The translations under genes and the position numbers were made by a program. The notes under the pieces are model-generated. The model was not told the DNA's origin and ran no database searches. It saw only the letters and a program-made list of their open reading frames with translations. Below, piece by piece: positions 1 to 64,000 of a stretch of DNA of 64,000 nucleotides. Positions within the stretch are counted from its first letter, which is position 1. Every line of letters begins with the position of its first letter. Origin of the DNA: Ornithinicoccus hortensis (GTDB taxonomy: Bacteria; Actinomycetota; Actinomycetes; Actinomycetales; Dermatophilaceae). The stretch is from the NCBI RefSeq assembly GCF_006716185.1, contig NZ_VFOP01000001.1, positions 3,596,001-3,660,000 on the forward strand, given 5' to 3'.

Positions 1-1
1 G

Positions 2-883
2 AAGCTGCGGCCCTCCCTGGTGGTCGTCGACTCCGTGCAGACCGTGGCCAGCGTCGACGTCGAGGGTGCCGCGGGCAACGTCAGCCAGGTCCGCGAGGTC
101 GCCTCGGCGCTGATCCAGGCGGCCAAGCGCACCGACACCGCGGCCGTGCTGATCGGCCACGTGACCAAGGACGGTGCCATCGCCGGGCCCCGGGTGCTGG
201 AGCACCTGGTCGACGTCGTGGTGCAGTTCGAGGGCGAGCGCCACTCCCGCCTCCGGCTCGTCCGCGCGGTGAAGAACCGGTTCGGCCCCACCGACGAGGT
301 CGGCTGCTTCGACATGGGCGACTCCGGCATCGTCGGCCTGCCCGACCCGTCCGGCCTGTTCCTGACCAACCGGGACCGCGCCGTCCCCGGCACCTGCGTC
401 ACCGTCACCCTGGAGGGACGCCGCCCGCTGGTCGCCGAGGTGCAGGCGCTGGTCACCGAGGCCCACGGCAACCCCCGGCGCACCACGAGCGGGCTGGACA
501 GCTCCCGGCTGGCCATGGTGCTCGCCGTGCTGACCCGCCGGGCGGACGTCTTCCTCGGCAACCACGACTGCTACGCCTCGACCGTCGGCGGGGTCCGCCT
601 CGGTGAACCGTCCGCCGACCTCGCCGTCGCCCTCGCGGTCGCCGGGGCCCGCTTCGACCGGGCCCTGCCCCAGGGCACCATCGCGGTCGGCGAGGTGGGC
701 CTGGCCGGCGACCTGCGCCCGGTCACCGGGCTGCCCCGGCGGCTTGCGGAGGCGGCCCGGATCGGGTTCCACCGCGCGGTCGTGCCCGCCGGCTCGCTCA
801 CCGAGGGGCGGCCGCCGTCGTCGATGACGGTCTTCGAGGCCAGCACCCTGGCCGAGGCCGTGCTGGGGGCGCACGCGGGCTGA
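2..883 (+). CDS. radA: DNA repair protein RadA/Sms, C-terminal part (5' end outside window)
   Basis: RadA is a RecA-like, DnaB-related ATPase that promotes branch migration and processing of recombination intermediates. The reading frame is already open at the left edge (K-L-R-P-S-L-V-V-V-D-S, the Walker B region), so the N-terminal zinc finger and Walker A motif lie outside the window. The RadA-specific motif KNRFGPTDEVG is present near residue 93 of the visible part. The last 130 or so residues form the Lon-protease-like S5 fold (ALPQGTIAVGEVGLAGDLRP) that is typical of the family. The gene is followed by disA and mutY in the same direction. The radA-disA neighbourhood is common in actinobacteria and fits their shared role in responding to branched DNA. 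Identification is secure; only the start is missing. Confidence 0.95.
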   Translation, partial: KLRPSLVVVDSVQTVASVDVEGAAGNVSQVREVASALIQAAKRTDTAAVLIGHVTKDGAIAGPRVLEHLVDVVVQFEGERHSRLRLVRAVKNRFGPTDEVGCFDMGDSGIVGLPDPSGLFLTNRDRAVPGTCVTVTLEGRRPLVAEVQALVTEAHGNPRRTTSGLDSSRLAMVLAVLTRRADVFLGNHDCYASTVGGVRLGEPSADLAVALAVAGARFDRALPQGTIAVGEVGLAGDLRPVTGLPRRLAEAARIGFHRAVVPAGSLTEGRPPSSMTVFEASTLAEAVLGAHAG

Positions 884-1070
884 ACGACCCGCCGGTCGCC
901 CACCGTCCACGCCGCCCGGGCGGCTCGCCCCAGGGGCCGACTCGCGCCCGTCGTCGCCTTGGTCTCATTCGGGTCACAACCCCCGCGGACCCGGCGCGTC
1001 GAGCACCTGCCCTCGTTAGAATCTCCAGCGTCTGACCACGACCTCGATGCACCCCAGGACGGAGCCCTCG

Positions 1071-2147
1071 GTGGACCGCCGCGACGAAGACCTCTTGCGC
1101 ACCACGCTGGCCGCGGTGGCCCCCGGCACCGAACTGCGCGACGGCCTGGAGCGCATCCTGCGTGGCCGGACCGGGGCGCTGATCGTGCTCGGCTACGACC
1201 GCACCATGGAGTCGCTGTGCACCGGCGGGTTCGAGCTGGGCGTCGAGTTCTCCAGCACCGGCCTGCGCGAGCTGGCCAAGATGGACGGCGCGATCGTGCT
1301 GGACCGGGACGGGACCAAGATCATGCGGGCGGCCACCCAGCTGGTGCCCGACCCCACCATCGAGACCCGGGAGAGCGGCACCCGGCACCGCACCGCCGAG
1401 CGGGTGGCCAAGCAGACCGGGCACCCCGTGGTGTCGGTCAGCCAGTCGATGGCCATCGTGGCCGTCTACGTCGGCAACCTGCGGCACGTCCTGGAGGACT
1501 CCAGCCAGATCCTGTCCCGGGCCAACCAGGCGCTGCAGACGCTGGAGCGCTACAAGTCCCGCCTCGACGAGGTGAGCGGCACGTTGTCCGCCCTGGAGAT
1601 CGAGGACCTGGTCACGATCCGGGACGTCACCGCGGTGCTGCAACGCCTGGAGATGGTGCGCCGGATCAGCGACGAGATCGAGCAGTACGCCCTCGAGCTC
1701 GGGACCGACGGCCGGTTGATGAGCCTGCAGCTGGAGGAGCTCACCGGGGGGCTCGGCAACGACCGCGAGCTCGTGGTCCGGGACTACATCGACTCGGCCA
1801 AGCACCCCCGCTCGGTCGAGTCGGTGCTGGACTGCCTGTCCAAGCTGTCCTCGACGGACCTGCTCGACCTCACCTCGGTCGCCCGCTGCCTGGGCTTCGT
1901 CGTGGTCGGCGACGCCCTGGACTCCTCGGTCGTCCCCCGCGGGTTCCGCCTGCTGTCCCGGATCCCGCGGCTGCCCGGGGTCATCGTGGACCGGCTCATC
2001 GAGGAGTTCGGCTCGCTGCAGGACCTGCTGTCCGCGGGCGTGGAGGAGCTGCAGGTCGTCGACGGGGTCGGGGACAGCCGGGCCCGCGCGGTCCGGGAGG
2101 GGCTGTCCCGCCTGGCCGAGTCCAGCATCCTCGAGCGCTACGTCTGA
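1071..2147 (+). CDS. disA: DNA integrity scanning protein DisA, diadenylate cyclase
   Basis: DisA condenses two ATP into cyclic di-AMP and scans DNA for branched structures through its C-terminal helix-hairpin-helix domain. The DAC domain carries the two signature motifs, DGA at about residues 72-74 (KMDGAIVLD) and RHR at 105-107 (SGTRHRTAE). The central helical spine and a C-terminal HhH stretch ([18 protein letters not shown]) follow. The length of 358 residues equals the usual actinobacterial size. I chose GTG at 1071 because a GGAG lies 7 bases upstream. An in-frame ATG at 1047 has no visible ribosome-binding site and would add eight residues. It lies 187 bases after radA, so it may have its own promoter (a TAGAAT -10-like word at 1017-1022, no good -35). 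mutY follows after 14 bases. Confidence 0.95.
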
Positions 2148-2161
2148 GCCACCCCGCCGCC

Positions 2162-3070
2162 GTGCCCTCCGCAGTCCCCCCGCGCCCACCCGCGCCCCCG
2201 GCACCCGCCGAGCTGCACGCCCGGGTGCTGCCCTGGTATGCCGAGCACGCCCGGACCCTGCCGTGGCGCGACCCCGACTGCTCCCCCTGGGGCGTGCTGG
2301 TCTCGGAGGTGATGCTGCAGCAGACGCCGGTCGCCCGGGTCGAACAGGTCTGGCGGGAGTGGTTACGCCGCTGGCCGACGCCGCCCGACCTGGCGGCCGA
2401 ACCCGCCGGGGAGGCGGTCCGTGCCTGGGGCCGGCTCGGCTACCCCCGCCGGGCGCTGCGGCTGCACGCCGCGGCCACCGCCATCACCGAACGCTTCGAC
2501 GGGCAGGTGCCTGCCACCCCCGAGGAACTGCGCAGCCTGCCAGGTGTCGGTGAGTACACCGCGGCCGCCGTCGGGGCCTTTGCGTTCGGGGTGCGCGCGG
2601 TGGTGCTGGACACCAACGTCCGCCGGGTGCTGGCCAGGGCCTGCGGCGGGACCGGCCAGGGAGCACCGTCGCTCACGGCGGCAGAGCGCCGGCTGGCCGA
2701 GGGCGTGCTGCCCCACGACCCGGCGACGTCCGCCACCTGGAACGTCGCGGTGATGGAGCTGGGGGCGCTGGTGTGCACCGCCCGCAACCCCCGCTGCGCC
2801 GACTGTCCCCTCGCCCCTGTCTGTCGGTGGGCCCTGGCGGGCCATCCGGCATACGACGGCCCGGTGCGCGCCCCGCAACGGTGGCAGGGCACCGACCGGC
2901 AGTGCCGGGGGCTCCTGGTCGACCGGGTGCGGTCCGGGACGGGCCCGGTCCCTGCGGCGGACCTGGCACCGGTCTGGCCGGACGCCGCGCAGCGGGACCG
3001 GTGCCTGGCCAGCCTGCTGGAGGACGGCCTGCTCGAGCAGGTGCCTGGCGGCTACGCCTTCCCGGCCTGA
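2162..3070 (+). CDS. mutY: A/G-specific adenine glycosylase MutY
   Basis: This enzyme excises adenine mispaired with 8-oxoguanine or guanine. The HhH-GPD fold is clear: catalytic Glu in SEVMLQQT (about residue 49), hairpin LPGVGEYTA (126-134) and catalytic Asp in VLDTNVRRV (150). The 4Fe-4S ligands follow the C-X6-C-X2-C-X5-C pattern (Cys205, 212, 215, 221). At 302 residues it lacks most of the C-terminal NUDIX-like 8-oxoG recognition domain of E. coli MutY; this shorter form is usual in actinobacteria. GTG at 2162 is taken as start because it lies 14 bases after the disA stop and gives the standard N-terminus, although the frame is open far upstream. The gene is probably co-transcribed with disA. 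The 33-bp repeat array begins 27 bases after its stop. Confidence 0.94.
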   Translation: MPSAVPPRPPAPPAPAELHARVLPWYAEHARTLPWRDPDCSPWGVLVSEVMLQQTPVARVEQVWREWLRRWPTPPDLAAEPAGEAVRAWGRLGYPRRALRLHAAATAITERFDGQVPATPEELRSLPGVGEYTAAAVGAFAFGVRAVVLDTNVRRVLARACGGTGQGAPSLTAAERRLAEGVLPHDPATSATWNVAVMELGALVCTARNPRCADCPLAPVCRWALAGHPAYDGPVRAPQRWQGTDRQCRGLLVDRVRSGTGPVPAADLAPVWPDAAQRDRCLASLLEDGLLEQVPGGYAFPA

Positions 3071-3097
3071 CTCCTGGCCCATCCCCCCTACCCCGAC

Positions 3098-3229
3098 CGG
3101 ACGTGCCGTCTGGCGGTCTGTACCCCTGACCGAACGCGTGGTCTGGCGGTCTGTACCCCTGACCGAACGCGTGGTCTGGCGGTCTGTACCCCTGACCGAA
3201 CGCGTGGTCTGGCGATCTCCACCCGAGGC
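3098..3229. repeat. 33-bp tandem repeat array (3 full units plus a diverged fourth)
   Basis: Units start at 3098, 3131, 3164 and 3197. Units 2 and 3 are identical; unit 1 differs mainly in its first ten bases and unit 4 decays in its second half. Each unit opens with CGRACG and contains TCTGGCGG. The array lies between the convergent 3' ends of mutY and the protease gene. A second array of the same period and related sequence lies at 37511-37619. There are no unique spacers, so this is not CRISPR. Confidence 0.9.
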
Positions 3230-3292
3230 TGACCCCTGTCTCGCCCCCGACATGCCCGGCCCACTCCCCGCCCGTACCGCCCCCGGACACGG

Positions 3293-3327
3293 GACCGCGC
3301 CCCGGGATGGCTTCCCGGGGCGCGGTC
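3293..3327. terminator. Bidirectional hairpin between mutY and the protease gene
   Basis: A perfect 15-bp stem (GACCGCGCCCCGGGA paired with TCCCGGGGCGCGGTC) with a 5-base loop lies between two convergent genes. It lacks a T-run, as is common in high-GC actinobacteria. Position makes it the likely terminator for the protease gene and perhaps for the disA-mutY transcript. Confidence 0.75.
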
Positions 3328-3359
3328 TCGATGGGGGTTGGGGTTAGGTCACCCGACGG

Positions 3360-6300
3360 TCACTCCAGGGTGGCCAACTCCTCGGCCACCTCGGTGGAGA
3401 CCGCCGTCGTCCCACCGAGCACGTAGACCGTGCCCGGCTTGAGCCGCTCGAGCTCGGCCCAGGTGGAGTCCGGGATCTCGGTCGGCTTGGTCAGCAGCAC
3501 CGGAGCTTCGACCAGACCGGCGCGAGCCGCTCCGGCCAGGGCGTCCGGCCAGTTCTGACCCGAGGCCACGAAGACATTGGCGTTCGTCTCGTAGTCCGCC
3601 GAGATCTGCACCGCGGTCTCGTACCGGGTGTCGCCGCGCAGCCGCTCGACCGCACCGAACTCACCCAGCGCCTCGACCACGTCCTCGGACACGGCCTCGG
3701 TGCCACCGAGCACCTTGATGTCGGTCGGGTTCAACCGGTTCAGCTCCGTCTCGGTCGCGAACGGCACCTCGTCCGGGCGGACCAGCAGGACCGGCCCGTC
3801 CAGGGCACCGGCGCGGGCCGCGCCGGCCAGCGCGTCCGGGTAGTTGCGCCCCGTGGCGACGTACACGACGTCGGCCGAGTCGAACTCCTGGGCGATCGCC
3901 GCAGCGGTCTCGTACCGGTCAGAGCCGCGCAGGCGGCTGATGTCGGCGTCCGGCAGGTGGTCGCCGATCGCCTCGAGTACGTCGTTCGAGACGGCGCTCG
4001 TCCCACCGAGGACGATCACGTTCGCCGGGCCGAGGCGACCCAGCTCGGTGAGCGTCTGCGGGGGCACGAAGTCCGGACGGGTCAGCAGGACCGGCGCCTC
4101 GACCGACCCGGCCAGCGCGGCCGAGGCCAGCGCGTCCGGGTAGTCGCGACCGGTCGCCACGAACACCGTGTCGGACTCGTCATACAGGCCCGAGATCGCC
4201 GCCGCGGTGCCGTACCGGTCGGAACCGGACAGCCGCACGACGTCGGGGTGGACCGGGCCCGGCTCCTCGACGCAGGAGGCGTCCAGCAGGTCGAAGTCCT
4301 GCGTGACCGTCTCACCGCGCGGCACCGTCACCGCGGCCGACTCCGGACGGTAGCCGTCCTTCGTGGCCGTGACGTCGGACTCCCCGACGCGGGTGTCGAA
4401 CCACGTCGCGTAGGTGCCCTCGGCCGTGGTGGTCAGGAACCACCCCGGGTGGTCGCCGTTCGGGGAGATGTCCACGCCGGCTCCGGCCAGCGGGCTGGCC
4501 TCGCCCTCGCAGGTCTCACCCTGGACCAGGCCCTGGAGCTTGCCCCAGAACAGCGGCGCGTTCACCGTCATGGTGACCGGCACCTCGGGCGCAGCGCCCG
4601 GGGCGTTGGAGGACACCCGGATCGCGGCCGAGTAGGTACCCGGCTGCGGGACGTCACCGTTGGTGGTGACCTCGACGGTCACCTCCTCGCCTGCCGGCAC
4701 GGTGAACTCGGTCTGCGACAGCTCCAGCCAGTCGACCTCTCCGCCGGCCGACCCGCACTCGTCGTAGCCGGGCAGCTGCTCGGCGTCGGGAGTCGGGGTG
4801 AAGCCGCCGGAGGATCCACCGACCTTGGCGAAGCCACAGGCCGCGCCACCGCGGTAGACCGCCGTGTTGGAGTTCGGCAGGTCCTCCCAGGCGTCGGTCT
4901 CCGGGTCGTAGGCGAACGTGGTGTTGCTCACCGAAGCGCCCTGGACACCACCGTTGACGATCAACTGGCCGTTGGCGACGGCGTAATTGCTCGCCCAGGT
5001 GTCGACCGGAGCGTCAGCGATGGCGCTCCAGGTGTCCGAGGCCGTGTCGTAGACGTAGCTGTCCGCGGTCCCCGCCGCACCACCGTTACCGCCGGTGCAG
5101 TAGATCGCGTCGCCGATGCCACCACAGGAGGCGAAGGCGACCGGGGCGGGGTAGTCCGCCAGTTCGGTCCAGCTGTCGGACGCGACGTCGTATGCCGCCA
5201 CGCCGGTGCCCATCGGGGTGCAGTCCGCGGTGGTGCACCCACCGACGGTGTAGAGCTTCCCACCGGCGACGGCCTGACCCGCGGCGGACACCGCGGACGG
5301 CGCCTCCGCACCCTCGGTCCAGGCATCGCTGTCCGGGTCGTAGATGTACGTCGAGGTCACCGGGTCACCGTCGGACCAGCCGCCGGCGACGACGAGCTGA
5401 CCGTTGATCGCACCCACCGAGACAGCCTGACCCGGAGCGGGCAGCGGAGCCACCTCGGTCCATGCCAGCGCCTCGTTGTCGTACTTCAGCACGGTGTCGC
5501 GCGACGCGGTGCCGTCGGTGCCACCGATGGAGTACCAGTCGCCGTCGAGCGAGACGACGCGGTTGTCCATCACCGTGGCCGGCAGGGCGCCCAGGTCGAC
5601 CCAGGGCTCGTCGGACGGCGTGGCCTCAGCCTCGAAGTCACCGGCGGCACCGTTGGCGGGCGCCGCGGCGAACGAGGTCTCGACCTCACGCTTGATCTCC
5701 GGCGCGCCCTCGGCGGCCGCGATCTCGTCCCGGGTCATCCGGGTTCCGTCCGCACGGAGCAGCTCGAAGTCACCCGGGATCTCCTCCAGGACGACATCGA
5801 CCGCGCCGGTGCCGTCGTTGGAGATGACCAGGTCCTCGGTCGCGGAGTCGCCCAGGTCCACCTCGGTGTCGATCGACTCCGGGGTGACCATCAGGTGACC
5901 GGCCCCGAGCTCGAAGTCGCCACGGACCACGTCGTCGGCGACGACGGTGATGTCCTCCGACTTCGACTCGTAGTTGCGGGCGGCCGCCTCGAACGCGTGG
6001 CTGCCCGGCGTGCCGCTGAACAGCCAGTAGTAACCGTCGTCCAGGTTCTCGTCGGCCTCGGTGGCCGCCGTGACGCCCTTCTCGTCCTCGTTGTCCAGGT
6101 TGGTCACCGAGGCGCCGACGATGCCGTCGCCGGTGTTCAGGTCGTAGACGTTGCCGACGACCAGACCACCCTCGATCGGCTCACAGGCGCGGTTGCCGAG
6201 GAACACGTCGTCGACCTGCCACCAGTAGTCGTAGGAGGCCTCGTAGTGGAACCGGACCTGCACATCGGACTCACCGGCAGCGTCCGGAGCCGGCAGCACG

Positions 6301-8678
6301 ACCTCGCCGCGGGTGTCCGCGGTGTAGGACTCCAGCGTGGTCCAGGTGGACCCGCCGTCGGTGCTGACCTCGACCGAGCCAGACTCACCAGCGCCCAGGA
6401 AGGCGTTGTAGTCGTGCTTGAAGCCGACGACCGGGTCGCTGAGGCTGCTCATGTCGATGGACGGGGACACCAGCGAGGTGTCCTGCGTGACGCCGCTGCC
6501 GGCGTTGTCGCTGTCGATGATCGCGAAGCCGCCCTCACCACCGGTGAGGTTGCCGCGCGAACCCGGGTCGTCGAAGACCCAGACCGACCCGCTGTCGGCG
6601 TCGTCGGTCACGGTCCAGCCGTCGGGCACCTCGGTGCCGTCGAAGGTCTCGGACACGCCCTCGGTGACGTGCTGGTAGCCGGGAGCCGTGCAGCTCTCGG
6701 AGTCCACCGTCAGCCCGAAGTCGACCGTGGCGTTGGCCGCCGCGTCCGGGGTGACCTCGACCTCCTCGCTGCCCACCGTGTACCCGGGGTACTGAGCGGT
6801 GGCCTTCAGCGTGTAGGTCGTGCCGGCCGGGACCTCGACGGTGTACTCACCGGTCTCCGGGTCGCTGAACGCCTGGACCGGCGTGCCCTCGATCGAGATC
6901 GCGGCGTACAGCGGCCAGCCGTGCCCGGAGGCGTCGGTCACCGTGCCGGAGATCGTGCCGGCCTCGGCCGGCTCCAGCGCGAAGTCCTGCGTCGTGGTCT
7001 CCTCCGCGACGACCGTGGCGGTGGCGCTGTCGTCCCCGTACCCGAAGGCGGAGACGTCGACGTCGTAGTCGCCGGCGGTGAGCAGGGCGTTGTACTTGCC
7101 CTCGTCGTTGGTGGTCAGGTCGCGCTCGATGTCGCCGCTGATGTGCACGGCGGCGCCGGAGATCGGGTCCCCGGTCGAGGCGTCGGTGATCGTGCCGGTC
7201 AGCGTGCCGGTGTCGCCCGTGGGGGCTTCCTCCATCGCGGCCAGCACGTCCAGGCGGCCCTCACCGAAGACGTTGTTGTTCTCGGCGGTGCCACCGCACT
7301 GCAGGTCCTCGGTGTCGATCGCGGTGCCGTTGAGCAGCGCCCGCGTCGCGTCGATGTCGCCGACCAGGCTGGGCGCACCCGACCAGAGCAGCGCGACCGC
7401 GCCCGCGGCGTGCGGGGCGGCCATCGAGGTCCCGGTGTAGGAGGCGTAGCCGTTGCCGGGGACGGAGGAACGCACGTTGGAGCCCGGTGCCGAGATGTTC
7501 GGCTTGATGACCCCGTCCTGGCCGGCGCCCCGGCTGGAGGACGGTGCGATCACGTGGCTGCTCGTGTAGTTGCCCACCGAGTAGTTGATCGCACGGCTGC
7601 CGGGCGACCCGGAGGTGTTGCAGGCCGAGCCGCTGTTGCCGTTGGCGAAGACGCCGAAGATGCCCGACGCGTTCCAGGCCTCCTGCCACTCCTCACCGAA
7701 CGGGTCGTTCGAGGGAAGCGTGGTGCCCCAGGAGTTGTTGACGATGTGCGGCCGCTTCGAGGCGTCGGCGTTCTCCCCGTTGAGGTCCGTCGGTGCCAGC
7801 ACCCACTCCATGGACTCCAGCAGGGCGGCATCGCTCGGGCAGCACCCGCTCGTGGCGATCCAGGTGGCGCCGGGCGCCACACCGATCTGGTTCTCCCCGC
7901 CGTCGTCGCCGATCATGGTGCCCATCGTGTGGGACCCGTGGCCGTCGTAGTCGGTCGGGAAGTCGCTGCTGCCCTGCACCTCCAACCAGTTGTAGTTGTG
8001 GTCGAAGGTGCCGTCACCGTTGTTGCCCCGGTAGTGGGACACCAGTGCCGGGTGGTCGTACTGCACACCCGTGTCGATGTTGGCCACGACGATGCCCTCG
8101 CCGGTCACGCCGTACTCGGACCAGACGTCGTCGGCGTTGATGTCGGCGACACCCCACTCCACGGCCGTCGGGGACATCTGCGGCTCGTCGAGCACGTCGT
8201 CCGGCTGCTCGACCTCGAAGCTGGCGATGATCCGGTCCACGCCCTTGTCGGCGGCCAGCGAGGTCACCAGCGCGGCATCCCCGGCGTCGACCTTGATCAC
8301 GTTGGAGATGTAGAAGTGCTGGTAGCTCACCCCCTGCTCGTCCAACTGGGCGCGGACGTCGGCCTGGCTCTTCTCAGCCGTGTCGCGCAGGGCCTGGTAC
8401 ACGGCCTCGCCACGGGCGTCCCAGTCCGCGATGGACGCGAACTGGGTCAGGTCCGGCCGCTCGGCGAAGTGCACCCAGAACTCGGCACTCCCCTTGGCGT
8501 CCAGTTCTTCCTGGACCTGGGCGTCGATACTGGCCGGCGCCTTCTCGGTCTGGAGTCCTGGGGACGCCATATCGGCCGGCGGGCTGGCGGTCGCTACGGT
8601 CGCGCCGAAACCTGATGCAATCAGCGATGCACCGGCGAGACCGACGAGCCACCCCCTCCGGTGTTGATGTATTGCCAC
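3360..8678 (-). CDS. Secreted subtilisin-like (S8) protease with Kelch-type and cell-wall-binding (CWB2) repeats
   Basis: A 1772-residue exported protein. A signal peptide occupies residues 1-31 (basic start, hydrophobic core, ATA-S cleavage region). An I9-type propeptide spans about 50-155. The S8 catalytic domain spans about 175-480, with Asp202 (ANIDTGVQYDHP), His247 (DGHGSHTMGT), oxyanion Asn348 (FANGNSGS) and nucleophile Ser418 (GTSMAAPHAAG). Two carboxypeptidase-regulatory-like beta domains follow (GTLTGTITDASTGDP and GTISGTVTDASGHG), then a jelly-roll/MAM-like region, another regulatory-like domain and a Kelch-like propeller (DGDWYSIGGTDG). The last 300 residues hold three CWB2 repeats (RLSGSDRYGTAAAI, RLRGSDRYETAAAI, RLRGDTRYETAV), which attach proteins to wall polymers. 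The start is GTG with AGGAGG seven bases upstream. The role is probably extracellular protein digestion or wall-protein processing; the substrate is unknown. Confidence 0.92.
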   Translation of the reverse strand: MAIHQHRRGWLVGLAGASLIASGFGATVATASPPADMASPGLQTEKAPASIDAQVQEELDAKGSAEFWVHFAERPDLTQFASIADWDARGEAVYQALRDTAEKSQADVRAQLDEQGVSYQHFYISNVIKVDAGDAALVTSLAADKGVDRIIASFEVEQPDDVLDEPQMSPTAVEWGVADINADDVWSEYGVTGEGIVVANIDTGVQYDHPALVSHYRGNNGDGTFDHNYNWLEVQGSSDFPTDYDGHGSHTMGTMIGDDGGENQIGVAPGATWIATSGCCPSDAALLESMEWVLAPTDLNGENADASKRPHIVNNSWGTTLPSNDPFGEEWQEAWNASGIFGVFANGNSGSACNTSGSPGSRAINYSVGNYTSSHVIAPSSSRGAGQDGVIKPNISAPGSNVRSSVPGNGYASYTGTSMAAPHAAGAVALLWSGAPSLVGDIDATRALLNGTAIDTEDLQCGGTAENNNVFGEGRLDVLAAMEEAPTGDTGTLTGTITDASTGDPISGAAVHISGDIERDLTTNDEGKYNALLTAGDYDVDVSAFGYGDDSATATVVAEETTTQDFALEPAEAGTISGTVTDASGHGWPLYAAISIEGTPVQAFSDPETGEYTVEVPAGTTYTLKATAQYPGYTVGSEEVEVTPDAAANATVDFGLTVDSESCTAPGYQHVTEGVSETFDGTEVPDGWTVTDDADSGSVWVFDDPGSRGNLTGGEGGFAIIDSDNAGSGVTQDTSLVSPSIDMSSLSDPVVGFKHDYNAFLGAGESGSVEVSTDGGSTWTTLESYTADTRGEVVLPAPDAAGESDVQVRFHYEASYDYWWQVDDVFLGNRACEPIEGGLVVGNVYDLNTGDGIVGASVTNLDNEDEKGVTAATEADENLDDGYYWLFSGTPGSHAFEAAARNYESKSEDITVVADDVVRGDFELGAGHLMVTPESIDTEVDLGDSATEDLVISNDGTGAVDVVLEEIPGDFELLRADGTRMTRDEIAAAEGAPEIKREVETSFAAAPANGAAGDFEAEATPSDEPWVDLGALPATVMDNRVVSLDGDWYSIGGTDGTASRDTVLKYDNEALAWTEVAPLPAPGQAVSVGAINGQLVVAGGWSDGDPVTSTYIYDPDSDAWTEGAEAPSAVSAAGQAVAGGKLYTVGGCTTADCTPMGTGVAAYDVASDSWTELADYPAPVAFASCGGIGDAIYCTGGNGGAAGTADSYVYDTASDTWSAIADAPVDTWASNYAVANGQLIVNGGVQGASVSNTTFAYDPETDAWEDLPNSNTAVYRGGAACGFAKVGGSSGGFTPTPDAEQLPGYDECGSAGGEVDWLELSQTEFTVPAGEEVTVEVTTNGDVPQPGTYSAAIRVSSNAPGAAPEVPVTMTVNAPLFWGKLQGLVQGETCEGEASPLAGAGVDISPNGDHPGWFLTTTAEGTYATWFDTRVGESDVTATKDGYRPESAAVTVPRGETVTQDFDLLDASCVEEPGPVHPDVVRLSGSDRYGTAAAISGLYDESDTVFVATGRDYPDALASAALAGSVEAPVLLTRPDFVPPQTLTELGRLGPANVIVLGGTSAVSNDVLEAIGDHLPDADISRLRGSDRYETAAAIAQEFDSADVVYVATGRNYPDALAGAARAGALDGPVLLVRPDEVPFATETELNRLNPTDIKVLGGTEAVSEDVVEALGEFGAVERLRGDTRYETAVQISADYETNANVFVASGQNWPDALAGAARAGLVEAPVLLTKPTEIPDSTWAELERLKPGTVYVLGGTTAVSTEVAEELATLE

Positions 8679-8751
8679 GGTGTTTCCTCCTGAGGCGTTA
8701 CGGAATTTCGGGATGACCCCGACCCTTTGACGCTAGGAAGCGGAAAGCCTG

Positions 8752-8805
8752 CGGACAACGGATCTGGATGGACAATCCGTGGACAACGTGGGCAGTTCCT
8801 GGACA
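8752..8805 (-). promoter_or_regulatory. Cluster of TGGACA direct repeats upstream of the protease gene
   Basis: TGGACA occurs at 8769-8774, 8780-8785 and 8800-8805, with CGGACA at 8752-8757, all in the same orientation. Two copies are 11 bases apart, one helical turn, the usual geometry for tandem binding by OmpR/PhoB-type winged-helix proteins. Such a regulator is encoded immediately upstream (8878-9519). That it binds here is inference. Confidence 0.45.
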
Positions 8806-8877
8806 GCGGGAACTTCGCAGCAACGCCAGACGTCCGCCGGCCCCTCGGGGCAACCGGCGGTGCGGCGTCTGCGCTGT

Positions 8878-9519
8878 TCAGGACCCTGGCTTCGGGCCTA
8901 CCGCGGAGATGTGCCGCCGGGTCACGGCCCGGAAGCCGATGCCCCGGACCGCCTCGACGACGATCGGGGCCGGCAGGTTGTTGAGCTTGCGCCGCAGCCG
9001 CTTCACGACCGCGTGGACCTGGGAGGCGTCACCGACGTGCGGGGTCCCCCAGACCTGCTCGGAGAGGGCGGCGAAGGACCAGACCCGACCCAGGTCACTG
9101 GCGAGCGCACTGAACAGCGCGAACTCCAGCGGCGTAAGTTGCACCTCGCGGGTCCCGGCGGTCAGCACCTGACGGTCGGCGACGATGCGCAGGCCCGGGG
9201 CCGCCAACAGGGCCACCGGAGGGGTCGGGCGGGGACGCTCCCGCGCTCCGCTACCGGACGCGCGGTCCGGAACTTCGGCGCCGTGGCCGGCGGGGGCCTG
9301 GCCCGCCACCCGCTCGGCAGGTGCGGCCGTGCCCGCGAGGATGCGTTGCGCCTCCTCCGCGGAGGACACCACGAGGACCGGCCCCAGGGCACCGAGGCGG
9401 GCCATCAGCCGGGTCCGCTGCTCGACCGTCTCCGCGACCAGGACCAACAGGTCTGAGGTCGCGACGGATGGGGCACCAGTACTCTCCGCTCCCATCAGGA
9501 ACGGAACAACCTGGGTCAT
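8878..9519 (-). CDS. OmpR/PhoB-type winged-helix transcriptional regulator (orphan, degenerate receiver)
   Basis: The C-terminal 100 residues form a Trans_reg_C winged-helix DNA-binding domain (VQLTPLEFALFSALASD, then VHAVVKRLRRKLN and VRGIGFRAV). The N-terminal half looks like a shortened, diverged receiver domain (LLVLVAETVEQRTRLMARL), without a recognisable phospho-acceptor Asp pocket, joined by a Pro/Ala-rich linker. No histidine kinase lies nearby, so the protein may be a non-phosphorylated, orphan regulator. It is transcribed toward the big protease gene 199 bases downstream, whose upstream region holds TGGACA repeats. Protease control is therefore a plausible, untested role. Confidence 0.8.
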   Translation of the reverse strand: MTQVVPFLMGAESTGAPSVATSDLLVLVAETVEQRTRLMARLGALGPVLVVSSAEEAQRILAGTAAPAERVAGQAPAGHGAEVPDRASGSGARERPRPTPPVALLAAPGLRIVADRQVLTAGTREVQLTPLEFALFSALASDLGRVWSFAALSEQVWGTPHVGDASQVHAVVKRLRRKLNNLPAPIVVEAVRGIGFRAVTRRHISAVGPKPGS

Positions 9520-9676
9520 CCGTCAGCGCCTCCCGCCTGCGAGGTGAGGACCCCCACTGGATCCCCGGTTCCCTCCGCCTTCCAGCAACCTCCCGGATAC
9601 CGGGTGGTACCGCAAGCGTTACGGCCAAGACGTTGCCAGTTCTTTAGTCTCCCTTGAAGTTTGCTGCCCTGTCAGG

Positions 9677-10780
9677 TCACAGGATGTCGTCGGTGGTCCC
9701 GCGGGAGCGGTAGTTGAGCAGCTTGCGCCGGGCGTGCAGCGCCTTGACGACGGGGGTGGCGACGGGACTCAGCCTCAGGTCGTAGGCGGGGAACCAGTAG
9801 CGGTCGGTGCTGAACTTCAACTTCATCTTGAACACCCCGAAGGAGTGCTTGGACTCGTCCAGCACCCGGGGGATCCCCCAGAAGTCGAAGACCGAGTAGC
9901 CGTGCTCCTTGGCGTCCAGCATGGCGTTCCAGTAGAAGGCGTCGGGGGCCTTGGCGTCCTTGCGCTTGTCCTGACCCTCGGCGGGCGGCCGGTCGTCCCG
10001 GACGCTGCCGCCGTACAGGTAGAGGGTGGACTCCCCCAGCCCCAGGAAGAAGCCACCGGCCAGCGCCTGACCCTCGTGCCGGGAGAGCACCAGGTAGGTC
10101 TCGGAACCGTGCTTGTTGCCCTCGCGGAACAGCGTCTCGTAGTAGGCCCGCGGGAACGCGCCGAGCTGGGCCCGGGTGTTGGTCTGGTCAAAGATGTGCC
10201 AGAACGCCTCGAAGTCGTCGTCGCGACCGGCCTGCACCCCCATCTTCTGCGCGGTCCGCACGTTGCGGCGGGCCATCTTGTGCAGACCGGAGAAGAGCTC
10301 GTCCTCGGGACGGGTCAGGTCGGCCAGGATGGTGTGCTCGGGCTGCTCGGTCTTGGCCCGGTGGAAGGCCCCGTATGCCGGGGGCACGTCCCGCTGGTCG
10401 GCGGCGACGTCCTCGGCCTGGCCCACGTCGCCCGACGCGGCCGGGATGGCCCTGGGCGGCTCCACCTTCAGGTAGGCATCGGTCACCTTGGCGAGGCGGC
10501 GCAGCGCCGGGGCGAGCTCGGGCAGCAGCGCGACGTCCTCCAGGGCGGGCCCGCGGGGTGCGTAGAGCGTGCTAAGGCCGGGGACGAGCCGCTTGCGCAG
10601 GAGTTGCAGGGCACCCACCGTGGAGCCGTTGCGGCGCACCAGGAAGCGCATGGGCTGCTGGCCCAGCACCTTGCGGGCCTCGCCGTAGCCCCAGCTCTGC
10701 AACGGGCTGGTGAACGGCTGGGCGGCGACCACGCGGTTGAACTCGGCAGGGTCATCGATCGGATCCAGGGAGACAGGCAC
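9677..10780 (-). CDS. FemX/FemAB-family peptidoglycan aminoacyltransferase-like protein
   Basis: Fem ligases transfer amino acids from aminoacyl-tRNA to the stem peptide of lipid II to build the interpeptide bridge. Family marks are visible: SPLQSWGYGEARK near the N-terminus, a first GNAT-like half ending around residue 150, HKMARRNVRTAQKMGV in the middle (the usual helix preceding the second GNAT half), ALAGGFFLGLGESTLYLYGGS, and a C-terminal YSVFDFWGIPRV motif with FKMKLKF. The length of 367 residues is normal for the family. The amino acid added cannot be told from sequence. It is a single gene: ClpC lies upstream in the same direction, but a strong hairpin (10823-10857) separates them. 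Confidence 0.88.
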   Translation of the reverse strand: MPVSLDPIDDPAEFNRVVAAQPFTSPLQSWGYGEARKVLGQQPMRFLVRRNGSTVGALQLLRKRLVPGLSTLYAPRGPALEDVALLPELAPALRRLAKVTDAYLKVEPPRAIPAASGDVGQAEDVAADQRDVPPAYGAFHRAKTEQPEHTILADLTRPEDELFSGLHKMARRNVRTAQKMGVQAGRDDDFEAFWHIFDQTNTRAQLGAFPRAYYETLFREGNKHGSETYLVLSRHEGQALAGGFFLGLGESTLYLYGGSVRDDRPPAEGQDKRKDAKAPDAFYWNAMLDAKEHGYSVFDFWGIPRVLDESKHSFGVFKMKLKFSTDRYWFPAYDLRLSPVATPVVKALHARRKLLNYRSRGTTDDIL

Positions 10781-10822
10781 GCCCCCGATTATGCCCGTCG
10801 GGCGCCCTGCCCCGTGACAGGC

Positions 10823-10857
10823 GAGCGGCCCGGGCCCCGTCGGGGTCCGGGCCGCTC
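10823..10857 (-). terminator. Terminator of clpC
   Basis: A 16-bp inverted repeat with a 3-base loop (GAGCGGCCCGGGCCCC and its near-complement, one G-T pair) lies 12 bases past the clpC stop codon and before the FemX-like gene. No T-run follows. Confidence 0.75.
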
Positions 10858-10868
10858 GGCACTGGAGG

Positions 10869-13382
<2,514 letters not shown>

Positions 13383-13614
13383 TCCTGACAGATTGGCATG
13401 AGAGCAGCGAACTTCCCTCGATGCTACGTGCGTCTGCTGGCCTCAACGCCCTCGTGCGCAGCACTGTTCCACACCTGGCAGCCTCGGGGGGCACTGTTCG
13501 CCCACGGCAGAAGCATCCAGGCGGGTGGGTGATAATCGGCGGCCGAGCCAGCCAGGGCGCAACCGTGCAGGACGCAGGGCCCGGGCGGACACCGAGGAGA
13601 CCGGAGGAGAATCG

Positions 13615-14283
13615 ATGCGGATCGCGCGACACGCCTTGACAGCCCTCACCCTGGGCGCGTTGGCCCTGGGGCTGGGCGCCTGCAGCGGCGACGACGCCGG
13701 GACCGACGACGATGCGACCAGCACCGCGGCAGCCGACGGGTTGGAGGGCAGCATCCCCACCAGCGGCTGGTGGTGCCGGATGATCAAGGAGGACTCGGTC
13801 GCCGTGGCCACGGACGGTCGCCAGGCAGAGGCCCGCGAGGTCCTGCGGCAGAACGACGAGAGCGGCCACCTGTGCGAGGTGGTGCTCCCGGTCGAGGAGG
13901 ACTCGACCGAGACCGAGACGGTCATGGCCTTCCAGATCCAGGCGGACGCCGAGGACGCGGCCGAGCAGATCCGCTCGGAGATGGCAGGCCGCGACGACGC
14001 GGAGCCGGGACCGGACTACCTGGGCGAGTCCTACGTCGTGCCCGGCGCCGCATACGCGATCGTGCCGTGCGGCGCGCCGGTGGGCAGCCCGGACGAGGGC
14101 CAGCAGGTGCCCTACGTGCTGTCGGTGACCACCACCACCGAGGCCGGCAAGGAACTCACCGACGCGCTGACCGAGCCGCTGCGGCGCAGCCTCATCGAGC
14201 TGGACCAGAGCGTGAAGTGCAGCCCGAAGGCGGCGCACGAGGAGGTCGTCGGGGACGACGCGGGCGCCACGACGGCACCCTGA
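13615..14283 (+). CDS. Putative lipoprotein of unknown function
   Basis: A 222-residue exported protein with a lipoprotein signal: basic start, hydrophobic segment and lipobox LGAC at about residues 18-21. An acidic, low-complexity linker (SGDDAGTDDDATS) follows. The rest is acidic, with four further cysteines (WWC, HLC, VPC and KCS contexts) that could form two disulfides outside the cell. I do not recognise a family; it resembles small actinobacterial solute-binding or sensor lipoproteins in style only. The start is ATG at 13615 with GGAGGA six bases upstream; the frame is open further upstream but without a better start. It is divergent from clpC and convergent with ku. Confidence 0.7.
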   Translation: MRIARHALTALTLGALALGLGACSGDDAGTDDDATSTAAADGLEGSIPTSGWWCRMIKEDSVAVATDGRQAEAREVLRQNDESGHLCEVVLPVEEDSTETETVMAFQIQADAEDAAEQIRSEMAGRDDAEPGPDYLGESYVVPGAAYAIVPCGAPVGSPDEGQQVPYVLSVTTTTEAGKELTDALTEPLRRSLIELDQSVKCSPKAAHEEVVGDDAGATTAP

Positions 14284-14324
14284 CCGCGCAACCCTGACCG
14301 CGCGGGGTCTACGACGCCGGCGGA

Positions 14325-15347
14325 CTACCCCGCCTTCTTCTTCGTCGTCGACCGCTTGGCGGCCGTCTTCTTCGTCGTGGACTTCTTGGCCGTGGACTTC
14401 TTGGCCGTGGACTTCGTGGTGGAGGCCTTCGTGGTCGAGGACTTCGCCGTGCCCTTGTCCGTCGAGGCGGTCTTCTTCACCGCGGCGCCCTTGCGTGCGC
14501 TGGGCTTGGAGGTCTTCGAGGCACCGGCGTCCTCCCCGTCGTCCGGGTCGGCGCCGGCCTCCCCCCGGGAGGCCTTGGCCCGGTCGACGCTGCGCTGCAG
14601 GGCCGCCAGCAGGTCCACCACCTGGCCGTCGTCCTCCTCCTCGGTCTCGGCGACCTCGGAGACGTCGCCCCCCTCGATCTTGGCCTGGACCAACTGCTCC
14701 ACGGCCACCGTGTAGTCGTCCTCGTAGGCATCGGGCTCGAAGTCACCGGCCATCGAGTCGACCAGCATCCGGGCCATCGCGACCTCGCTGTCCTTGGGCT
14801 CCCCCACCTCGTCCAGGTGGTCCAGCTCGCCGACGTCCCGCACCTCGTCCGGCCACAGCAGGGTCTGCATCAGGATGGCGTCGTCGAGCACGCGCAGCAC
14901 CGCCATGGTCATCCGGGTGCGCACGGAGACCGTGACCACGGCCACCCGGTCGCTCTCCCGCAACGCCTCGCGCAGCAGCCCGTAGGCCTTGGCCCCCATC
15001 GCGTCGGGCTCGATGTAGTAGGCCTTGTCGTAGAGGATCGGGTCGATCTGGTCGGCGGGCACGAACCGTTCGACGCTGATCTCCTTGGAGGATCGGTTCG
15101 GCAGCGACTTGAAGTCCTCGTCGGTGAGCACGACGGTCTTGCCGTCGGCGGTCTCGTACGCCTTGGCGATCTCCTTGTAGGGCACCTCCTCCCCGTCGGC
15201 CTGCGCCACCCGCTTGTACTTGATCCGGCTCCCGTCGCTGCGCCGGACCTGGTGGAAGCTCAGGTCGTGGTTCTCGGTCGCGGAATACAGCCGCACGGGC
15301 ACGTTGACCAGCCCGAACGACACGGCACCCTTCCAGATTGCTCGCAC
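14325..15347 (-). CDS. ku: Ku protein, non-homologous end joining
   Basis: Bacterial Ku is a homodimeric ring that binds double-strand DNA ends and recruits LigD. The family start (MRAIWKGAVSFGLVNVPV) and core motifs (GSRIKYKRVAQADGEEVP, EVALVYFEPDK-like region near VLYDKAYYIEP) are clear through about residue 250. The last 50 residues are a Lys/Thr/Ser/Ala tail of STAKK/STTKK-type repeats, encoded by near-15-base DNA repeats. Such lysine-rich tails aid DNA binding and threading in mycobacterial Ku. The start is GTG. The gene is divergent from the ligase gene, with only 17 bases between start codons, so both promoters must overlap coding sequence or the transcripts are nearly leaderless. Confidence 0.95.
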   Translation of the reverse strand: MRAIWKGAVSFGLVNVPVRLYSATENHDLSFHQVRRSDGSRIKYKRVAQADGEEVPYKEIAKAYETADGKTVVLTDEDFKSLPNRSSKEISVERFVPADQIDPILYDKAYYIEPDAMGAKAYGLLREALRESDRVAVVTVSVRTRMTMAVLRVLDDAILMQTLLWPDEVRDVGELDHLDEVGEPKDSEVAMARMLVDSMAGDFEPDAYEDDYTVAVEQLVQAKIEGGDVSEVAETEEEDDGQVVDLLAALQRSVDRAKASRGEAGADPDDGEDAGASKTSKPSARKGAAVKKTASTDKGTAKSSTTKASTTKSTAKKSTAKKSTTKKTAAKRSTTKKKAG

Positions 15348-15364
15348 TGTTACAGGATGGACCC

Positions 15365-16303
15365 ATGCGCCCCATGCTCGCCACTCCGGGACGGCCGCCC
15401 GGTCGCGCCGCAGCCCCCGTCCCCGACGGTCCCGGCTGGGCCCACGAGCTGAAGTGGGACGGGATCCGGCTGCTGGCCGAGGTCACCGACGGCACGCTGC
15501 GGCTGAGCACCCGCACCGAGCGGGACGTCACCGTGGCATTCCCCGAGCTCGGTCCCCTCGTCGGCGTCGCCGAGGACCTCCTGCTGGACGGCGAGCTCGT
15601 CTCGCTGGCCGACGGGATCCCCTCCTTCCAGCGACTCGCCGAGCGGGTGCACACCACGTCGGCACGCAAGGCGGCACAGCTGGCGGCCGCCCGTCCCGCC
15701 ACCTACATCGCCTTCGACCTGCTGCGGGTCGACGGGTTGGACCTCACCGTGCTGCCGTGGAGCCAGCGCCGCGACGCGCTGGAGCGCATCCTGCCCGAGC
15801 GTGGGCCCTGGCAGGTGTCCCCGGTGTATGCCGACGGCCGGGGGCTGCTTGCGGCGACCGCCGAGCAGGGGCTGGAGGGGATCGTCAGCAAGCGGCGCGA
15901 CTCGGCATACCTCCCGGGCGTGCGCAGCCCGGACTGGGTGAAGTTCCCGCACCGGGCGACCACCAGCTGGGTGGTCGGCGGGTGGCGCCCGGAGACCGGC
16001 CGCTCCCGCCTCGGCGCCCTGCTCGTGGGCGCCCCCGCCCCCGGCGGGTTGACCTTCCGCGGGCGGGTGGGCAGCGGGCTCGCCGGGAAGGCCGGCGCCG
16101 CGCTGCAGGAGCACCTGGCGGCGCTGCCCCGGGTGGACTGCCCGTTCGTCGACGAGGTGCCGGCCGTGGACCGGGCGGGGGCGACCTGGGTGCGACCCGA
16201 GCTCGTGGTGGACGTCGCGTCGCTGGGCCTGACCGGGGCGGGACGGTTGCGCCAGCCCAGCTACCAGGGCTGGCGACCCGACCTGACGCCGGAGGAGCTC
16301 TGA
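15365..16303 (+). CDS. ATP-dependent DNA ligase (LigD ligase domain as a separate protein)
   Basis: The nucleotidyltransferase motif I is visible in ELKWDGIRLL (the adenylated Lys is in KWDG, about residue 34). Motif III-like LLLDGELV, motif IV-like LEGIVSKRRDS and motif V-like WVKFPH follow, then an OB-fold region. The 312-residue size matches a stand-alone LigD ligase module. It sits beside Ku and directly upstream (one base gap) of a LigD-type polymerase gene, so the role is sealing double-strand breaks. ATG at 15365 is chosen; an in-frame start at 15338 would overlap ku. No 3'-phosphoesterase domain is attached. Confidence 0.9.
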   Translation: MRPMLATPGRPPGRAAAPVPDGPGWAHELKWDGIRLLAEVTDGTLRLSTRTERDVTVAFPELGPLVGVAEDLLLDGELVSLADGIPSFQRLAERVHTTSARKAAQLAAARPATYIAFDLLRVDGLDLTVLPWSQRRDALERILPERGPWQVSPVYADGRGLLAATAEQGLEGIVSKRRDSAYLPGVRSPDWVKFPHRATTSWVVGGWRPETGRSRLGALLVGAPAPGGLTFRGRVGSGLAGKAGAALQEHLAALPRVDCPFVDEVPAVDRAGATWVRPELVVDVASLGLTGAGRLRQPSYQGWRPDLTPEEL

Positions 16304-16304
16304 G

Positions 16305-17171
16305 ATGGCCAGCGGCCCCGTGCAGTCGGTGAGCGTCGGTGGGCGCACCCTCCGGGTCAGCAGCCTGGACAAGGTGCTGTTCCCCGCCACCGGCACCACC
16401 AAGGGCGAGGTGCTCCAGTACTACGTGCAGGCCGCCGACCGATTGCTCCCCCGGCTCGCCGGCCGCCCGGTGACGCGGATCCGCTGGCCGCACGGGGTCT
16501 CGGGGCAGAGCTTCTTCGAGAAGAACCTACCCAGCGGGGCGCCGGACTGGCTGCGCTCGGTGACCATCCGGGGGCACGGGTCGCGGTCCGGCCGGGAGTC
16601 GGTCACCTACCCCCTCGTGGAGGACCTGCCCACGCTGGTCTACCTGGTCAACCTCGGGTCCCTTGAGCTGCACGTCCCGCAGTGGCGGGTGGACGGGGAC
16701 GGGCACCCCCTGCCCCCGGACCGGATGGTCGTCGACCTGGACCCCGGCCCCGGCGCCGGCCTGACCGAGTGCGCCCGGGTGGCGGTGCTCGTGCGCGACC
16801 AGTTGGCGGCGGTGGGACTGGACACCCAGCCGGTCACCAGCGGGAGCAAGGGGATGCAGCTGTATGCCGAGCTGGACGGGGACCGCACGTCCGAGGAGGT
16901 GAGCGAGGTGGCACGGACCCTGGCGCAGCTGCTGGCCGAGCGCCACCCCGACCTGGTGGTGTGGAAGATGACCAAGGCGCTGCGCCCCGGCAAGGTCTTC
17001 CTCGACTGGTCGCAGAACAATGCCGCGAAGACGACCATCTGTCCCTACTCGCTGCGGGGCCGGGAGCGGCCCCAGGTGGCGGCACCCCGCGAGTGGGCCG
17101 AGGTGGAGGCCGCCGCCGACGGCTCCGGGAGCCTGGTCCAGGTGACCTACGACGAGGTGCTCGGACGCTGA
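16305..17171 (+). CDS. LigD-type polymerase (archaeo-eukaryotic primase family)
   Basis: A 288-residue stand-alone PolDom enzyme that fills gaps at broken ends, with a preference for ribonucleotides in characterised relatives. Marks include TKGEVLQYYVQAADRLLPRL near the N-terminus, HGVSGQSFFEKN, the catalytic metal motif VVDLDPGPG, SGSKGMQLYAEL and FLDWSQNNAAKTT. The start is one base after the ligase stop, with GGAGGA at the end of that gene acting as ribosome-binding site, so translation is coupled. Together with Ku and the ligase it makes a split NHEJ set. A hairpin terminator follows. Confidence 0.92.
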   Translation: MASGPVQSVSVGGRTLRVSSLDKVLFPATGTTKGEVLQYYVQAADRLLPRLAGRPVTRIRWPHGVSGQSFFEKNLPSGAPDWLRSVTIRGHGSRSGRESVTYPLVEDLPTLVYLVNLGSLELHVPQWRVDGDGHPLPPDRMVVDLDPGPGAGLTECARVAVLVRDQLAAVGLDTQPVTSGSKGMQLYAELDGDRTSEEVSEVARTLAQLLAERHPDLVVWKMTKALRPGKVFLDWSQNNAAKTTICPYSLRGRERPQVAAPREWAEVEAAADGSGSLVQVTYDEVLGR

Positions 17172-17179
17172 GCACGCGA

Positions 17180-17215
17180 CTGGCCCCCGACACCCAGCCG
17201 GGCGTCGGGGGCCAG
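17180..17215. terminator. Terminator between the PolDom gene and lsr2
   Basis: A perfect 12-bp stem (CTGGCCCCCGAC paired with GTCGGGGGCCAG) and a 12-base loop lie between two convergent genes. It can serve both directions. Confidence 0.75.
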
Positions 17216-17247
17216 TTCCTCCCGATCGTGCGGGGAGGTGGTCGCGA

Positions 17248-17583
17248 TCAGTGCGCCGCCCGGTAGGCCTCCTGGACCTCCTGGGAGACCCGCCCGCGGT
17301 CGCTCACCTTGAAACCGTTCTCCCGGCCCCACTCGCGCATCCGGGCCAGCTCCTCACGGGTGGAGCTGCTGGGGCCACCCGAGCTGCGGCGGCGGGTCTG
17401 GCGACGACCACCGGAGCGGCGTGCCACGCCGATCCAGGGCGCCAGGTCCTCACGCAGCTTGGCGGCGTTCTGGGTGGACAGGTCGACCTCGTAGGTCACG
17501 CCGTCCAGACCGAACTCCACGGTCTCTTCCGCCTCTCCCCCCGACAGGTCATCGACGAGAATCACCTGAACTCGCTGTGCCAT
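17248..17583 (-). CDS. lsr2: Lsr2, nucleoid-associated xenogeneic silencer
   Basis: Lsr2 binds AT-rich DNA in the minor groove and silences foreign genes; it is the actinobacterial analogue of H-NS. The N-terminal dimerisation domain (VQVILVDDLSGGEAEETV, then GVTYEVDLSTQNAAKLRE) and the C-terminal DNA-binding domain with its RGR AT-hook-like loop (VSDRGRVSQEVQEAY) are intact in 111 residues. I place the start at ATG 17581-17583, preceded by GGAGAA; an upstream in-frame ATG at 17598 would add MENGY and lacks a ribosome-binding site. The unusually AT-rich region upstream carries a good promoter candidate. Confidence 0.95.
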   Translation of the reverse strand: MAQRVQVILVDDLSGGEAEETVEFGLDGVTYEVDLSTQNAAKLREDLAPWIGVARRSGGRRQTRRRSSGGPSSSTREELARMREWGRENGFKVSDRGRVSQEVQEAYRAAH

Positions 17584-17636
17584 GTAACCGTTCTCCATTC
17601 GTCAGTCTGAACTGAGTGCGGATTGCATTCGGAGTT

Positions 17637-17664
17637 AATCTACGTGACCGGAGAACAAATGCAA
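17637..17664 (-). promoter_or_regulatory. Candidate lsr2 promoter
   Basis: Reading the minus strand, TTGCAT (17664-17659) and TAGATT (17642-17637) are spaced by 16 bases in an AT-rich stretch upstream of lsr2. The AT-richness may also allow autoregulation by Lsr2. This is a sequence match only. Confidence 0.45.
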
Positions 17665-17703
17665 AGGCAATTCAGGGTTTTATCAGGAACGGTGTCGCGC
17701 AGA

Positions 17704-17898
17704 TCACGATGAAGGTCGGATATTCCCGTCGGTCTCGCGTCGCCGGTCCTCGAGTTCCTGCTCCCACTGGCGGACCGCGGCGCGTTCCCGCCGGTCTCCC
17801 TCGATGATGTGTTTCATGATCACGTAGAAGAGGTACAACAATCCCGCCGTGGGCAGGAGTGCGGCCACATACGGCCACAAGTCCGATAGCCAGCTCAT
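17704..17898 (-). CDS. Small single-pass membrane protein downstream of lysS
   Basis: A 64-residue protein with one transmembrane segment at about residues 6-28 (LWPYVAALLPTAGLLYLFYV) followed by a charged, helical tail rich in Arg, Glu and Gln. The start codon lies one base after the lysS stop, so it is probably translated from the lysS message. I do not recognise a function; small membrane proteins in this position between lysS and lsr2 occur in related actinobacteria, but I cannot assign a family. Confidence 0.7.
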   Translation of the reverse strand: MSWLSDLWPYVAALLPTAGLLYLFYVIMKHIIEGDRRERAAVRQWEQELEDRRRETDGNIRPSS

Positions 17899-17899
17899 C

Positions 17900-19435
17900 T
17901 CACGCCTCGGGTTTCACGAAGGGGAACAGAATAGTCTCCCGAATGCCGGTGCCGCCCAGCAACATGAGCACCCGGTCGATGCCCACGCCGACCCCACCCA
18001 TGGGTGGTGCGCCGTGCTCGAGGGCCCGCAGGAAGTCCTCGTCCAGCTGCATCGCCTCCGGGTCCCCGGCTGCAGCCAGCAGGGACTGCTCGGTCAGCCG
18101 TTCCCGTTGCACCACAGGGTCAATCAGCTCCGAGAAGCCTGTGCCGCGCTCGGTCCCGCCGATGATGAGGTCCCAGGCCTCGATCAGGTCCGGACGGTCC
18201 CGGTGCTGTCGCGCCAGGGGCTGCGCCAGCGGCGGGTAGTCGCAGACGAAGGTGGGCTGGAGCAGGCCGGGCTCCACGAGTTCACCGAAGAGTTCGAGGG
18301 CCATCTTCTGCCCGCTCCAATTCGGGTCCACCTGGACCTCTCGGTCCTGCGCAATACGGAGCAGGTCCTCGACCGGGGTGGCGACATCCACGGTCACGCC
18401 GACCGCGTCGGACAGTCCTTCATAGAAGCGCAACCAGGTCCATTCGCCATCGAGATCGATCACCCCTGCCGGCGTTTCGATTTGACGTGACCCCACGGCA
18501 TCGGCCGCCGCGAGAATCATTCGTTGGGTCAGTTCCGCGATGGAGTGCTGGTCACCATAGGCCTGATAGGCCTCGACCATCGTGAACTCCGGGCTGTGCG
18601 TGGAGTCGATTCCTTCGTTACGGAAGACCGGCCCGATCTCGTAGACCCGCTCGATGCCCCCGACAACGGCCTTCTTGAGATTGAGTTCCAGGGCGATCCG
18701 CAGGCTCATCGGGAGGTCAAAGGCATTCAGGTGGGTCCGGAACGGGCGGGCCGTGGCCCCACCGTGGATGGTCTGCAGCACGGGCGTCTCGATCTCCACG
18801 TAGCCCTCGTCCACCAGCACCCCGCGGATGGCGTGCATCACCGCGGCCCGGTCCCGCACGGCCCGGCGAGCGTCCTCGCGCACGACCAGGTCGACATACC
18901 GCCGCCGGACCCGCTCCTCCTCGGACAGTTCCTTGTGCAGGACGGGGAGCGGGCGCAGCGCCTTGCTGGCCATCTGCCACTGGTCGGCCATCACCGACAA
19001 CTCGCCCCGCCGGCTGCTGATCACCCGGCCGTGGACGAACACGTGGTCGCCGAGGTCGACCAGCGACTTCCAGCGCGCCAGGGACTCCTCGCCGACCTCC
19101 GCGAGGCTGAGCATGGCCTGCAGCCGGGTGCCGTCGCCGGCCTGCAGGGAGGCGAAACACAGCTTGCCGGTGTTGCGCACGAAGACCACGCGTCCGGCGA
19201 CCCCGACGACGTCCTGGGTCTCCTCCCCGGTCTCCAGGTGGGCCCACTGCTCCCGGACCTGGGGGATGGTGTGGGTCACGGGAACCTGGATCGGGTAGGC
19301 CTGCCCACCCTCGGCGAGCAGTTGGTCACGCTTGGCCCGCCGCACCCGCATCTGCTCCGGCAGGTCCTCCACGGACGGGCTGGTGTCCGGGGACGTGGTG
19401 GGCTGGGTGTCGGTCGGGGTGCGCGCGTCGGTCAC
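17900..19435 (-). CDS. lysS: Lysyl-tRNA synthetase, class II
   Basis: Charges tRNA-Lys. The OB-fold anticodon-binding domain lies in the N-terminal 180 residues after an acidic, unconserved leader. The class II catalytic core shows motif 2 (FRNEGIDSTHSPEFTMVEAY) and motif 3 (GGVGVGIDRVLML), with the dimer motif 1 region around AVRDRAAVMHAIRGVL. Length 511 is normal. The gene heads a two-gene unit with the small membrane protein; lsr2 follows after a gap with its own promoter candidate. Confidence 0.96.
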   Translation of the reverse strand: MTDARTPTDTQPTTSPDTSPSVEDLPEQMRVRRAKRDQLLAEGGQAYPIQVPVTHTIPQVREQWAHLETGEETQDVVGVAGRVVFVRNTGKLCFASLQAGDGTRLQAMLSLAEVGEESLARWKSLVDLGDHVFVHGRVISSRRGELSVMADQWQMASKALRPLPVLHKELSEEERVRRRYVDLVVREDARRAVRDRAAVMHAIRGVLVDEGYVEIETPVLQTIHGGATARPFRTHLNAFDLPMSLRIALELNLKKAVVGGIERVYEIGPVFRNEGIDSTHSPEFTMVEAYQAYGDQHSIAELTQRMILAAADAVGSRQIETPAGVIDLDGEWTWLRFYEGLSDAVGVTVDVATPVEDLLRIAQDREVQVDPNWSGQKMALELFGELVEPGLLQPTFVCDYPPLAQPLARQHRDRPDLIEAWDLIIGGTERGTGFSELIDPVVQRERLTEQSLLAAAGDPEAMQLDEDFLRALEHGAPPMGGVGVGIDRVLMLLGGTGIRETILFPFVKPEA

Positions 19436-19459
19436 TACCTCAGGGTACCCAGCCGCACC

Positions 19460-19993
19460 TCACCACAACGAAGCGCCGCTGACCCGCTCCTCGAGCAGCA
19501 GGAGGGTCCGCTTGCGCTCCACGCCACCGCCGTAGCCGGTCAGCGACCCGTCGGCGCCGACCACCCGGTGGCAGGGTACGACGATGCTGATCGGATTCCG
19601 TCCGTTGGCCAGCCCGACGGCCCGTGCGGCGCCGGGGGCGCCGATCCGCTCGGCCAGCTGGGCGTAGCTCCAGGTGGTGCCGTACGGGATCGTCCGCAGG
19701 GTGGACCACACCCGCTGTTGGAACTCCGTGCCGGCCGGCGCCAGCGGCAGGTCGAAGTGGGTGAGTTCGCCGGCGAAGTATGCCGACAGCTGGCTGGCCG
19801 TGTCGCGCAGCACCGGCGGGGCCTGCCCCGGGTCGACGCGCGGCCCCCACGCCTCGGGCGGGGGTGCGTGCCGGTGCGCCTCCATGTAGACCCCCGCCAG
19901 GCGGTCGCCGTCGGCCACCAGCGTGAGCGTCCCGATCGGGCTCCCCACCTCGACCCGGACCCGGCCGGGACCCGTGCCGGTCGTGGCGTCCAT
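19460..19993 (-). CDS. ogt: Methylated-DNA-protein cysteine methyltransferase (Ogt type)
   Basis: A suicide enzyme that removes alkyl groups from O6-alkylguanine. The active site [21 protein letters not shown] is complete, with the helix-turn-helix segment ([20 protein letters not shown]) and Arg finger upstream ([17 protein letters not shown]). At 177 residues it is a stand-alone Ogt. I chose ATG 19991-19993, preceded by AGGAG six bases away. A GTG at 20018-20020 overlaps the stop of the upstream Ada-AlkA gene (GTGA) and is a second possibility. The gene pair forms an alkylation-repair operon. Confidence 0.94.
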
Positions 19994-20016
19994 ACGCGCT
20001 CCTTCGTGCCGTCCGT

Positions 20017-21588
20017 TCACGCGATCTCCTGGGTCTGTACGGGCAGGGTGGCTACCGGGTGGGTGGTCGCGGCCCACAGCGCCTGGACCGCGTAGGCGCG
20101 CCAGGGTCGCCAATCCTCCGCCCGCGCCAGCAGCCCGCGCTGGTCGACCGGCAGGCCGAGGGCGGCGGCACCCGCCCGCACGCCGAGGTCGGTGACCGGG
20201 AAGGCGTCCGGGTCGCCGAGGCCGCGCAACGCGATCACCTCGCGCGTCCACGGCCCCACCCCCGGCAGCGCGTCGAGCCGGGCGCGCACCCCGTCCCGGA
20301 CGGCGTCGGCCCCCAGGTCGAGGCTGCCGTCCGCCGCGGCCGTCGCCAGGGCCAGCAGGGCGCGGCGCCGGCTCGCCGGCATCCCCGGCAGCCTGGGGTC
20401 GTCCGGGCCCACTGCCGCCAGGTCCGCGACCCGCGGGAAGAGCAGGTCCGGCTGGCCGGGCCGCAGCACCAGCGACGGGGGCAACGGCTCCCCGAGCCCG
20501 CGGACCAGTCGTCCCGTGGTCGTCGCGGCGGCGGCCGTGGACACCTGTTGCCCGAGGACGGCCCGCACCGCGAACTCGACCGGATCCACCGTCCCCGGCA
20601 GCCGCACGCCCGGGCGTGCCGCCACGGCCGGCGCCAGCGCCGGGTCGGCGGAGAGGACCTCGTCGACGGCCGCCGGGTCGGCGTCCAGGTCCAGGCACCG
20701 GCGGCACCGGTTGATGGCGGTGGTCAGGTCGCGCAGGTCCTGCAGCCACAGGTCGGCGGTCACGTGCCGGTCGCCGTCACGTGGCGGGTGCAGGCGCACC
20801 AGGCCCGCGCCCCGGGGCAGCCGGAGGGTGCGTTCGAGGGAGCCGTCCACCCAGCGCTCGATGCCGGGGACGGCCGTCGCGGCCAGGTGGCCGAACAGGC
20901 TCGGCGCGTGCAGCGGCGCCCGGAACGGCAGCCGCAGCCGGAGTCGCTGGGACCCGGTCGGGTCCGACGGCGGGACGTGTCCTGCGTCCCGGCGGCCGCC
21001 CACGGTTGGGCTCCGACGCACCCGGCGCCGCAGGTGGGTGGGCGTCTCGGCGAAGACGGCCCGCACGGTGTCGTTGAACGAGCGCACGCTGGAGAAGCCG
21101 GCCGCGAAGGCCACCTCGGCCATCGGCAGGTCAGTGGTCTCCACCAGGATCCGCGCGGTCTGCGCCCGCTGGGCCCGGGCCAGGGCCAGCGGCCCCACGC
21201 CGAGCTCGGCGGTGACCAGGCGCTCCACCTGGCGCGCGCTGTAGCCCAGCCGGCGGGCCAGACCGTCCACCCCGTCGCGGTCGACGACCCCGTCGGCGAC
21301 CAGGCGCATCGCCCTGGCCACCAGGTCCTCCCGGGCGTTCCACTCCGGCGACCCGGGGCTGGCGTCGGGGCGGCACCGCTTGCAGGCGCGGAAGCCGGCC
21401 GCCTGGGCGGCCGCCGCGCTGGGGTAGAAGACGACGTGCTCGGCGCGGGGTGGGGTCGCCGGACAACTCGGCCGGCAGTAGATGCCGGTCGAGGTCACGG
21501 CGGTGGTGAACCACCCGTCGAACCGGGTGTCGCGGCTGCGCACCGCCCGGAGGCAGCTCTCCCGGTCCTCGTGCATGTCCCCCAGCAT
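20017..21588 (-). CDS. Ada/AlkA fusion: DNA-3-methyladenine glycosylase with Ada-type regulator domains
   Basis: Three parts are visible in 523 residues. First comes an Ada zinc domain with the Cys cluster ([11 protein letters not shown] and CKRCRP), which in Ada accepts methyl groups from phosphotriesters and switches on transcription. An AraC-type double helix-turn-helix follows ([19 protein letters not shown], then [19 protein letters not shown]). The second half is AlkA: an N-terminal AlkA fold, then the HhH-GPD glycosylase with [20 protein letters not shown] and the catalytic Asp in FPVTDLGVR. It should both sense alkylation and excise alkylated bases. This fusion is common in actinobacteria. 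An internal ATG at residue 5 with GGGGG upstream could be the true start. Confidence 0.95.
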
Positions 21589-21654
21589 GCGCCCTCGGAC
21601 CGCCCAGACCTAGCAGGTTTCCGACATCCGCGTCGGACGCGCGAGACTGGGCCG

Positions 21655-22656
21655 GTGACCTGGACCCCGTGGGACGACGCCTGGCAGCAGGCGCTCTACG
21701 GCCCCGAGGGTTTCTACCGGCGTCCGGAGGGCCCGGCCGGCCACTTCGCCACCTCCGCCCAGGGGCTCGGACCGGCCGGGGCCGTCCTGGCCGGTGCGGT
21801 CCGGGAGCTCGCCGGGCGGGTCGGTGCCCGCACCGTCGTCGAGGTCGGGGCCGGGCGCGGGGAGTTGCTCACGGCCCTGGCCGCCCTCCCGGGTGCCCCG
21901 GAGGAGGTCGCCACCGTTGCCGGGCCGGTGGCACCCGGCCCCGTGCAGTTGCTCGGCGTGGACGTCGTCCCGCGACCGTCGGGCCTCCCGGCAGACGTGG
22001 GCTGGCGGGTCTCCCCCGGCGGCGCGGCGCTGCCCGAGGACCTGACCGGCCTGCGGGACGTCCTGGTCCTGGCGCACGAGTGGCTCGACGTCGTGCCCTG
22101 CCCGGTCGTGGAGCGGGATGCCGCCGGGGTCTGGCACACGGTGGAGGTCGACCGGACCGGGACGGAGCGTCATGGCGGCGCGGTGGCCGGGGCAGACCTG
22201 CAGTGGCTGGAGGCCCACGTGCCCGGCGACGTCTGGCGGACCGAGGTGGGCCGGCCCAGGGACGCCGCCTTCGCCGACCTGACGAGCCGTGTCGACCGTG
22301 GCGCCGTGCTCGTCGTCGACTACGGCCACACCCGGGCCGGCCGACCTCCCGGTGGCACCCTCACGGCATACCGCAACGGGGTGCAGGTCCCACCCGTGCC
22401 GGACGGGTCCTGCGACCTGACGGCCCACGTGGCCGTGGACACCCTGGGCGCCGACCGCCTGGTCCGGCAGCGGGACGCGCTGCGCGACCTGCTCGGCCCG
22501 GCCACGCTCCCCCCGCACGAACTCGCGGGACGCGACCCCGCGGCATACCTGGCCGCCCTGGCCCGGTCGACCGCCCGCACCGCGATCACCGCATCCGGCG
22601 GACCCGGCGACTTCTGGTGGGCGCTGAGCGGCTGCGGCGGGGCCCCGCTCGGCTAG
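21655..22656 (+). CDS. MidA/NDUFAF7-like SAM-dependent methyltransferase
   Basis: A 333-residue class I methyltransferase with the SAM loop [15 protein letters not shown] at about residues 62-76 and the family-typical [16 protein letters not shown] (the NEFLDALPV-like motif of the NDUFAF7/MidA family). [12 protein letters not shown] and LTAYRNG match the GxxxxYxxH-type segment late in the family. Mitochondrial NDUFAF7 methylates an arginine of NDUFS2, the homologue of NuoD. Here the next gene, starting one base after this stop codon, is nuoD, so the substrate is probably that NuoD. The start is GTG at 21655. Confidence 0.8.
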
Positions 22657-22657
22657 C

Positions 22658-23827
22658 GTGGGGTCCGTGACGCCACAGGACCTCGACATCGCCCTCGGCG
22701 CCGGCGGGCTGACCACCACCGAGATGGTGCTCAACATCGGGCCGCAGCACCCGGCCACGCACGGCGTGCTGCGGCTGCGCATCACCGCCGACGGCGAGCG
22801 CATCGTGGCCGCCGAGCCGGTCGTCGGCTACATGCACCGCGGCGCCGAGAAGCTGTTCGAGGTGCGGGACTACCGACAGATCATGGTCCTGGCCAACCGG
22901 CACGACTGGCTGTCCGCGTTCAGCAACGAGATCGGGGTCGCGCTGACCGTCGAGGCGATGCTGGGGATGGAGGTCCCGGAGCGGGCGACCTGGACCCGGA
23001 CCCTGCTGGCCGAGCTGAACCGGGCGCTCAACCACCTGATGTTCCTCGGGTCCTACCCGCTGGAGCTCGGCGCGATCACCCCCATCTTCTACGCCTTCCG
23101 CGAGCGCGAGGAGCTCCAGGCGGTGATGGAGGAGATCAGCGGCGGGCGGATGCACTACATGATCGCCCGCGTCGGCGGACTGCGCGAGGACATCCCCGAC
23201 GGTTGGCTGGACCGGGTGGACGCCGCCGTCGCCGCCGTCCGTGGCCGGCTCCCCGAGCTGGAGGCGCTGCTGGTCGACAACCCGATCCTGCGCGGGCGCA
23301 CCGTCGGCGTCGGGGTCCTGTCCCCCGAGATGGTCCGGGAGTACGGCGTCTCCGGCCCCATCGCCCGCGCCTCCGGGGTCGACCTCGACCTGCGCCGCGA
23401 CGAGCGCTACCTCGCCTACGGCGAGCTGTTCGGCCCGGACGGTCCGGGCCGAGTCGTCACCCGCACCGCCGGCGACTGCCACGCCCGGCTCGAGGTCCTG
23501 CTCGAGCAGGTGCGGGTCAGCCTGGACCTCGCCGAACGCTGCACGGCCGTGCTGCGGGACCTGCCCGACGGCCCGATCAACGTCAAGCTGCCCAAGGTCC
23601 TCAAGGTGCCCGAGGGCGAGCACTACCTGGCCACGGAGAACCCGCTCGGCTTCAACGGCTACTACCTGGTCAGCCGTGGCGACAAGGTGCCCTACCGCCT
23701 CAAGCTCCGCTCGGCCTCCTTCAACAACGTCCAGGTCCTCTCCCGGATGCTCCCCGGCCACGTCGTCGGCGACATGGTCGCCATCCTGGGCTCGATGTTC
23801 TTCGTCGTCGGCGACATCGACCGCTGA
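22658..23827 (+). CDS. nuoD: NADH-quinone oxidoreductase subunit D-like protein (solo NuoD)
   Basis: NuoD is the 49-kDa subunit that forms part of the quinone-binding site of complex I. The family motifs are complete: [61 protein letters not shown] and a conserved C-terminus ([19 protein letters not shown]). The length of 389 residues is close to normal (about 400). What is odd is context: no other nuo gene lies on either side; instead it is coupled to a MidA-like methyltransferase. The complex I operon must be elsewhere, or this subunit serves a reduced complex. The start may be GTG 22658 or GTG 22667. Confidence 0.9.
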
Positions 23828-23843
23828 GCGGACCGGGGACCCT

Positions 23844-23874
23844 GCAGGATTATCGGGTCACCCGGTAATCCTGC
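23844..23874 (+). terminator. Hairpin after nuoD
   Basis: A 15-bp inverted repeat with one mismatch (GCAGGATTATCGGGT and ACCCGGTAATCCTGC) with almost no separate loop begins 17 bases after the nuoD stop. It lies between convergent genes and probably ends the midA-nuoD transcript. Confidence 0.65.
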
Positions 23875-23940
23875 TCTTCGTAGGAGAACCTTCCCGGTCG
23901 ATAGCGCCAGGTTCCGGGGTGAAGCGCCTCCCAGCGCCCG

Positions 23941-24231
23941 TCAGGGCCCGTAGCGGACCACGCCCGCACCGCCGAGCTCGCTCTGCAGCCGGGAGGCCAG
24001 CCCGCGCCCGGCCCGCTGCCAGCGACGGTGCGCCGCCTCGTCGACGATCTCGTAGCGCCCCTCCGCCGCCCCGACCAACTGCTCCCACTCGGCGTTCCAC
24101 GCGCGCAGCAGGTCCCGCAGGGCCGGGGTGATCGGGAGGGTGTCCAGGTCGACCATCCCCTCGTGGTCCCACACCGGGTCCGCGGAGTACTCCGGGAAGA
24201 CGCGGTATGCCGTCCGCTCGCCACCACCCAT
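23941..24231 (-). CDS. Conserved-looking hypothetical protein, 96 residues
   Basis: A soluble, acidic protein with many aromatic residues (YRVFPEYSADPVWDHEGMVD, then LRDLLRAWNAEWEQ). There is no signal peptide, membrane segment or motif that I can name. The composition and clean reading frame argue for a real gene. It follows the large patatin-like gene in the same direction after 40 bases and could be co-transcribed. Similar short proteins with VDLD and LRAWN patterns occur in actinobacteria without assigned function. Confidence 0.6.
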   Translation of the reverse strand: MGGGERTAYRVFPEYSADPVWDHEGMVDLDTLPITPALRDLLRAWNAEWEQLVGAAEGRYEIVDEAAHRRWQRAGRGLASRLQSELGGAGVVRYGP

Positions 24232-24271
24232 ACCCCGATCCTGCCAGGTCCCGGCCCGGCACCCGGCACCG

Positions 24272-27200
24272 TCAGGAGCCGGCCCCCAGCACCGCCAGGG
24301 CGTCACCCAGGGTGCCGAACCCGCGGGCACACAGCACGTCCCGCGTCGTCGCCGGGTCACAGCGACTCTCGACCTGGCGCTGCATCGCCTCGTCGAGGGT
24401 GTCCATGCTGTCCTGGGAGAGCACCCACCCCAGCGGCGCGGTGACGCTGGGGAAGGTGGTCTGGTTGACCACCACGACCGAGTGCGGGCGCCACTGCTCG
24501 ATGGCCTCGACGATCTCGGGGTGGGGCACGTCCGGACCGATCGTTGCCCCGAGCCCCAACCGCCAGGGGCCGGTGAGCGCGGCCACACGCTGGAGCAGTG
24601 CGCCGGTGTCCGACTGGGACTTCGCCGCCCGGCTGTTGGCGACTGGCGGCACCAGCAGCTCGTTGGTCAGGTTGTTGCGCGGGGCCGCCAGGTCGCTGCC
24701 GGTCCCGTTGTCCAGGTAGACGACCAGCGGCACCACCAACTCGATCGCGTCCTCCGACCCGGCCAGCGCGGCCCGGTTGTGCTCCTGCACCAGCACCAAC
24801 CACTGCGGCGCCAGGTCGACGAGGGTGCCCAGTCCGGTGTTCTCGGTGTAGCCGCCGTCGACCAGCTGCTGCACCGGCCACTCACCGCACGGCCCGATCA
24901 CCCCGGACGGCGTGACGTAGGGAAAGCGGGCGGTGAGCATGCTCGCGGTGGCGGTGCTCAGCTCACCGAGGCAGCCCGGCTCCGCGGCCGCGTAGTCGGC
25001 CAGCAGGTCCACCGACCGGGGGGCGGGGCGGTCCAGCGCGTCGCAGCTACCGTCGGCCGGCGCCGACGGCCCCTCGGCCGCGGCGTCCCCGTCGGCCGTG
25101 CCCCCGAGCCCCAGGGTCCGCCCCGGCGCGGCGTTCTCGGCGACGTCGTCGGGCAGCTCCGGGTCGGCGAGCTCGAGCTGGCTCACCAGCATCCGGCAGC
25201 CCGTCGTGGCGGACGTCGAGGTCAGCACCAGGTGCCCGGAGGCGGAGCCGGCGACCGGCGGCGTCTCGTCGGGCAGGAACAGGTGCGCCAGCGCGGTGGT
25301 GTTGTGCTCCCACGAACGCTCCATCAGGCCCGCCCGGTCCACCCACCGCGACCCCGCACCCGCCACCGGCAGCGGCACGCCCGCCGCGCTGTAGACCAGG
25401 TCGCGCACGAACAACCCGACCACGCCCGACCCGAGCGCGTCGGCCCCGGTGATCCGGACGACCTCCTCGCGGGCCCCGCCGACCGGGGCGAACCGGGTGG
25501 TGGCCAGCCCCACCGCGCCGCCGCTCGCACCGCCGGACAGCAGCGTGGACCGGGCCCCGCAGGCCCCGTCCCCGGTAGCGGGGGCCAGCCAGGACCCGCC
25601 GTCGGAGGTCATCTGCCGACCGCTGAGCACGTCGAGCCCGGCCGCGGTCCAGTAGGCACCGCGCACGCCGCCGCCCTCGGCCGCGACCAGCAGCATCGGG
25701 CGCAACGTCACCTCGCGTCCCCCCGCGGTGACCGTATGCCGACACGCCCCGGGGTCGGCCAGCCACGCCTCGAAGGCGGTGCGCAGGTCGGCGCGGGCGG
25801 GCAGCGGCCGCTCCCGGGCGTCGGCGCTGCGCACCCCGTGCACGTCGGAGGAGCCGCCGACCGTCCCGGCCACCAGCAGGGTGACCACCAGCAGGGTGAC
25901 GACGGGCGCGACGCTGAGCCGGATACCGGGCAGCCAGAACACGTGCGGGGACCCGCCGTACTGCAACAGCACGACCGCCCCGGCCACCAACGTGGTCAGC
26001 AGGGTCAGCGCCAGCACGACGCAGGCGATGACGCCCACGCCGGCCCCGAGCTGGGCCGGCAGCGAGCCGACCACGAGCAGGCCGAGGGTGCTGCCGGCCA
26101 GCAGGGCCGCGGCCACGGTCGTCTGGCGCCGCGTCGTCGGGTGACCCGGGGACAGGATCGAGGTGAGCCGGCCCCACACCCGCTGGCTGCGGGTCCGTGG
26201 GACGTGCTGGGTCGGCTCCAGCCGCTCCAGCACCGCGTCGCCCACCGGCCAGGCCGCCAGCGCGACCCCCGCGCCGAGCATCAGCAGGACCCAGCTCCAG
26301 GCGCTCCCGCCGTCCAGCACGATGGGGGCGGCGAACGACCGGACCAGCCCGAGCCCACCGACCACCGGCACCAGCACCGCGAGGATGTCGCCGACGGCGC
26401 GCACCGGGCGCACGTGCTCCGGCCGCAGCACCCGCGCGTCGGGCCTCCTGACCTGGCGGTGCACCCAGCGGGTGACCGGCCCCGTCGGCGGCCCGGACAA
26501 CCAGCTGCGCAGCAGCAGGGACGCGGCACCGATCACGGCCGGGACCCCGGCGAAGACCAACACCCGGGGCCAGCTCCGACCGTCCGTGCCGGTGACCGCC
26601 GGCAGCAGCACGGCGATCGCCAGGACCGCACCGGCGCAGATCAGCCAGAACCAGACCAGGGGCTGGGGCCGGTCCCCGTCCTCGGGCCACCCGTGCACCC
26701 GCCACCAGGTGAAGTCGCTGCGCATCCGCCCCAGCACGAGGACCACGACGCCGAGCACCGCCAGCGCGACCGACGCGGCCACCCCGTGCGCCAGGCCCGT
26801 GGGGTCGTCGGTCCAGCGCCGCTGGATGTCGGGCAGCTGGTCGAGCATGTCGGGCCCGGGCAGGATGCTCATCGTGAGCAGCGGGAGCAGCGCCACCACC
26901 GAGAACCGGTGGGTGTAGAGCGCCCGCAGCACCCGGGCCACCGCCCTTCGCCAGCTGGGGTCGCCCCGCCGGAACAGCCGGCGCAGCACCACGACGGAGG
27001 CCAGCAGGAGGCCCAGCCACTTGGCCCCGCTGACCCACGGGAGGACCTCCGCCGCCAGCGGGACGTGGTCCGTGCCGAGGGCGACGACCAGGGCCAGCCC
27101 GTTCTCGGTGAGGTCGACGGCGGCGGCGACCAGGACGATCCGGTATGCCGAGGGCAGGCTCGGGTGCAGCAACCGGCCCAGGAGGGTCACGTAGAGCACG

Positions 27201-27502
27201 ATCAGGACCAGGTCCAGCAGCAGGTACCCGACGAGCCACCCCTGCAGCCGTCCGTCCTGGGCCAGCGCCTGGGCCACCGAGCGCCACCCGTCGGGGCTGT
27301 GGTCCAGCAACCGGGAGGGCCCCATCAGGTCGGTGAACGGCCAGGTCCGCGCCCGGTCGTCCAGGACGGCGCCGGAGAGCCGGTTGATCTCCCCCAGCAC
27401 CACCATCAGCACGGTGATCCCGGTCAGGGCACAGGCGGTGGCGATGTCGAACCGCGGACGCGAACCACGCTCCGGCAGCGGCGGCACAGGGGCACCTGCC
27501 AT
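24272..27502 (-). CDS. Multi-pass membrane protein with C-terminal patatin-like phospholipase domain
   Basis: A 1076-residue protein. The first 560 residues hold about a dozen hydrophobic segments (for example LQGWLVGYLLLDLVLIVLYV), with a long run of helices to about residue 555. The C-terminal half has the three hallmarks of a patatin acyl hydrolase: oxyanion loop AAEGGGVRGAYW (about residue 608), nucleophile elbow LLSGGASGGAVG (about 659, Ser in GASGG) and catalytic Asp in LVDGGYTENTG (about 883). The predicted activity is lipid acyl hydrolysis at the membrane, by a Ser-Asp dyad. There is no toxin or secretion gene beside it. I do not know a characterised homologue with this exact layout. 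Confidence 0.8.
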   Translation of the reverse strand: MAGAPVPPLPERGSRPRFDIATACALTGITVLMVVLGEINRLSGAVLDDRARTWPFTDLMGPSRLLDHSPDGWRSVAQALAQDGRLQGWLVGYLLLDLVLIVLYVTLLGRLLHPSLPSAYRIVLVAAAVDLTENGLALVVALGTDHVPLAAEVLPWVSGAKWLGLLLASVVVLRRLFRRGDPSWRRAVARVLRALYTHRFSVVALLPLLTMSILPGPDMLDQLPDIQRRWTDDPTGLAHGVAASVALAVLGVVVLVLGRMRSDFTWWRVHGWPEDGDRPQPLVWFWLICAGAVLAIAVLLPAVTGTDGRSWPRVLVFAGVPAVIGAASLLLRSWLSGPPTGPVTRWVHRQVRRPDARVLRPEHVRPVRAVGDILAVLVPVVGGLGLVRSFAAPIVLDGGSAWSWVLLMLGAGVALAAWPVGDAVLERLEPTQHVPRTRSQRVWGRLTSILSPGHPTTRRQTTVAAALLAGSTLGLLVVGSLPAQLGAGVGVIACVVLALTLLTTLVAGAVVLLQYGGSPHVFWLPGIRLSVAPVVTLLVVTLLVAGTVGGSSDVHGVRSADARERPLPARADLRTAFEAWLADPGACRHTVTAGGREVTLRPMLLVAAEGGGVRGAYWTAAGLDVLSGRQMTSDGGSWLAPATGDGACGARSTLLSGGASGGAVGLATTRFAPVGGAREEVVRITGADALGSGVVGLFVRDLVYSAAGVPLPVAGAGSRWVDRAGLMERSWEHNTTALAHLFLPDETPPVAGSASGHLVLTSTSATTGCRMLVSQLELADPELPDDVAENAAPGRTLGLGGTADGDAAAEGPSAPADGSCDALDRPAPRSVDLLADYAAAEPGCLGELSTATASMLTARFPYVTPSGVIGPCGEWPVQQLVDGGYTENTGLGTLVDLAPQWLVLVQEHNRAALAGSEDAIELVVPLVVYLDNGTGSDLAAPRNNLTNELLVPPVANSRAAKSQSDTGALLQRVAALTGPWRLGLGATIGPDVPHPEIVEAIEQWRPHSVVVVNQTTFPSVTAPLGWVLSQDSMDTLDEAMQRQVESRCDPATTRDVLCARGFGTLGDALAVLGAGS

Positions 27503-27553
27503 GGGTGCAGCATGGGCGCCTCCCAGCCGCGGGTCAAGGGGTTTGACCGGGCG

Positions 27554-28150
27554 TTATTCGGGCAGTGGGTCCGGCACCCGGCCGCGGCCGGGCGCCTCGC
27601 CGCGCCCTTCGTCGTCGTCATCGGACGGCGGGACCCGGCAGCACGACTGGGTGACCATCCCGCAGACCACGAGGACCAGCGCCCCGGCGGCGCTCACCAG
27701 CGCCCTGAACAGCAACGACCGGACCGAGGGGACGTCGGCGTCGGGAGCGGCGAGGAAGGCGTTGGCCAGGTACCAGCCGACCAGGACCGCCCCACCCAGG
27801 GCGCTGGCCTGCGCAGCCACCAAGGTGCCCCTGGCCCGCTGCGGCGTCATCTGGCCGGGAGTCCGGGGCCTACCGCCCAGGGTCCGCGCCCGCTGGCTCT
27901 GCGACCCCGTGCCTGTCCCGCCCGGACCGCCCGGGCCGCCCGGGGGCCGGACCGAGCCTCGCACCTGCCAGCCGGCGACGAGGACGACGGCGGACAGGAT
28001 CAGCAGCGGCGCCAGCGCCAGCCAGGGCAGCGTGGGCAGGTCGCCCCCCGCCCGGCGCCAGACCAGCAGCAGGACGAGGCACCCGATGGTGGCCGCGACC
28101 GTGGTGATCCCGACGCCGGCCCAGCGGACGCCGCCCTGCCGGTCACGCAC
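27554..28150 (-). CDS. DUF3180-type membrane protein
   Basis: A 198-residue protein with four hydrophobic segments: two near the N-terminus (VGITTVAATIGCLVLLLVW and LPWLALAPLLILSAVVLVAG) and two in the second half (AQASALGGAVLVGWYLANAF and RALVSAAGALVLVVCGMV). A Gly/Pro-rich loop lies between the pairs and an acidic tail at the end. DUF3180 proteins regularly follow folK in actinobacteria. Its start overlaps the folBK stop by eight bases, so it is the last gene of the folate operon. Function is unknown. Confidence 0.8.
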   Translation of the reverse strand: MRDRQGGVRWAGVGITTVAATIGCLVLLLVWRRAGGDLPTLPWLALAPLLILSAVVLVAGWQVRGSVRPPGGPGGPGGTGTGSQSQRARTLGGRPRTPGQMTPQRARGTLVAAQASALGGAVLVGWYLANAFLAAPDADVPSVRSLLFRALVSAAGALVLVVCGMVTQSCCRVPPSDDDDEGRGEAPGRGRVPDPLPE

Positions 28151-29048
28151 CGGTGCCCCGCCCAGGCTCGTCCGTCAGGGGGGTCACACCGTCCAGCCCG
28201 ATCCGGTCGAGCTGCTCGGTGACCGGCACGACCTGCTCCCCGACGCGCAGCACGGCGGCGGGGTCGACCGCCGCCCACGGGGCGAGGACGAAGGCCCGCT
28301 CGTGCGCGCGGGGGTGCGGCAGCGTCAGGGCCGGGTCGTCCGTGCGCACCTCGTGGTCGGTGCCGGGGGTGCCGTACTGGATCAGGTCCAGGTCGAGGGT
28401 CCGCGGGCCCCACCGCACCTCGCGGGTGCGGCCGTGGTCCTCCTCGATCCGGTGCAGCGCCGCCAGCAGGGAGGCCGGGGTGAGCCGGGTGCGGGCGACC
28501 GCGACGGCGTTGACGTAGTCGGGCTGTTCGGGCCCGCCCACGGGCGCGGTCCCGAACGTCGGGGAGAGCCGCACCGCCCGCAGCCCCCGGACCCGGTGCA
28601 GCGCCCGTCCGGCGGCCCGCACCGCCCGGGCCGGGTCCCCGAGGTTGGCGCCGAGCGCGATCACAACCGGTTCGTCCCGGTCCCGCCGCACGGTCACCGC
28701 CACGTCGCCGAACGGCACGCCGACGGGGGCCTGCGGCTTGTGCACGGTCACCGTCACCGTCTCCACCAGCGGGCGGGCCAGCACCCGGTCGGCGATCCGG
28801 CCGGCCACGGCCTCGATCAGGTCCAGCGCCGGCCCGGTGACCACCTCGACAACGTCGGCCGCAACCTCGGCATAGCTCACGGTGGTCGACAGATCGTCGG
28901 TCGCCGCGGCGGCGGACAGGTCCAGGTCCAGCACCACGTCGACGACGAACTCCTGCCCGTCGCGCTTCTCGAAGTCGAGCACCCCGTGGTGCCCGTATGC
29001 CGTCACGCCGGTCAGCGTGATCCGGTCGCGGCCGCGGTCAGCGGGCAT
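28143..29048 (-). CDS. folBK: Bifunctional dihydroneopterin aldolase / HPPK (FolB-FolK fusion)
   Basis: Residues 1-120 are FolB: ITLTGVTAYGHHGVLDFEK carries the active-site region and VTVTVHKPQAPVG closes the domain. Residues 128-290 are FolK: ALGANLGDPARAVRAAG, SPTFGTAPVGGPEQPDYVNAV and the signature RWGPRTLDLDLIQYG with DDPALTLPHPRAHERAFVL. The protein turns dihydroneopterin into hydroxymethyldihydropterin and then pyrophosphorylates it, supplying FolP. Many actinobacteria keep folB and folK as separate adjacent genes; here they are one frame. It overlaps folP by 11 bases upstream and DUF3180 downstream. Confidence 0.95.
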   Translation of the reverse strand: MPADRGRDRITLTGVTAYGHHGVLDFEKRDGQEFVVDVVLDLDLSAAAATDDLSTTVSYAEVAADVVEVVTGPALDLIEAVAGRIADRVLARPLVETVTVTVHKPQAPVGVPFGDVAVTVRRDRDEPVVIALGANLGDPARAVRAAGRALHRVRGLRAVRLSPTFGTAPVGGPEQPDYVNAVAVARTRLTPASLLAALHRIEEDHGRTREVRWGPRTLDLDLIQYGTPGTDHEVRTDDPALTLPHPRAHERAFVLAPWAAVDPAAVLRVGEQVVPVTEQLDRIGLDGVTPLTDEPGRGTGA

Positions 29049-29859
29049 CGCGCACTCTCCGCAGCACGGCCAGCGCGTCCCGCGTGCCGGGCACGTCGTG
29101 CACCCGGACCGCCCAGGCGCCGGCCTGGGCCGCCAGCACGCTGGTCGCGGCGGTCGCGGCGTCCCGCTCGACCGGCGGGGTGGGGTCGGCCGTGTCGTCG
29201 GTGAGCCGGCCCAGGAAGCGCTTGCGGGAGGTCCCGACGAGCACCCGGTAGCCCATCGCCACCACCTGCTCCAGCCCGCCGAGCAACTGCCAGTTGTGTC
29301 CGGCGTCCTTGCTGAAGCCGAAGCCGGGGTCCACGATCAGCTGGTCGGCTGCCACGCCGGCCGCACGCAGCGCGTCGACCCGCTCCCCGAGCTCGGCCAC
29401 GACGTCGGTCACCACGTCGTCGTAGCTGGCCAGCTCGTCCATCCGCACCGAGTGGGCCCGCCAGTGCATCACCACGAACGGGGCCCCCGAGCGCGCCACC
29501 AGGGACGCCATGGCCGGGTCGGCCAACCCCCCGGAGACGTCGTTGACCATCGTGGCCCCGGCCGCGAGCGCCTGCTCGGCGACCTCGGCACGCATCGTGT
29601 CGACCGACACGACGACGTCCCGGTCGGCCAGGGCCCGCACGACGGGCAGCACTCGGGCCAGCTCCTCCTCCACCGGCGGCCGCTCGGCGCCGGGGCGGGT
29701 GGACTCGCCGCCGACGTCGACCAGGTCGGCCCCCTGGGCCACCAGCTCGAGGCCGTGCTCGATGGCGCGCTCCGGCTCCAGCCACATGCCGCCGTCGCTG
29801 AAGGAGTCGGGCGTGACGTTCACGACCCCCATCACCAGCGGGAGGTCGGCGGGGGTCAT
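29038..29859 (-). CDS. folP: Dihydropteroate synthase
   Basis: Condenses hydroxymethyldihydropterin pyrophosphate with p-aminobenzoate; it is the sulfonamide target. Signatures: [17 protein letters not shown] at the N-terminus, [64 protein letters not shown] and [12 protein letters not shown]. Length 273 is normal. The start overlaps the folE stop by four bases, so translation is coupled in the folate operon. Confidence 0.96.
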
Positions 29860-30494
29860 CGCGACCGGTCCGCCATGACCAGGCTCATCGCCTCGGCCCG
29901 GGTCGCCGGGTTCCGCAGCTGGCCGCGGACCGCGGAGGTGATCGTGCGGGCGCCGGGCCTGCGGACCCCGCGCATCGACATACAGAGGTGCTCGGCCTCG
30001 ATGACCACCAGCGCCCCCTGCGGGCCCAGGTGCTCCTCGATGGCGTCGGCGATCTGGGAGGTGAGCCGCTCCTGGACCTGCGGGCGCCGGGCGAAGACGT
30101 CGACCAGCCGGGCCAGCTTGGACAGCCCGGTCACCCGGCCGTCGGCGCCGGGGATGTAGCCGACGTGCGCGACCCCGTGGAAGGGCACCAGGTGGTGCTC
30201 GCAGAGGCTGAACATCTCGATATCGCGGACCAGGATCATCTCGCTGTGCCCGACGTCGAAGCTCGTGGTGAGCACCTGCTCCGGCCGCTGCACGAGCCCG
30301 GAGAAGAGCTCGGCGTAGGAGCGGGCCACCCGGGCCGGGGTGTCCCGCAACCCGTCACGGTCCGGGTCCTCCCCGACCGCGATCAGGATCTCGCGGACGG
30401 CCGCGGCGATCCGGGCATGGTCCACGGGTGCCACCGTGGGCATCTCCCCGGCGTCGCCGTTGCCGTTGCCGTTGTCCGGCCGGTCCCCGGCCAC
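29856..30494 (-). CDS. folE: GTP cyclohydrolase I
   Basis: Opens GTP to dihydroneopterin triphosphate, the first folate step. Motifs: [40 protein letters not shown] with the zinc Cys and His ligands, [22 protein letters not shown] and [19 protein letters not shown] with the second Cys ligand. An unconserved Asp/Gly/Asn leader precedes the domain. The gene starts one base after the ftsH stop, so folate synthesis is tied to ftsH expression. Confidence 0.96.
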
Positions 30495-30495
30495 G

Positions 30496-32520
30496 TCAGT
30501 GCGGTCCCTGGCCGGGGTCGACGAAGCCGCCGTCGGGCACCTCCACCACCGCGGACGGCGGGTGCTCCTCGGAGGACGGCTGGTGCCCGTTGGACATCGC
30601 GCGGCGCTCGGCGTCGGTCATCACCGGCCCCCGCTGGTGCACGTTGCGCTGCTCGCTGCTCAGCCAGACCGGCCGCTGCGGACGCTTGACCACGTCGGCG
30701 AAGATGTCGGCGAGCGCGGGGGCGTTCAACGTCTCCTTCTCCAGCAGCTCCAGGACCAGCTTGTCCAGGATGTCGCGGTTGTCGTTGAGCGCGTGCCAGG
30801 CCTCGTCGTGCGCGGCCTCGATCAGGCGGCGGACCTCCTGGTCGACGACACCGGCCAGGTCCTCGGAGTAGTCGCGCTCGTGCCCCATGTCGCGACCGAG
30901 GAAGACCTCGCCACCACCGGAGCCGAGCTTGACCGCACCGACCCGTTCGCTCATCCCGAACTGGGTAACCATCTTGCGGGCCAGGCCGGTCGCCTTCTCG
31001 ATGTCGTTGGAGGCACCGGTGGTCGGGTCGTGGAAGACCATCTCCTCGGCGACCCGGCCACCGAGGGCGTAGGCAAGCTGGTCGAGCAGCTCGTTGCGGG
31101 TCGTGGAGTACTTGTCATCGGCCGGCAGCACCATGGTGTAGCCCAGGGCACGTCCACGGGGCAGGATCGTGATCTTGGACACCGGGTCGGTATGCCGCAT
31201 GGCCGCCGCCACGAGGGCGTGCCCGCCCTCGTGGTAGGCGGTGATCTTCTTCTCCTTGCTGCTCATCACCCGGGTGCGCTTCTGCGGGCCGGCCATCACC
31301 CGGTCGATCGCCTCGTCGAGGAAGTGGTCGGTGATGACCTTCTCGTCGGAGCGGGCGGTGAGCAGCGCGGCCTCGTTGAGCACGTTGGCCAGGTCGGCGC
31401 CGGAGAACCCGGGGGTCCGCTTGGCGACGGTCATCAGGTCGACGCCCTCGGCCAGCGGCTTGCCCTTGCCGTGCACCTGGAGGATATGCAGCCGGCCCAT
31501 CATGTCGGGCGCCTCGACGGCGATCTGCCGGTCGAACCGGCCCGGGCGCAGCAGCGCCGGGTCCAGGATGTCGGGCCGGTTGGTGGCCGCGATCAGGATC
31601 ACGTTGGCGTTGGCGTCGAAGCCGTCCATCTCGACCAGCAGCTGGTTCAGCGTCTGCTCCCGCTCGTCGTGCCCGCCGCCCAGGCCCGCACCGCGGTGCC
31701 GCCCCACGGCGTCGATCTCGTCGACGAAGATGATGGCCGGCGCGTTGTCCTTGGCCTGCTCGAACAGGTCCCGGACGCGGGAGGCACCGACACCGACGAA
31801 CATCTCGACGAAATCGGAGCCGGAGATCGTGTAGAACGGCACGCCCGCCTCCCCGGCGACCGCGCGGGCCAGCAGCGTCTTGCCGGTGCCGGGCGGGCCG
31901 TAGAGCAACACGCCCTTGGGGATCTTGGCGCCCACGTCGAGGAACTTGCGCGGGTCGGCGAGGAACTCCTTGATCTCGTGCAGCTCCTCCACCGCCTCGT
32001 CGGCACCGGCGACGTCGGCGAAGGTGACCTTGGGCATGTCCTTGCTGGCCAGCTTGGCCTTGGACTTGCCGAACTGCATGACCCCCCGGCCGCCGCCCTG
32101 CATCCGGGTCATCAGGAACAGGAACAGACCCAGGATCAGCAGCAGGGGCAGGACCGTGAGCATCAGCGAGACGAACCAGTTCTGCTGTGCCGGGTCGTCG
32201 GTGTAGCCCTCGCTGGGCGGGTGCTCCTCGAGCGTCGACACGACCAGGGTGCCGCGGGAGGGCACGTAGTAGGCCTGGACCCGGTCGGTCTCGGAGACCT
32301 CGTCGTTGCTGAACGTCTCGCCATCCTTGAGCACCAGGTCGACCCGGTCGGGGGTGACCGTGGCGGAGGCCACCTTGTCGGAGGTGATCAACGTCATCGC
32401 CTCGGAGGTGTCGATGCGGTTGTAGCCGCTCGGCATGGTCAGGGCGTACCAGAGCACGCCCAGACCGAGGATCATCAGGATCCACATCCAGGGGCCACGG
32501 GTCGTGCGCTGCTTCGTCAT
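30496..32520 (-). CDS. ftsH: FtsH, membrane AAA+ zinc metalloprotease
   Basis: A membrane-bound protease that degrades membrane and short-lived cytosolic proteins. Two transmembrane segments (residues about 10-30 and 120-142) flank an extracytoplasmic domain. The AAA domain has Walker [10 protein letters not shown], Walker [12 protein letters not shown] and the second region of homology [20 protein letters not shown]. The zinc site [10 protein letters not shown] and the [11 protein letters not shown] segment define the M41 domain. Length 674 is usual; the Pro/Asp-rich tail is variable. It leads the ftsH-folE-folP-folBK-DUF3180 unit, as in mycobacteria. Confidence 0.97.
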
Positions 32521-32643
32521 CTATCTTCGGGGCCCGGCGGCCCCGTTCCTCCTGCTCAGATGGTCATCGGTCCTGCCTGCCGACAACGCGTGGTGGTCTC
32601 CCAGTGTTCCAGACGCCGGGCCGGGCCCGCGCGCCCGTCGCGC

Positions 32644-33195
32644 TCAGGAGTACACGTGCGGTGCGAGGGTGCCGACCACCCTCAGGTTGCGGTAGGCCTC
32701 GGCATAGTCCAGGCCGTAGCCGACCACGAAGTCGTTCGGGATGTCGAACCCGACGTAGCGGACGTCGATCTCCACCTTGGCGGCCTCCGGTTTGCGCAGC
32801 AGGGTGCAGATCTCGACCGAGGCCGGCTTGCGCGAGCGCAGGTTGGTCCGGATCCAGCTCAGCGTGAGCCCGGAGTCGATGATGTCCTCGACGATCAGGA
32901 CGTGCCGGTCGGTGATGTCGGTGTCCAGGTCCTTCAGGATCCGCACGACGCCGGAGGACTTGGTGCCGGAGCCGTAGGAGGAGACCGCCATCCAGTCCAT
33001 CTCGGCCGACCCGGGCAGCGCCCGCATCAGGTCCGACATCACCATCACGGCGCCCTTGAGCACCCCGACGAGCAGGACGTTCTTGTCCTGGTAGTTCTCC
33101 CAGATCTGCTCGGCCAGTTCCTGCAGCCTGGTCTGGATCTGCTCCTCGGTGAGCAGCACCTTCTCCAGGTCAGCACCCATCTGCGCGGCGTCCAC
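32644..33195 (-). CDS. hpt: Hypoxanthine phosphoribosyltransferase
   Basis: Purine salvage enzyme converting hypoxanthine or guanine to IMP or GMP. The PRPP-binding motif [17 protein letters not shown], the early [20 protein letters not shown] and C-terminal [19 protein letters not shown] are diagnostic. I place the start at GTG 33195 because AGGAG lies five bases upstream (183 residues); ATG 33180 gives a shorter form. It lies between tilS and ftsH, an order conserved in actinobacteria. Confidence 0.95.
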
Positions 33196-33250
33196 GTCGT
33201 CTCCTGCGAATCGGGGTCGGGCGGGCCTGCCGGCCCGTTGCGGTCCCCAT

Positions 33251-34252
33251 TCAACCCGTCCCGGCCCGCTCCAGCCACATCCGCCCTTCCGCGCGGTGGG
33301 CCCGCAACCCTCCCGGGAGGTCGATCGGCCCCTGCCCGTGCCAGCGCAGGAGCAGGTCGTCCACCGCCCGCAGGTGCCGCCCGGTGAGGGCACCGGACGG
33401 GCTGCCGTGCTCGGTCGCCAGCCGCTGCCATAGGCGCCGCCGCACCGCGGGGTGCAGGTCGGTCAGGGCGGGCACCGGCCACGGGGGGTCACCCAGCTCG
33501 CGGTATGCCGTGTCCGCCACCTCCTGGAGGGCGTCGGCGTCGTCCCGGAGCAGGTCGGCGCTGCGGGCCAGCGCCGCGGGCAGGCCCGGTCCGAGCGTGT
33601 CCTCCAGGTGCCGTAGCGCGTTGCGGGCCCGCACCCGGGTGAACCGGGTGTCGCCGTTGTGCGGGTCCTGCCAGGGGGCCAGCCCCAGCTCGGCGCACAC
33701 GGCCTCAGTCTCCTCCCGGGCCAGCCCCAGCAGCGGCCGGAGCAACAGCACCCGGGGACTGCCGGGCAGGACCCGGGCGGACGGCATACCGGACAGCGAC
33801 CGGGTCCCTGAGCCGCGGGCGAGCCCGAGCAGCACCTGCTCGGCCTGGTCGTCCCTGGTGTGTCCGAGCAGGACCGCGTCCGCCCCGAGGGAGCGGGCGG
33901 CGGCGGCCAGCGCCTCGTGGCGGGCGGTCCGGGCGGCCTCCTCCGGGCCCCCGGGTCCGCGCTGCACGGTGGGAGCAACCACCTGCACCGGCGCCAGCCC
34001 CAGCGCGCAACAGGCGTCGGCGGCGGCCTCGGCGACCTCCCCGGAGCCCTCCTGCAGCCCGTGGTCCACGACGACGGCCCCGGCGACGCCGCCGGAGCGG
34101 GGCAGCTCGAAGGCCGCCGCGGCCGCGAGCGCGAGGGAGTCCGGGCCACCGCTGCAGGCGACCAGGACGGTGCAGCGTTCCAGCCCGTGGGCGGCCAGGG
34201 CCCGCCGCACGCCGACGCGGGCGGCCGCCACCGCGGGGTGCGGTCCTGCCAT
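33251..34252 (-). CDS. tilS: tRNA(Ile)-lysidine synthase
   Basis: Modifies the wobble C of tRNA-Ile(CAU) to lysidine so that it reads AUA. The PP-loop [12 protein letters not shown] is at residues 31-42. [33 protein letters not shown] and [18 protein letters not shown] are family motifs. At 333 residues it is the short actinobacterial form, lacking the large C-terminal domains of E. coli TilS. It lies 15 bases after the metalloprotease gene and upstream of hpt, probably in one transcript. Confidence 0.94.
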
Positions 34253-34267
34253 GTCAGCCCGGCCGGT

Positions 34268-35392
34268 TCAGCCCAGGACGCGCTGGACCCAGCGGCCGGG
34301 TTCGACGATCTCCTCGGCCCGGGGCAGCGTCTCCGGCGAGGTCCACACGGTGTTGAACTCCTCCCGCCCGACCTGGTCCACGACCGCGCGGACGAAGGCC
34401 GCGCCGTCCCGGTACTGGCGCATCTTGGCGTCCATGCCGAGCAGTCGGCGCAGCACCCGGTCCAGCGACCCGGCGCCCTTGCGGCGGTTGTCGAACTTGC
34501 GCCGGATCACCGCCACGGTCGGGATCACCGAGGGGCCCACGTCGTCCATGATCACGTCGGCGTGGCCCTCCAGGAGCGACATCACGGCGGTGATCCGGGC
34601 CAGTTCCTCGCGCTGCTCCGGGGTGGCCACGAGCGCGGTGATGTCGATCTCCCCGCGCAGCACGCCCGGCAGGTTGGCCAGCACCTGCTGGATCCGCTCA
34701 CCGGCCTGGTCGGGGCCCGGGGCCAGTTCGGCGCCGAGTCCGCGCGCGGAGTCGATGATGTGCCCCCGCAGCCAGGGCACGGCGGTGAACTGCACCCGGT
34801 GGGTCTCCTCGTGCAGGCAGACCCACTGGCGGAAGTCCGTGGGGTCCACGCCCAGGTCCCGTTCGGCCTGCAGCACGTTGGGCGCCACGAGCAGGAGCGC
34901 GGGGTCCCCCTGGGGAGCGAGGTCGTACTGACCCAGCACCTTGGTACTGACCCAGGCCAGCATGCCGGCCAGTTCGGTGCCGGTGACCGCCCCGCCCCAC
35001 GCCGTCGCGGCCCCTGCGGCCCGGTGCGAGCCCCCGGAGGCGCGCTGGGCGCCCTTGCGCCGCTGCCGCTCCACCACGGTGTCGAGCACCGGCCCCAGCA
35101 TGGCGCGCATCGAGGCCGCGTTGGCCTGGATCCAGCCCGCACGGTCGACCACGAGGGGCGCGGGCGCGCCCTCGGGAGCCTGCAGCCGGCTGGTGCTGGC
35201 GACGGGTTCCACGGCGGCCGCGGCGGCGGCGCGGAGTTCCTCGACGAGTGCGGCCACCTCGCCCGGCGTCGACTTCGGACCCGCGGGGACGAGGCGGCGA
35301 CCGGCGGCGGCCGCCAGGTCCCAGTCGACCATGTCGGACCCGGCAGGTGCCCCTCCGGACTCCGCGGCTTCGGTGCGGGCTTCGGTGCGCAT
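34268..35392 (-). CDS. Zinc-dependent metalloprotease-like protein (DUF2342/TIGR03624 family)
   Basis: A 374-residue cytoplasmic protein with the zincin motif WVCLHEETHRVQF and downstream glutamate/histidine region SLLEGHADVIMDDVG, which together would hold zinc. DLAPQGDPALLLVAPNVL and FRRKGAGSLDRVLRRLLGMDAKMRQYRDGAAF-like segments are typical of this actinobacterial family, sometimes called coenzyme F420 biosynthesis-associated although no F420 role is shown here. The gene sits between dacB and tilS exactly as in Mycobacterium. Substrate unknown. Confidence 0.85.
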   Translation of the reverse strand: MRTEARTEAAESGGAPAGSDMVDWDLAAAAGRRLVPAGPKSTPGEVAALVEELRAAAAAAVEPVASTSRLQAPEGAPAPLVVDRAGWIQANAASMRAMLGPVLDTVVERQRRKGAQRASGGSHRAAGAATAWGGAVTGTELAGMLAWVSTKVLGQYDLAPQGDPALLLVAPNVLQAERDLGVDPTDFRQWVCLHEETHRVQFTAVPWLRGHIIDSARGLGAELAPGPDQAGERIQQVLANLPGVLRGEIDITALVATPEQREELARITAVMSLLEGHADVIMDDVGPSVIPTVAVIRRKFDNRRKGAGSLDRVLRRLLGMDAKMRQYRDGAAFVRAVVDQVGREEFNTVWTSPETLPRAEEIVEPGRWVQRVLG

Positions 35393-35416
35393 ACCCCCAA
35401 CCTACGTGTCGGGGCC

Positions 35417-36862
35417 TCAGCAGCCGCAGCGGGCGAGTTCGGTGACGAAGTCCTCGGTGGTCGCCCGGGCCTCGAGGATCAGCGGCTCGTCGACCCGGTC
35501 GGCGATGATCACGTACACCAGCAGCCGGTCGTCCCGGGTGACCACGGTGCCACCGAGCGAGGTGACTCCCGGCAACGACCCGGTCTTGGCCCGGGCGACG
35601 CCGCGGGCGGGCTCCTGGCGGTCGGCCAGGAAGCGGTCGTGCAGGGTGCCGGTGTAGCCGGCGATCGGCAGGTCGCCGAGCACCCGCTCGAGCTCGGGGT
35701 GCTCCCCGCTCGTCCCGGCCACGAGGACGTCGCCCACCACCCGGGCGGGGATGGTCGTGCCGTCGGAGAGCCCGGAGGTGTCGCTCAACCGGACCCCGCT
35801 GACGTCGATCCCGTAGCCGGCGACCTGGTCGATCACCCACTGGTTGATGTCCTCGCGCTCGACCCCGATGCCGGCGCGGATGGCCGCCTGCCGGGCAAGC
35901 TGCTCGACCATCGCGTTGTCGCTGTCGGCCAGGGCCAGCGTCAGGACCTCTCCGGCCGGGGCGGAGGACACCGTCGCCAGCAGCTCGGCGTCCTCGGGGG
36001 CAGAGGTCTTCGGCACCTGGTCGTCCGCGTCCCCCTCGACCGGCACGCCCGCGTCCTCCAGCGCCTCGGCGAAGGCGGCCGCCGTGACCTGCGTGGGGTT
36101 CCGCGGGGCGGGGTGGTAGACGAAGGCCCGGTCCTCGCCGAGCCCGAGCATGGTGATCGGCCCGGTGTACCCCTCGGCGAGCCAGTAGTCCGACCAGCCG
36201 GGGGCCGCCAGCTCACCGGCGCCGTAGCCGGCGTCGACGTGCAGCGTCACCGGGGGCGCCTCCGGCCCCCGGGCCCGTGCCACCTGCTCCGCCAGGTCGG
36301 CCAGTCCCGCCCGCCCGACGACCGCGTCGGGGTCGCCGTGACCGCGGTCGAGCAGCATGTCGCCGCCGGAGACCAGGTAGATGTCGTCGGCCTGCTGACC
36401 GACTCCGCCGACGACGGTGGTGTCGAAGGTCTCCTCCATCGGCAGCACGGTGACGATGGCCGCGGCGGTGAGCAGTTTGGTCAGCGAGGCGGGGGTGGTC
36501 TCCCGGTCCGGTGCGGCGTCCATGAGGTGCTCCCCGGTGAGCGCGTCCCGGACGGTGACCGAGACCCGGCCGCCCAGCCACGGGTTCTCCAACTCGTCGG
36601 CCACCGCCGCCTGCACGGCCGCCGGGTCCACGGCGCTCCCCTCGTCGACCGGGACCACCGGGGACGGTGGGACCGGGCTGGCGACCGGGCGGACCCCGTC
36701 ACCGGTCGGCCGGGCGGTCGCGGTCGCCTGCGCACCCGCGTCGGCGGCAGGGGTCGACTCCCCCGTCGAATCACCCGTGGCGTGGGCGACGGACCCGCCG
36801 CCGAGGAGGGCGAGCGCGAGGCAGGACCCGGCGACCAGCCCGCGTCCGCGACGTGCTCCCAT
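35417..36862 (-). CDS. dacB: D-alanyl-D-alanine carboxypeptidase/endopeptidase, PBP4 type (S13)
   Basis: A low-molecular-mass penicillin-binding protein that trims or cleaves peptidoglycan cross-links. A signal peptide covers residues 1-28. The active-site motifs are SLTK (126-129, in TTPASLTKLLTAA), SDN (in LADSDNAMVEQLARQAA) and KTG (in ARAKTGSLPGVTS). A Pro/Ala/Thr-rich spacer of about 50 residues links the signal to the enzyme. It is divergent from ppa, with 86 bases for both promoters. Confidence 0.94.
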   Translation of the reverse strand: MGARRGRGLVAGSCLALALLGGGSVAHATGDSTGESTPAADAGAQATATARPTGDGVRPVASPVPPSPVVPVDEGSAVDPAAVQAAVADELENPWLGGRVSVTVRDALTGEHLMDAAPDRETTPASLTKLLTAAAIVTVLPMEETFDTTVVGGVGQQADDIYLVSGGDMLLDRGHGDPDAVVGRAGLADLAEQVARARGPEAPPVTLHVDAGYGAGELAAPGWSDYWLAEGYTGPITMLGLGEDRAFVYHPAPRNPTQVTAAAFAEALEDAGVPVEGDADDQVPKTSAPEDAELLATVSSAPAGEVLTLALADSDNAMVEQLARQAAIRAGIGVEREDINQWVIDQVAGYGIDVSGVRLSDTSGLSDGTTIPARVVGDVLVAGTSGEHPELERVLGDLPIAGYTGTLHDRFLADRQEPARGVARAKTGSLPGVTSLGGTVVTRDDRLLVYVIIADRVDEPLILEARATTEDFVTELARCGC

Positions 36863-36948
36863 GAACCTACGCTTTCGTGTTTGACCCCAACATGTACGAA
36901 ACTCCTCTCAGAGCGTAGACAACTTCCGACCGCGAAGGGCAGCGTGCC

Positions 36949-37473
36949 ATGCATTTCGACGTCACCATCGAGATTCCCCAGGGAAGCCGTAACAAGTACG
37001 AGGTCGACCACGACACCGGTCGGATCCGCCTGGACCGGATGCTGTTCACCTCGACCCGCTACCCCGCGGACTACGGCTACATCGAGGACACCCTGGGTGA
37101 GGACGGTGACCCGTTGGACGCCCTGGTGCTCCTCGACGAGCCGACCTGGCCGGGGTGCCTGGTGGCCGCGCGACCGATCGGCATGTTCCACATGCGGGAC
37201 GAGGCCGGCGGTGACGACAAGATCATCTGCGTCCCGGCCGACGACCCCCGCAAGGGCAACATCCGCGAGCTGGAGCACATCAGCGACCACACCCGGCTGG
37301 AGATCCAGCACTTCTTCGAGGTCTACAAGGACCTGGAGCCCGGCAAGTCCGTCGAGGGCGCTCACTGGGCCGGCCGCGAGGAGGCCGAGCGGACGTACCA
37401 CGAGTCGGTCGCCCGGGCCAAGGAAGCCGGCCTGACCACCGCCCGCTGGCCGGGCCCGCACGCCAACAGCTGA
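36949..37473 (+). CDS. ppa: Inorganic pyrophosphatase
   Basis: Hydrolyses pyrophosphate to drive biosynthesis. The family I metal-binding motif [15 protein letters not shown] and the flanking [14 protein letters not shown] and [19 protein letters not shown] segments are intact in 174 residues. GAAGGG nine bases before the ATG is a fair ribosome-binding site. The gene neighbours dacB, the metalloprotease and tilS as in mycobacteria. Downstream lies the second 33-bp repeat array. Confidence 0.97.
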
Positions 37474-37510
37474 CGTTGCCCTGACGTTGCCCTGACCCAC
37501 CAGTCCCGAC

Positions 37511-37619
37511 CGGACGCGTCACCGGACGGCCCCACGGGGGCACCGGACGCGTCACCGGGCGGCCCCACGGGGGCACCGGACGCCTAACCTGGCGGCCCAC
37601 AAGGGGCACCGGACGCGTC
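37511..37619. repeat. 33-bp tandem repeat array, second member of the family (3 units plus a partial)
   Basis: Units start at 37511, 37544 and 37577, with a partial fourth from 37610. Each starts CGGACGCGTC or CGGACGCC. Aligned with the array at 3098-3229 the units share CGRACGCGT at the start, GGCGGYC in the middle and end in AC, and both arrays follow the same CCCGAC lead-in. It lies between the convergent 3' ends of ppa and the NlpC/P60 gene. GACGCGTC inside the unit is a perfect palindrome. Confidence 0.88.
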
Positions 37620-37737
37620 GCTACGGCCACAGCATCTTCGCCGCGCTACGCACCGGTGAGCTGATGACCTTCGTCAGCGACCGGTTCGTGGTCACGGTCC
37701 GCCGCGGGGAGGCGGCCGAGCCGGACTGCCGTCGGCC
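37619..37737 (+). pseudogene. Probable remnant of a CorA-type magnesium transporter gene
   Basis: In the plus-strand frame starting at 37619 the DNA reads about 40 codons without a start and runs into the NlpC/P60 gene. The segment GELMTFVSDRFVVTVRRGE (from 37655) closely resembles the N-terminal domain of actinobacterial CorA proteins, where a Gly-Glu-x-Met-x-Phe-x-Gly...Phe-Val-Val-Thr-Val-Arg-His-Gly-Glu pattern is typical. No other CorA sequence follows and no membrane segments are present, so this is a fragment of a lost gene, abutting the repeat array. The identification rests on memory of the family pattern. Confidence 0.45.
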
Positions 37738-39309
37738 TCAGAAGCTGGGGCGGCCGACCGTCGGCAGTACACCGCCGATGTAGTCCAGGGAGGTGACCAT
37801 GACACCGTCCCAGGCGGCGTGGATCACCTGTCCGCCGCCGACGTAGAGCCCGACGTGGAAGATGCCTGAGGGCGCCCCGTTGGTGCTCCAGAACACCAGG
37901 TCCCCGCGCTGCGCCTGCGACAGCGACACCTTGGTCAGCATGTTGTACTGGCTGCCGCTGTGGTGCGGCATCTGCACGCCGACCTGGCGCCACGCCATCT
38001 TGGTCAGGCCCGAGCAGTCGAACGCGTCGGGTCCTTCGGCGCCCCACACATACGGCTTGCCCATCTGGGCGTACGCGTAGGCGAGCGCGGCCTCGGCACC
38101 CGGTGCCGGCGCGGCCGGCGGCTCAGGCTCCGGCTCGGGGGCCGGCGGAGGCGGAGGCGGCGGCGTGGGGGTCGGCGTGGGGGTCGGCGTCGGCGTCGGC
38201 GTGGGAGTAGGCGTCGGCGTCGGGGTGGGGGTAGGCGTCGGCGTCGGGGTGGGGGTAGGCGTCGGTGTCGGGGTAGGCGTCGGTGTCGGGGTAGGTGTGG
38301 GAGTCGGGGTAGGAGCGGGGGTGGGCGTCGGTGTCGGGGTCGGTGTAGGCGTCGGAGCCGGCTCGGGCTCCGGCTCGGGCTCCGGCTCGGGAGTGGGCGC
38401 CGGGGCCTGGGTGGGAGCCGCCGGCGTGGTGGGTGCGGGCGCCTCGCGGCGACGACGCTCCTCTTCCTCCCGCTGGCGCTCCTCCTCCTCGCGCTGTCGC
38501 TGCTCCTCGGCGGCCTTCTCCTCGGCGGCCTTGCGCTCCGCCTCGGCCTTCTCTGCGGCGATCCGGTCGGCCTCGGCCTGGAGCCACGCCTGACGGGCGT
38601 TCTCCGTGTCGACGGAGACCTGGCGCACCCGGGCGAGTTCCTCGATGGTGGATTGCCGCTGGGCCTCCAGCCGGGTCGTCTCTGTCTGGGCCGTGGCCAC
38701 GGCCTCGTCGGCGGCCTGCGCGGTGCGGTCGGCCTCCATCGCCGCGGCCTCGGCCTGGGCCGCGGCCAGTGCGGCCTCGCGCTCCAGGACGTCGGCGGTG
38801 CCGGAGGCGGTCGTGGCCTCCTGGACCTCGCGGTTGCGGATCTTGCCGATCACCTCGAGCGACCCCGCGCGCTCCAGGACGGTGTCCGTCCCCTGGTCGA
38901 AGAGCACGCCGAGCGTGCCCAGCCCACCGCTCTTGTAGGCGGTGGCGGCGTGCCGCCCCAGCACCGTGTTGGCGTCGTCGGCCTGGGCGCGGGCGGCGGC
39001 TGCGTCCTCGGCGAGCGCGTCCGCCTCACCCTGCTTGGTCTCGTAGTCCAGCTGGGCGGCCATCGCGACCTCGCCGGCGGCCGTGGCCCGGGCCTGTACC
39101 TCGCGCAGCTGGCCGGTCAGGTCGAGCACCTCGGCATCCATGGTGGCGACCTGGCCCTCGACCCGGGTCACCGCCTGCTGGGCGTCCCGGACGTCCTGTT
39201 CCGAGGGCGGGCGGTCGTCCTCGGCGGCGAGGGCGGGGACACCACCGCCCAGCACGAGCAGACAACTCAACGTGAAGGCGGCGCGTCGCACTCGGGGCGA
39301 GCTAGGCAC
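37738..39309 (-). CDS. Secreted NlpC/P60 peptidoglycan endopeptidase with coiled coil and Pro-Thr linker
   Basis: A cell-wall hydrolase of the RipA/CwlO type. A signal peptide occupies residues 1-28 ([17 protein letters not shown]). Residues 35-290 are a long helical coiled-coil region rich in Ala, Glu, Gln, ending in a charged [17 protein letters not shown] stretch. A PT/PEP repeat linker spans about 305-395. The NlpC/P60 domain spans about 405-523 with Cys in [11 protein letters not shown], His in [11 protein letters not shown] and a third residue in VIHAAWDG. It should cut D-Glu-mDAP-type bonds, probably at division. I set the start at GTG 39309, which puts the signal peptide at the N-terminus and has GGAAGG upstream. 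Confidence 0.92.
38160..38355 (-). repeat. Low-complexity DNA encoding the Pro-Thr linker
   Basis: About 195 bases of six-base-period repeats on the coding strand (CCN-ACN alternation) inside the NlpC/P60 gene. Longer blocks are themselves duplicated. Such a tract is prone to length change by slippage, which would alter the spacing between the coiled coil and the catalytic domain. Confidence 0.85.
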
Positions 39310-39365
39310 AGGTCTGACCTTCCGGCGGGGAGACAGGACAACGAACAGGCGTGGCAGAGCCGGGG

Positions 39366-39545
39366 TTGACAGTAGTGTCAGTTGGGCACTCTGGAAACAG
39401 TGATCACACGCATTTGCGCTGGTCACAGGGTTCTCACTCGTCACAACGGCCCCACGCCATACGTGGCGTTCGAAATCACACGAATGTCGTTCCGCCGCTC
39501 ACCCGAGTCCCACCGATGTGATTTCGAACAAGACCCCAAGTCACA
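39366..39545. promoter_or_regulatory. Divergent regulatory region with a perfect 13-bp inverted repeat and TCACA/TGTGA boxes
   Basis: The 343 bases between the divergent NlpC/P60 and DUF3352-type genes hold no open frame I trust. They contain GTTCGAAATCACA (39468-39480) and its exact reverse complement (39517-39529) separated by 36 bases, TGACA-N4-TGTCA at 39367-39380, and six TCACA/TGTGA words at 39404, 39423, 39441, 39476, 39517 and 39541. The region is AT-richer than its surroundings. These look like operator sites controlling one or both genes; the regulator is unknown. Confidence 0.55.
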
Positions 39546-39652
39546 TCACGATTTGATAACGAAACGGGGGTAGCAGGTACTCTGGAGCCTCGGCCGCCGT
39601 CCTATCGGCGATGACCGAGCGGGCACCGGCCTGCACCACAGTGGAGGGAACC

Positions 39653-41245
39653 ATGACTGCACCAACCAATGGCGTCTTCGACCGCCCGCAGGGGGCGGAC
39701 CCGTACGCGCCAGAGCCCGGCAACGCGGGCAAGAAGACCGGAATCATCATCACCCTGGCCCTCGTGGCCGCCCTCGTGATCGGCGGTGGCGCCTTCGCGG
39801 TGACCCGGGTCCTCGGCGGCGGCGGCGACCAGCCCTCGAGCGCGCTCCCGGGCGGCAGCGCCGCCTACGTCCGGATGGACATCGATCCCAGCGTCGGCCA
39901 GAAGATCGCCGCCGTGCGCTTCCTGAAGGACCTCGACCCGGAGGTCACCGCGACGCTGGAGAGCGACGACATGCGTCGCGAGTTCTTCGAGATGATCGCC
40001 GAGGACGAGCCGTCGCTGAGCAACATCGACTACGACACCGACATCGAGCCCTGGCTGGGCGACCGGCTCGGCGTGGGCGTCGTCCCGCAGGGCGAGGACG
40101 AGCCGCAGGTCGCGGTCGCCCTGCAGGTGACCGACGAGGGCGCCGCCGAGGAGGGCCTCACCAAGCTGTTCGAGGCCTCCGAGGGCTCCGACCAGGCCGG
40201 CTGGTTCTTCCACGGCGACTACGTCGTGCTGTCCTCCGCCGAGATGATCGACGACGTGCAGGCCGGCGTCGAGGCCGGGACCCTGGCCGAGAACGAGACC
40301 TTCACCGGTGACATCGAGGCGCTCGGCGACGAGGGCGTGCTGTCCTTCTGGGCCGACGGCGAGCAGCTCGCCCCCTACCTCGACGACGCCGAGGGCGCGC
40401 TGGACGGGGTCCCGGACCCGACCGGCATGTCCGGGGTCGCCGGCCCGGGCGCGATCGGCGGGTTCCTGTCCGGCTCCACCCTCGACGAGGCGCAGACCGG
40501 CCGCGTCGCCGCCGCCGTCCGGTTCGGCGAGGACCACATCGAGCTGCACGGCATCACCCGCGGCTTCCCGGTCCAGATCGAGGACGGCGACACCGCCCAG
40601 CTGGTGCAGGACCTCCCCGAGGACACCGCGGTGGCCTTCGGCCAGGAGCACGGCGACCAGCTCGTCGCGATCGCCTTCGAGCAGATGAACAAGGCGATGC
40701 CGGACGAGATGGCCCAGATGCAGTCCGAGGCGTCCGCGCAGGGCTTCGAGATCCCCGGTGACATCCAGACCCTGGTGGGTCAGAGCCTGGCCATCGGGGT
40801 GGGCCCCCAGATCGCCGAGATCGACCAGATCGACGACCCGTCCCAGATCCCGGCCGTGATCCGGGTGCAGACCGACACCGACGCCGCCAACGCGGTCATC
40901 GACAAGGCGGTCGTGGCGGCCGGCGCGACCCCGGAGGACCTGGAGGCCTACGTGGTGCGCCGGGTCGACGACGGCGTGCTGAGCCTGGGCCTGAGCCAGG
41001 ACTACGTGGACAGCGCCGTCGCGGGCGGGCTGGGTGACAACCCGACCTTCCAGTCCGCGGTTCCCAACGCGGCCGAGGCCGACAGCGTGTTCTACGTCGA
41101 CCTCAACGCCTTCGAGCAGTACTACCTCTCGGAGATCACCGACGAGAACACCCGCGCCAGCGTCGAGCAGATCGCGGCCGTCGGCATGAGCGCCACCTGG
41201 TCCGGCGAGAACGGCGAGTTCACCCTGCGGGTGGTCGCTGACTGA
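39653..41245 (+). CDS. DUF3352-type membrane-anchored extracellular protein
   Basis: A 530-residue protein with a short cytoplasmic N-terminus, one transmembrane segment at about residues 30-52 (IIITLALVAALVIGGGAFAV) and a large acidic extracytoplasmic domain. The start SSALPGGSAAYVRMDIDPS and later alternation of aspartate-rich strands match DUF3352-like proteins of actinobacteria; assignment to that family is from memory. ATG 39653 is preceded by GGAGGG. The gene ends at a very strong hairpin and is therefore a single transcription unit, divergent from the NlpC/P60 gene. Function unknown. Confidence 0.7.
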   Translation: MTAPTNGVFDRPQGADPYAPEPGNAGKKTGIIITLALVAALVIGGGAFAVTRVLGGGGDQPSSALPGGSAAYVRMDIDPSVGQKIAAVRFLKDLDPEVTATLESDDMRREFFEMIAEDEPSLSNIDYDTDIEPWLGDRLGVGVVPQGEDEPQVAVALQVTDEGAAEEGLTKLFEASEGSDQAGWFFHGDYVVLSSAEMIDDVQAGVEAGTLAENETFTGDIEALGDEGVLSFWADGEQLAPYLDDAEGALDGVPDPTGMSGVAGPGAIGGFLSGSTLDEAQTGRVAAAVRFGEDHIELHGITRGFPVQIEDGDTAQLVQDLPEDTAVAFGQEHGDQLVAIAFEQMNKAMPDEMAQMQSEASAQGFEIPGDIQTLVGQSLAIGVGPQIAEIDQIDDPSQIPAVIRVQTDTDAANAVIDKAVVAAGATPEDLEAYVVRRVDDGVLSLGLSQDYVDSAVAGGLGDNPTFQSAVPNAAEADSVFYVDLNAFEQYYLSEITDENTRASVEQIAAVGMSATWSGENGEFTLRVVAD

Positions 41246-41258
41246 CCTCCGGTCCCAC

Positions 41259-41298
41259 CGAAGGGCCCGTCCGATCGTCCGATCGGGCGGGCCCTTCG
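41259..41298 (+). terminator. Terminator after the DUF3352-type gene
   Basis: An 18-bp stem with one G-T pair (CGAAGGGCCCGTCCGATC with its complement) and a 4-base loop, 13 bases after the stop codon. It is one of the strongest hairpins in the window. Confidence 0.85.
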
Positions 41299-41322
41299 TC
41301 GTGCCCGTGTCAGGATGCCGGT

Positions 41323-41823
41323 ATGCCGTTGACCGTGCGCCGGGCGCTGCCCGAGGAGTTCGACCGGGTCGGCGAGATGACCGCGACGGCCTACGTGCAC
41401 GACGGCCACCTGCCCGCCGACTACTCCTACGTGCAGGTGCTCCGGGACGCGCCCGCCCGGGCCCGGGAGGCCGACCTGCTGGTCGCCACCGACGGGACCA
41501 CCCTGCTGGGCACGGTCACCTGGTGCCCGGACGGGTCGGCATACACAGAGCTCGCCGGCCCGGGCGAGGGCGAGTTCCGGATGCTCGCGGTGCCCCCGGA
41601 GGCGCGACGTCGCGGCGCGGCCCGGGCCCTGGTGCGAGCCTGCCTCGACCGGAGCAGTGCCGCGGGGCACACCCGGGTCGTGCTCTCCACGCAGCCCGGT
41701 ATGACGGCAGCCCACGCGCTCTACGCCTCGTTCGGCTTCGTGCGTGACCCCGACCGGGACTGGGAACCGGCCCCCGGCGTCCAACTGCTGGCCTACGCCC
41801 TCGAGCTGGGGCCAGGTAGCTGA
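41323..41823 (+). CDS. GNAT-family N-acetyltransferase
   Basis: A 166-residue acyl-CoA transferase with the standard GNAT layout: LTVRRALPEEFDRVGEMTATAY at the N-terminus, strand 4 FRMLAVPPEARRRGAARALV including the acetyl-CoA pyrophosphate loop (RRRGAA), and the C-terminal AHALYASFGFVRDPDRD. The substrate cannot be inferred. The ATG lies inside one of the GTATGCCG octamers discussed in the findings. It is convergent with the sulfotransferase gene (22-base gap). Confidence 0.88.
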   Translation: MPLTVRRALPEEFDRVGEMTATAYVHDGHLPADYSYVQVLRDAPARAREADLLVATDGTTLLGTVTWCPDGSAYTELAGPGEGEFRMLAVPPEARRRGAARALVRACLDRSSAAGHTRVVLSTQPGMTAAHALYASFGFVRDPDRDWEPAPGVQLLAYALELGPGS

Positions 41824-41845
41824 CGGGCCCGGGGAACCAGGGCCC

Positions 41846-42736
41846 TCAGGCCGGCGGGAGCTGGATGCCCTTGGCGGCCAACTGGGCCAGGGCGCGCTCG
41901 TAGGCGTCCTCGATCTCCCGCACCTGTGCATCGTCGAGTCCCCCGCGCCACGACCCGGCGTGCAGCGACCCGGCGGCGACCTCGTCGTCGAAGAAGCGCC
42001 GCACCGGCTCACTGTCCGTCACCCCGGCGAACTCGAGCAGCCCGGCATACTCCTCCTCCCGCCGGCTCACCACGAGGGACTCCAGCCGGATGGCCCGGAC
42101 CCGGTCCGGATCGGCCTTGCTCATCGACTGCGCGATCCGGGTCATCCCCTGACGCCACCAGGTGAGCGCCGAGAGCGTGTCGTCCGGTCCCCACGACCGG
42201 CGCGCCACCGACGACGCCACGTCGCGGCCGTCCCGGACCATGTGGACGACCCGGGCGTCCGGGAACATCCGGCAGAGGGCGTCGGCACGCTTGCCGTTCG
42301 GCGGGGTCATCTCCACCCAGGTGCGGGCGCCGGTGCGCTCGACGAACGGCTGGACCAGGTCGTCAATGAACTGTCGGCAGGCCCCCCACGGGTCCGCCTC
42401 GTGGGCCGCGTGCAGCCGGGCCAGCCCTGCGTCGAGCGTGGACTCCTCCGCGATCACGTGGATGCCGCGGGGGCCCGAGTTGTTGGGCGGCCGCCAGAAC
42501 CAGAGGCGTCGCAGCTTCTCCTCGAAGGTCGCGACGTCGGTCCTGCCCGCCGCCACGTCGCACAACCCGCCGGCGTCCACGTGGAACCGGAGCTCGATCG
42601 GGATGAGGGCCAGGTCGGGGTGCTGACCGAGGAGCTGGGCCGCGATCGTCGTGCCGCTGCGTCCGGTCCCCCCGACGAACAGCGGGGCGACGACGGCCCT
42701 GCCTCCGGGGGTCGCAGGTGTGGATCCGGGAAGCAC
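41846..42736 (-). CDS. Sulfotransferase-family protein
   Basis: PAPS-dependent sulfotransferases carry a 5'-phosphosulfate loop and a 3'-phosphate site, both visible here: FVGGTGRSGTTIAAQLLGQHP at about residues 20-40 and RVVHMVRDGRDVASSVARR near 145-165. The middle region (TWVEMTPPNGKRADAL) matches the family. The likely acceptor is a glycolipid or other envelope sugar, but no neighbouring gene supports a pathway. It lies at the edge of the tRNA-Thr island but its composition looks like core genome. Confidence 0.82.
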   Translation of the reverse strand: MLPGSTPATPGGRAVVAPLFVGGTGRSGTTIAAQLLGQHPDLALIPIELRFHVDAGGLCDVAAGRTDVATFEEKLRRLWFWRPPNNSGPRGIHVIAEESTLDAGLARLHAAHEADPWGACRQFIDDLVQPFVERTGARTWVEMTPPNGKRADALCRMFPDARVVHMVRDGRDVASSVARRSWGPDDTLSALTWWRQGMTRIAQSMSKADPDRVRAIRLESLVVSRREEEYAGLLEFAGVTDSEPVRRFFDDEVAAGSLHAGSWRGGLDDAQVREIEDAYERALAQLAAKGIQLPPA

Positions 42737-42824
42737 GCTGCGGGGAGCTCCTCACGAGACGGGACGGGGATTCCTCGTAGCCTAATCGGGCTGCCCGCCC
42801 CGGTGCCGGGGGCTCCGGATCATG

Positions 42825-42868
42825 ACGAGAGGCCCCGACCAGCGTGCGTGCTGGTCGGGGCCTCTCGT
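42825..42868. terminator. Strong hairpin, probably the original tRNA-Thr terminator
   Basis: A perfect 19-bp stem (ACGAGAGGCCCCGACCAGC and complement) with a 6-base loop, just three bases from the left 44-bp tRNA repeat. On the minus strand it would follow the tRNA-Thr 3' end directly if the 2.2-kb insert were absent. Confidence 0.8.
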
Positions 42869-42871
42869 GCC

Positions 42872-42915
42872 GGAGCCGCCTATCGGAATCGAACCGATGA
42901 CCTATTCATTACGAG
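42872..42915 (-). repeat. Attachment-site repeat, distal copy (3' part of tRNA-Thr)
   Basis: These 44 bases are identical to 45078-45121, the 3' part of tRNA-Thr from the discriminator base to the 5' edge of the anticodon loop. The CCA of the real tRNA is CCG here. Identity stops abruptly at the anticodon-loop boundary, as expected for an att site used by a tyrosine integrase. Confidence 0.88.
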
Positions 42916-43057
42916 AGACGCGAGGGTTGGGAACCACCGTCACGGAACGTACTGACCAGCGAGAACCGTGGGCAGTGACTGCAGCCGTGACGGTGCGAGA
43001 GGATTCTCCGGTGCCAAAAGTGCGCCACTGTCAGGGGCACGGTGTAGGCAGTTCACC

Positions 43058-43435
43058 ATGACCGAGACATCGTTCGAAGACCCGCAAGCCCTCATCGCCA
43101 ATGCTGCCGTCGCCGCCTGGGAGGCTCATGCTCGGGCTGCCCGTCTTCCATTAATGGAGTGGACGTTCGAGAACACCGACGACGTATGGACCATGGTTGG
43201 AAGGCCCTCCCACGAAGGGGCATCAGCCATCACCGCCGCAGTCGAGTGGACGAACGCCTTGGACCAATTCGGAGACGGTTGGCCGGAGCCAAACAAGAAG
43301 CACGGGGTCTGGACCTGGACGAAGCATGTTGGTGTCCTGGTCGAACTAGCCGTCGTCGCCGACCGTGACGCATTGGAGCAGTGGCGGGGAGAGCAGGCCG
43401 AGGACCCAGACTGGCGAGAAGGAAAGCGAGCATGA
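43058..43435 (+). CDS. Hypothetical protein in the tRNA-Thr island, first gene of a two-gene unit
   Basis: A 125-residue soluble protein rich in Trp and acidic residues (MEWTFENTDDVWTMVGR, then TNALDQFGDGWPEPNKKHGVWTWTKH). No signal, membrane segment or known motif. ATG 43058 is chosen because upstream codons are poorly coding-like. Its TGA overlaps the ATG of the HicB-like gene by four bases, so the two are probably translated together. Codon use is less GC-biased than in the core genes, consistent with transfer. Function unknown. Confidence 0.6.
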   Translation: MTETSFEDPQALIANAAVAAWEAHARAARLPLMEWTFENTDDVWTMVGRPSHEGASAITAAVEWTNALDQFGDGWPEPNKKHGVWTWTKHVGVLVELAVVADRDALEQWRGEQAEDPDWREGKRA

Positions 43436-43626
43436 AGATCCGGGCCTCCGCGCGAAGGAGCGGCGAGTGGTGGGCCATCTCGGCCCTTAACGTCGACGGG
43501 CTGCATACCCAAGCACGGGATCGCGACGACATCGCACCCATAGTGGCGGATGCGGCAGCCCTGTTGCTTGCAATGCCGGCGGAACATATCGAGGTTGAAG
43601 TCATCTTTGACGTCCGGGAGGACTGA
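43432..43626 (+). CDS. HicB-like small protein (possible solo antitoxin)
   Basis: A 64-residue protein with the beta-strand pattern of partial RNase H-fold HicB antitoxins: KIRASARRSGEWWAISALNV, GLHTQARDRDDIAPIVADAA and a C-terminal IEVEVIFDV strand. There is no DNA-binding C-terminal domain and no HicA toxin beside it. It overlaps the upstream hypothetical gene (ATGA), so the partner may be that 125-residue protein rather than HicA. The assignment is by pattern and moderate. Confidence 0.55.
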   Translation: MKIRASARRSGEWWAISALNVDGLHTQARDRDDIAPIVADAAALLLAMPAEHIEVEVIFDVRED

Positions 43627-43757
43627 TGCCCACTGGGGTCGAGCCGGAGCGGCGTAGGCGGGGGTGCGCAGAGGGCGAGGCACGAGCCCGGAGCGCGGGG
43701 GTCCCTGCCGGAGCCGTCGTAGGCCGACCGCGCCGAAGGCGCGCCTTGAGTCAGTAA
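43626..43757 (+). CDS. Possible 43-residue arginine-rich peptide
   Basis: An ATG overlapping the stop of the HicB-like gene (TGATG) opens 43 codons (MPTGVEPERRRRGCAEGEA...RRRRALSQ) ending in TAA. The overlap suggests coupling, but the composition is that expected of random GC-rich DNA and no ribosome-binding site stands out. Listed with low confidence. Confidence 0.2.
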   Translation: MPTGVEPERRRRGCAEGEARARSAGVPAGAVVGRPRRRRALSQ

Positions 43758-44159
43758 GGAAAGTTCTCACGGCGCACGGAGAGATTTACCCACATGCCGA
43801 TGTGCGGTGAGGTCCCAGAAGGCACGGTGACCACGTCCCATGGTGCACCTGCATGCATCCTTCACACGATTTCCGGACTCAGCGTGAAGGATGCGTGCAC
43901 GTGGACGGAACCTGCGGGTCCAGGGAACGTCCGGATCTGCCGCGCTGCGGAAGCGATGGCACTCCTCAGGAGTCTTCACCCGGCCGCGACGTGCGTCTCG
44001 TATTCCGTGCCGAACGCCACCGAGCACCTCACCGCACCCCACGCCGACGCCGGCCGCCAGTTCCGTCCTGACGGTCAAGGATTGGGGCGATTGGCATGCG
44101 TCTGCCGCGTCGCACACCCGGACTGCCGCATCGCGCGCTGCCGGTGACAGACTGAGGAC
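43758..44159. other. Island stretch without a convincing gene; contains a 20-bp imperfect inverted repeat
   Basis: No frame here has both a start and coding-like composition. The only structure is an inverted repeat: 43846-43865 (CACCTGCATGCATCCTTCAC) against 43884-43903, with two mismatches and an 18-base spacer. It may be a terminator or a protein-binding dyad of the element. Confidence 0.5.
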
Positions 44160-44489
44160 ATGCGGTTCCTGCAGGCAGACGAGGTGGCTGTCGGGCTGCG
44201 TGTGTTGTACGCCGGGCATGCGGACTTCCTCGGGATTGCTGATCCCGAACTGCTGCAGCGCGGGCACATCTTGGTGCATCACCACCCCGGCGTCGTCAAG
44301 AAGTTCTACGGGCCCGGCGTCAATCACTGCATCGTTGAGTTCGTCGGACTTGAGGATGAGCCGATTAGCTTTGCGGTGGGTTTCGACCATCTTGAAGACG
44401 GTCACTATGCAGGTTTGCTTGTGCCAACCGAGGAGGAATGGCAGCAAGCGGACTCCTCCGGATGGTGGACAGCGGCGCCCGGATCCTGA
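44160..44489 (+). CDS. Hypothetical protein in the tRNA-Thr island
   Basis: A 109-residue soluble protein with even, natural-looking composition (LRVLYAGHADFLGIADPELL, then FYGPGVNHCIVEFVGLEDEP and VGFDHLEDGHYAGLLVPTEE). GAGG lies close before the ATG. No family recognised; no signal peptide or membrane segment. It stands alone between non-coding stretches and is less GC-biased than core genes, so it was probably brought by the element. Confidence 0.55.
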   Translation: MRFLQADEVAVGLRVLYAGHADFLGIADPELLQRGHILVHHHPGVVKKFYGPGVNHCIVEFVGLEDEPISFAVGFDHLEDGHYAGLLVPTEEEWQQADSSGWWTAAPGS

Positions 44490-45076
44490 CGCCAGTGACG
44501 GCTACCTCACTCTGTGGCGGCATGGGCGCTTGTCGCACGCTACTGCCGCGATGAGCGTGACCGTATGGCGATATGCATCGGTGGCATGTCGACCTGAGTA
44601 GTTGGCGCCACCATCGGCAGGACGATAGCGTGCTGACGCAGAGGTGTTCCGCTCGGCGCGGTTCCTGAGCTGTTCGGACATAGTCAGCCCGTCCCTGATA
44701 GAGGCCGACAATCAGGCCGAGAGTGAGCCGGGTCAAGCGGCTTCCTCCGCACCGGCCCAGCCTTCGCAGGCGCGGAGCGCGTCCCTTAAGTTGCTACCAA
44801 CTACGCCGCTTGACGCGGGGAACGAAGGCCCACGATGAACGGCCAGGGACGGGCACCCATCTTCGCGCCTGGCCGACGTCCGGCACCTACATGCCTGGTG
44901 TCGCGTTTGTGCTCAGTGTTGCCAGTGCGCGCGACCGTGTGTGCCAAAAGTGCGGAACGGCTGGCTCTTCCCGAGGTGCTTAAGGAAGCTGGCCGCGCCG
45001 GGCTCATGGACGACGACGCAGCTCGCTCTTTGCCTTCACCAGCAGGAACGCCCCCGACCGGAGTCGAGGGCGTTGC
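44490..45076. other. Island stretch of 587 bases with no supported gene
   Basis: Both strands have only short frames. Minus-strand codons around 44740-44830 look protein-like in pieces (LRDALRACEGWAGAEEA) but are broken by stops, suggesting decayed coding DNA. A 9-bp inverted repeat (GTCAAGCGG at 44732-44740, CCGCTTGAC at 44806-44814) and the second copy of the 14-bp direct repeat (44941-44954) are the only structures I see. Confidence 0.5.
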
Positions 45077-45153
45077 TGGAGCCGCCTATCGGAATCGAAC
45101 CGATGACCTATTCATTACGAGTGAATCGCTCTAGCCGACTGAGCTAAGGCGGC
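45077..45153 (-). tRNA. tRNA-Thr (anticodon CGT)
   Basis: On the minus strand the sequence folds into a complete cloverleaf of 77 nucleotides including an encoded CCA. The acceptor stem pairs GCCGCCT with AGGCGGC; the anticodon stem is ATTCA/TGAAT with loop CTCGTAA, giving anticodon CGT (codon ACG, threonine); the T-arm has GGTTCGATTCC. The 3' half is duplicated at 42872-42915, marking it as an integration site. Confidence 0.96.
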
Positions 45154-45216
45154 CTGCGCCGATGGCGCCAGAGGAGGATAACTGATCGCCCCGACGCGGA
45201 GCCAATCGGTGCCTCC

Positions 45217-46914
45217 TCAGCAGCTGAGCCCGTCCTCCGGGACCGTCCCGTCGATCAGGTAGGCGTTGACGGCGTCGTCCACGCAGGAGTTGGACCGGCC
45301 GTATGCCGTGTGCCCGTCACCGTCGTAGCTGACCAGGACCCCGGACTCCAGGGTGTCGGCGAGCCCCTCGGCCCACTCGTAGGGGGTCGCCGGGTCGCGG
45401 GTCGTGCCGATCACCACGATCGGGGCGGCCCCGGCGGCGTCGAACTCGGTCAGCGTGGTCTGGGCGTCCACCGGCCAGGTCTCGCAGACGTCCTTGTCCA
45501 TGGTGAACAGGTGGGCGCCCCAGGTCGGTGAGACGTCCTCGTACATCTGGCGCATCTCCTCCTCGCTGAGCTCCTCCTCCTCGGTGGACTCCAGGCAGTT
45601 GACCGCGTAGAACGCCTGCTGGCTGTTGTCCGAGTAGGTCCCGTCCGAGCTCCGACCGGCGTAGATGCTGGCCAGGAACATCAGCATGGTGGCGTCCCCG
45701 TCCTGGGCGTCCCGCAGCGCGTTGGTCAGCAGGGGCCAGCCGGCCTGGTCGTACATCGCGACGATGATGCCGTACATCCCCCAGCCCTCGGTCAGCTCGC
45801 CGGCGGGGTCGCCGTCCAGCGGGATCGGGTTGGAGTCCAGCTCCTCGAGGAAGGCCGGGATGGCGGCCATCGCGCTGTCCACGTCGTTGCCGAGCGGGCA
45901 GTCGCCGCCGTCGACGCAGTCCTCCACGTAGGACCGGGTGGCCCGCTCGAAGCCCTCGGCCTGCCCCATCCCCTGCTGGTAGCCGGGCAGCGTCGGGTCC
46001 ACGGCGCCGTCCAGCACGAAGCGGCCGACGTTCTCCGGGAAGAGCTCGGCGTAGGTCGCCCCGAGGTAGGTGCCGTAGGAGGCGCCGAGGTAGTCCAACT
46101 GGTCCTCCCCCAGCGCCGCCCGCAGCACGTCCATGTCGCGGGCGACCTCGACGGTCGAGACGTGGCCGAGCAGGTCGCCGACCTTCTCGCCGCAGGCGGT
46201 GGCGAACTTCTCGCCGAGCGCGGCGGCCTCCTTCTCCTCCTCCTCGTCGTCCGGGGTCGGGTCGAACCCGAGGAACTCATCCATCTCCGAGTCCTCCAGG
46301 CACCGGATGGGCGCCGAGCCGCCGACCCCGCGGGGGTCGAAGCCGACCAGGTCGTAGACGTCGGACACCGAGCCGTCGACGACCGCACCGGCCATCTCGG
46401 CGTACTCCACGCCGGAGGCGCCCGGGCCGCCGGGGTTGAGGACCAGGGACCCCTGCCGCTCGCCCGAGGCCGGAACCTTGAGCAGCTCGATCTGGATAGT
46501 GTCGCCCTCGGGCTCCTCGTAGTTGATCGGCACCTCGAGCAGGGCGCACTGGTTGGAGCCGCAGTCCTCCCACGCCAGGTCCTGCTCGTAGAAGTTCTCC
46601 AGGCCCGCGGGCACGGCCGCGGTGCTGCCGCCACCGTCCTCCGTCGTGGCGGTGCCCTCGTCGGTGGAGCCGCCCGTGGAGCCGCCTCCGTCTCCCTGGT
46701 CACCGCCGCTGCTGGAGCTGCCGCCGTCACCCGAGCCGCCCCGGTCACCGGGGGCCGCCGATTCGGGAGCGCCGCCGGAGCAGCCCGCCAGGAGCAGCAG
46801 CGTCGCGATCGCCCCGGTGGCGGCCAGCCGTCCCAGGACCCCACGGCCACCGGGTCGTCGGACCCCCCGTCGCTGGTTCCGTGTCCGCACTGTGTCGCCC
46901 TCTCGTCCGTTCAT
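45217..46914 (-). CDS. Lipoprotein alpha/beta hydrolase (tripeptidyl aminopeptidase-like)
   Basis: A 565-residue exported hydrolase of the actinobacterial SlpD/SlpE/TAP style. A lipobox LLAGC at about residue 45 follows a basic leader, then a long Gly/Ser/Asp linker. The catalytic domain has oxyanion and nucleophile region SLVLNPGGPGASG and YLGASYGTYLGATYAE (Ser in GASYG), Asp in VVIGTTRDPATPYEWA and His in YDGDGHTAYGRSNSCVDDAV, with a paired C-terminal Cys. It should release short peptides from the N-terminus of extracellular proteins. The start ATG overlaps the holB stop (ATGA). Confidence 0.9.
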   Translation of the reverse strand: MNGREGDTVRTRNQRRGVRRPGGRGVLGRLAATGAIATLLLLAGCSGGAPESAAPGDRGGSGDGGSSSSGGDQGDGGGSTGGSTDEGTATTEDGGGSTAAVPAGLENFYEQDLAWEDCGSNQCALLEVPINYEEPEGDTIQIELLKVPASGERQGSLVLNPGGPGASGVEYAEMAGAVVDGSVSDVYDLVGFDPRGVGGSAPIRCLEDSEMDEFLGFDPTPDDEEEEKEAAALGEKFATACGEKVGDLLGHVSTVEVARDMDVLRAALGEDQLDYLGASYGTYLGATYAELFPENVGRFVLDGAVDPTLPGYQQGMGQAEGFERATRSYVEDCVDGGDCPLGNDVDSAMAAIPAFLEELDSNPIPLDGDPAGELTEGWGMYGIIVAMYDQAGWPLLTNALRDAQDGDATMLMFLASIYAGRSSDGTYSDNSQQAFYAVNCLESTEEEELSEEEMRQMYEDVSPTWGAHLFTMDKDVCETWPVDAQTTLTEFDAAGAAPIVVIGTTRDPATPYEWAEGLADTLESGVLVSYDGDGHTAYGRSNSCVDDAVNAYLIDGTVPEDGLSC

Positions 46915-48089
46915 CCGTGAGCCCCCGTCGTCGACCGCGGCAAGACCAAGCCAATCATCATCGCCTCCAGGACCAGCAACGGCGCCCCGTTGGCGACCAG
47001 CCGGGCCCGCGCGAGACCGATCGTCTCCAGGGCCCGCAGCAGCTCCTCGGGGGTGAACGCGCGGGCGACCTGACGCACCTGGTCCAGCTCGGTGGCGTTG
47101 ACCGCGTCGAGCCCCGAGCCGCTGCCCAGGACCAGCGCGTCACGGTAGACCGAGGCCAGGTCGGTCAGGGCGGCGTCGATGGTGTCGTGCCGCTGCCGGG
47201 TCGACTGTCGCTTGCGGTCCTCCTCCCACCGCCTGAGGTGGGCGCGGATCGAGGGGGGCTGGGTCCGGGCGTCCGGGTCCGCGCCGAGCTGGCGCAGCAG
47301 TTCCCGCCGCTCGTCGTCGCCGTCCTCCCCCGCCGCCTTCGCGGCTCCCTCGACGGCGTCCTCGTGCAGCTCGGCCGCGGCGGTGAGCGCCGCCCCGAGC
47401 CCGGTCAGCCGGGTCGGTATGCCGATCACGGCCCGCCGGCGGGCCCGCGCGCTCTCGTCGGTGGCCAGTCGGCGGGCCAGCCCGATGTGGCTCTGCGCCG
47501 CGCGGGCGGCGTAGTGCGCCATCGCGACGTCGACCCCGTCCCGACGCTGCAACAGCTCGGCCACGGCGTCGGCCGGGGGCGTGCGCAACCGGACGTGCCG
47601 GCACCGGGACCGGACGGTGACCAGCAGGTCCTCGAGGCTGGGCGCGCACAACAACCAGACCGTGCGCGGGGGTGGCTCCTCGATCGCCTTGAGCAGTGCG
47701 TCGGCCGCCTGGTCGTTGAGCCGGTCGGCGTCCTCGATGACCAGGATCCGCCACCGTCCCGTCGTGGGCCGGGTCGCGGCGGTCTGCGCCAGGGCCCGGG
47801 CCCGGTCGACCCGGATGAAGGTCTCGCTGGTCGCCACGACCGTCAGGTCCGGGTGGCTGCCGACCTGCACGGTGTGGCAGGCCGGGCACTCACCGCAGCC
47901 GGCACCGGCGGGTCCGTCGGCCCGCTCGCACTGCAGCGCGGCGGCGAACGCCCTGGCGGCGACGGACCGTCCGGAGCCGGGCGGTCCGGTGAACAGCCAG
48001 GCGTGCGTCATCGAGCCCGGGGTGCTGGCCGCGCGCCGCAGCTCGGCCACCACGGGCTCCTGGCCGACGAGCTCGTCGAAGACGCTCAC
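46911..48089 (-). CDS. holB: DNA polymerase III subunit delta prime
   Basis: Clamp-loader subunit. The N-terminal AAA+ fold shows VFDELVGQEPVVAELRRA, a modified P-loop GPPGSGRSV (Arg in place of Lys, in keeping with delta prime not hydrolysing ATP), a zinc module (C-X9-CGECPAC), VIEDADRLNDQAADALLK as Walker B-like region and sensor motif TVRSRCRHVRL. The C-terminal half is helical and variable. The GTG start overlaps the tmk stop by four bases (GTGA), so tmk-holB is translationally coupled, a common bacterial pairing. Confidence 0.93.
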   Translation of the reverse strand: MSVFDELVGQEPVVAELRRAASTPGSMTHAWLFTGPPGSGRSVAARAFAAALQCERADGPAGAGCGECPACHTVQVGSHPDLTVVATSETFIRVDRARALAQTAATRPTTGRWRILVIEDADRLNDQAADALLKAIEEPPPRTVWLLCAPSLEDLLVTVRSRCRHVRLRTPPADAVAELLQRRDGVDVAMAHYAARAAQSHIGLARRLATDESARARRRAVIGIPTRLTGLGAALTAAAELHEDAVEGAAKAAGEDGDDERRELLRQLGADPDARTQPPSIRAHLRRWEEDRKRQSTRQRHDTIDAALTDLASVYRDALVLGSGSGLDAVNATELDQVRQVARAFTPEELLRALETIGLARARLVANGAPLLVLEAMMIGLVLPRSTTGAHG

Positions 48090-48712
48090 CGGGCAGCCAC
48101 CCCCGCCAGGTCGGTGACGGCGGTCAGGACCTGCTCGTGCAGGGACTCGGCCGGCAGCGTCGCGTCCAGCACGAGGTAGCGGTCCGGCTCGGCGGAGGCC
48201 AGGTCCAGGAACCCCTGCCGGACCCGGTCGTGGAAGTCCCGACCCTCGGACTCGAGCCGGTCGTGCACGTCCCCGCGCCGCTCGTGCCCGGTCCCGGAGT
48301 CCACGTCGAGCAGCACCGTCAGGTGCGGCACCAGGCCGCCGGTGGCCCACAGCGACAGGCCGCGCACGTGACCGGCGTCGAGCCCCCGGGCCGCCGCCTG
48401 GTAGGCGATCGAGGAGTCCATGTAGCGGTCGGTGAGCACCGTCCTGCCCTGCCCGAGCGCAGGCTCGATGACGGTCGCCACGTGGTGCGCCCGGTCCGCG
48501 GCGAAGAGCAGCGCCTCGGCGCGCGGTGCCACGTGGTCGCCGTGAAGCAGCACCTCGCGGATCGCCGTGCCGACCGGCGTGCCCCCGGGTTCCCGGGTGG
48601 TCAGGACCTCCTGCCCCCGGGCGACCAGGGCCTGGCCGAGCAGCCGGATCTGGGTCGACTTCCCGGCCCCGTCGCCGCCCTCGAAGGCGACGAACAGTCC
48701 GGAGTCGGCCAT
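48086..48712 (-). CDS. tmk: Thymidylate kinase
   Basis: Phosphorylates dTMP to dTDP. Walker A FEGGDGAGKST, the DRX motif LTDRYMDSSIAYQ and the Arg-containing TREPGGTPVG are present. Starting at ATG 48712 gives 208 residues, the normal length; an in-frame GTG at 48739 would add nine residues (MPVDPPVCR) without a ribosome-binding site. First gene of the tmk-holB-hydrolase unit, with three successive overlapping or coupled starts. Confidence 0.95.
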   Translation of the reverse strand: MADSGLFVAFEGGDGAGKSTQIRLLGQALVARGQEVLTTREPGGTPVGTAIREVLLHGDHVAPRAEALLFAADRAHHVATVIEPALGQGRTVLTDRYMDSSIAYQAAARGLDAGHVRGLSLWATGGLVPHLTVLLDVDSGTGHERRGDVHDRLESEGRDFHDRVRQGFLDLASAEPDRYLVLDATLPAESLHEQVLTAVTDLAGVAAR

Positions 48713-48769
48713 GCGGCATACGGGTGGATCGACGGGCACGGACCCGAGCCTAAGCGACGCGACTGACCA

Positions 48770-50311
48770 TCAGCTGGGGTTGTCCACGTCCGGGACCTGC
48801 CAGCGCCTCGCCCAGGCCTCCAGCGCAGGCAGTTCCAGCACGGCCTCGTAGTCCAGGACGGCCCGTTCGTCACCGGCCAGCAACAGGTCGTCCCGGTCCG
48901 ACCCGGCCCCCGGCTCCTGCACCGGGAAGTGCCGGGCCGCCACGGCGGCGACCTCCTGCCCCCGCGGGCCTGCGGCCTCGACGGCCCGCGCGTCGAGCCT
49001 GGCCACGGCCGGGAAGGGCACCTGCCCCCACGCCCGCTTGAGCGAGCGCAGGTGACCGCGGGCCTCCTCACCGGCCGGCAGCGCCGGGTCGTCGGGGTCG
49101 ATCCGGTGCAGCGTGTGGCACCAGGTGGCGAAGTGGGTCCCGGTGCCCACCGAGCGCCGGTAGGGCCCTGCGCCGTGCCAGTCCGTCTCCCCCGCCAGCG
49201 CGTCGGCCTCGGCGGCGAGCGTGGCGACCCGGGGGTGCCGGAGCAGCCGGTCGTAGTCCATGTCCGGGGCGACGTGGCCGAAGGACAGCCCCATCAGCGC
49301 GAACTCCAGGCACTTGGGGCACTCGTGGCAGAACCGCTCGGCCTCCAGCGTGCGGGTGCACATCACCATCTCGGCGAACGCCTCGGGGTAGGCCTGGAGG
49401 ACCGTGCCGAAGGACACGTACTCCCCGATCGCGAAGTGGGTGCTCTCGCTGTGCAGGTCCCACCCGAGGACGTCGGCGCAGTAGCGCCGCAGGTGCCGCA
49501 GCTTCTCGGCCCGTCCCGCCGGGTTGGCGAACCGGATCGCCCCGCTCCTGGTGCGCGTCGTGCGGTAGCCGAGGGCGGTCCGGGAGAAGACCACCTCGTG
49601 CACCCCGCGGTGCACCAGCAGCGGCAGCATCGCCGGCACGTAGATGTTGATGTGCGGCCGCGGCCCGGGGCGGTCGTTCCGCAGGACCGCCAGGTAGTCG
49701 GTGGTGGCCACGTGCTCCGGCGCCCCGGTGCGGCGGCGGGCCGGGGCCAGGATCGTGTCGCGGCTGCGGCGGGTGGCGCGTTCCCGCGTCTGGGTGCCCA
49801 GCGCGAACAGCTGCACCAGGTGCAGCAGGAGCACCTCGCCGGCCGGCCGGCTCTCCACGAGCGCCTGGTGCGCCAGCGTGCTGTCCTTGCCCCCGCCGTA
49901 GGTCACCGCGAGCGGCGTGGGCCGCGGCCGCCGGAGCCGGTCGGCGAGCGTGCGTCGCCCGGCCGGCTGCACGGCATACCGACGGGTGTCGTCCACCGCC
50001 CCCTCGAACTCGACGTTCGGGGTGTCCAGGTAGGCCCGCCAGAAGTCGAGCGTGACCTCGCCGACCGGTTCGGGGAGGACGACGGTGACGGCCTTGGCGG
50101 TCGCCGACCAGATCTGCAGCTGCAGACTCAGCAACACCTCGTAGAGGACCCGGCGGTCCATCCGGTCCACCCGCACCCTGCCGTAGTCGACCCGCCAGGT
50201 GTTGCGGCTCTGGTAGGGGTTCTCGCCGTCCTGCTCCCAGCTGAACCGGACCCGTCCCCGGACCACCTCCGGGGCGTGGATCCGCACGGTCAGCGACTCA
50301 GCCTTGGCCAT
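48770..50311 (-). CDS. PP-loop ATPase-like protein, resembling MurL (UDP-MurNAc-L-Ala-L-Glu epimerase)
   Basis: A 513-residue cytoplasmic protein. A PP-loop, LAVTYGGGKDSTLAHQAL, lies near residue 145, implying ATP cleavage to AMP and pyrophosphate. FCHECPKCLEFALMGLSF (about residue 330) is a C-X2-C-X2-C cluster likely to hold a metal. The N-terminal 120 residues are a separate beta-rich domain. The GGGKDS form of the loop with a late Cys cluster is shared with MurL epimerases, which adenylate the terminal glutamate of a peptidoglycan precursor and invert it; QueC-like enzymes are the other relatives. No murD2 lies nearby, so the function is open. The gene follows an Lrp regulator gene by nine bases. 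Confidence 0.6.
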   Translation of the reverse strand: MAKAESLTVRIHAPEVVRGRVRFSWEQDGENPYQSRNTWRVDYGRVRVDRMDRRVLYEVLLSLQLQIWSATAKAVTVVLPEPVGEVTLDFWRAYLDTPNVEFEGAVDDTRRYAVQPAGRRTLADRLRRPRPTPLAVTYGGGKDSTLAHQALVESRPAGEVLLLHLVQLFALGTQTRERATRRSRDTILAPARRRTGAPEHVATTDYLAVLRNDRPGPRPHINIYVPAMLPLLVHRGVHEVVFSRTALGYRTTRTRSGAIRFANPAGRAEKLRHLRRYCADVLGWDLHSESTHFAIGEYVSFGTVLQAYPEAFAEMVMCTRTLEAERFCHECPKCLEFALMGLSFGHVAPDMDYDRLLRHPRVATLAAEADALAGETDWHGAGPYRRSVGTGTHFATWCHTLHRIDPDDPALPAGEEARGHLRSLKRAWGQVPFPAVARLDARAVEAAGPRGQEVAAVAARHFPVQEPGAGSDRDDLLLAGDERAVLDYEAVLELPALEAWARRWQVPDVDNPS

Positions 50312-50320
50312 CGGGGGACC

Positions 50321-50821
50321 TCACCCGTCGGCAAGGTCGGTCAGCGACCCCTCGCCCCGCAGCGCGTCGAAGATCAGCGAGGTCTCGGCGTGCAGCACGC
50401 CGGGCCGGTTCGTCAGGTGGTCCAGCACGAAGTCGCGCAGCGCGTCGGCGGACTCGGCGGCCACGTGCACCAGGTAGTCGACCGCACCGCTGACGTGGTA
50501 GGCGCCCAGCACCCCGGGCAGCCGGGGCACCTCCTCGCTGAAGGTCTCGAAGTGGCTGCGCCGGTGACCCCCGAAGCGGACCGCGATCATCGCCTGCACC
50601 GGCCGTCCGACGGCGGCGGGGTCGATCCTGGCGTGGATCCCCTGGATCACTCCCCGCTCCCGCAACGACCGGACCCGCACCAGGCAGGTCGACTCGGCGA
50701 TCCCGACCGCCCGCGCAAGCGACGCGTTGGGGGTCCGACCGTCCTCCACCAGGAGCCGCACGAGGGCCCGGTCGGTCCGGTCGAGCGCGGCCGGGACCGG
50801 GGCTTGCACCATCTTCGCCAT
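50321..50821 (-). CDS. Lrp/AsnC-family transcriptional regulator
   Basis: A 166-residue regulator: N-terminal winged helix-turn-helix (LDRTDRALVRLLVEDGRTPN, then LARAVGIAESTCLVRVRSL) and C-terminal RAM/AsnC ligand domain (VLGAYHVSGAVDYLVHVAAE). ATG 50821 is the likely start; codons upstream to 50857 look unconserved. It is divergent from the trans-sulfuration gene (147-base gap) and upstream of the PP-loop gene, so an amino acid, probably a sulfur amino acid, may be its ligand and the divergent enzyme its target. Confidence 0.9.
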   Translation of the reverse strand: MAKMVQAPVPAALDRTDRALVRLLVEDGRTPNASLARAVGIAESTCLVRVRSLRERGVIQGIHARIDPAAVGRPVQAMIAVRFGGHRRSHFETFSEEVPRLPGVLGAYHVSGAVDYLVHVAAESADALRDFVLDHLTNRPGVLHAETSLIFDALRGEGSLTDLADG

Positions 50822-50968
50822 GCCCGGGAGTCTATCGACTGCCGTATGCAGATCCAACGATGATTCTCCATGTCTGACGAATCTTCCACGTCCAGATTGA
50901 CTGCTTGCGGCGCATTCTTCACCATGGGAGGACGGACACCGCCGTTCGACGTCTACCAGGAGCCACCC

Positions 50969-52207
50969 GTGAGCAGGTCAGTACCATCCTCCCGTTCGAT
51001 CGACACCTCCGCCGTGCACGCCGCGCGCGAGGACCTGGCCGGGCTGGGGGTGCATGTGCCGCCGATCGACCTGTCGACCACCTACCCGTTGCCCGACGTG
51101 GAGTCCGGGGGCGACTCCTACGAGCAGCTGGCGACCGGCGGCCGCCTGGGGGGCGGCGCGAGCCCGGTCTACCAGCGCCTCTGGAACCCCACCGTGGCCC
51201 GTTTCGAGGAGGCCCTGGCCACCCTTGAGGAGGCCGAGGAGGCGGTCGCCTTCGGCTCCGGCATGGCCGCGCTGAGCGCCACCCTGCTGGCCACCGTGGC
51301 CGGGGGCAAGCCGCACGTCGTGGCGGTCCGTCCGCTCTACGGCGGCACCGACCACGTGCTGGCCACGGGGCTGCTGGGCACCCGCGTCACCTGGGCCGAC
51401 GCCCGCGGCGTGGCGGGCGCGATCGAGCCGGACACCGGGCTGGTCGTCGTCGAGACCCCCGCCAACCCCACCCTCGAGCTGGTCGACATCGCCGACGTCG
51501 TCCGGCAGGCCGGCGACGTGCCGGTGGTGGTCGACAACACCTTCGCCACCCCCGTGCTGCAGCGACCGCTGACCCACGGCGCCCGGATCGTGCTGCACTC
51601 GGCCACCAAGTTCCTCGGCGGCCACGGCGACCTCATGGCCGGCATCGTCGCCACCGACGCGGAGTGGGCCGGCCGGATCCGCTCGATCCGCGCCCTCACC
51701 GGCGGCCTGCTCCACCCGTTGGCGGCCTACCAGGCGCACCGCGGCCTGCAGACGCTGCCGGTCCGGGTCCGCGCCCAGCAGGACTCCGCGCAGGTTGTCG
51801 CCCGCTGGCTCGCCGGTCACCCCCGGGTCCGGGCCGTCCACTACCCCGGGCTGCCGGGCTGTGACCCGCTGGGGCTCGTGGGGACCCAGCTGGCCGGCAC
51901 CGGCGCGGTCCTCGCCTTCGAGGTGGAGTCGTATGCCGTGGCCGCCGCCACCGCCGACTCCTGCCGGCTGATCCAGCACGCCGTCTCCCTCGGCGGGGTC
52001 GACACGCTCATCCAGCACCCGGCCTCGCTCACCCACCGTCCGGTCGCGCCGGAGGCCCGCCCGGCCGCCTCGGTGCTGCGGCTGTCGGTCGGCCTGGAGG
52101 ACCCCCGGGACCTGGTCAACGACCTGGAGCTGGCGCTCGCGGCGGCCCACCCGGCTGCCCAGGCGGCCGCGCACGCCGCCGCCGCGTGGGTGCAGGCGCC
52201 CGTCTAG
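50969..52207 (+). CDS. Trans-sulfuration family PLP enzyme (cystathionine/methionine gamma-lyase-like)
   Basis: A 412-residue Cys/Met-metabolism enzyme. It shows STTYPLPD, the aromatic loop [34 protein letters not shown] and the PLP-lysine motif [20 protein letters not shown]. Methionine gamma-lyases carry Cys in PLYGCT; here Gly is found, so cystathionine gamma-lyase or gamma-synthase activity is as likely. GTG 50969 is preceded by AGGAG. A TTGACT at 50897-50902 with a weak -10 (CACCAT) is a possible promoter. The divergent Lrp regulator probably controls it. Confidence 0.85.
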
Positions 52208-52246
52208 GACGGTCATCGACCACGAGGACGTGATCGAGCCGGCGGC

Positions 52247-55003
52247 TCAGGCCTTCTTGGTCGTGCGCTTCGCGGTTGTCTTCCGCGCCGTGGTCTTCCT
52301 GGCGGTCGTCTTCTTGGCCGTGCTCTTGCGGGCCGTCCGCTTGCGGGTCGTGGGGCCCTTGGCCCGCTTCTCCGCGAGCAGCTCGAACCCACGCTCCGGC
52401 GTGATCGTCTCCGGGTCGTCGTCCTTGCGGAGGGTCGCGTTGGTCTCCCCGTCGGTGACGTAGGGCCCGAACCGGCCGTCCTTGACCACCACCGGCTTGC
52501 CGCTGGCCGGGTCCGCACCCAGCTCCTTCAGCGGCGGGGCGGCGGCTGCCCGGCCCCGGGTCTTGGGCTGGGCGTAGATCGCCAGCGCCTCCTCCAGGGT
52601 GATCTCGAAGAGCTGCGCCTCGGTGCTCAGCGACCGCGAGTCGGTCCCCTTCTTCAGGTAGGGCCCGTAGCGACCGTTCTGGGCGGTGATGTCCTCCCCG
52701 CTCCCCGGGTCCTGGCCCACGACGCGGGGCAGGCTGAGCAGCTTCAGCGCCGTGTCCAGCTCGATCGTGGCCAGATCCATGTCCTTGAACAGGCTGGCCG
52801 TGCGCGGCTTGACCTTGGCGGTCTTCTTGGCGGCCTTCTTGACCGGCTTCGCACCGTCCGAGGCGCCCTCGGCGGCGGCCGGCGCCGGCTCCTCGGGGAG
52901 CACCTCGGTCACGTACGGACCGTAGCGGCCGGCCTTGGCCACGATGTCCCGCCCGGTGCTCGGGTCCTGCCCGAGCACCCGGCCGTCGTCGGCGGAGGCC
53001 TCGAGGAGTTCGCGGCCCTTCTCCGGGGTCATCTCGTCGGGCGCGATGTCGTCCGACACCGTGGCCCGCCGCGGCTCCTCGGCCCCGGTGTCCTCGACAT
53101 ACGGGCCGTAGCGGCCCACCCGGACCACGATGCCGTCACCGATCGGGATTGTGGACACGCCGCGCGCGTCGATCTCGCCCAGGTCCTGGACCAGGTCGCG
53201 CAGCCCCTCACCGGAGGTGGCCTCGTCGCCGAAGTAGAACCGGCGCAGCCAGGCCACCCGCTGCTCGTCGCCGCGGGCAATCCGGTCCAGGTCCTCCTCC
53301 ATCGAGGCGGTGAAGTCGTAGTCCACCAGTCGGGAGAAGTGCTGCTCCAGCAGCTGGGTCACCGCGAAGGCCAACCAGGTCGGGACGAGGGCGTTGCCCT
53401 TGGTCCGCACGTAGCCCCGGTCCTGGATCGTGCCGACGGTCGCCGCGTATGTCGAGGGTCGGCCGATGCCCTTCTCCTCCAGGGCCTTGACCAGGGTGGC
53501 CTCGGTGTACCGGGCCGGCGGGGAGGTCTGGTGCCCCTCCGCCTCGGCGCGCAGCACGTCGAGCACGACGCCCTCGGCCAGCTTGGGCAGCCGGCGCTCG
53601 GTCTCCTCCGCCGCACGCCCGTAGCGCTCCTCGTCCCGGCCCTCCTCGTAGGCCGCCAGGAACCCGCGGAAGGTGATCACGGTCCCGGAGGCGGAGTACT
53701 CGGCCTCCTTGGCCGCGTGGTCGGCCGGGAGCGTGGCGGTGAGCTTGACGGTGGCGGTGGAGCCCTTGGCGTCGGCCATCTGGGAGGCCACGGTGCGCTT
53801 CCAGATCAGCTCGTAGAGCTTGTACTCCTGACCGCGCAGCTCGCCGGCCACCTGGGCCGGGGTCCGGAAGGAGTCCCCCGCGGGGCGGATCGCCTCGTGC
53901 GCCTCCTGGGCGTTCTTGCTGGCCTTGCCGTACCGGCGCGGGGCGTCGGGGACGTACTCCGCGCCGTACAGGTCCCGGGCCTGGCTGCGGGCCGCGGTGA
54001 TCGCCGACTCCGACAGCGTGGTCGAGTCGGTCCGCATGTAGGTGATGTAGCCGTTCTCGTACAGCGACTGGGCGACCCGCATCGCGGTCTTGCTGTTCAA
54101 CCGCAGCTTGCGGGAGGCCTCCTGCTGCAGCGTGGAGGTGGTGAACGGGGCGGAGGGACGGCGGGTGTAGGGCTTCTCGGAGACCTCGCGGACCACGACC
54201 TCGGCGGCCCGGGTGCCCTCGGCGATCGAGGTGGCGGCCGCGGCGTCCAGGTGCCGGACGTTGGCCGTCTTCAGTTCCCCGGCGTCGGTGAAGTCCCGCC
54301 CGACCGCGACCCGCTGCCCGTCGGTGGCGGTGAGCCGCGCGGTGAAGGTCTGGCCGCCGTTGGACTGCGGGGCGAAGTCGCCCTCGACGTCCCAGTAGCT
54401 CGCCGTGCGGAAGGCCATCCGCTCGCGCTCCCGCTCGACCACCATCCGGGTCGCCACGGACTGGACCCGCCCGGCGCTCAGCCCCTGCTTGACCTTGCGC
54501 CACAGGACCGGCGACACCTCGTAGCCGTAGAGCCGGTCCAGCACCCGCCGGGTCTCCTGCGCGTCCACCAGGCGGGTGTCCAGCTCCCGGGTGTTGTGCG
54601 CGGCCCGCTGGATCGCTTCCTTGGTGATCTCGTGGAAGACCATCCGCTTGACCGGCACGGTGGGCTTGAGCACCTCGAGCAGGTGCCAGGCGATCGCCTC
54701 GCCCTCGCGGTCCTCATCGGTAGCCAGCAGGAGCTCGTCGGAGTTCTTCAGCGCCCGCTTGAGCTCGCTGACCTTCTTCTTCTTGTCCGCGTCGACCACG
54801 TAGTAGGGATCGAAGTCGTTCTCGACGTCGATCGCGAACCGGCCGTAGGGACCCTTCTTCATGTCGGTCGGCAGCTCGCTGGGGTTCGGCAGGTCCCGGA
54901 TATGGCCGACGCTGGCGTCGACCGAGTAGTCCGAGCCGAGATACTCACCGATCTTGCGTGCCTTGGCGGGTGACTCGACGATGACGAGTTTGCGATTGCT
55001 CAC
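52247..55003 (-). CDS. topA: DNA topoisomerase I
   Basis: Relaxes negatively supercoiled DNA. TOPRIM domain at the N-terminus (KLVIVESPAKARKIGEYLG and LLLATDEDREGEAIAWHLL) and catalytic Tyr in GYITYMRTDSTTL. There are no zinc fingers; instead four C-terminal Topo_C repeats (VGRYGPYVED, AGRYGPYVTE, NGRYGPYLKK, DGRFGPYVTD) as in mycobacteria. The last 45 residues are a Lys/Arg/Thr/Ala tail of TARKTTAKK-type repeats. The start is GTG 55003 with AGAGG upstream. 918 residues. Confidence 0.97.
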   Translation of the reverse strand: MSNRKLVIVESPAKARKIGEYLGSDYSVDASVGHIRDLPNPSELPTDMKKGPYGRFAIDVENDFDPYYVVDADKKKKVSELKRALKNSDELLLATDEDREGEAIAWHLLEVLKPTVPVKRMVFHEITKEAIQRAAHNTRELDTRLVDAQETRRVLDRLYGYEVSPVLWRKVKQGLSAGRVQSVATRMVVERERERMAFRTASYWDVEGDFAPQSNGGQTFTARLTATDGQRVAVGRDFTDAGELKTANVRHLDAAAATSIAEGTRAAEVVVREVSEKPYTRRPSAPFTTSTLQQEASRKLRLNSKTAMRVAQSLYENGYITYMRTDSTTLSESAITAARSQARDLYGAEYVPDAPRRYGKASKNAQEAHEAIRPAGDSFRTPAQVAGELRGQEYKLYELIWKRTVASQMADAKGSTATVKLTATLPADHAAKEAEYSASGTVITFRGFLAAYEEGRDEERYGRAAEETERRLPKLAEGVVLDVLRAEAEGHQTSPPARYTEATLVKALEEKGIGRPSTYAATVGTIQDRGYVRTKGNALVPTWLAFAVTQLLEQHFSRLVDYDFTASMEEDLDRIARGDEQRVAWLRRFYFGDEATSGEGLRDLVQDLGEIDARGVSTIPIGDGIVVRVGRYGPYVEDTGAEEPRRATVSDDIAPDEMTPEKGRELLEASADDGRVLGQDPSTGRDIVAKAGRYGPYVTEVLPEEPAPAAAEGASDGAKPVKKAAKKTAKVKPRTASLFKDMDLATIELDTALKLLSLPRVVGQDPGSGEDITAQNGRYGPYLKKGTDSRSLSTEAQLFEITLEEALAIYAQPKTRGRAAAAPPLKELGADPASGKPVVVKDGRFGPYVTDGETNATLRKDDDPETITPERGFELLAEKRAKGPTTRKRTARKSTAKKTTARKTTARKTTAKRTTKKA

Positions 55004-55116
55004 GGGACGACCTCTTTCTGCACCCTCCCACGTGTCGCGGATTCGTCGCGACGTCGGCGTCGGGGGGTGACCGGGCACACCGTAACCCATGAAACCCGGC
55101 GGGCGCGCCGGCTCCC

Positions 55117-55773
55117 CTACTCGACCTCTTGCCCGGTGAAGAACGCGGTGGTCTGGCGCTCGGCCGCCCGTGCCGCAGCGTCGTCCGTGCCGGCGGCGAC
55201 CGACAGGTCGGCCCACCGGCGGCTGCTCGCGCCGATGAACTCGCGGGCGCTGGGCGTCTGCTCCCACCCGGAGCCCTCGGCGGGCTTGTCCGTCCCCGTG
55301 GCCAGGTGGAACGCTAACCCGAGGAAGGACAGGTCCCAGCCCACCCCGGTCGCGCCGGGTCCGTAGGTCGTCCAGAAGTCGCTCGGGAACTCCGCGGTCG
55401 CCGTGTGCTCGAGGGTGAGCCGGGCACCCTTCCCCTCCGGCTCGACCCGGACCTCGATCCACGAGACGTTGCCCTGGAACTCCCAGGTGGCCTTGAAGAC
55501 CGATGGCGGCTCGCACCGCTCGATCGTGCCGCCGGCGTTGCCCTCGACCTGGTAGCGGCCACCCAGCTCCAGGTCACCGGAGACCGGGGCGAACCACCGG
55601 GGCAGCCGCTCGGCCCGGGTGCAGGCGTCCCACAGGTCCTCCACCGTCGTGGCGTAGACCTGGCTGATCCGGGAGACCAGGGTGGCGGTGCCGTCCCCGT
55701 GCTCGGCGATGTCCAGGTCCCGGTCGACGGCGTCGACCTGTCCGGCGCTGATCGTGCTGATGTCCTCGCTCAT
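55117..55773 (-). CDS. SRPBCC/AHSA1-family protein
   Basis: A 218-residue START-like domain protein: ATLVSRISQVYATTVEDLWDACT starts the fold, PRWFAPVSGDLELGGRYQVEG and TLEHTAT follow. Such proteins bind hydrophobic ligands and are very often encoded right after an ArsR regulator, as here. Its ATG overlaps the ArsR stop (ATGA). The C-terminal helical part includes an unusually polar ending. The ligand is unknown. Confidence 0.88.
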   Translation of the reverse strand: MSEDISTISAGQVDAVDRDLDIAEHGDGTATLVSRISQVYATTVEDLWDACTRAERLPRWFAPVSGDLELGGRYQVEGNAGGTIERCEPPSVFKATWEFQGNVSWIEVRVEPEGKGARLTLEHTATAEFPSDFWTTYGPGATGVGWDLSFLGLAFHLATGTDKPAEGSGWEQTPSAREFIGASSRRWADLSVAAGTDDAAARAAERQTTAFFTGQEVE

Positions 55774-56120
55774 GATTCGCCTGCCTGTCGTGTTCGTCGC
55801 TCGCGCTTGCCGCGGGCGATCTCGGTGTCGAGGGCCGCCAGCCGCGGCGCCCAGAAGGCACGGAATCCCGACAACCACTCCTCGGCCTCTCGCAACGGGG
55901 CCGGGTCGATGGCATACAACCGGCGCGGTCCCTCCGCGCGCATCGTGGCGAAGCCGTTGAGCCGCAACACCTTCAGGTGCTGCGAGACGGCCGGCTGACT
56001 GATCCCGAACTCCGCCCCGATGGCCTCCGCGAGCGCCCCCGCCGAGAGCTCGCCGTCCGCGAGCAGCTCGAGCAGGCGCCGGCGCACCGGGTCGCCGAGG
56101 ATGTCGAGTGCGTGCACCAC
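55770..56120 (-). CDS. ArsR-family transcriptional regulator
   Basis: A 116-residue winged helix protein: MVHALDILGDPVRRRLLELL, LSAGALAEAI, FGISQPAVSQHLKVLRLNGF as the recognition helix region. There are no metal-site cysteines (no CVC motif), so it belongs to the non-metal ArsR type that partners SRPBCC proteins. The start is GTG 56120, directly after a strong promoter, so the message may be leaderless. It probably represses its own two-gene operon. Confidence 0.92.
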   Translation of the reverse strand: MVHALDILGDPVRRRLLELLADGELSAGALAEAIGAEFGISQPAVSQHLKVLRLNGFATMRAEGPRRLYAIDPAPLREAEEWLSGFRAFWAPRLAALDTEIARGKRERRTRQAGES

Positions 56121-56124
56121 TGGA

Positions 56125-56153
56125 GTATTTCACCCTGCACTTATTTAAGTCAA
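56125..56153 (-). promoter_or_regulatory. Promoter of the ArsR-SRPBCC operon
   Basis: On the minus strand TTGACT (56153-56148) and AAATAC (56130-56125) are separated by exactly 17 bases, in an AT-rich patch with two AATAAGT direct repeats (a likely operator). The -10 ends four bases before the GTG start, so transcription should begin at or next to the start codon. Confidence 0.65.
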
Positions 56154-57184
56154 TACTTATTGAAGCGCAGTGCGTCAGGAGCATCCAGCAGCTGCCCGAT
56201 GGCGTGCCTGCCCTCCCGGCCGTCCTCACCGGGCTGGACCGCCGCGAGGGTGCGCAGCGCAGCCACGATTGCCCAGGCCCGTCCGCGCAGCCACCAGCCG
56301 TCGTCCGCGCCGGTGAGCCGGCTGTAGCCGACCACGAACTCGACGCGTCCCTGGAGCTCGAAGCACAGCCAGCCGGCCGCCAGGTCCGCTGCCGGGTCAC
56401 CCGGGCCGGGACCGTCCGGGCCCGGCCCCTCGAAGCCGGTGATCCCCACGAGGCGACCACGGTCCACCAGCAGGCGTGCGGGGTCCAACCGGCCGTGCAC
56501 CCAGGGCGCCCACGCGGTCGTCGACGGGGCCGCCCCGAGCAGTTGCTCCCACAGCCGGAGCACCTGCTGTGCCCGGTCCTGGCCATCCAGCGCCTCGACC
56601 ACCCCGGCGTCGGTCAGCCACCCTCGGACGGCGGCGTCGTGGTCGGCGAGCAGGCCACCCTCGGCCACCTCACCGCTCGCCTCCTGCCCCGGCGCACCCG
56701 CGTGCAGGTCGGCGGCCGCGAAGCGGGCCAGCCGGGGCGCCCACCAGGCCCTCGCCCGCACCGCCTGCCCCGTGGCGGGCCGTCCCGGGACCCACCGGTG
56801 GACCGTCCACCCCCACGGGAAGTAGTCCGTCGGGTCCCCGGGCCGGACCGGGTACGGCACCGCGATGCCCGCCCCCGGCCGCACACCCTTCCCGCTCCCG
56901 GTGCGGGTGCCGGCATCGGCGCCCGTACGCGCGGCGATGTCGCGCAGCGCCCGGGTCTGCCGCTCGAGCCGGGCGGCTCCGGCGGCGGTCCGTGGCAGGC
57001 GCACCGCGAAGTGCTGCCCCACGCGGACCAGCGCGACGCCGTGCTCGGACCGGCCGGTCCCGTCACGGACGGTGTGCAGCGGGCGGTCGGCCAGGTCCGG
57101 GTGCTGGTCCAGCAGGAGTCGGCGCACCAGGTCGGGGTCCACCGGCCCGGCCGGGTCACCCACCTGGCTCACGGTCGGGGGCAC
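56150..57184 (-). CDS. Aminoglycoside phosphotransferase-like protein with altered catalytic residues
   Basis: A 344-residue protein of the APH/choline kinase fold: N-lobe VRDGTGRSEHGVALVRVGQHFAVRLPR, C-lobe TVHRWVPGRPATGQAV and WVHGRLDPARLLVDRGRLVGITGFEGPG. In active APH enzymes the last segment reads HGDLHxxNLLVD...VIDFG. Here the catalytic Asp is Arg, the metal-binding Asn is Arg and the DFG-like Asp is Gly. It is therefore probably inactive as a kinase, or uses another chemistry. GTG 57184 lies four bases past the ABC transporter stop, so it is co-transcribed with the exporter. Confidence 0.75.
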   Translation of the reverse strand: MPPTVSQVGDPAGPVDPDLVRRLLLDQHPDLADRPLHTVRDGTGRSEHGVALVRVGQHFAVRLPRTAAGAARLERQTRALRDIAARTGADAGTRTGSGKGVRPGAGIAVPYPVRPGDPTDYFPWGWTVHRWVPGRPATGQAVRARAWWAPRLARFAAADLHAGAPGQEASGEVAEGGLLADHDAAVRGWLTDAGVVEALDGQDRAQQVLRLWEQLLGAAPSTTAWAPWVHGRLDPARLLVDRGRLVGITGFEGPGPDGPGPGDPAADLAAGWLCFELQGRVEFVVGYSRLTGADDGWWLRGRAWAIVAALRTLAAVQPGEDGREGRHAIGQLLDAPDALRFNKY

Positions 57185-57188
57185 GGCG

Positions 57189-59198
57189 TCAGGTCGCAGG
57201 TGCCTGCTCCTCCTCGTCGACGTCCACGGCCGAGCCGGCGAACTGCGACTGGTAGAGCGCGGCATACGCCCCGTCGGCCGCGAGCAACTGCTCGTGCGTC
57301 CCCTGCTCCACGATGCCCCCGTCCTGCATCACCAGGATCAGGTCCGCGTCGCGGATCGTGGAGAGCCGGTGCGCGATGACGAAGCTGGTCCGGTCGCTGC
57401 GCAACGCGTTCATGGCGTGCTGGAGCAGCAATTCGGTGCGGGTGTCGACCGAGGAGGTCGCCTCGTCCAGGATCAGGAGCGCCGGATCGGACAGGAAGGC
57501 CCGGGCGATGGTGATCAGCTGCTTCTCCCCGGCGCTGATGTTGCCGCCCTCGGAGTCGAGCACCGTGTCGTAGCCGTCCGGCAGCGAGTGCACGAAGCGG
57601 TCGACGTAGGTCGCCTCGGCCGCCTGCAGGATCTCGGCCTCGGTGGCGTCAGGGCGGCCGTAGGCGATGTTCTCCCGGATGGTGCCCTGGAACAGCCAGG
57701 TGTCCTGCAGCACCATCCCGATCCGGGAGCGCAGGCCCTGCCGGGTCAGGTCGGTGATGTCGACCCCGTCCAGCGTGATCCGCCCCGAGTCCAACTCGTA
57801 GAACCGCATCAGCAGGTTCACCAGGGTGGTCTTGCCGGCGCCCGTCGGACCGACGATCGCGACCGTCTGTCCGGGACGCACCTGCAGGTCCAGGTCGTGG
57901 ATCAGGGGGCGCTCGGGGTCGTAGGCGAACGCCACGTCCTCGAAGGCGACCTCACCCCGGGGCGCCAGCAGGCTCACCGGGCTCCCGCTCTCCGGCAACT
58001 GCTCCTCGGCGTCCAGCAGCTCGAAGACCCGCTCGGCCGAGGCGACCCCGGACTGCATCAGGTTGGCCATCGAGGCGACCTGGGTCAGCGGCTGGGTGAA
58101 CTGCCGGGAGTACTGGATGAAGGCCTGGACGTCACCCAGGCTCATCGTGCCCGAAGCGACCCGCAGCCCACCCAGGACGGCGATCACCACGTAGTTGAGG
58201 TTCCCGACGAACATCATCGTCGGCATGATGATGCCGCTGACGAACTGCGCACCGAAGCCCGCTGCATACAGGTCGTTGTTCGCCGTGTCGAAGGCCCGGC
58301 GGCTCTCGGCCTGGCGGCCGAAGACCTTGATCAGCTCGTGCCCGGTGAAGGACTCCTCGACGATGCTGTTGACCTCACCGGTGTGCCGCCACTGCTTGAT
58401 GAAGTAGGCCTGCGCCCGCTTGCCGATGACGGCGGTGAGCACCATCGAGATCGGGATGGTCACCAGCGCCACCAGCGCCAGGGTCGGCGAGATGACGAAC
58501 ATCATGGTGATCATCGCGACCACCGTCAGCAGCGAGGTCAGCAACTGGCTCAGCGTCTGCTGCAGGCTCTGCGACACGTTGTCGATGTCGTTGGTCACCC
58601 GGCTGAGGAGCTCACCGCGCGGCTGCCGGTCGAAGTAGGGCAGCGGCAGCCGGTTCAGCTTGTCCTCGACGTCGCGCCGGAGGTTGTAGATGGTCCGGTT
58701 CACCACGACCACCAGCACCCGGGCCTGCACCCAGGACAGCAGCGCCGCGATCAGGTAGATCCCGAGGACGAGCAGGAGCACCTCGGCGACCGCGCCGAAG
58801 TCGATTCCCTCGCCGGGCACCAGGTAGGCCATCGCGGCCACCATGTCGGCCATCGTGTCCTCGCCCGCGGCCCGCAGCCCCTCGACGGCCTGCTCCTGGG
58901 TCACCCCGGCCGGCATCTGCCCGCCGATCCACCCGGCGAAGATCAGGTCGGTCGCCTTGGCCAGGATGTAGGGCCCGACGGCGTTGAGCACCACGCTGAT
59001 CGCCGCGAGGGTCACCACGACGATCAGTAGGGCCCGGTCCGGGCGCAACAGCCCGAGCAGCCGCTTGGCGCTCGCGCCGAAGTTGGTCGGCTTCTCGACG
59101 GGGGCCGCCAGACCCCCACCGGGCCCGTGCGCGCTCCGCGGCGGTCCGCGCCGCTCCTGCGCCGCGCGCTCCTCGGCGGACTTGATGCCCTCGCTCAT
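57189..59198 (-). CDS. ABC exporter half-transporter, canonical ATP site subunit
   Basis: A 669-residue fused permease/ATPase of the MsbA/TmrAB type: N-terminal Lys/Arg/Pro-rich cytoplasmic leader, six transmembrane helices (about 60-370), then the nucleotide-binding domain with Walker A VGPTGAGKTTLVNLL, signature ISAGEKQLITIARAFL and Walker B ILDEATSSVD with the catalytic Glu and switch His (VIAHRLSTIR). It overlaps its partner by four bases. Substrate unknown; such pairs export lipids, peptides or drugs. Confidence 0.93.
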   Translation of the reverse strand: MSEGIKSAEERAAQERRGPPRSAHGPGGGLAAPVEKPTNFGASAKRLLGLLRPDRALLIVVVTLAAISVVLNAVGPYILAKATDLIFAGWIGGQMPAGVTQEQAVEGLRAAGEDTMADMVAAMAYLVPGEGIDFGAVAEVLLLVLGIYLIAALLSWVQARVLVVVVNRTIYNLRRDVEDKLNRLPLPYFDRQPRGELLSRVTNDIDNVSQSLQQTLSQLLTSLLTVVAMITMMFVISPTLALVALVTIPISMVLTAVIGKRAQAYFIKQWRHTGEVNSIVEESFTGHELIKVFGRQAESRRAFDTANNDLYAAGFGAQFVSGIIMPTMMFVGNLNYVVIAVLGGLRVASGTMSLGDVQAFIQYSRQFTQPLTQVASMANLMQSGVASAERVFELLDAEEQLPESGSPVSLLAPRGEVAFEDVAFAYDPERPLIHDLDLQVRPGQTVAIVGPTGAGKTTLVNLLMRFYELDSGRITLDGVDITDLTRQGLRSRIGMVLQDTWLFQGTIRENIAYGRPDATEAEILQAAEATYVDRFVHSLPDGYDTVLDSEGGNISAGEKQLITIARAFLSDPALLILDEATSSVDTRTELLLQHAMNALRSDRTSFVIAHRLSTIRDADLILVMQDGGIVEQGTHEQLLAADGAYAALYQSQFAGSAVDVDEEEQAPAT

Positions 59199-60928
59199 CC
59201 GGCCACCTCCGCCACGGCCTGGGACTGCACGATCTCCTGGTATGTCGTGCAGTCGCCGAGGAGGTCCTCGTGCGTCCCGATCCCGACCACCCGGCCGTCC
59301 TCGAGGACCACGATCTGGTCGGCACCGATGATCGTGGAGACCCGCTGGGCCACCACGATCACGGTCGCGTCGGCGGTCTCCGGCTCCAGCGCCGCCCGGA
59401 GCCTGGCGTCGGTCGTGAGGTCCAGGGCAGAGAACGAGTCGTCGAACAGGTACACCGCCGGGCGGCGCACCAGCGCCCGGGCGATCGCCAGCCGTTGCCG
59501 CTGACCACCCGAGACGTTGCCGCCGCCCTGCGCGATCGGGGAATCCAAGCCTTCCGGCATCTGCGCGACGAAGTCGGCCGCCTGGGCGATCCGGAGGGCG
59601 TCCCAGAGCTGCTCCTGCGTCGCGTCCTGGTCGCCGTAGCGCAGGTTCTCGGCCACGGTGCCGGTGAACAGATAGGGCTTCTGCGGCACCAGTCCCATCC
59701 GCGACCAGACCTCCTCGAGCCCGGCCGAGCGGACGTCGACCCCGCCGACCAGGACCGCCCCCTGGGTCACGTCATACAGCCTCGGGATCAGCGAGAGCAG
59801 CGTCGACTTGCCGGACCCGGTCGAGCCGATGACGGCCGTGGTCTGCCCCGGCCGCGCGGTGAACGACACGTCCTGCAGCACCGGCACGTCGGCGCCGGGG
59901 TAGGTGAAGGTGACGTCGCGGAACTCCACGGACGCCCGGCCCGGCGGGATCTGCTCGGGACTCTCCGGTGGGAGCACCGAGGTGCTGGTGTCCAGCACCT
60001 CCACGATGCGCCCCGCGCTGACGGCCGCGCGCGGGATCATGGTCGCCATGAAGGTGGCCATCATCACCGACATCAGCACGAAGATCAGGTAGGACATGAA
60101 GGCGGTGAGCGCCCCGATCTGCATCTCGCCGTCCTCGATCCGGTGCGCACCGAACCACAGCACCGCCACGGTCGAGGCGTTGAAGATCACCATGACCAGG
60201 GGGAACACCATGGCCATCAGCTTGCCGACGGCGAGCGCGGTGCCGGTGTACTGGGTGTTCGCCTCGGCGAAGCGGGCCCGTTCGTGGTCCTCCCGGACGA
60301 ACGCCCGGACCACCCGGATGCCGGTGATCTGCTCCCGCAGGATCCGGTTCACCCAGTCGATCGACTCCTGCATCACGGTGAACTGCGGCACCATCCGCCG
60401 GATGATGAGGCCGACCACGAGCGCCAGGAGCGGGACCGCCACGGCCATCAGCCAGGACAGCCCGACGTCCTCGCGCAGCGCCATGACGATGCCGCCGACC
60501 ATCATGATCGGCACGGTCACCATCAGGGTCAGGCCCATGAAGAGCACCGTCTGCACCTGGGTGATGTCGTTGGTCGACCGGGAGATCAACGTCGGCGGGC
60601 CGAACCGGCCGACCTCCTGGGCGCTGAATGAGGCGACCCGGTCGAAGATGCGTGCCCGCACGTCCCGGCCCACCGAGGCCGCGGTGCGGGACCCGAGGAA
60701 GGTCGCGGCGATCGTCACCGAGATCTGCAGCAGTGAGACCCCGAGCATGATCGCCCCGAGCTCGAGGATGGGCCGGGTCTGCCCCAGCGCCACCCCCTCG
60801 TCGATGATCCGACCGTTGAGGCTGGGCAGGAACAACGAGGCGATGGTGCTGGCCAGTTGCAGGACGAGCAGCACGACGATGAAGGCGGTGTAGGGGCGCA
60901 GGTGCTCGCGCAGGAGTCGGACGAGCAT
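59195..60928 (-). CDS. ABC exporter half-transporter, degenerate ATP site subunit
   Basis: A 577-residue partner of the preceding gene: six transmembrane helices, Walker A IGSTGSGKSTLLSLI, canonical signature NVSGGQRQRLAIARAL. The Walker B reads YLFDDSFSALD, with Asp in place of the catalytic Glu, and the switch His is Gln (VVAQRVSTII). That asymmetry defines heterodimeric exporters in which one ATP site is dead. The pair matches the Rv1272c/Rv1273c arrangement of mycobacteria in layout. First gene of a transcript that includes the partner and the phosphotransferase-like gene. Confidence 0.93.
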   Translation of the reverse strand: MLVRLLREHLRPYTAFIVVLLVLQLASTIASLFLPSLNGRIIDEGVALGQTRPILELGAIMLGVSLLQISVTIAATFLGSRTAASVGRDVRARIFDRVASFSAQEVGRFGPPTLISRSTNDITQVQTVLFMGLTLMVTVPIMMVGGIVMALREDVGLSWLMAVAVPLLALVVGLIIRRMVPQFTVMQESIDWVNRILREQITGIRVVRAFVREDHERARFAEANTQYTGTALAVGKLMAMVFPLVMVIFNASTVAVLWFGAHRIEDGEMQIGALTAFMSYLIFVLMSVMMATFMATMIPRAAVSAGRIVEVLDTSTSVLPPESPEQIPPGRASVEFRDVTFTYPGADVPVLQDVSFTARPGQTTAVIGSTGSGKSTLLSLIPRLYDVTQGAVLVGGVDVRSAGLEEVWSRMGLVPQKPYLFTGTVAENLRYGDQDATQEQLWDALRIAQAADFVAQMPEGLDSPIAQGGGNVSGGQRQRLAIARALVRRPAVYLFDDSFSALDLTTDARLRAALEPETADATVIVVAQRVSTIIGADQIVVLEDGRVVGIGTHEDLLGDCTTYQEIVQSQAVAEVAG

Positions 60929-61090
60929 CAGCTCACCGGCCGATCAGCGGGACCGCCCCGCGCGGGGACGTGTTGGATCACCCGCAGAGACTACGTCGCG
61001 GGCCCCGCCCCCACCACCGACTTTCGGCTCATTTCGCACTGGGCGTATGCCGTGCCCCGCGGAGGGCGATCACGCCCACCGGCCAGGGCC

Positions 61091-62278
61091 CTACCCGTAC
61101 ATGAACGGCAGGTCCCGCGCGGTAAACATGGCCAGGAGCAGGTTCGGCGGCCGGTCGGCCGGCACGTCGAGGGTCACCACGGCGACCGTGTCGTCGACCG
61201 CCACCTCCCGGACCTTCGCGTAGTCGCTGATCGGCACGCCGCCCTGGACCGAGCGACCCTCGGCATACAACTTCTCCAGCACGGGTGCCGCCTCGTCGGC
61301 GGCTGCCTCGGTCGCGAAGTGGTAGGCGACCGTCACCACCGTCTCGCCGTCCTCCACCGCGAACCCCAGACCGACCACGTCGAACGGCGCATCGACCAAC
61401 TGGTCGGTCAGCCCGGTGATCTGGGCCTCGGCCTCTTCGGTGCCGCCCTCGCCCAGCAGGGTCGCCGGGGAGAACGGCACACCCGGGCCGAGGTGGGCCC
61501 CGACCACCCCGGCGTCGTCCAGCGTGCCGGCGACCGCGGCATACGACTCGTGGTCCGCCAGCGTCGGCCCACCTCCCGCGTTCCACTGCTGGACGGATGC
61601 GGTGCTGAGCGAGGCCACCAGGGTCGACCCCTCCTGGGCCATCCGGAGCGGCTGGCCCAGCGGGCGCGATGGGGTGCGCGTCTCCAGGTAGCTGCTGAGG
61701 TCCTCCCCCTCACCCGCGGTCGAGACGCCGTCGGCCGCTTCCGGGAGCCCGGCCAGCGTCTTCTCGTCGAAGTCCCCCACGACGACGGTGAACCGGTGGG
61801 GCGCCGCGTCGACCTCGGCATACGCATCGACGTTCCGGACCGACCAGCCCAGGTCCTCGGCCACCTCGGACGGGCGGCTGAGGCCCTGGTCGAGGAGCGC
61901 GGCCAGCGGGATGAACACCCGACCCGTCCCGCCCTCCTCCTGCGGCGCGCCGATCAGGCCACCGATCCACGCCACGAGTTCCTCGTCGTCGGCGCCGTCG
62001 GGTCGGGTCAGCCCGGCCAGCTCGGAGGCACCGACGAGGTCACCGGTGCTGACGGTGAGTGTCCCGTCGGAGGAGATGTCAGGTAGCTCCGCGAGCGCCC
62101 CGAGGACGGAGTAGTCCTCCCCTGCCGCCAGCCCGGTCGTCCGCGACTCCTCGGCTGTCCCGGTCTCCTCGGTTGTCCCGTTCGCCGACTCCGTGGACGA
62201 ACCTCCGTCCCCACACGCCACGAGGGTCAGGGCCAGCGCGAGCACGGTAGCCGCGGTGAGTGATCGGTGAAGCCCCAT
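61091..62278 (-). CDS. Putative lipoprotein of unknown function
   Basis: A 395-residue exported protein. ATG 62278 gives a clean lipoprotein signal (LHRSLTAATVLALALTLVAC) with lipobox Cys at about residue 23, then a Ser/Thr/Glu linker. The mature part is acidic and rich in Ala, Gly, Leu; the alternation FTVVVGDFDEKTLAGLPEAA and VVGLGFAVEDGETVVTVAY suggests a repeated alpha/beta fold. No catalytic motif. It stands between the methyltransferase gene and the ABC exporter in the same direction but with gaps on both sides. Family not recognised. Confidence 0.7.
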   Translation of the reverse strand: MGLHRSLTAATVLALALTLVACGDGGSSTESANGTTEETGTAEESRTTGLAAGEDYSVLGALAELPDISSDGTLTVSTGDLVGASELAGLTRPDGADDEELVAWIGGLIGAPQEEGGTGRVFIPLAALLDQGLSRPSEVAEDLGWSVRNVDAYAEVDAAPHRFTVVVGDFDEKTLAGLPEAADGVSTAGEGEDLSSYLETRTPSRPLGQPLRMAQEGSTLVASLSTASVQQWNAGGGPTLADHESYAAVAGTLDDAGVVGAHLGPGVPFSPATLLGEGGTEEAEAQITGLTDQLVDAPFDVVGLGFAVEDGETVVTVAYHFATEAAADEAAPVLEKLYAEGRSVQGGVPISDYAKVREVAVDDTVAVVTLDVPADRPPNLLLAMFTARDLPFMYG

Positions 62279-62310
62279 GGCAGTGAAACTCCCAGTCGTG
62301 TGGTGATCGG

Positions 62311-63951
62311 TCATCGTTGGATGTGCCGCTGTGACGCGGTCCGACCTGAGTCCGTTCCCGCGCCCTGCCACAGCATCCCAGCCGTGACCAGCTCGGTGAC
62401 CAGGTCCACGCCCTGTCGCAGCACCGCGTCGGGATCGGCATCGAGCAGGCCGGCGATCGCCTGCAGCGCCTGACGGGCGGTGAGTTCACCGTCACAGACC
62501 CCGACCAGCGCCGCCCCCAGGGTGTCGAGCCGCACGGTGCGCCGCAGCCCTCCACCCTGCCGCAGCTGGATGACCGCGGGGTCGGGGGCTCCGGGCCGCC
62601 CGACGCGTTCCTCCGTGACGTCGTCGGCGACCTCCCAGGCGATGTCGAGCAGTTCGTCCGGCGACCGCTCGGCCAGCCAGTTCCGGGCCCACACGCCGGA
62701 CAGGACGCTCGGCCCCATCGGCGTCGCGACCGGTCCCGGTGACTCGACGAGGTCCCGCCACGGGTCCCGGGGCGTGGCGGGTTTGTGCAGCGTGACCACC
62801 CCGAGTCCGATGGTGGCCACCCCGCGCGCGGCGAAGTCGTCGAGCCAGGCATCGTGCAGCGCCTCGAACTCCGGCGAGCCGGGCAGGTGGCCGCCGTCGC
62901 GCACCCAGGTCTCGGCATACTCCGCAGGGTCCTGTTGGTCCCGCTGGATGACCCAGGCGTCCAGGCCGGTCCCCTCCAGCCATCCGCCGACCCGGTCGCG
63001 CCAGTCCTCCCCCGCACGGCTCTCCCAGTTGCCCAGGAAGTGCGCGATCCCGCCCGGGGTGAGGTAGTCACCCACCGAGCGCACCAGGCCGGCCACGATG
63101 CCGTCGCCCCGCGCCCCGCCGTCCCGGTAAGTGTATTGCGGCACGCCCTCGGCCCGTGGCGTGATCACGAAGGGCGGGTTGGACACGATCAGGTCGAACT
63201 GTTCGCCGACCACCGGCTCGAACAGGGAGCCTGCGCGCAGGTCGAGGTCCATCCCGTTGAGGGCCGCGTTGAACGCGGCATAGGCCAGGGCCCGGTCCGA
63301 GATGTCGGTCGCCGTCACGGACCCCACATGGGTCGACAGGTGCAGGGCCTGCACGCCACACCCGGTACCCAGGTCCAGCGCACGTTCGACCTGGGGCCTC
63401 GGTGTCCAGCTCGACAGGGTCGTCGATGCGCCACCGACACCCAGGACGTGGTCGACCGGCAGCGGCCCGTGTGTCACGGTCTCCCCGTGGTCGGACGCCA
63501 CCCACCAGGTATGCGTCTCGTCACCGTAGGGGCGCAGGTCGCACCCGGCCGATCCGTCGGCGCCGAGCAAGCCCATGGCCCGCAGGCCCGCCGCCCCCGT
63601 CCTCGGCAACGCCGCGTCCAGGGTGTCGTCGTCCACCGGTCGGCCGAGGGCCCAGAGCCGGATGAGTGGTGCGCACCCCTCCCCGGACGCCGTGGCCCGC
63701 ATGGCCGGACCGGTGTGACCACGGTGCAACGCGGCAGCGGCGACCGGGCCCAGGATCTCCTCGACCCCCTCCACGGTGTAGCCAGCGTCGCTCAGGTCCG
63801 CCCGGAGCCCAGCCACCTGGTCGGCGCCGGCACGGGGCGGGTCAGCGGACGGCCGGTCAGCGGACCGCGGCTCGGCGGACGGCCGGTCAGCGGACGGCGG
63901 GTCGGCGGACGGTGCTGGGTGAGGAGCGGTCGCGGGGTCCACGCGGCCCAC
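62311..63951 (-). CDS. HemK/PrmC-like SAM-dependent methyltransferase
   Basis: A 546-residue protein. The first 45 residues are a Ser-Ala-Asp-Arg-Pro repeat encoded by 12-21-base DNA repeats. The methyltransferase core (about 175-330) has SAM loop ALDLGTGCGVQALHLS and the N5-glutamine/adenine-type catalytic motif LIVSNPPFVITPR. A C-terminal domain of about 180 residues ends the protein. This large form is typical of an actinobacterial family distinct from true PrmC, which acts on release factors; the substrate is not known. Confidence 0.85.
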   Translation of the reverse strand: MGRVDPATAPHPAPSADPPSADRPSAEPRSADRPSADPPRAGADQVAGLRADLSDAGYTVEGVEEILGPVAAAALHRGHTGPAMRATASGEGCAPLIRLWALGRPVDDDTLDAALPRTGAAGLRAMGLLGADGSAGCDLRPYGDETHTWWVASDHGETVTHGPLPVDHVLGVGGASTTLSSWTPRPQVERALDLGTGCGVQALHLSTHVGSVTATDISDRALAYAAFNAALNGMDLDLRAGSLFEPVVGEQFDLIVSNPPFVITPRAEGVPQYTYRDGGARGDGIVAGLVRSVGDYLTPGGIAHFLGNWESRAGEDWRDRVGGWLEGTGLDAWVIQRDQQDPAEYAETWVRDGGHLPGSPEFEALHDAWLDDFAARGVATIGLGVVTLHKPATPRDPWRDLVESPGPVATPMGPSVLSGVWARNWLAERSPDELLDIAWEVADDVTEERVGRPGAPDPAVIQLRQGGGLRRTVRLDTLGAALVGVCDGELTARQALQAIAGLLDADPDAVLRQGVDLVTELVTAGMLWQGAGTDSGRTASQRHIQR

Positions 63952-63978
63952 CGTAGCCGGACGTGCGGGGCGGTCCGC

Positions 63979-64000
63979 TCAGAACGGCGGGTCCTCGGTG
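63979..64000 (-). CDS. 3' end of a gene, probably single-stranded DNA-binding protein
   Basis: Only the last six codons are visible on the minus strand, T-E-D-P-P-F followed by TGA. A short acidic ending in D-x-P-F is the protein-interaction tip of SSB (actinobacterial forms often end DEPPF-like). With so little sequence this is a suggestion. Confidence 0.35.

What the first reader, a model, noticed from the sequence alone, without database searches (positions are those of the whole stretch)
42872..45121. tRNA-Thr attachment-site duplication encloses a decayed element with no integrase
A 44-bp exact direct repeat joins the 3' part of tRNA-Thr(CGT) with a distal copy, ending precisely at the anticodon-loop edge. 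A perfect 19-bp hairpin sits three bases beyond the distal copy, where the tRNA terminator would be before insertion. The 2.2 kb between is less GC-rich, sparsely coding and holds genes of unknown function. Small integrase-less elements at tRNA genes are either relics or satellites mobilised by a helper.
Basis: partly seen in the sequence, partly recalled or inferred. Interest (0 to 1): 0.65.

Follow-up and report, generated by a model that had tools for sequence, protein, structure and literature searches.

The report
Integrase-less mini-island at a threonine tRNA
A 2.2-kb piece of foreign DNA sits in a bacterial threonine-tRNA gene between two matching attachment sites but carries no enzyme to move itself; this is a small stranded mobile element of a kind already known, most likely a remnant and possibly a passenger of another element's integrase.

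Summary
A 44-bp exact repeat joins the 3' part of tRNA-Thr(CGT), anticodon loop included, to a copy 2,206 bp away, with a perfect 19-bp hairpin 3 bp beyond. In congeners the tRNA normally lies beside a DUF3352 gene (within 175 bp in 19 of 30; a terminator-like hairpin 0-10 bp from the tRNA in 9 of the 10 same-orientation cases). The window is an occupied site with a displaced terminator. Three of 30 congeners (G001, G013, G016) carry other elements there. New: GTGCCAAAAGTGCG lies once near each end of the element; its 13-base core occurs nowhere else in the genome. G001 has a different 18-mer so placed, which in viral contigs falls on the 3' end of integrase genes in 2 of 3 hits. I read these as integrase arm sites, for the window by analogy only. 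Of the four elements only G013's keeps an integrase. Best reading: a non-autonomous, CIME-like tRNA island with its att sites kept and its integrase lost or supplied in trans; a new member of a known kind. Relic or satellite is not settled.

The parts
45077..45153 (-). tRNA-Thr(CGT), integration target, restored by the element
   Evidence: ARAGORN; Rfam RF00005 70.5 bits
45078..45121 (.). att core copy inside the tRNA (3' half plus the anticodon loop)
   Evidence: (D1)
42872..42915 (.). distal att core copy, displaced tRNA 3' fragment, 44/44 identical
42825..42868 (.). perfect 19-bp hairpin, displaced original tRNA terminator
   Evidence: I3; fold z -5.6; same position as hairpins of empty relatives
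45047..45074 (.). hairpin on the element side, new tRNA terminator
43011..43024 (+). GTGCCAAAAGTGCG, putative integrase arm site, distal end (139 bp from core start)
   Evidence: its 13-base core occurs only twice in the genome
44941..44954 (+). GTGCCAAAAGTGCG, putative integrase arm site, tRNA end (136 bp before the tRNA)
43058..43435 (+). ORF o1, 125 aa, orphan
   Evidence: no match in 185 other genomes of the family, plasmids, phages; one weak 39% hit over 33 aa in viral contigs (45)
43432..43626 (+). ORF o2, 64 aa, HicB-like, start overlaps the stop of o1
   Evidence: PHROG 5243 (no function) 3.4e-7 and PHROG 8245 (HicB-like antitoxin) 1.6e-6; no Pfam, NCBIfam or PADLOC match
44160..44489 (+). 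ORF o3, 109 aa, mobile cargo gene of unknown function, weakly SH3-like in the model
   Evidence: 14 of 186 genomes including own; dN/dS 0.16-0.28 in three comparisons; model pLDDT 81, best PDB match E 0.036
43843..43906 (.). palindrome inside the element, member of a dispersed repeat of the genus
   Evidence: (I2)
41846..42736 (-). sulfotransferase gene (PF13469) outside the distal att copy
   Evidence: no tblastn hit in the fetched stretches of 30 relatives
41323..41823 (+). GNAT acetyltransferase gene outside the distal att copy, among the fetched stretches shared with G016 only
39611..41245 (+). DUF3352 gene, conserved neighbour of the empty site
   Evidence: PF11832 7.9e-12; synteny

Best explanation
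A non-autonomous integrative element (CIME-like tRNA island). A tyrosine integrase, no longer encoded here, recombined an element into the anticodon loop of tRNA-Thr(CGT). The element supplied an identical 3' tRNA half and a new terminator, and pushed the old 3' half and terminator 2.2 kb away. Shown: the core duplication, the displaced terminator, the empty site in relatives, the absence of any integrase gene, and a rare direct repeat at each end. Inferred: that the 14-bp repeats are the integrase's arm sites, that integration was fairly recent (44/44 core and 14/14 arm identity), and that the integrase was lost by deletion, leaving HicB-like and orphan cargo. If a matching integrase entered the cell the element should be excisable; no second place with the arm motif is in this genome.
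For: (repeat, tRNA). (synteny, empty sites, hairpins); direct repeat pairs at comparable places in other elements of the site: G001 18 bp at 144/54, G013 13 bp at 151/68; the window motif's 13-base core twice in its genome, both in the element, 4 places in 186 genomes in all (16 for the pattern read backwards); the 16-base core of G001's repeat occurs twice in its genome, both at element ends, and once more in 186 genomes (control 1); its 18-mer has 3 viral-contig hits, 2 of them on the 3' end of PF00589 integrase genes. In G013 the repeat likewise lies inside the 3' end of its integrase; integrase in G013's element only. Literature passages on CIMEs: PMC5704250, PMC3146451.
Against: A shared direct repeat of 14 bp or more also turns up in 45 of 4,000 random window pairs (drawn from the 30 fetched stretches), so by length the window's pair is about a 1% event; its rarity, not its length, carries the case. 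The 14-mer can also encode CQKC, a zinc-ribbon-like piece: by reading the frame, two viral-contig matches look like that (L133, L193), and the window's right copy falls in that frame of an 86-aa ORF without a Pfam match; the left copy has no listed ORF of 40 aa or more in that frame. No place was found where the window's motif lies at the end of a tyrosine integrase gene: of all 120 viral-contig stretches held, 6 have an integrase by a home-made profile, none with the motif on the gene's end. The one other copy in the genus (G014) lies about 180 bp past a serine recombinase gene, for which arm sites are not expected. G016 has no repeat pair longer than chance. No conjugation, replication or phage gene was recognised, so the parent type is unknown.
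Confidence: 0.76

Rival explanations
1. Satellite (hitcher): the element never had its own integrase and is moved in trans by integrases of phages or ICEs that use the same tRNA-Thr and arm sites. (Overlaps the best explanation, which leaves this open as the less likely half.)
For: Core and both arm-like repeats are intact and identical while no integrase trace remains; two other elements at the same tRNA also lack an integrase (G001, G016).
Against: No helper with the arm motif in the own genome; none within 2 mismatches elsewhere in the window or in the fetched surroundings of 7 of its 8 PF00589 genes. None with core plus arm geometry in genome contigs (1 hit, no tRNA near it; the own genome may be left out there). 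In viral contigs a shorter pattern gave 24 hits, of which I looked at 3, none convincing. No second copy of the element in the own genome or the 30 congeners.
Confidence: 0.2
2. Decayed prophage end: the remnant of a phage that integrated at tRNA-Thr, like the Mycobacterium prophage prophiT36-2b whose integrase gene adjoins a tRNA-Thr(CGT). (A special case of the relic reading.)
For: A phage integrase gene ends 4 bp from tRNA-Thr(CGT) in OQ417968; HicB-like proteins occur in phages; G001's remnant at the same site carries a peptidoglycan-binding protein and its arm motif matches viral contigs, one of them beside an amidase / peptidoglycan-binding gene.
Against: No phage structural or lysis protein among the ORFs of the window's element that were scanned.
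Confidence: 0.25
3. Chance or tRNA-array relic: the distal copy is a leftover of tandem tRNA duplication, not an att site.
For: tRNA fragments do get scattered in this genus, for example inside an ISL3-type transposon.
Against: One tRNA in each of the 30 stretches; the copy ends at the anticodon-loop edge, a displaced terminator follows it, DNA of other composition lies between, and three other elements share the arrangement.
Confidence: 0.02

Closest known systems
CIME (cis-mobilizable element), as defined in PMC5704250: lost integration and transfer genes, kept attL and attR
   Same: att cores kept at both ends, no integration or transfer gene recognised, tRNA site shared with an integrase-bearing element in a congener (G013)
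   Different: Parent element unknown; no ICE or IME seen in tandem in the surrounding window region; very small (2.2 kb)
ssrA genomic islands of Dehalococcoides without an integration module (15 reported, PMC3146451)
   Same: Island bounded by an RNA gene and its displaced 3' fragment, without its own integrase
   Different: The islands there that keep a module use a serine recombinase at ssrA, in tandem arrays; here one element in tRNA-Thr, with arm-like repeats pointing to a tyrosine integrase
Islander-type tRNA islands with an anticodon-centred attP (PMC4383910)
   Same: tRNA plus displaced 3' fragment; anticodon-loop subsite (2083 of its islands)
   Different: Islander requires an integrase gene within the island; absent here
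G013 element at the same tRNA in a congener (L056)
   Same: Same target, same crossover end, an arm-like repeat at each end
   Different: 8 kb, carries a tyrosine integrase and HTH proteins; different arm sequence

Membership tests
CIME | retains attL and attR | tested here: met
   core repeat; arm-like repeats (that the arms work is inferred)
CIME | no integration gene | tested here: met
   PF00589 and PF00239 absent from the element
CIME | no transfer gene | tested here: met
   no family match to a transfer protein: Pfam on ten ORFs and five, PHROGs on four, NCBIfam and PADLOC on three
CIME | derived from an ICE or IME by decay | tested here: inconclusive
   no related complete element found
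CIME | mobilised in cis after accretion | not testable with these tools
   needs an excision or transfer assay
Islander tRNA island | tRNA gene plus displaced fragment in the same orientation | tested here: met
Islander tRNA island | integrase gene inside the island | tested here: not met
Prophage or phage satellite | phage structural, packaging or lysis genes | tested here: not met
   none among the ORFs scanned

The most novel reading that the evidence does not exclude
tRNA-Thr(CGT) in this genus hosts a class of integrase-less hitcher islands: three of the four elements found there keep the att core (two of them also a rare paired repeat) but no integrase, and are put in and out by transient helper integrases whose arm motif they share. 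On this reading the window's 2.2-kb element is a minimal satellite that borrows the integration step alone.
Probability: 0.2. Interest if true: 0.55.

Novelty: new member of a known kind. Interest (0 to 1): 0.3.

Why it matters
It gives a clean, small case with empty sites, an integrase-bearing neighbour element and readable arm-like motifs, in which to ask whether integrase-less islands are dead remnants or cargo for passing integrases. The paired-arm signature (a rare direct repeat inside both ends of a tRNA island) could also help to find islands that integrase-based searches such as Islander leave out, and to match orphan islands to helpers by arm motif.

Tried and rejected
Whole-element blastn against plasmids (52 records) and phages (427 records): among the 20 rows shown of each, the match lies in the tRNA copies. 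o1 has no relative in plasmids or phages; in viral contigs one weak 39% hit over 33 residues, not used. o2 in plasmids: 3 Rhodococcus records at 51%. o3 in viral contigs: nothing confirmed; in plasmids 11 distant hits, 10 of them Rhodococcus. The o3 model gave only weak SH3-like, FeoA-like and DUF4314-like folds (no match with E of 0.001 or below in PDB or BFVD), so no function is claimed. The o1 model (pLDDT 60) was not searched.

Rejected: a helper with the same arms in the own genome, and a complete relative by core plus arm pattern in genome contigs (one Alteromonas hit, no tRNA in the fetched stretch, taken as chance). In viral contigs one search gave 24 hits to a shorter pattern; one search printed 3 of the 24 (GC above 0.55 or an integrase hit by my profile), none of which looked like an att site; the other 21 were not looked at further. 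Six have an integrase, none with the motif on the gene's end; two come nearest (L133 inside the gene, L193 about 430 bp beyond its end) and read as chance matches in CQKC coding sequence. L193 also holds a tRNA-Thr(GGT) 2.3 kb off, which I did not pursue.

Not used as evidence: G016's three TGGTCGCA copies at 11-bp spacing (8 bp, within chance). Names recalled, from no call: XerC/XerD for two recombinases of the own genome, recombinase-in-trio, toxin and immunity for the G016 genes.

Literature searches were read as listings and brought no paper on this element; passages only were read in PMC5704250, PMC4383910, PMC3146451 and PMC11389934. Williams 2002 was seen only as a reference, not read.

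Full report
What is there. The window lies at 3,596,001-3,660,000 of a single-contig 3.94-Mb genome. tRNA-Thr(CGT) is at 45077-45153, minus strand. Its 3' part, 45078-45121, is repeated exactly at 42872-42915; the next best match of the tRNA in the window is 11 bp. The identity ends just past the seven-base anticodon loop. A 19-bp perfect hairpin stands 3 bp outside the distal copy, and another hairpin (45047-45074) stands 2 bp from the tRNA on the element side. The DNA between is 64.2% GC against 72.3%, lower than all 596 same-length windows.

Empty sites. I fetched the tRNA-Thr region of 30 congeners, with at least 7.5 kb on the tRNA's 3' side except G009 (2.8 kb, contig end). Where the stretches reach, gene order is thymidylate kinase, DNA polymerase III delta', alpha/beta hydrolase, tRNA-Thr, DUF3352. 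Measured to the end of the tblastn match, the tRNA lies within 175 bp of DUF3352 in 19 of 30: 10 in the window's orientation (58-175 bp) and 9 with the tRNA inverted (130-173 bp). In 8 of 30 the gap is longer (301-9,273 bp), and in 3 of 30 no DUF3352 was seen in the stretch. In 9 of the 10 same-orientation empty sites a terminator-like hairpin stands 0-10 bp from the tRNA; in the tenth (G025) the script found one further off, and another next to the tRNA is visible by eye. So the hairpin at 42825-42868 has the place of the original tRNA terminator. Between DUF3352 and that hairpin the window also has a GNAT gene, shared in these stretches only with G016, and a sulfotransferase found in none of the 30; these lie outside the element.

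Other elements at the same tRNA. A second tRNA 3' copy of 43 bp or more is present in 3 of 30 stretches: G001 (5.1 kb, 98% over 50 bp), G013 (8.0 kb, 91% over 43 bp) and G016 (8.6 kb, 90% over 49 bp); G023 has only a 26-bp piece about 163 bp away. PF00589 search with stops read through places a tyrosine integrase in G013's element (C22:24648-25154, next to the tRNA) and in none of G000's, G001's and G016's; resolvase domains are absent from all four elements. G001's remnant has a peptidoglycan-binding, cell-wall-binding protein, an acyltransferase and a Ro60 vWA fragment. G016's has an RHS-repeat protein. In G013 the tRNA now carries a GGGGG/CCCCC T stem while the displaced copy has AAGGG/CCCTT, which suggests that the element exchanged half of the host's tRNA gene; later mutation is not excluded.

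Arm-like repeats. Within about 400 bp of the ends the window's element has one long direct repeat, GTGCCAAAAGTGCG, at 139 bp from the core start on the distal side and 136 bp before the tRNA. By length this happens in 45 of 4,000 random pairs of stretches, so length alone is weak. But the 13-base core occurs only at these two places in the genome and at 4 places in 186 genomes of the family, against 16 for the pattern read backwards. G001 has an 18-bp pair (0 of 4,000 at its spacing; 1 of 16,000 over all four spacings) at 144/54, G013 a 13-bp pair (151 of 4,000 at its spacing) at 151/68; G016 has none beyond chance. The 16-base core of G001's repeat occurs twice in its genome, both at the element's ends, and once elsewhere in 186 genomes (control 1). 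In viral contigs the 18-mer has 3 hits: two lie on the 3' end of genes with a Phage_integrase domain (L254, L255); the third (L256) lies about 1.3 kb from a gene with amidase and peptidoglycan-binding domains. In G013 the repeat likewise lies inside the 3' end of the integrase gene. I therefore read the pairs as integrase arm-type sites: well supported for G001, by analogy for the window. Against it for the window: the 14-mer also encodes CQKC in one frame, none of the 120 viral-contig stretches holding it has it on an integrase gene's end, and G014's single copy lies about 180 bp past a serine recombinase gene.

Cargo. o1 (43058-43435) has no relative in 185 other family genomes. o2 (43432-43626) is HicB-like and overlaps o1's stop, suggesting one operon. 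o3 (44160-44489) has relatives in 13 other genomes of 186; in G008 and G019 the shared DNA is a 368-424 bp block, and dN/dS is 0.16-0.28 in three comparisons; distant relatives are on Rhodococcus plasmids. It is a real, mobile gene of unknown function. The HicB resemblance allows, but does not show, an addiction role.

How it works. Inferred: integrase-mediated crossover in the anticodon loop, repair of the tRNA by the element's own 3' half and terminator, then loss (or original absence) of the integrase. The 44/44 core and 14/14 arm identities suggest that not much time has passed, since the distal copy is not under tRNA selection. No cognate integrase is evident in the genome: its eight PF00589 hits are two that I take for XerC/XerD, a trio beside ISL3 transposase genes, one in a 744-aa frame, one phage-type integrase 28% identical to G013's and one weak hit; the motif is absent, within two mismatches, from the fetched surroundings of seven of the eight (the 744-aa frame's surroundings were not fetched). 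So it looks stranded at present.

Place among known things. CIMEs are described as elements that lost integration and transfer genes but kept attL and attR (PMC5704250, passages); 15 ssrA islands without integration modules are reported in Dehalococcoides (PMC3146451, passages); Islander's maps demand an integrase (PMC4383910, passages). A review of helper-dependent elements discusses integrase-less cassette arrays and MITEs (PMC11389934, passages). The window's element looks like a CIME; descent from an ICE or IME is untested. Ordinary in kind, with one usable extra: the paired rare repeat as a sign of orphan islands.

Noticed in passing
window 43843-43906; copies in G005, G006, G007, G023, G025: A roughly 65-bp palindrome (GTGCAC..CATCCTTCAC / GTGAAGGATG..GTGCAC) is dispersed in several congeners, three copies at 170-bp spacing in G007, but the element search found only this copy in the own genome.
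   Followed up: partly
L242 2102-6188, L074 14040-18124, L243, L244, L245, L246, L247: A 3.7-4.1 kb segment with an ISL3-family transposase, 97-99.6% identical in the pairs printed, in G002, G003, G004, G007, G019 (two copies) and G027, carries a tRNA-Thr 3' fragment with a terminator-like hairpin: a transposon that seems to have captured a tRNA end.
   Followed up: partly
9 of 30 congeners (L046, L047, L054, L055, L058, L062, L063, L070, L071): tRNA-Thr is inverted in place between the hydrolase and DUF3352 genes.
   Followed up: no
L056 8010-8054 and 15989-16065 (G013): The tRNA T stem is GGGGG/CCCCC, the displaced copy AAGGG/CCCTT, as if the element had replaced the 3' half of the host tRNA with another lineage's version; flanking-gene similarity was inconclusive.
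   Followed up: partly
L059 8284-13380 (G016): RHS/YD-repeat protein of 1698 aa with a small gene behind it, in an integrase-less island at the same tRNA-Thr; may be a toxin and immunity pair (a guess).
   Followed up: no
G000:C1:10815-13182 (L249): Three adjacent tyrosine recombinase genes flanked by ISL3 transposase genes, like the recombinase-in-trio elements that I recall.
   Followed up: no
L048 (G005), L059 (G016), L072 (G029), just 3' of the tRNA: Similar AGTGCAGGYCAG-type hairpins at the tRNA in three species with gaps of 357 bp, 9.3 kb and 3.0 kb, perhaps ends of one element family in different states of decay.
   Followed up: no
L066 704-729 (G023): A 26-bp tRNA 3' piece about 163 bp from the tRNA, between two terminator-like hairpins, looks like the scar of an earlier insertion.
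   Followed up: partly
L110 (G014:C15:292083): The only other copy of the window's arm motif in the genus lies about 180 bp past a serine recombinase gene; meaning unknown.
   Followed up: partly
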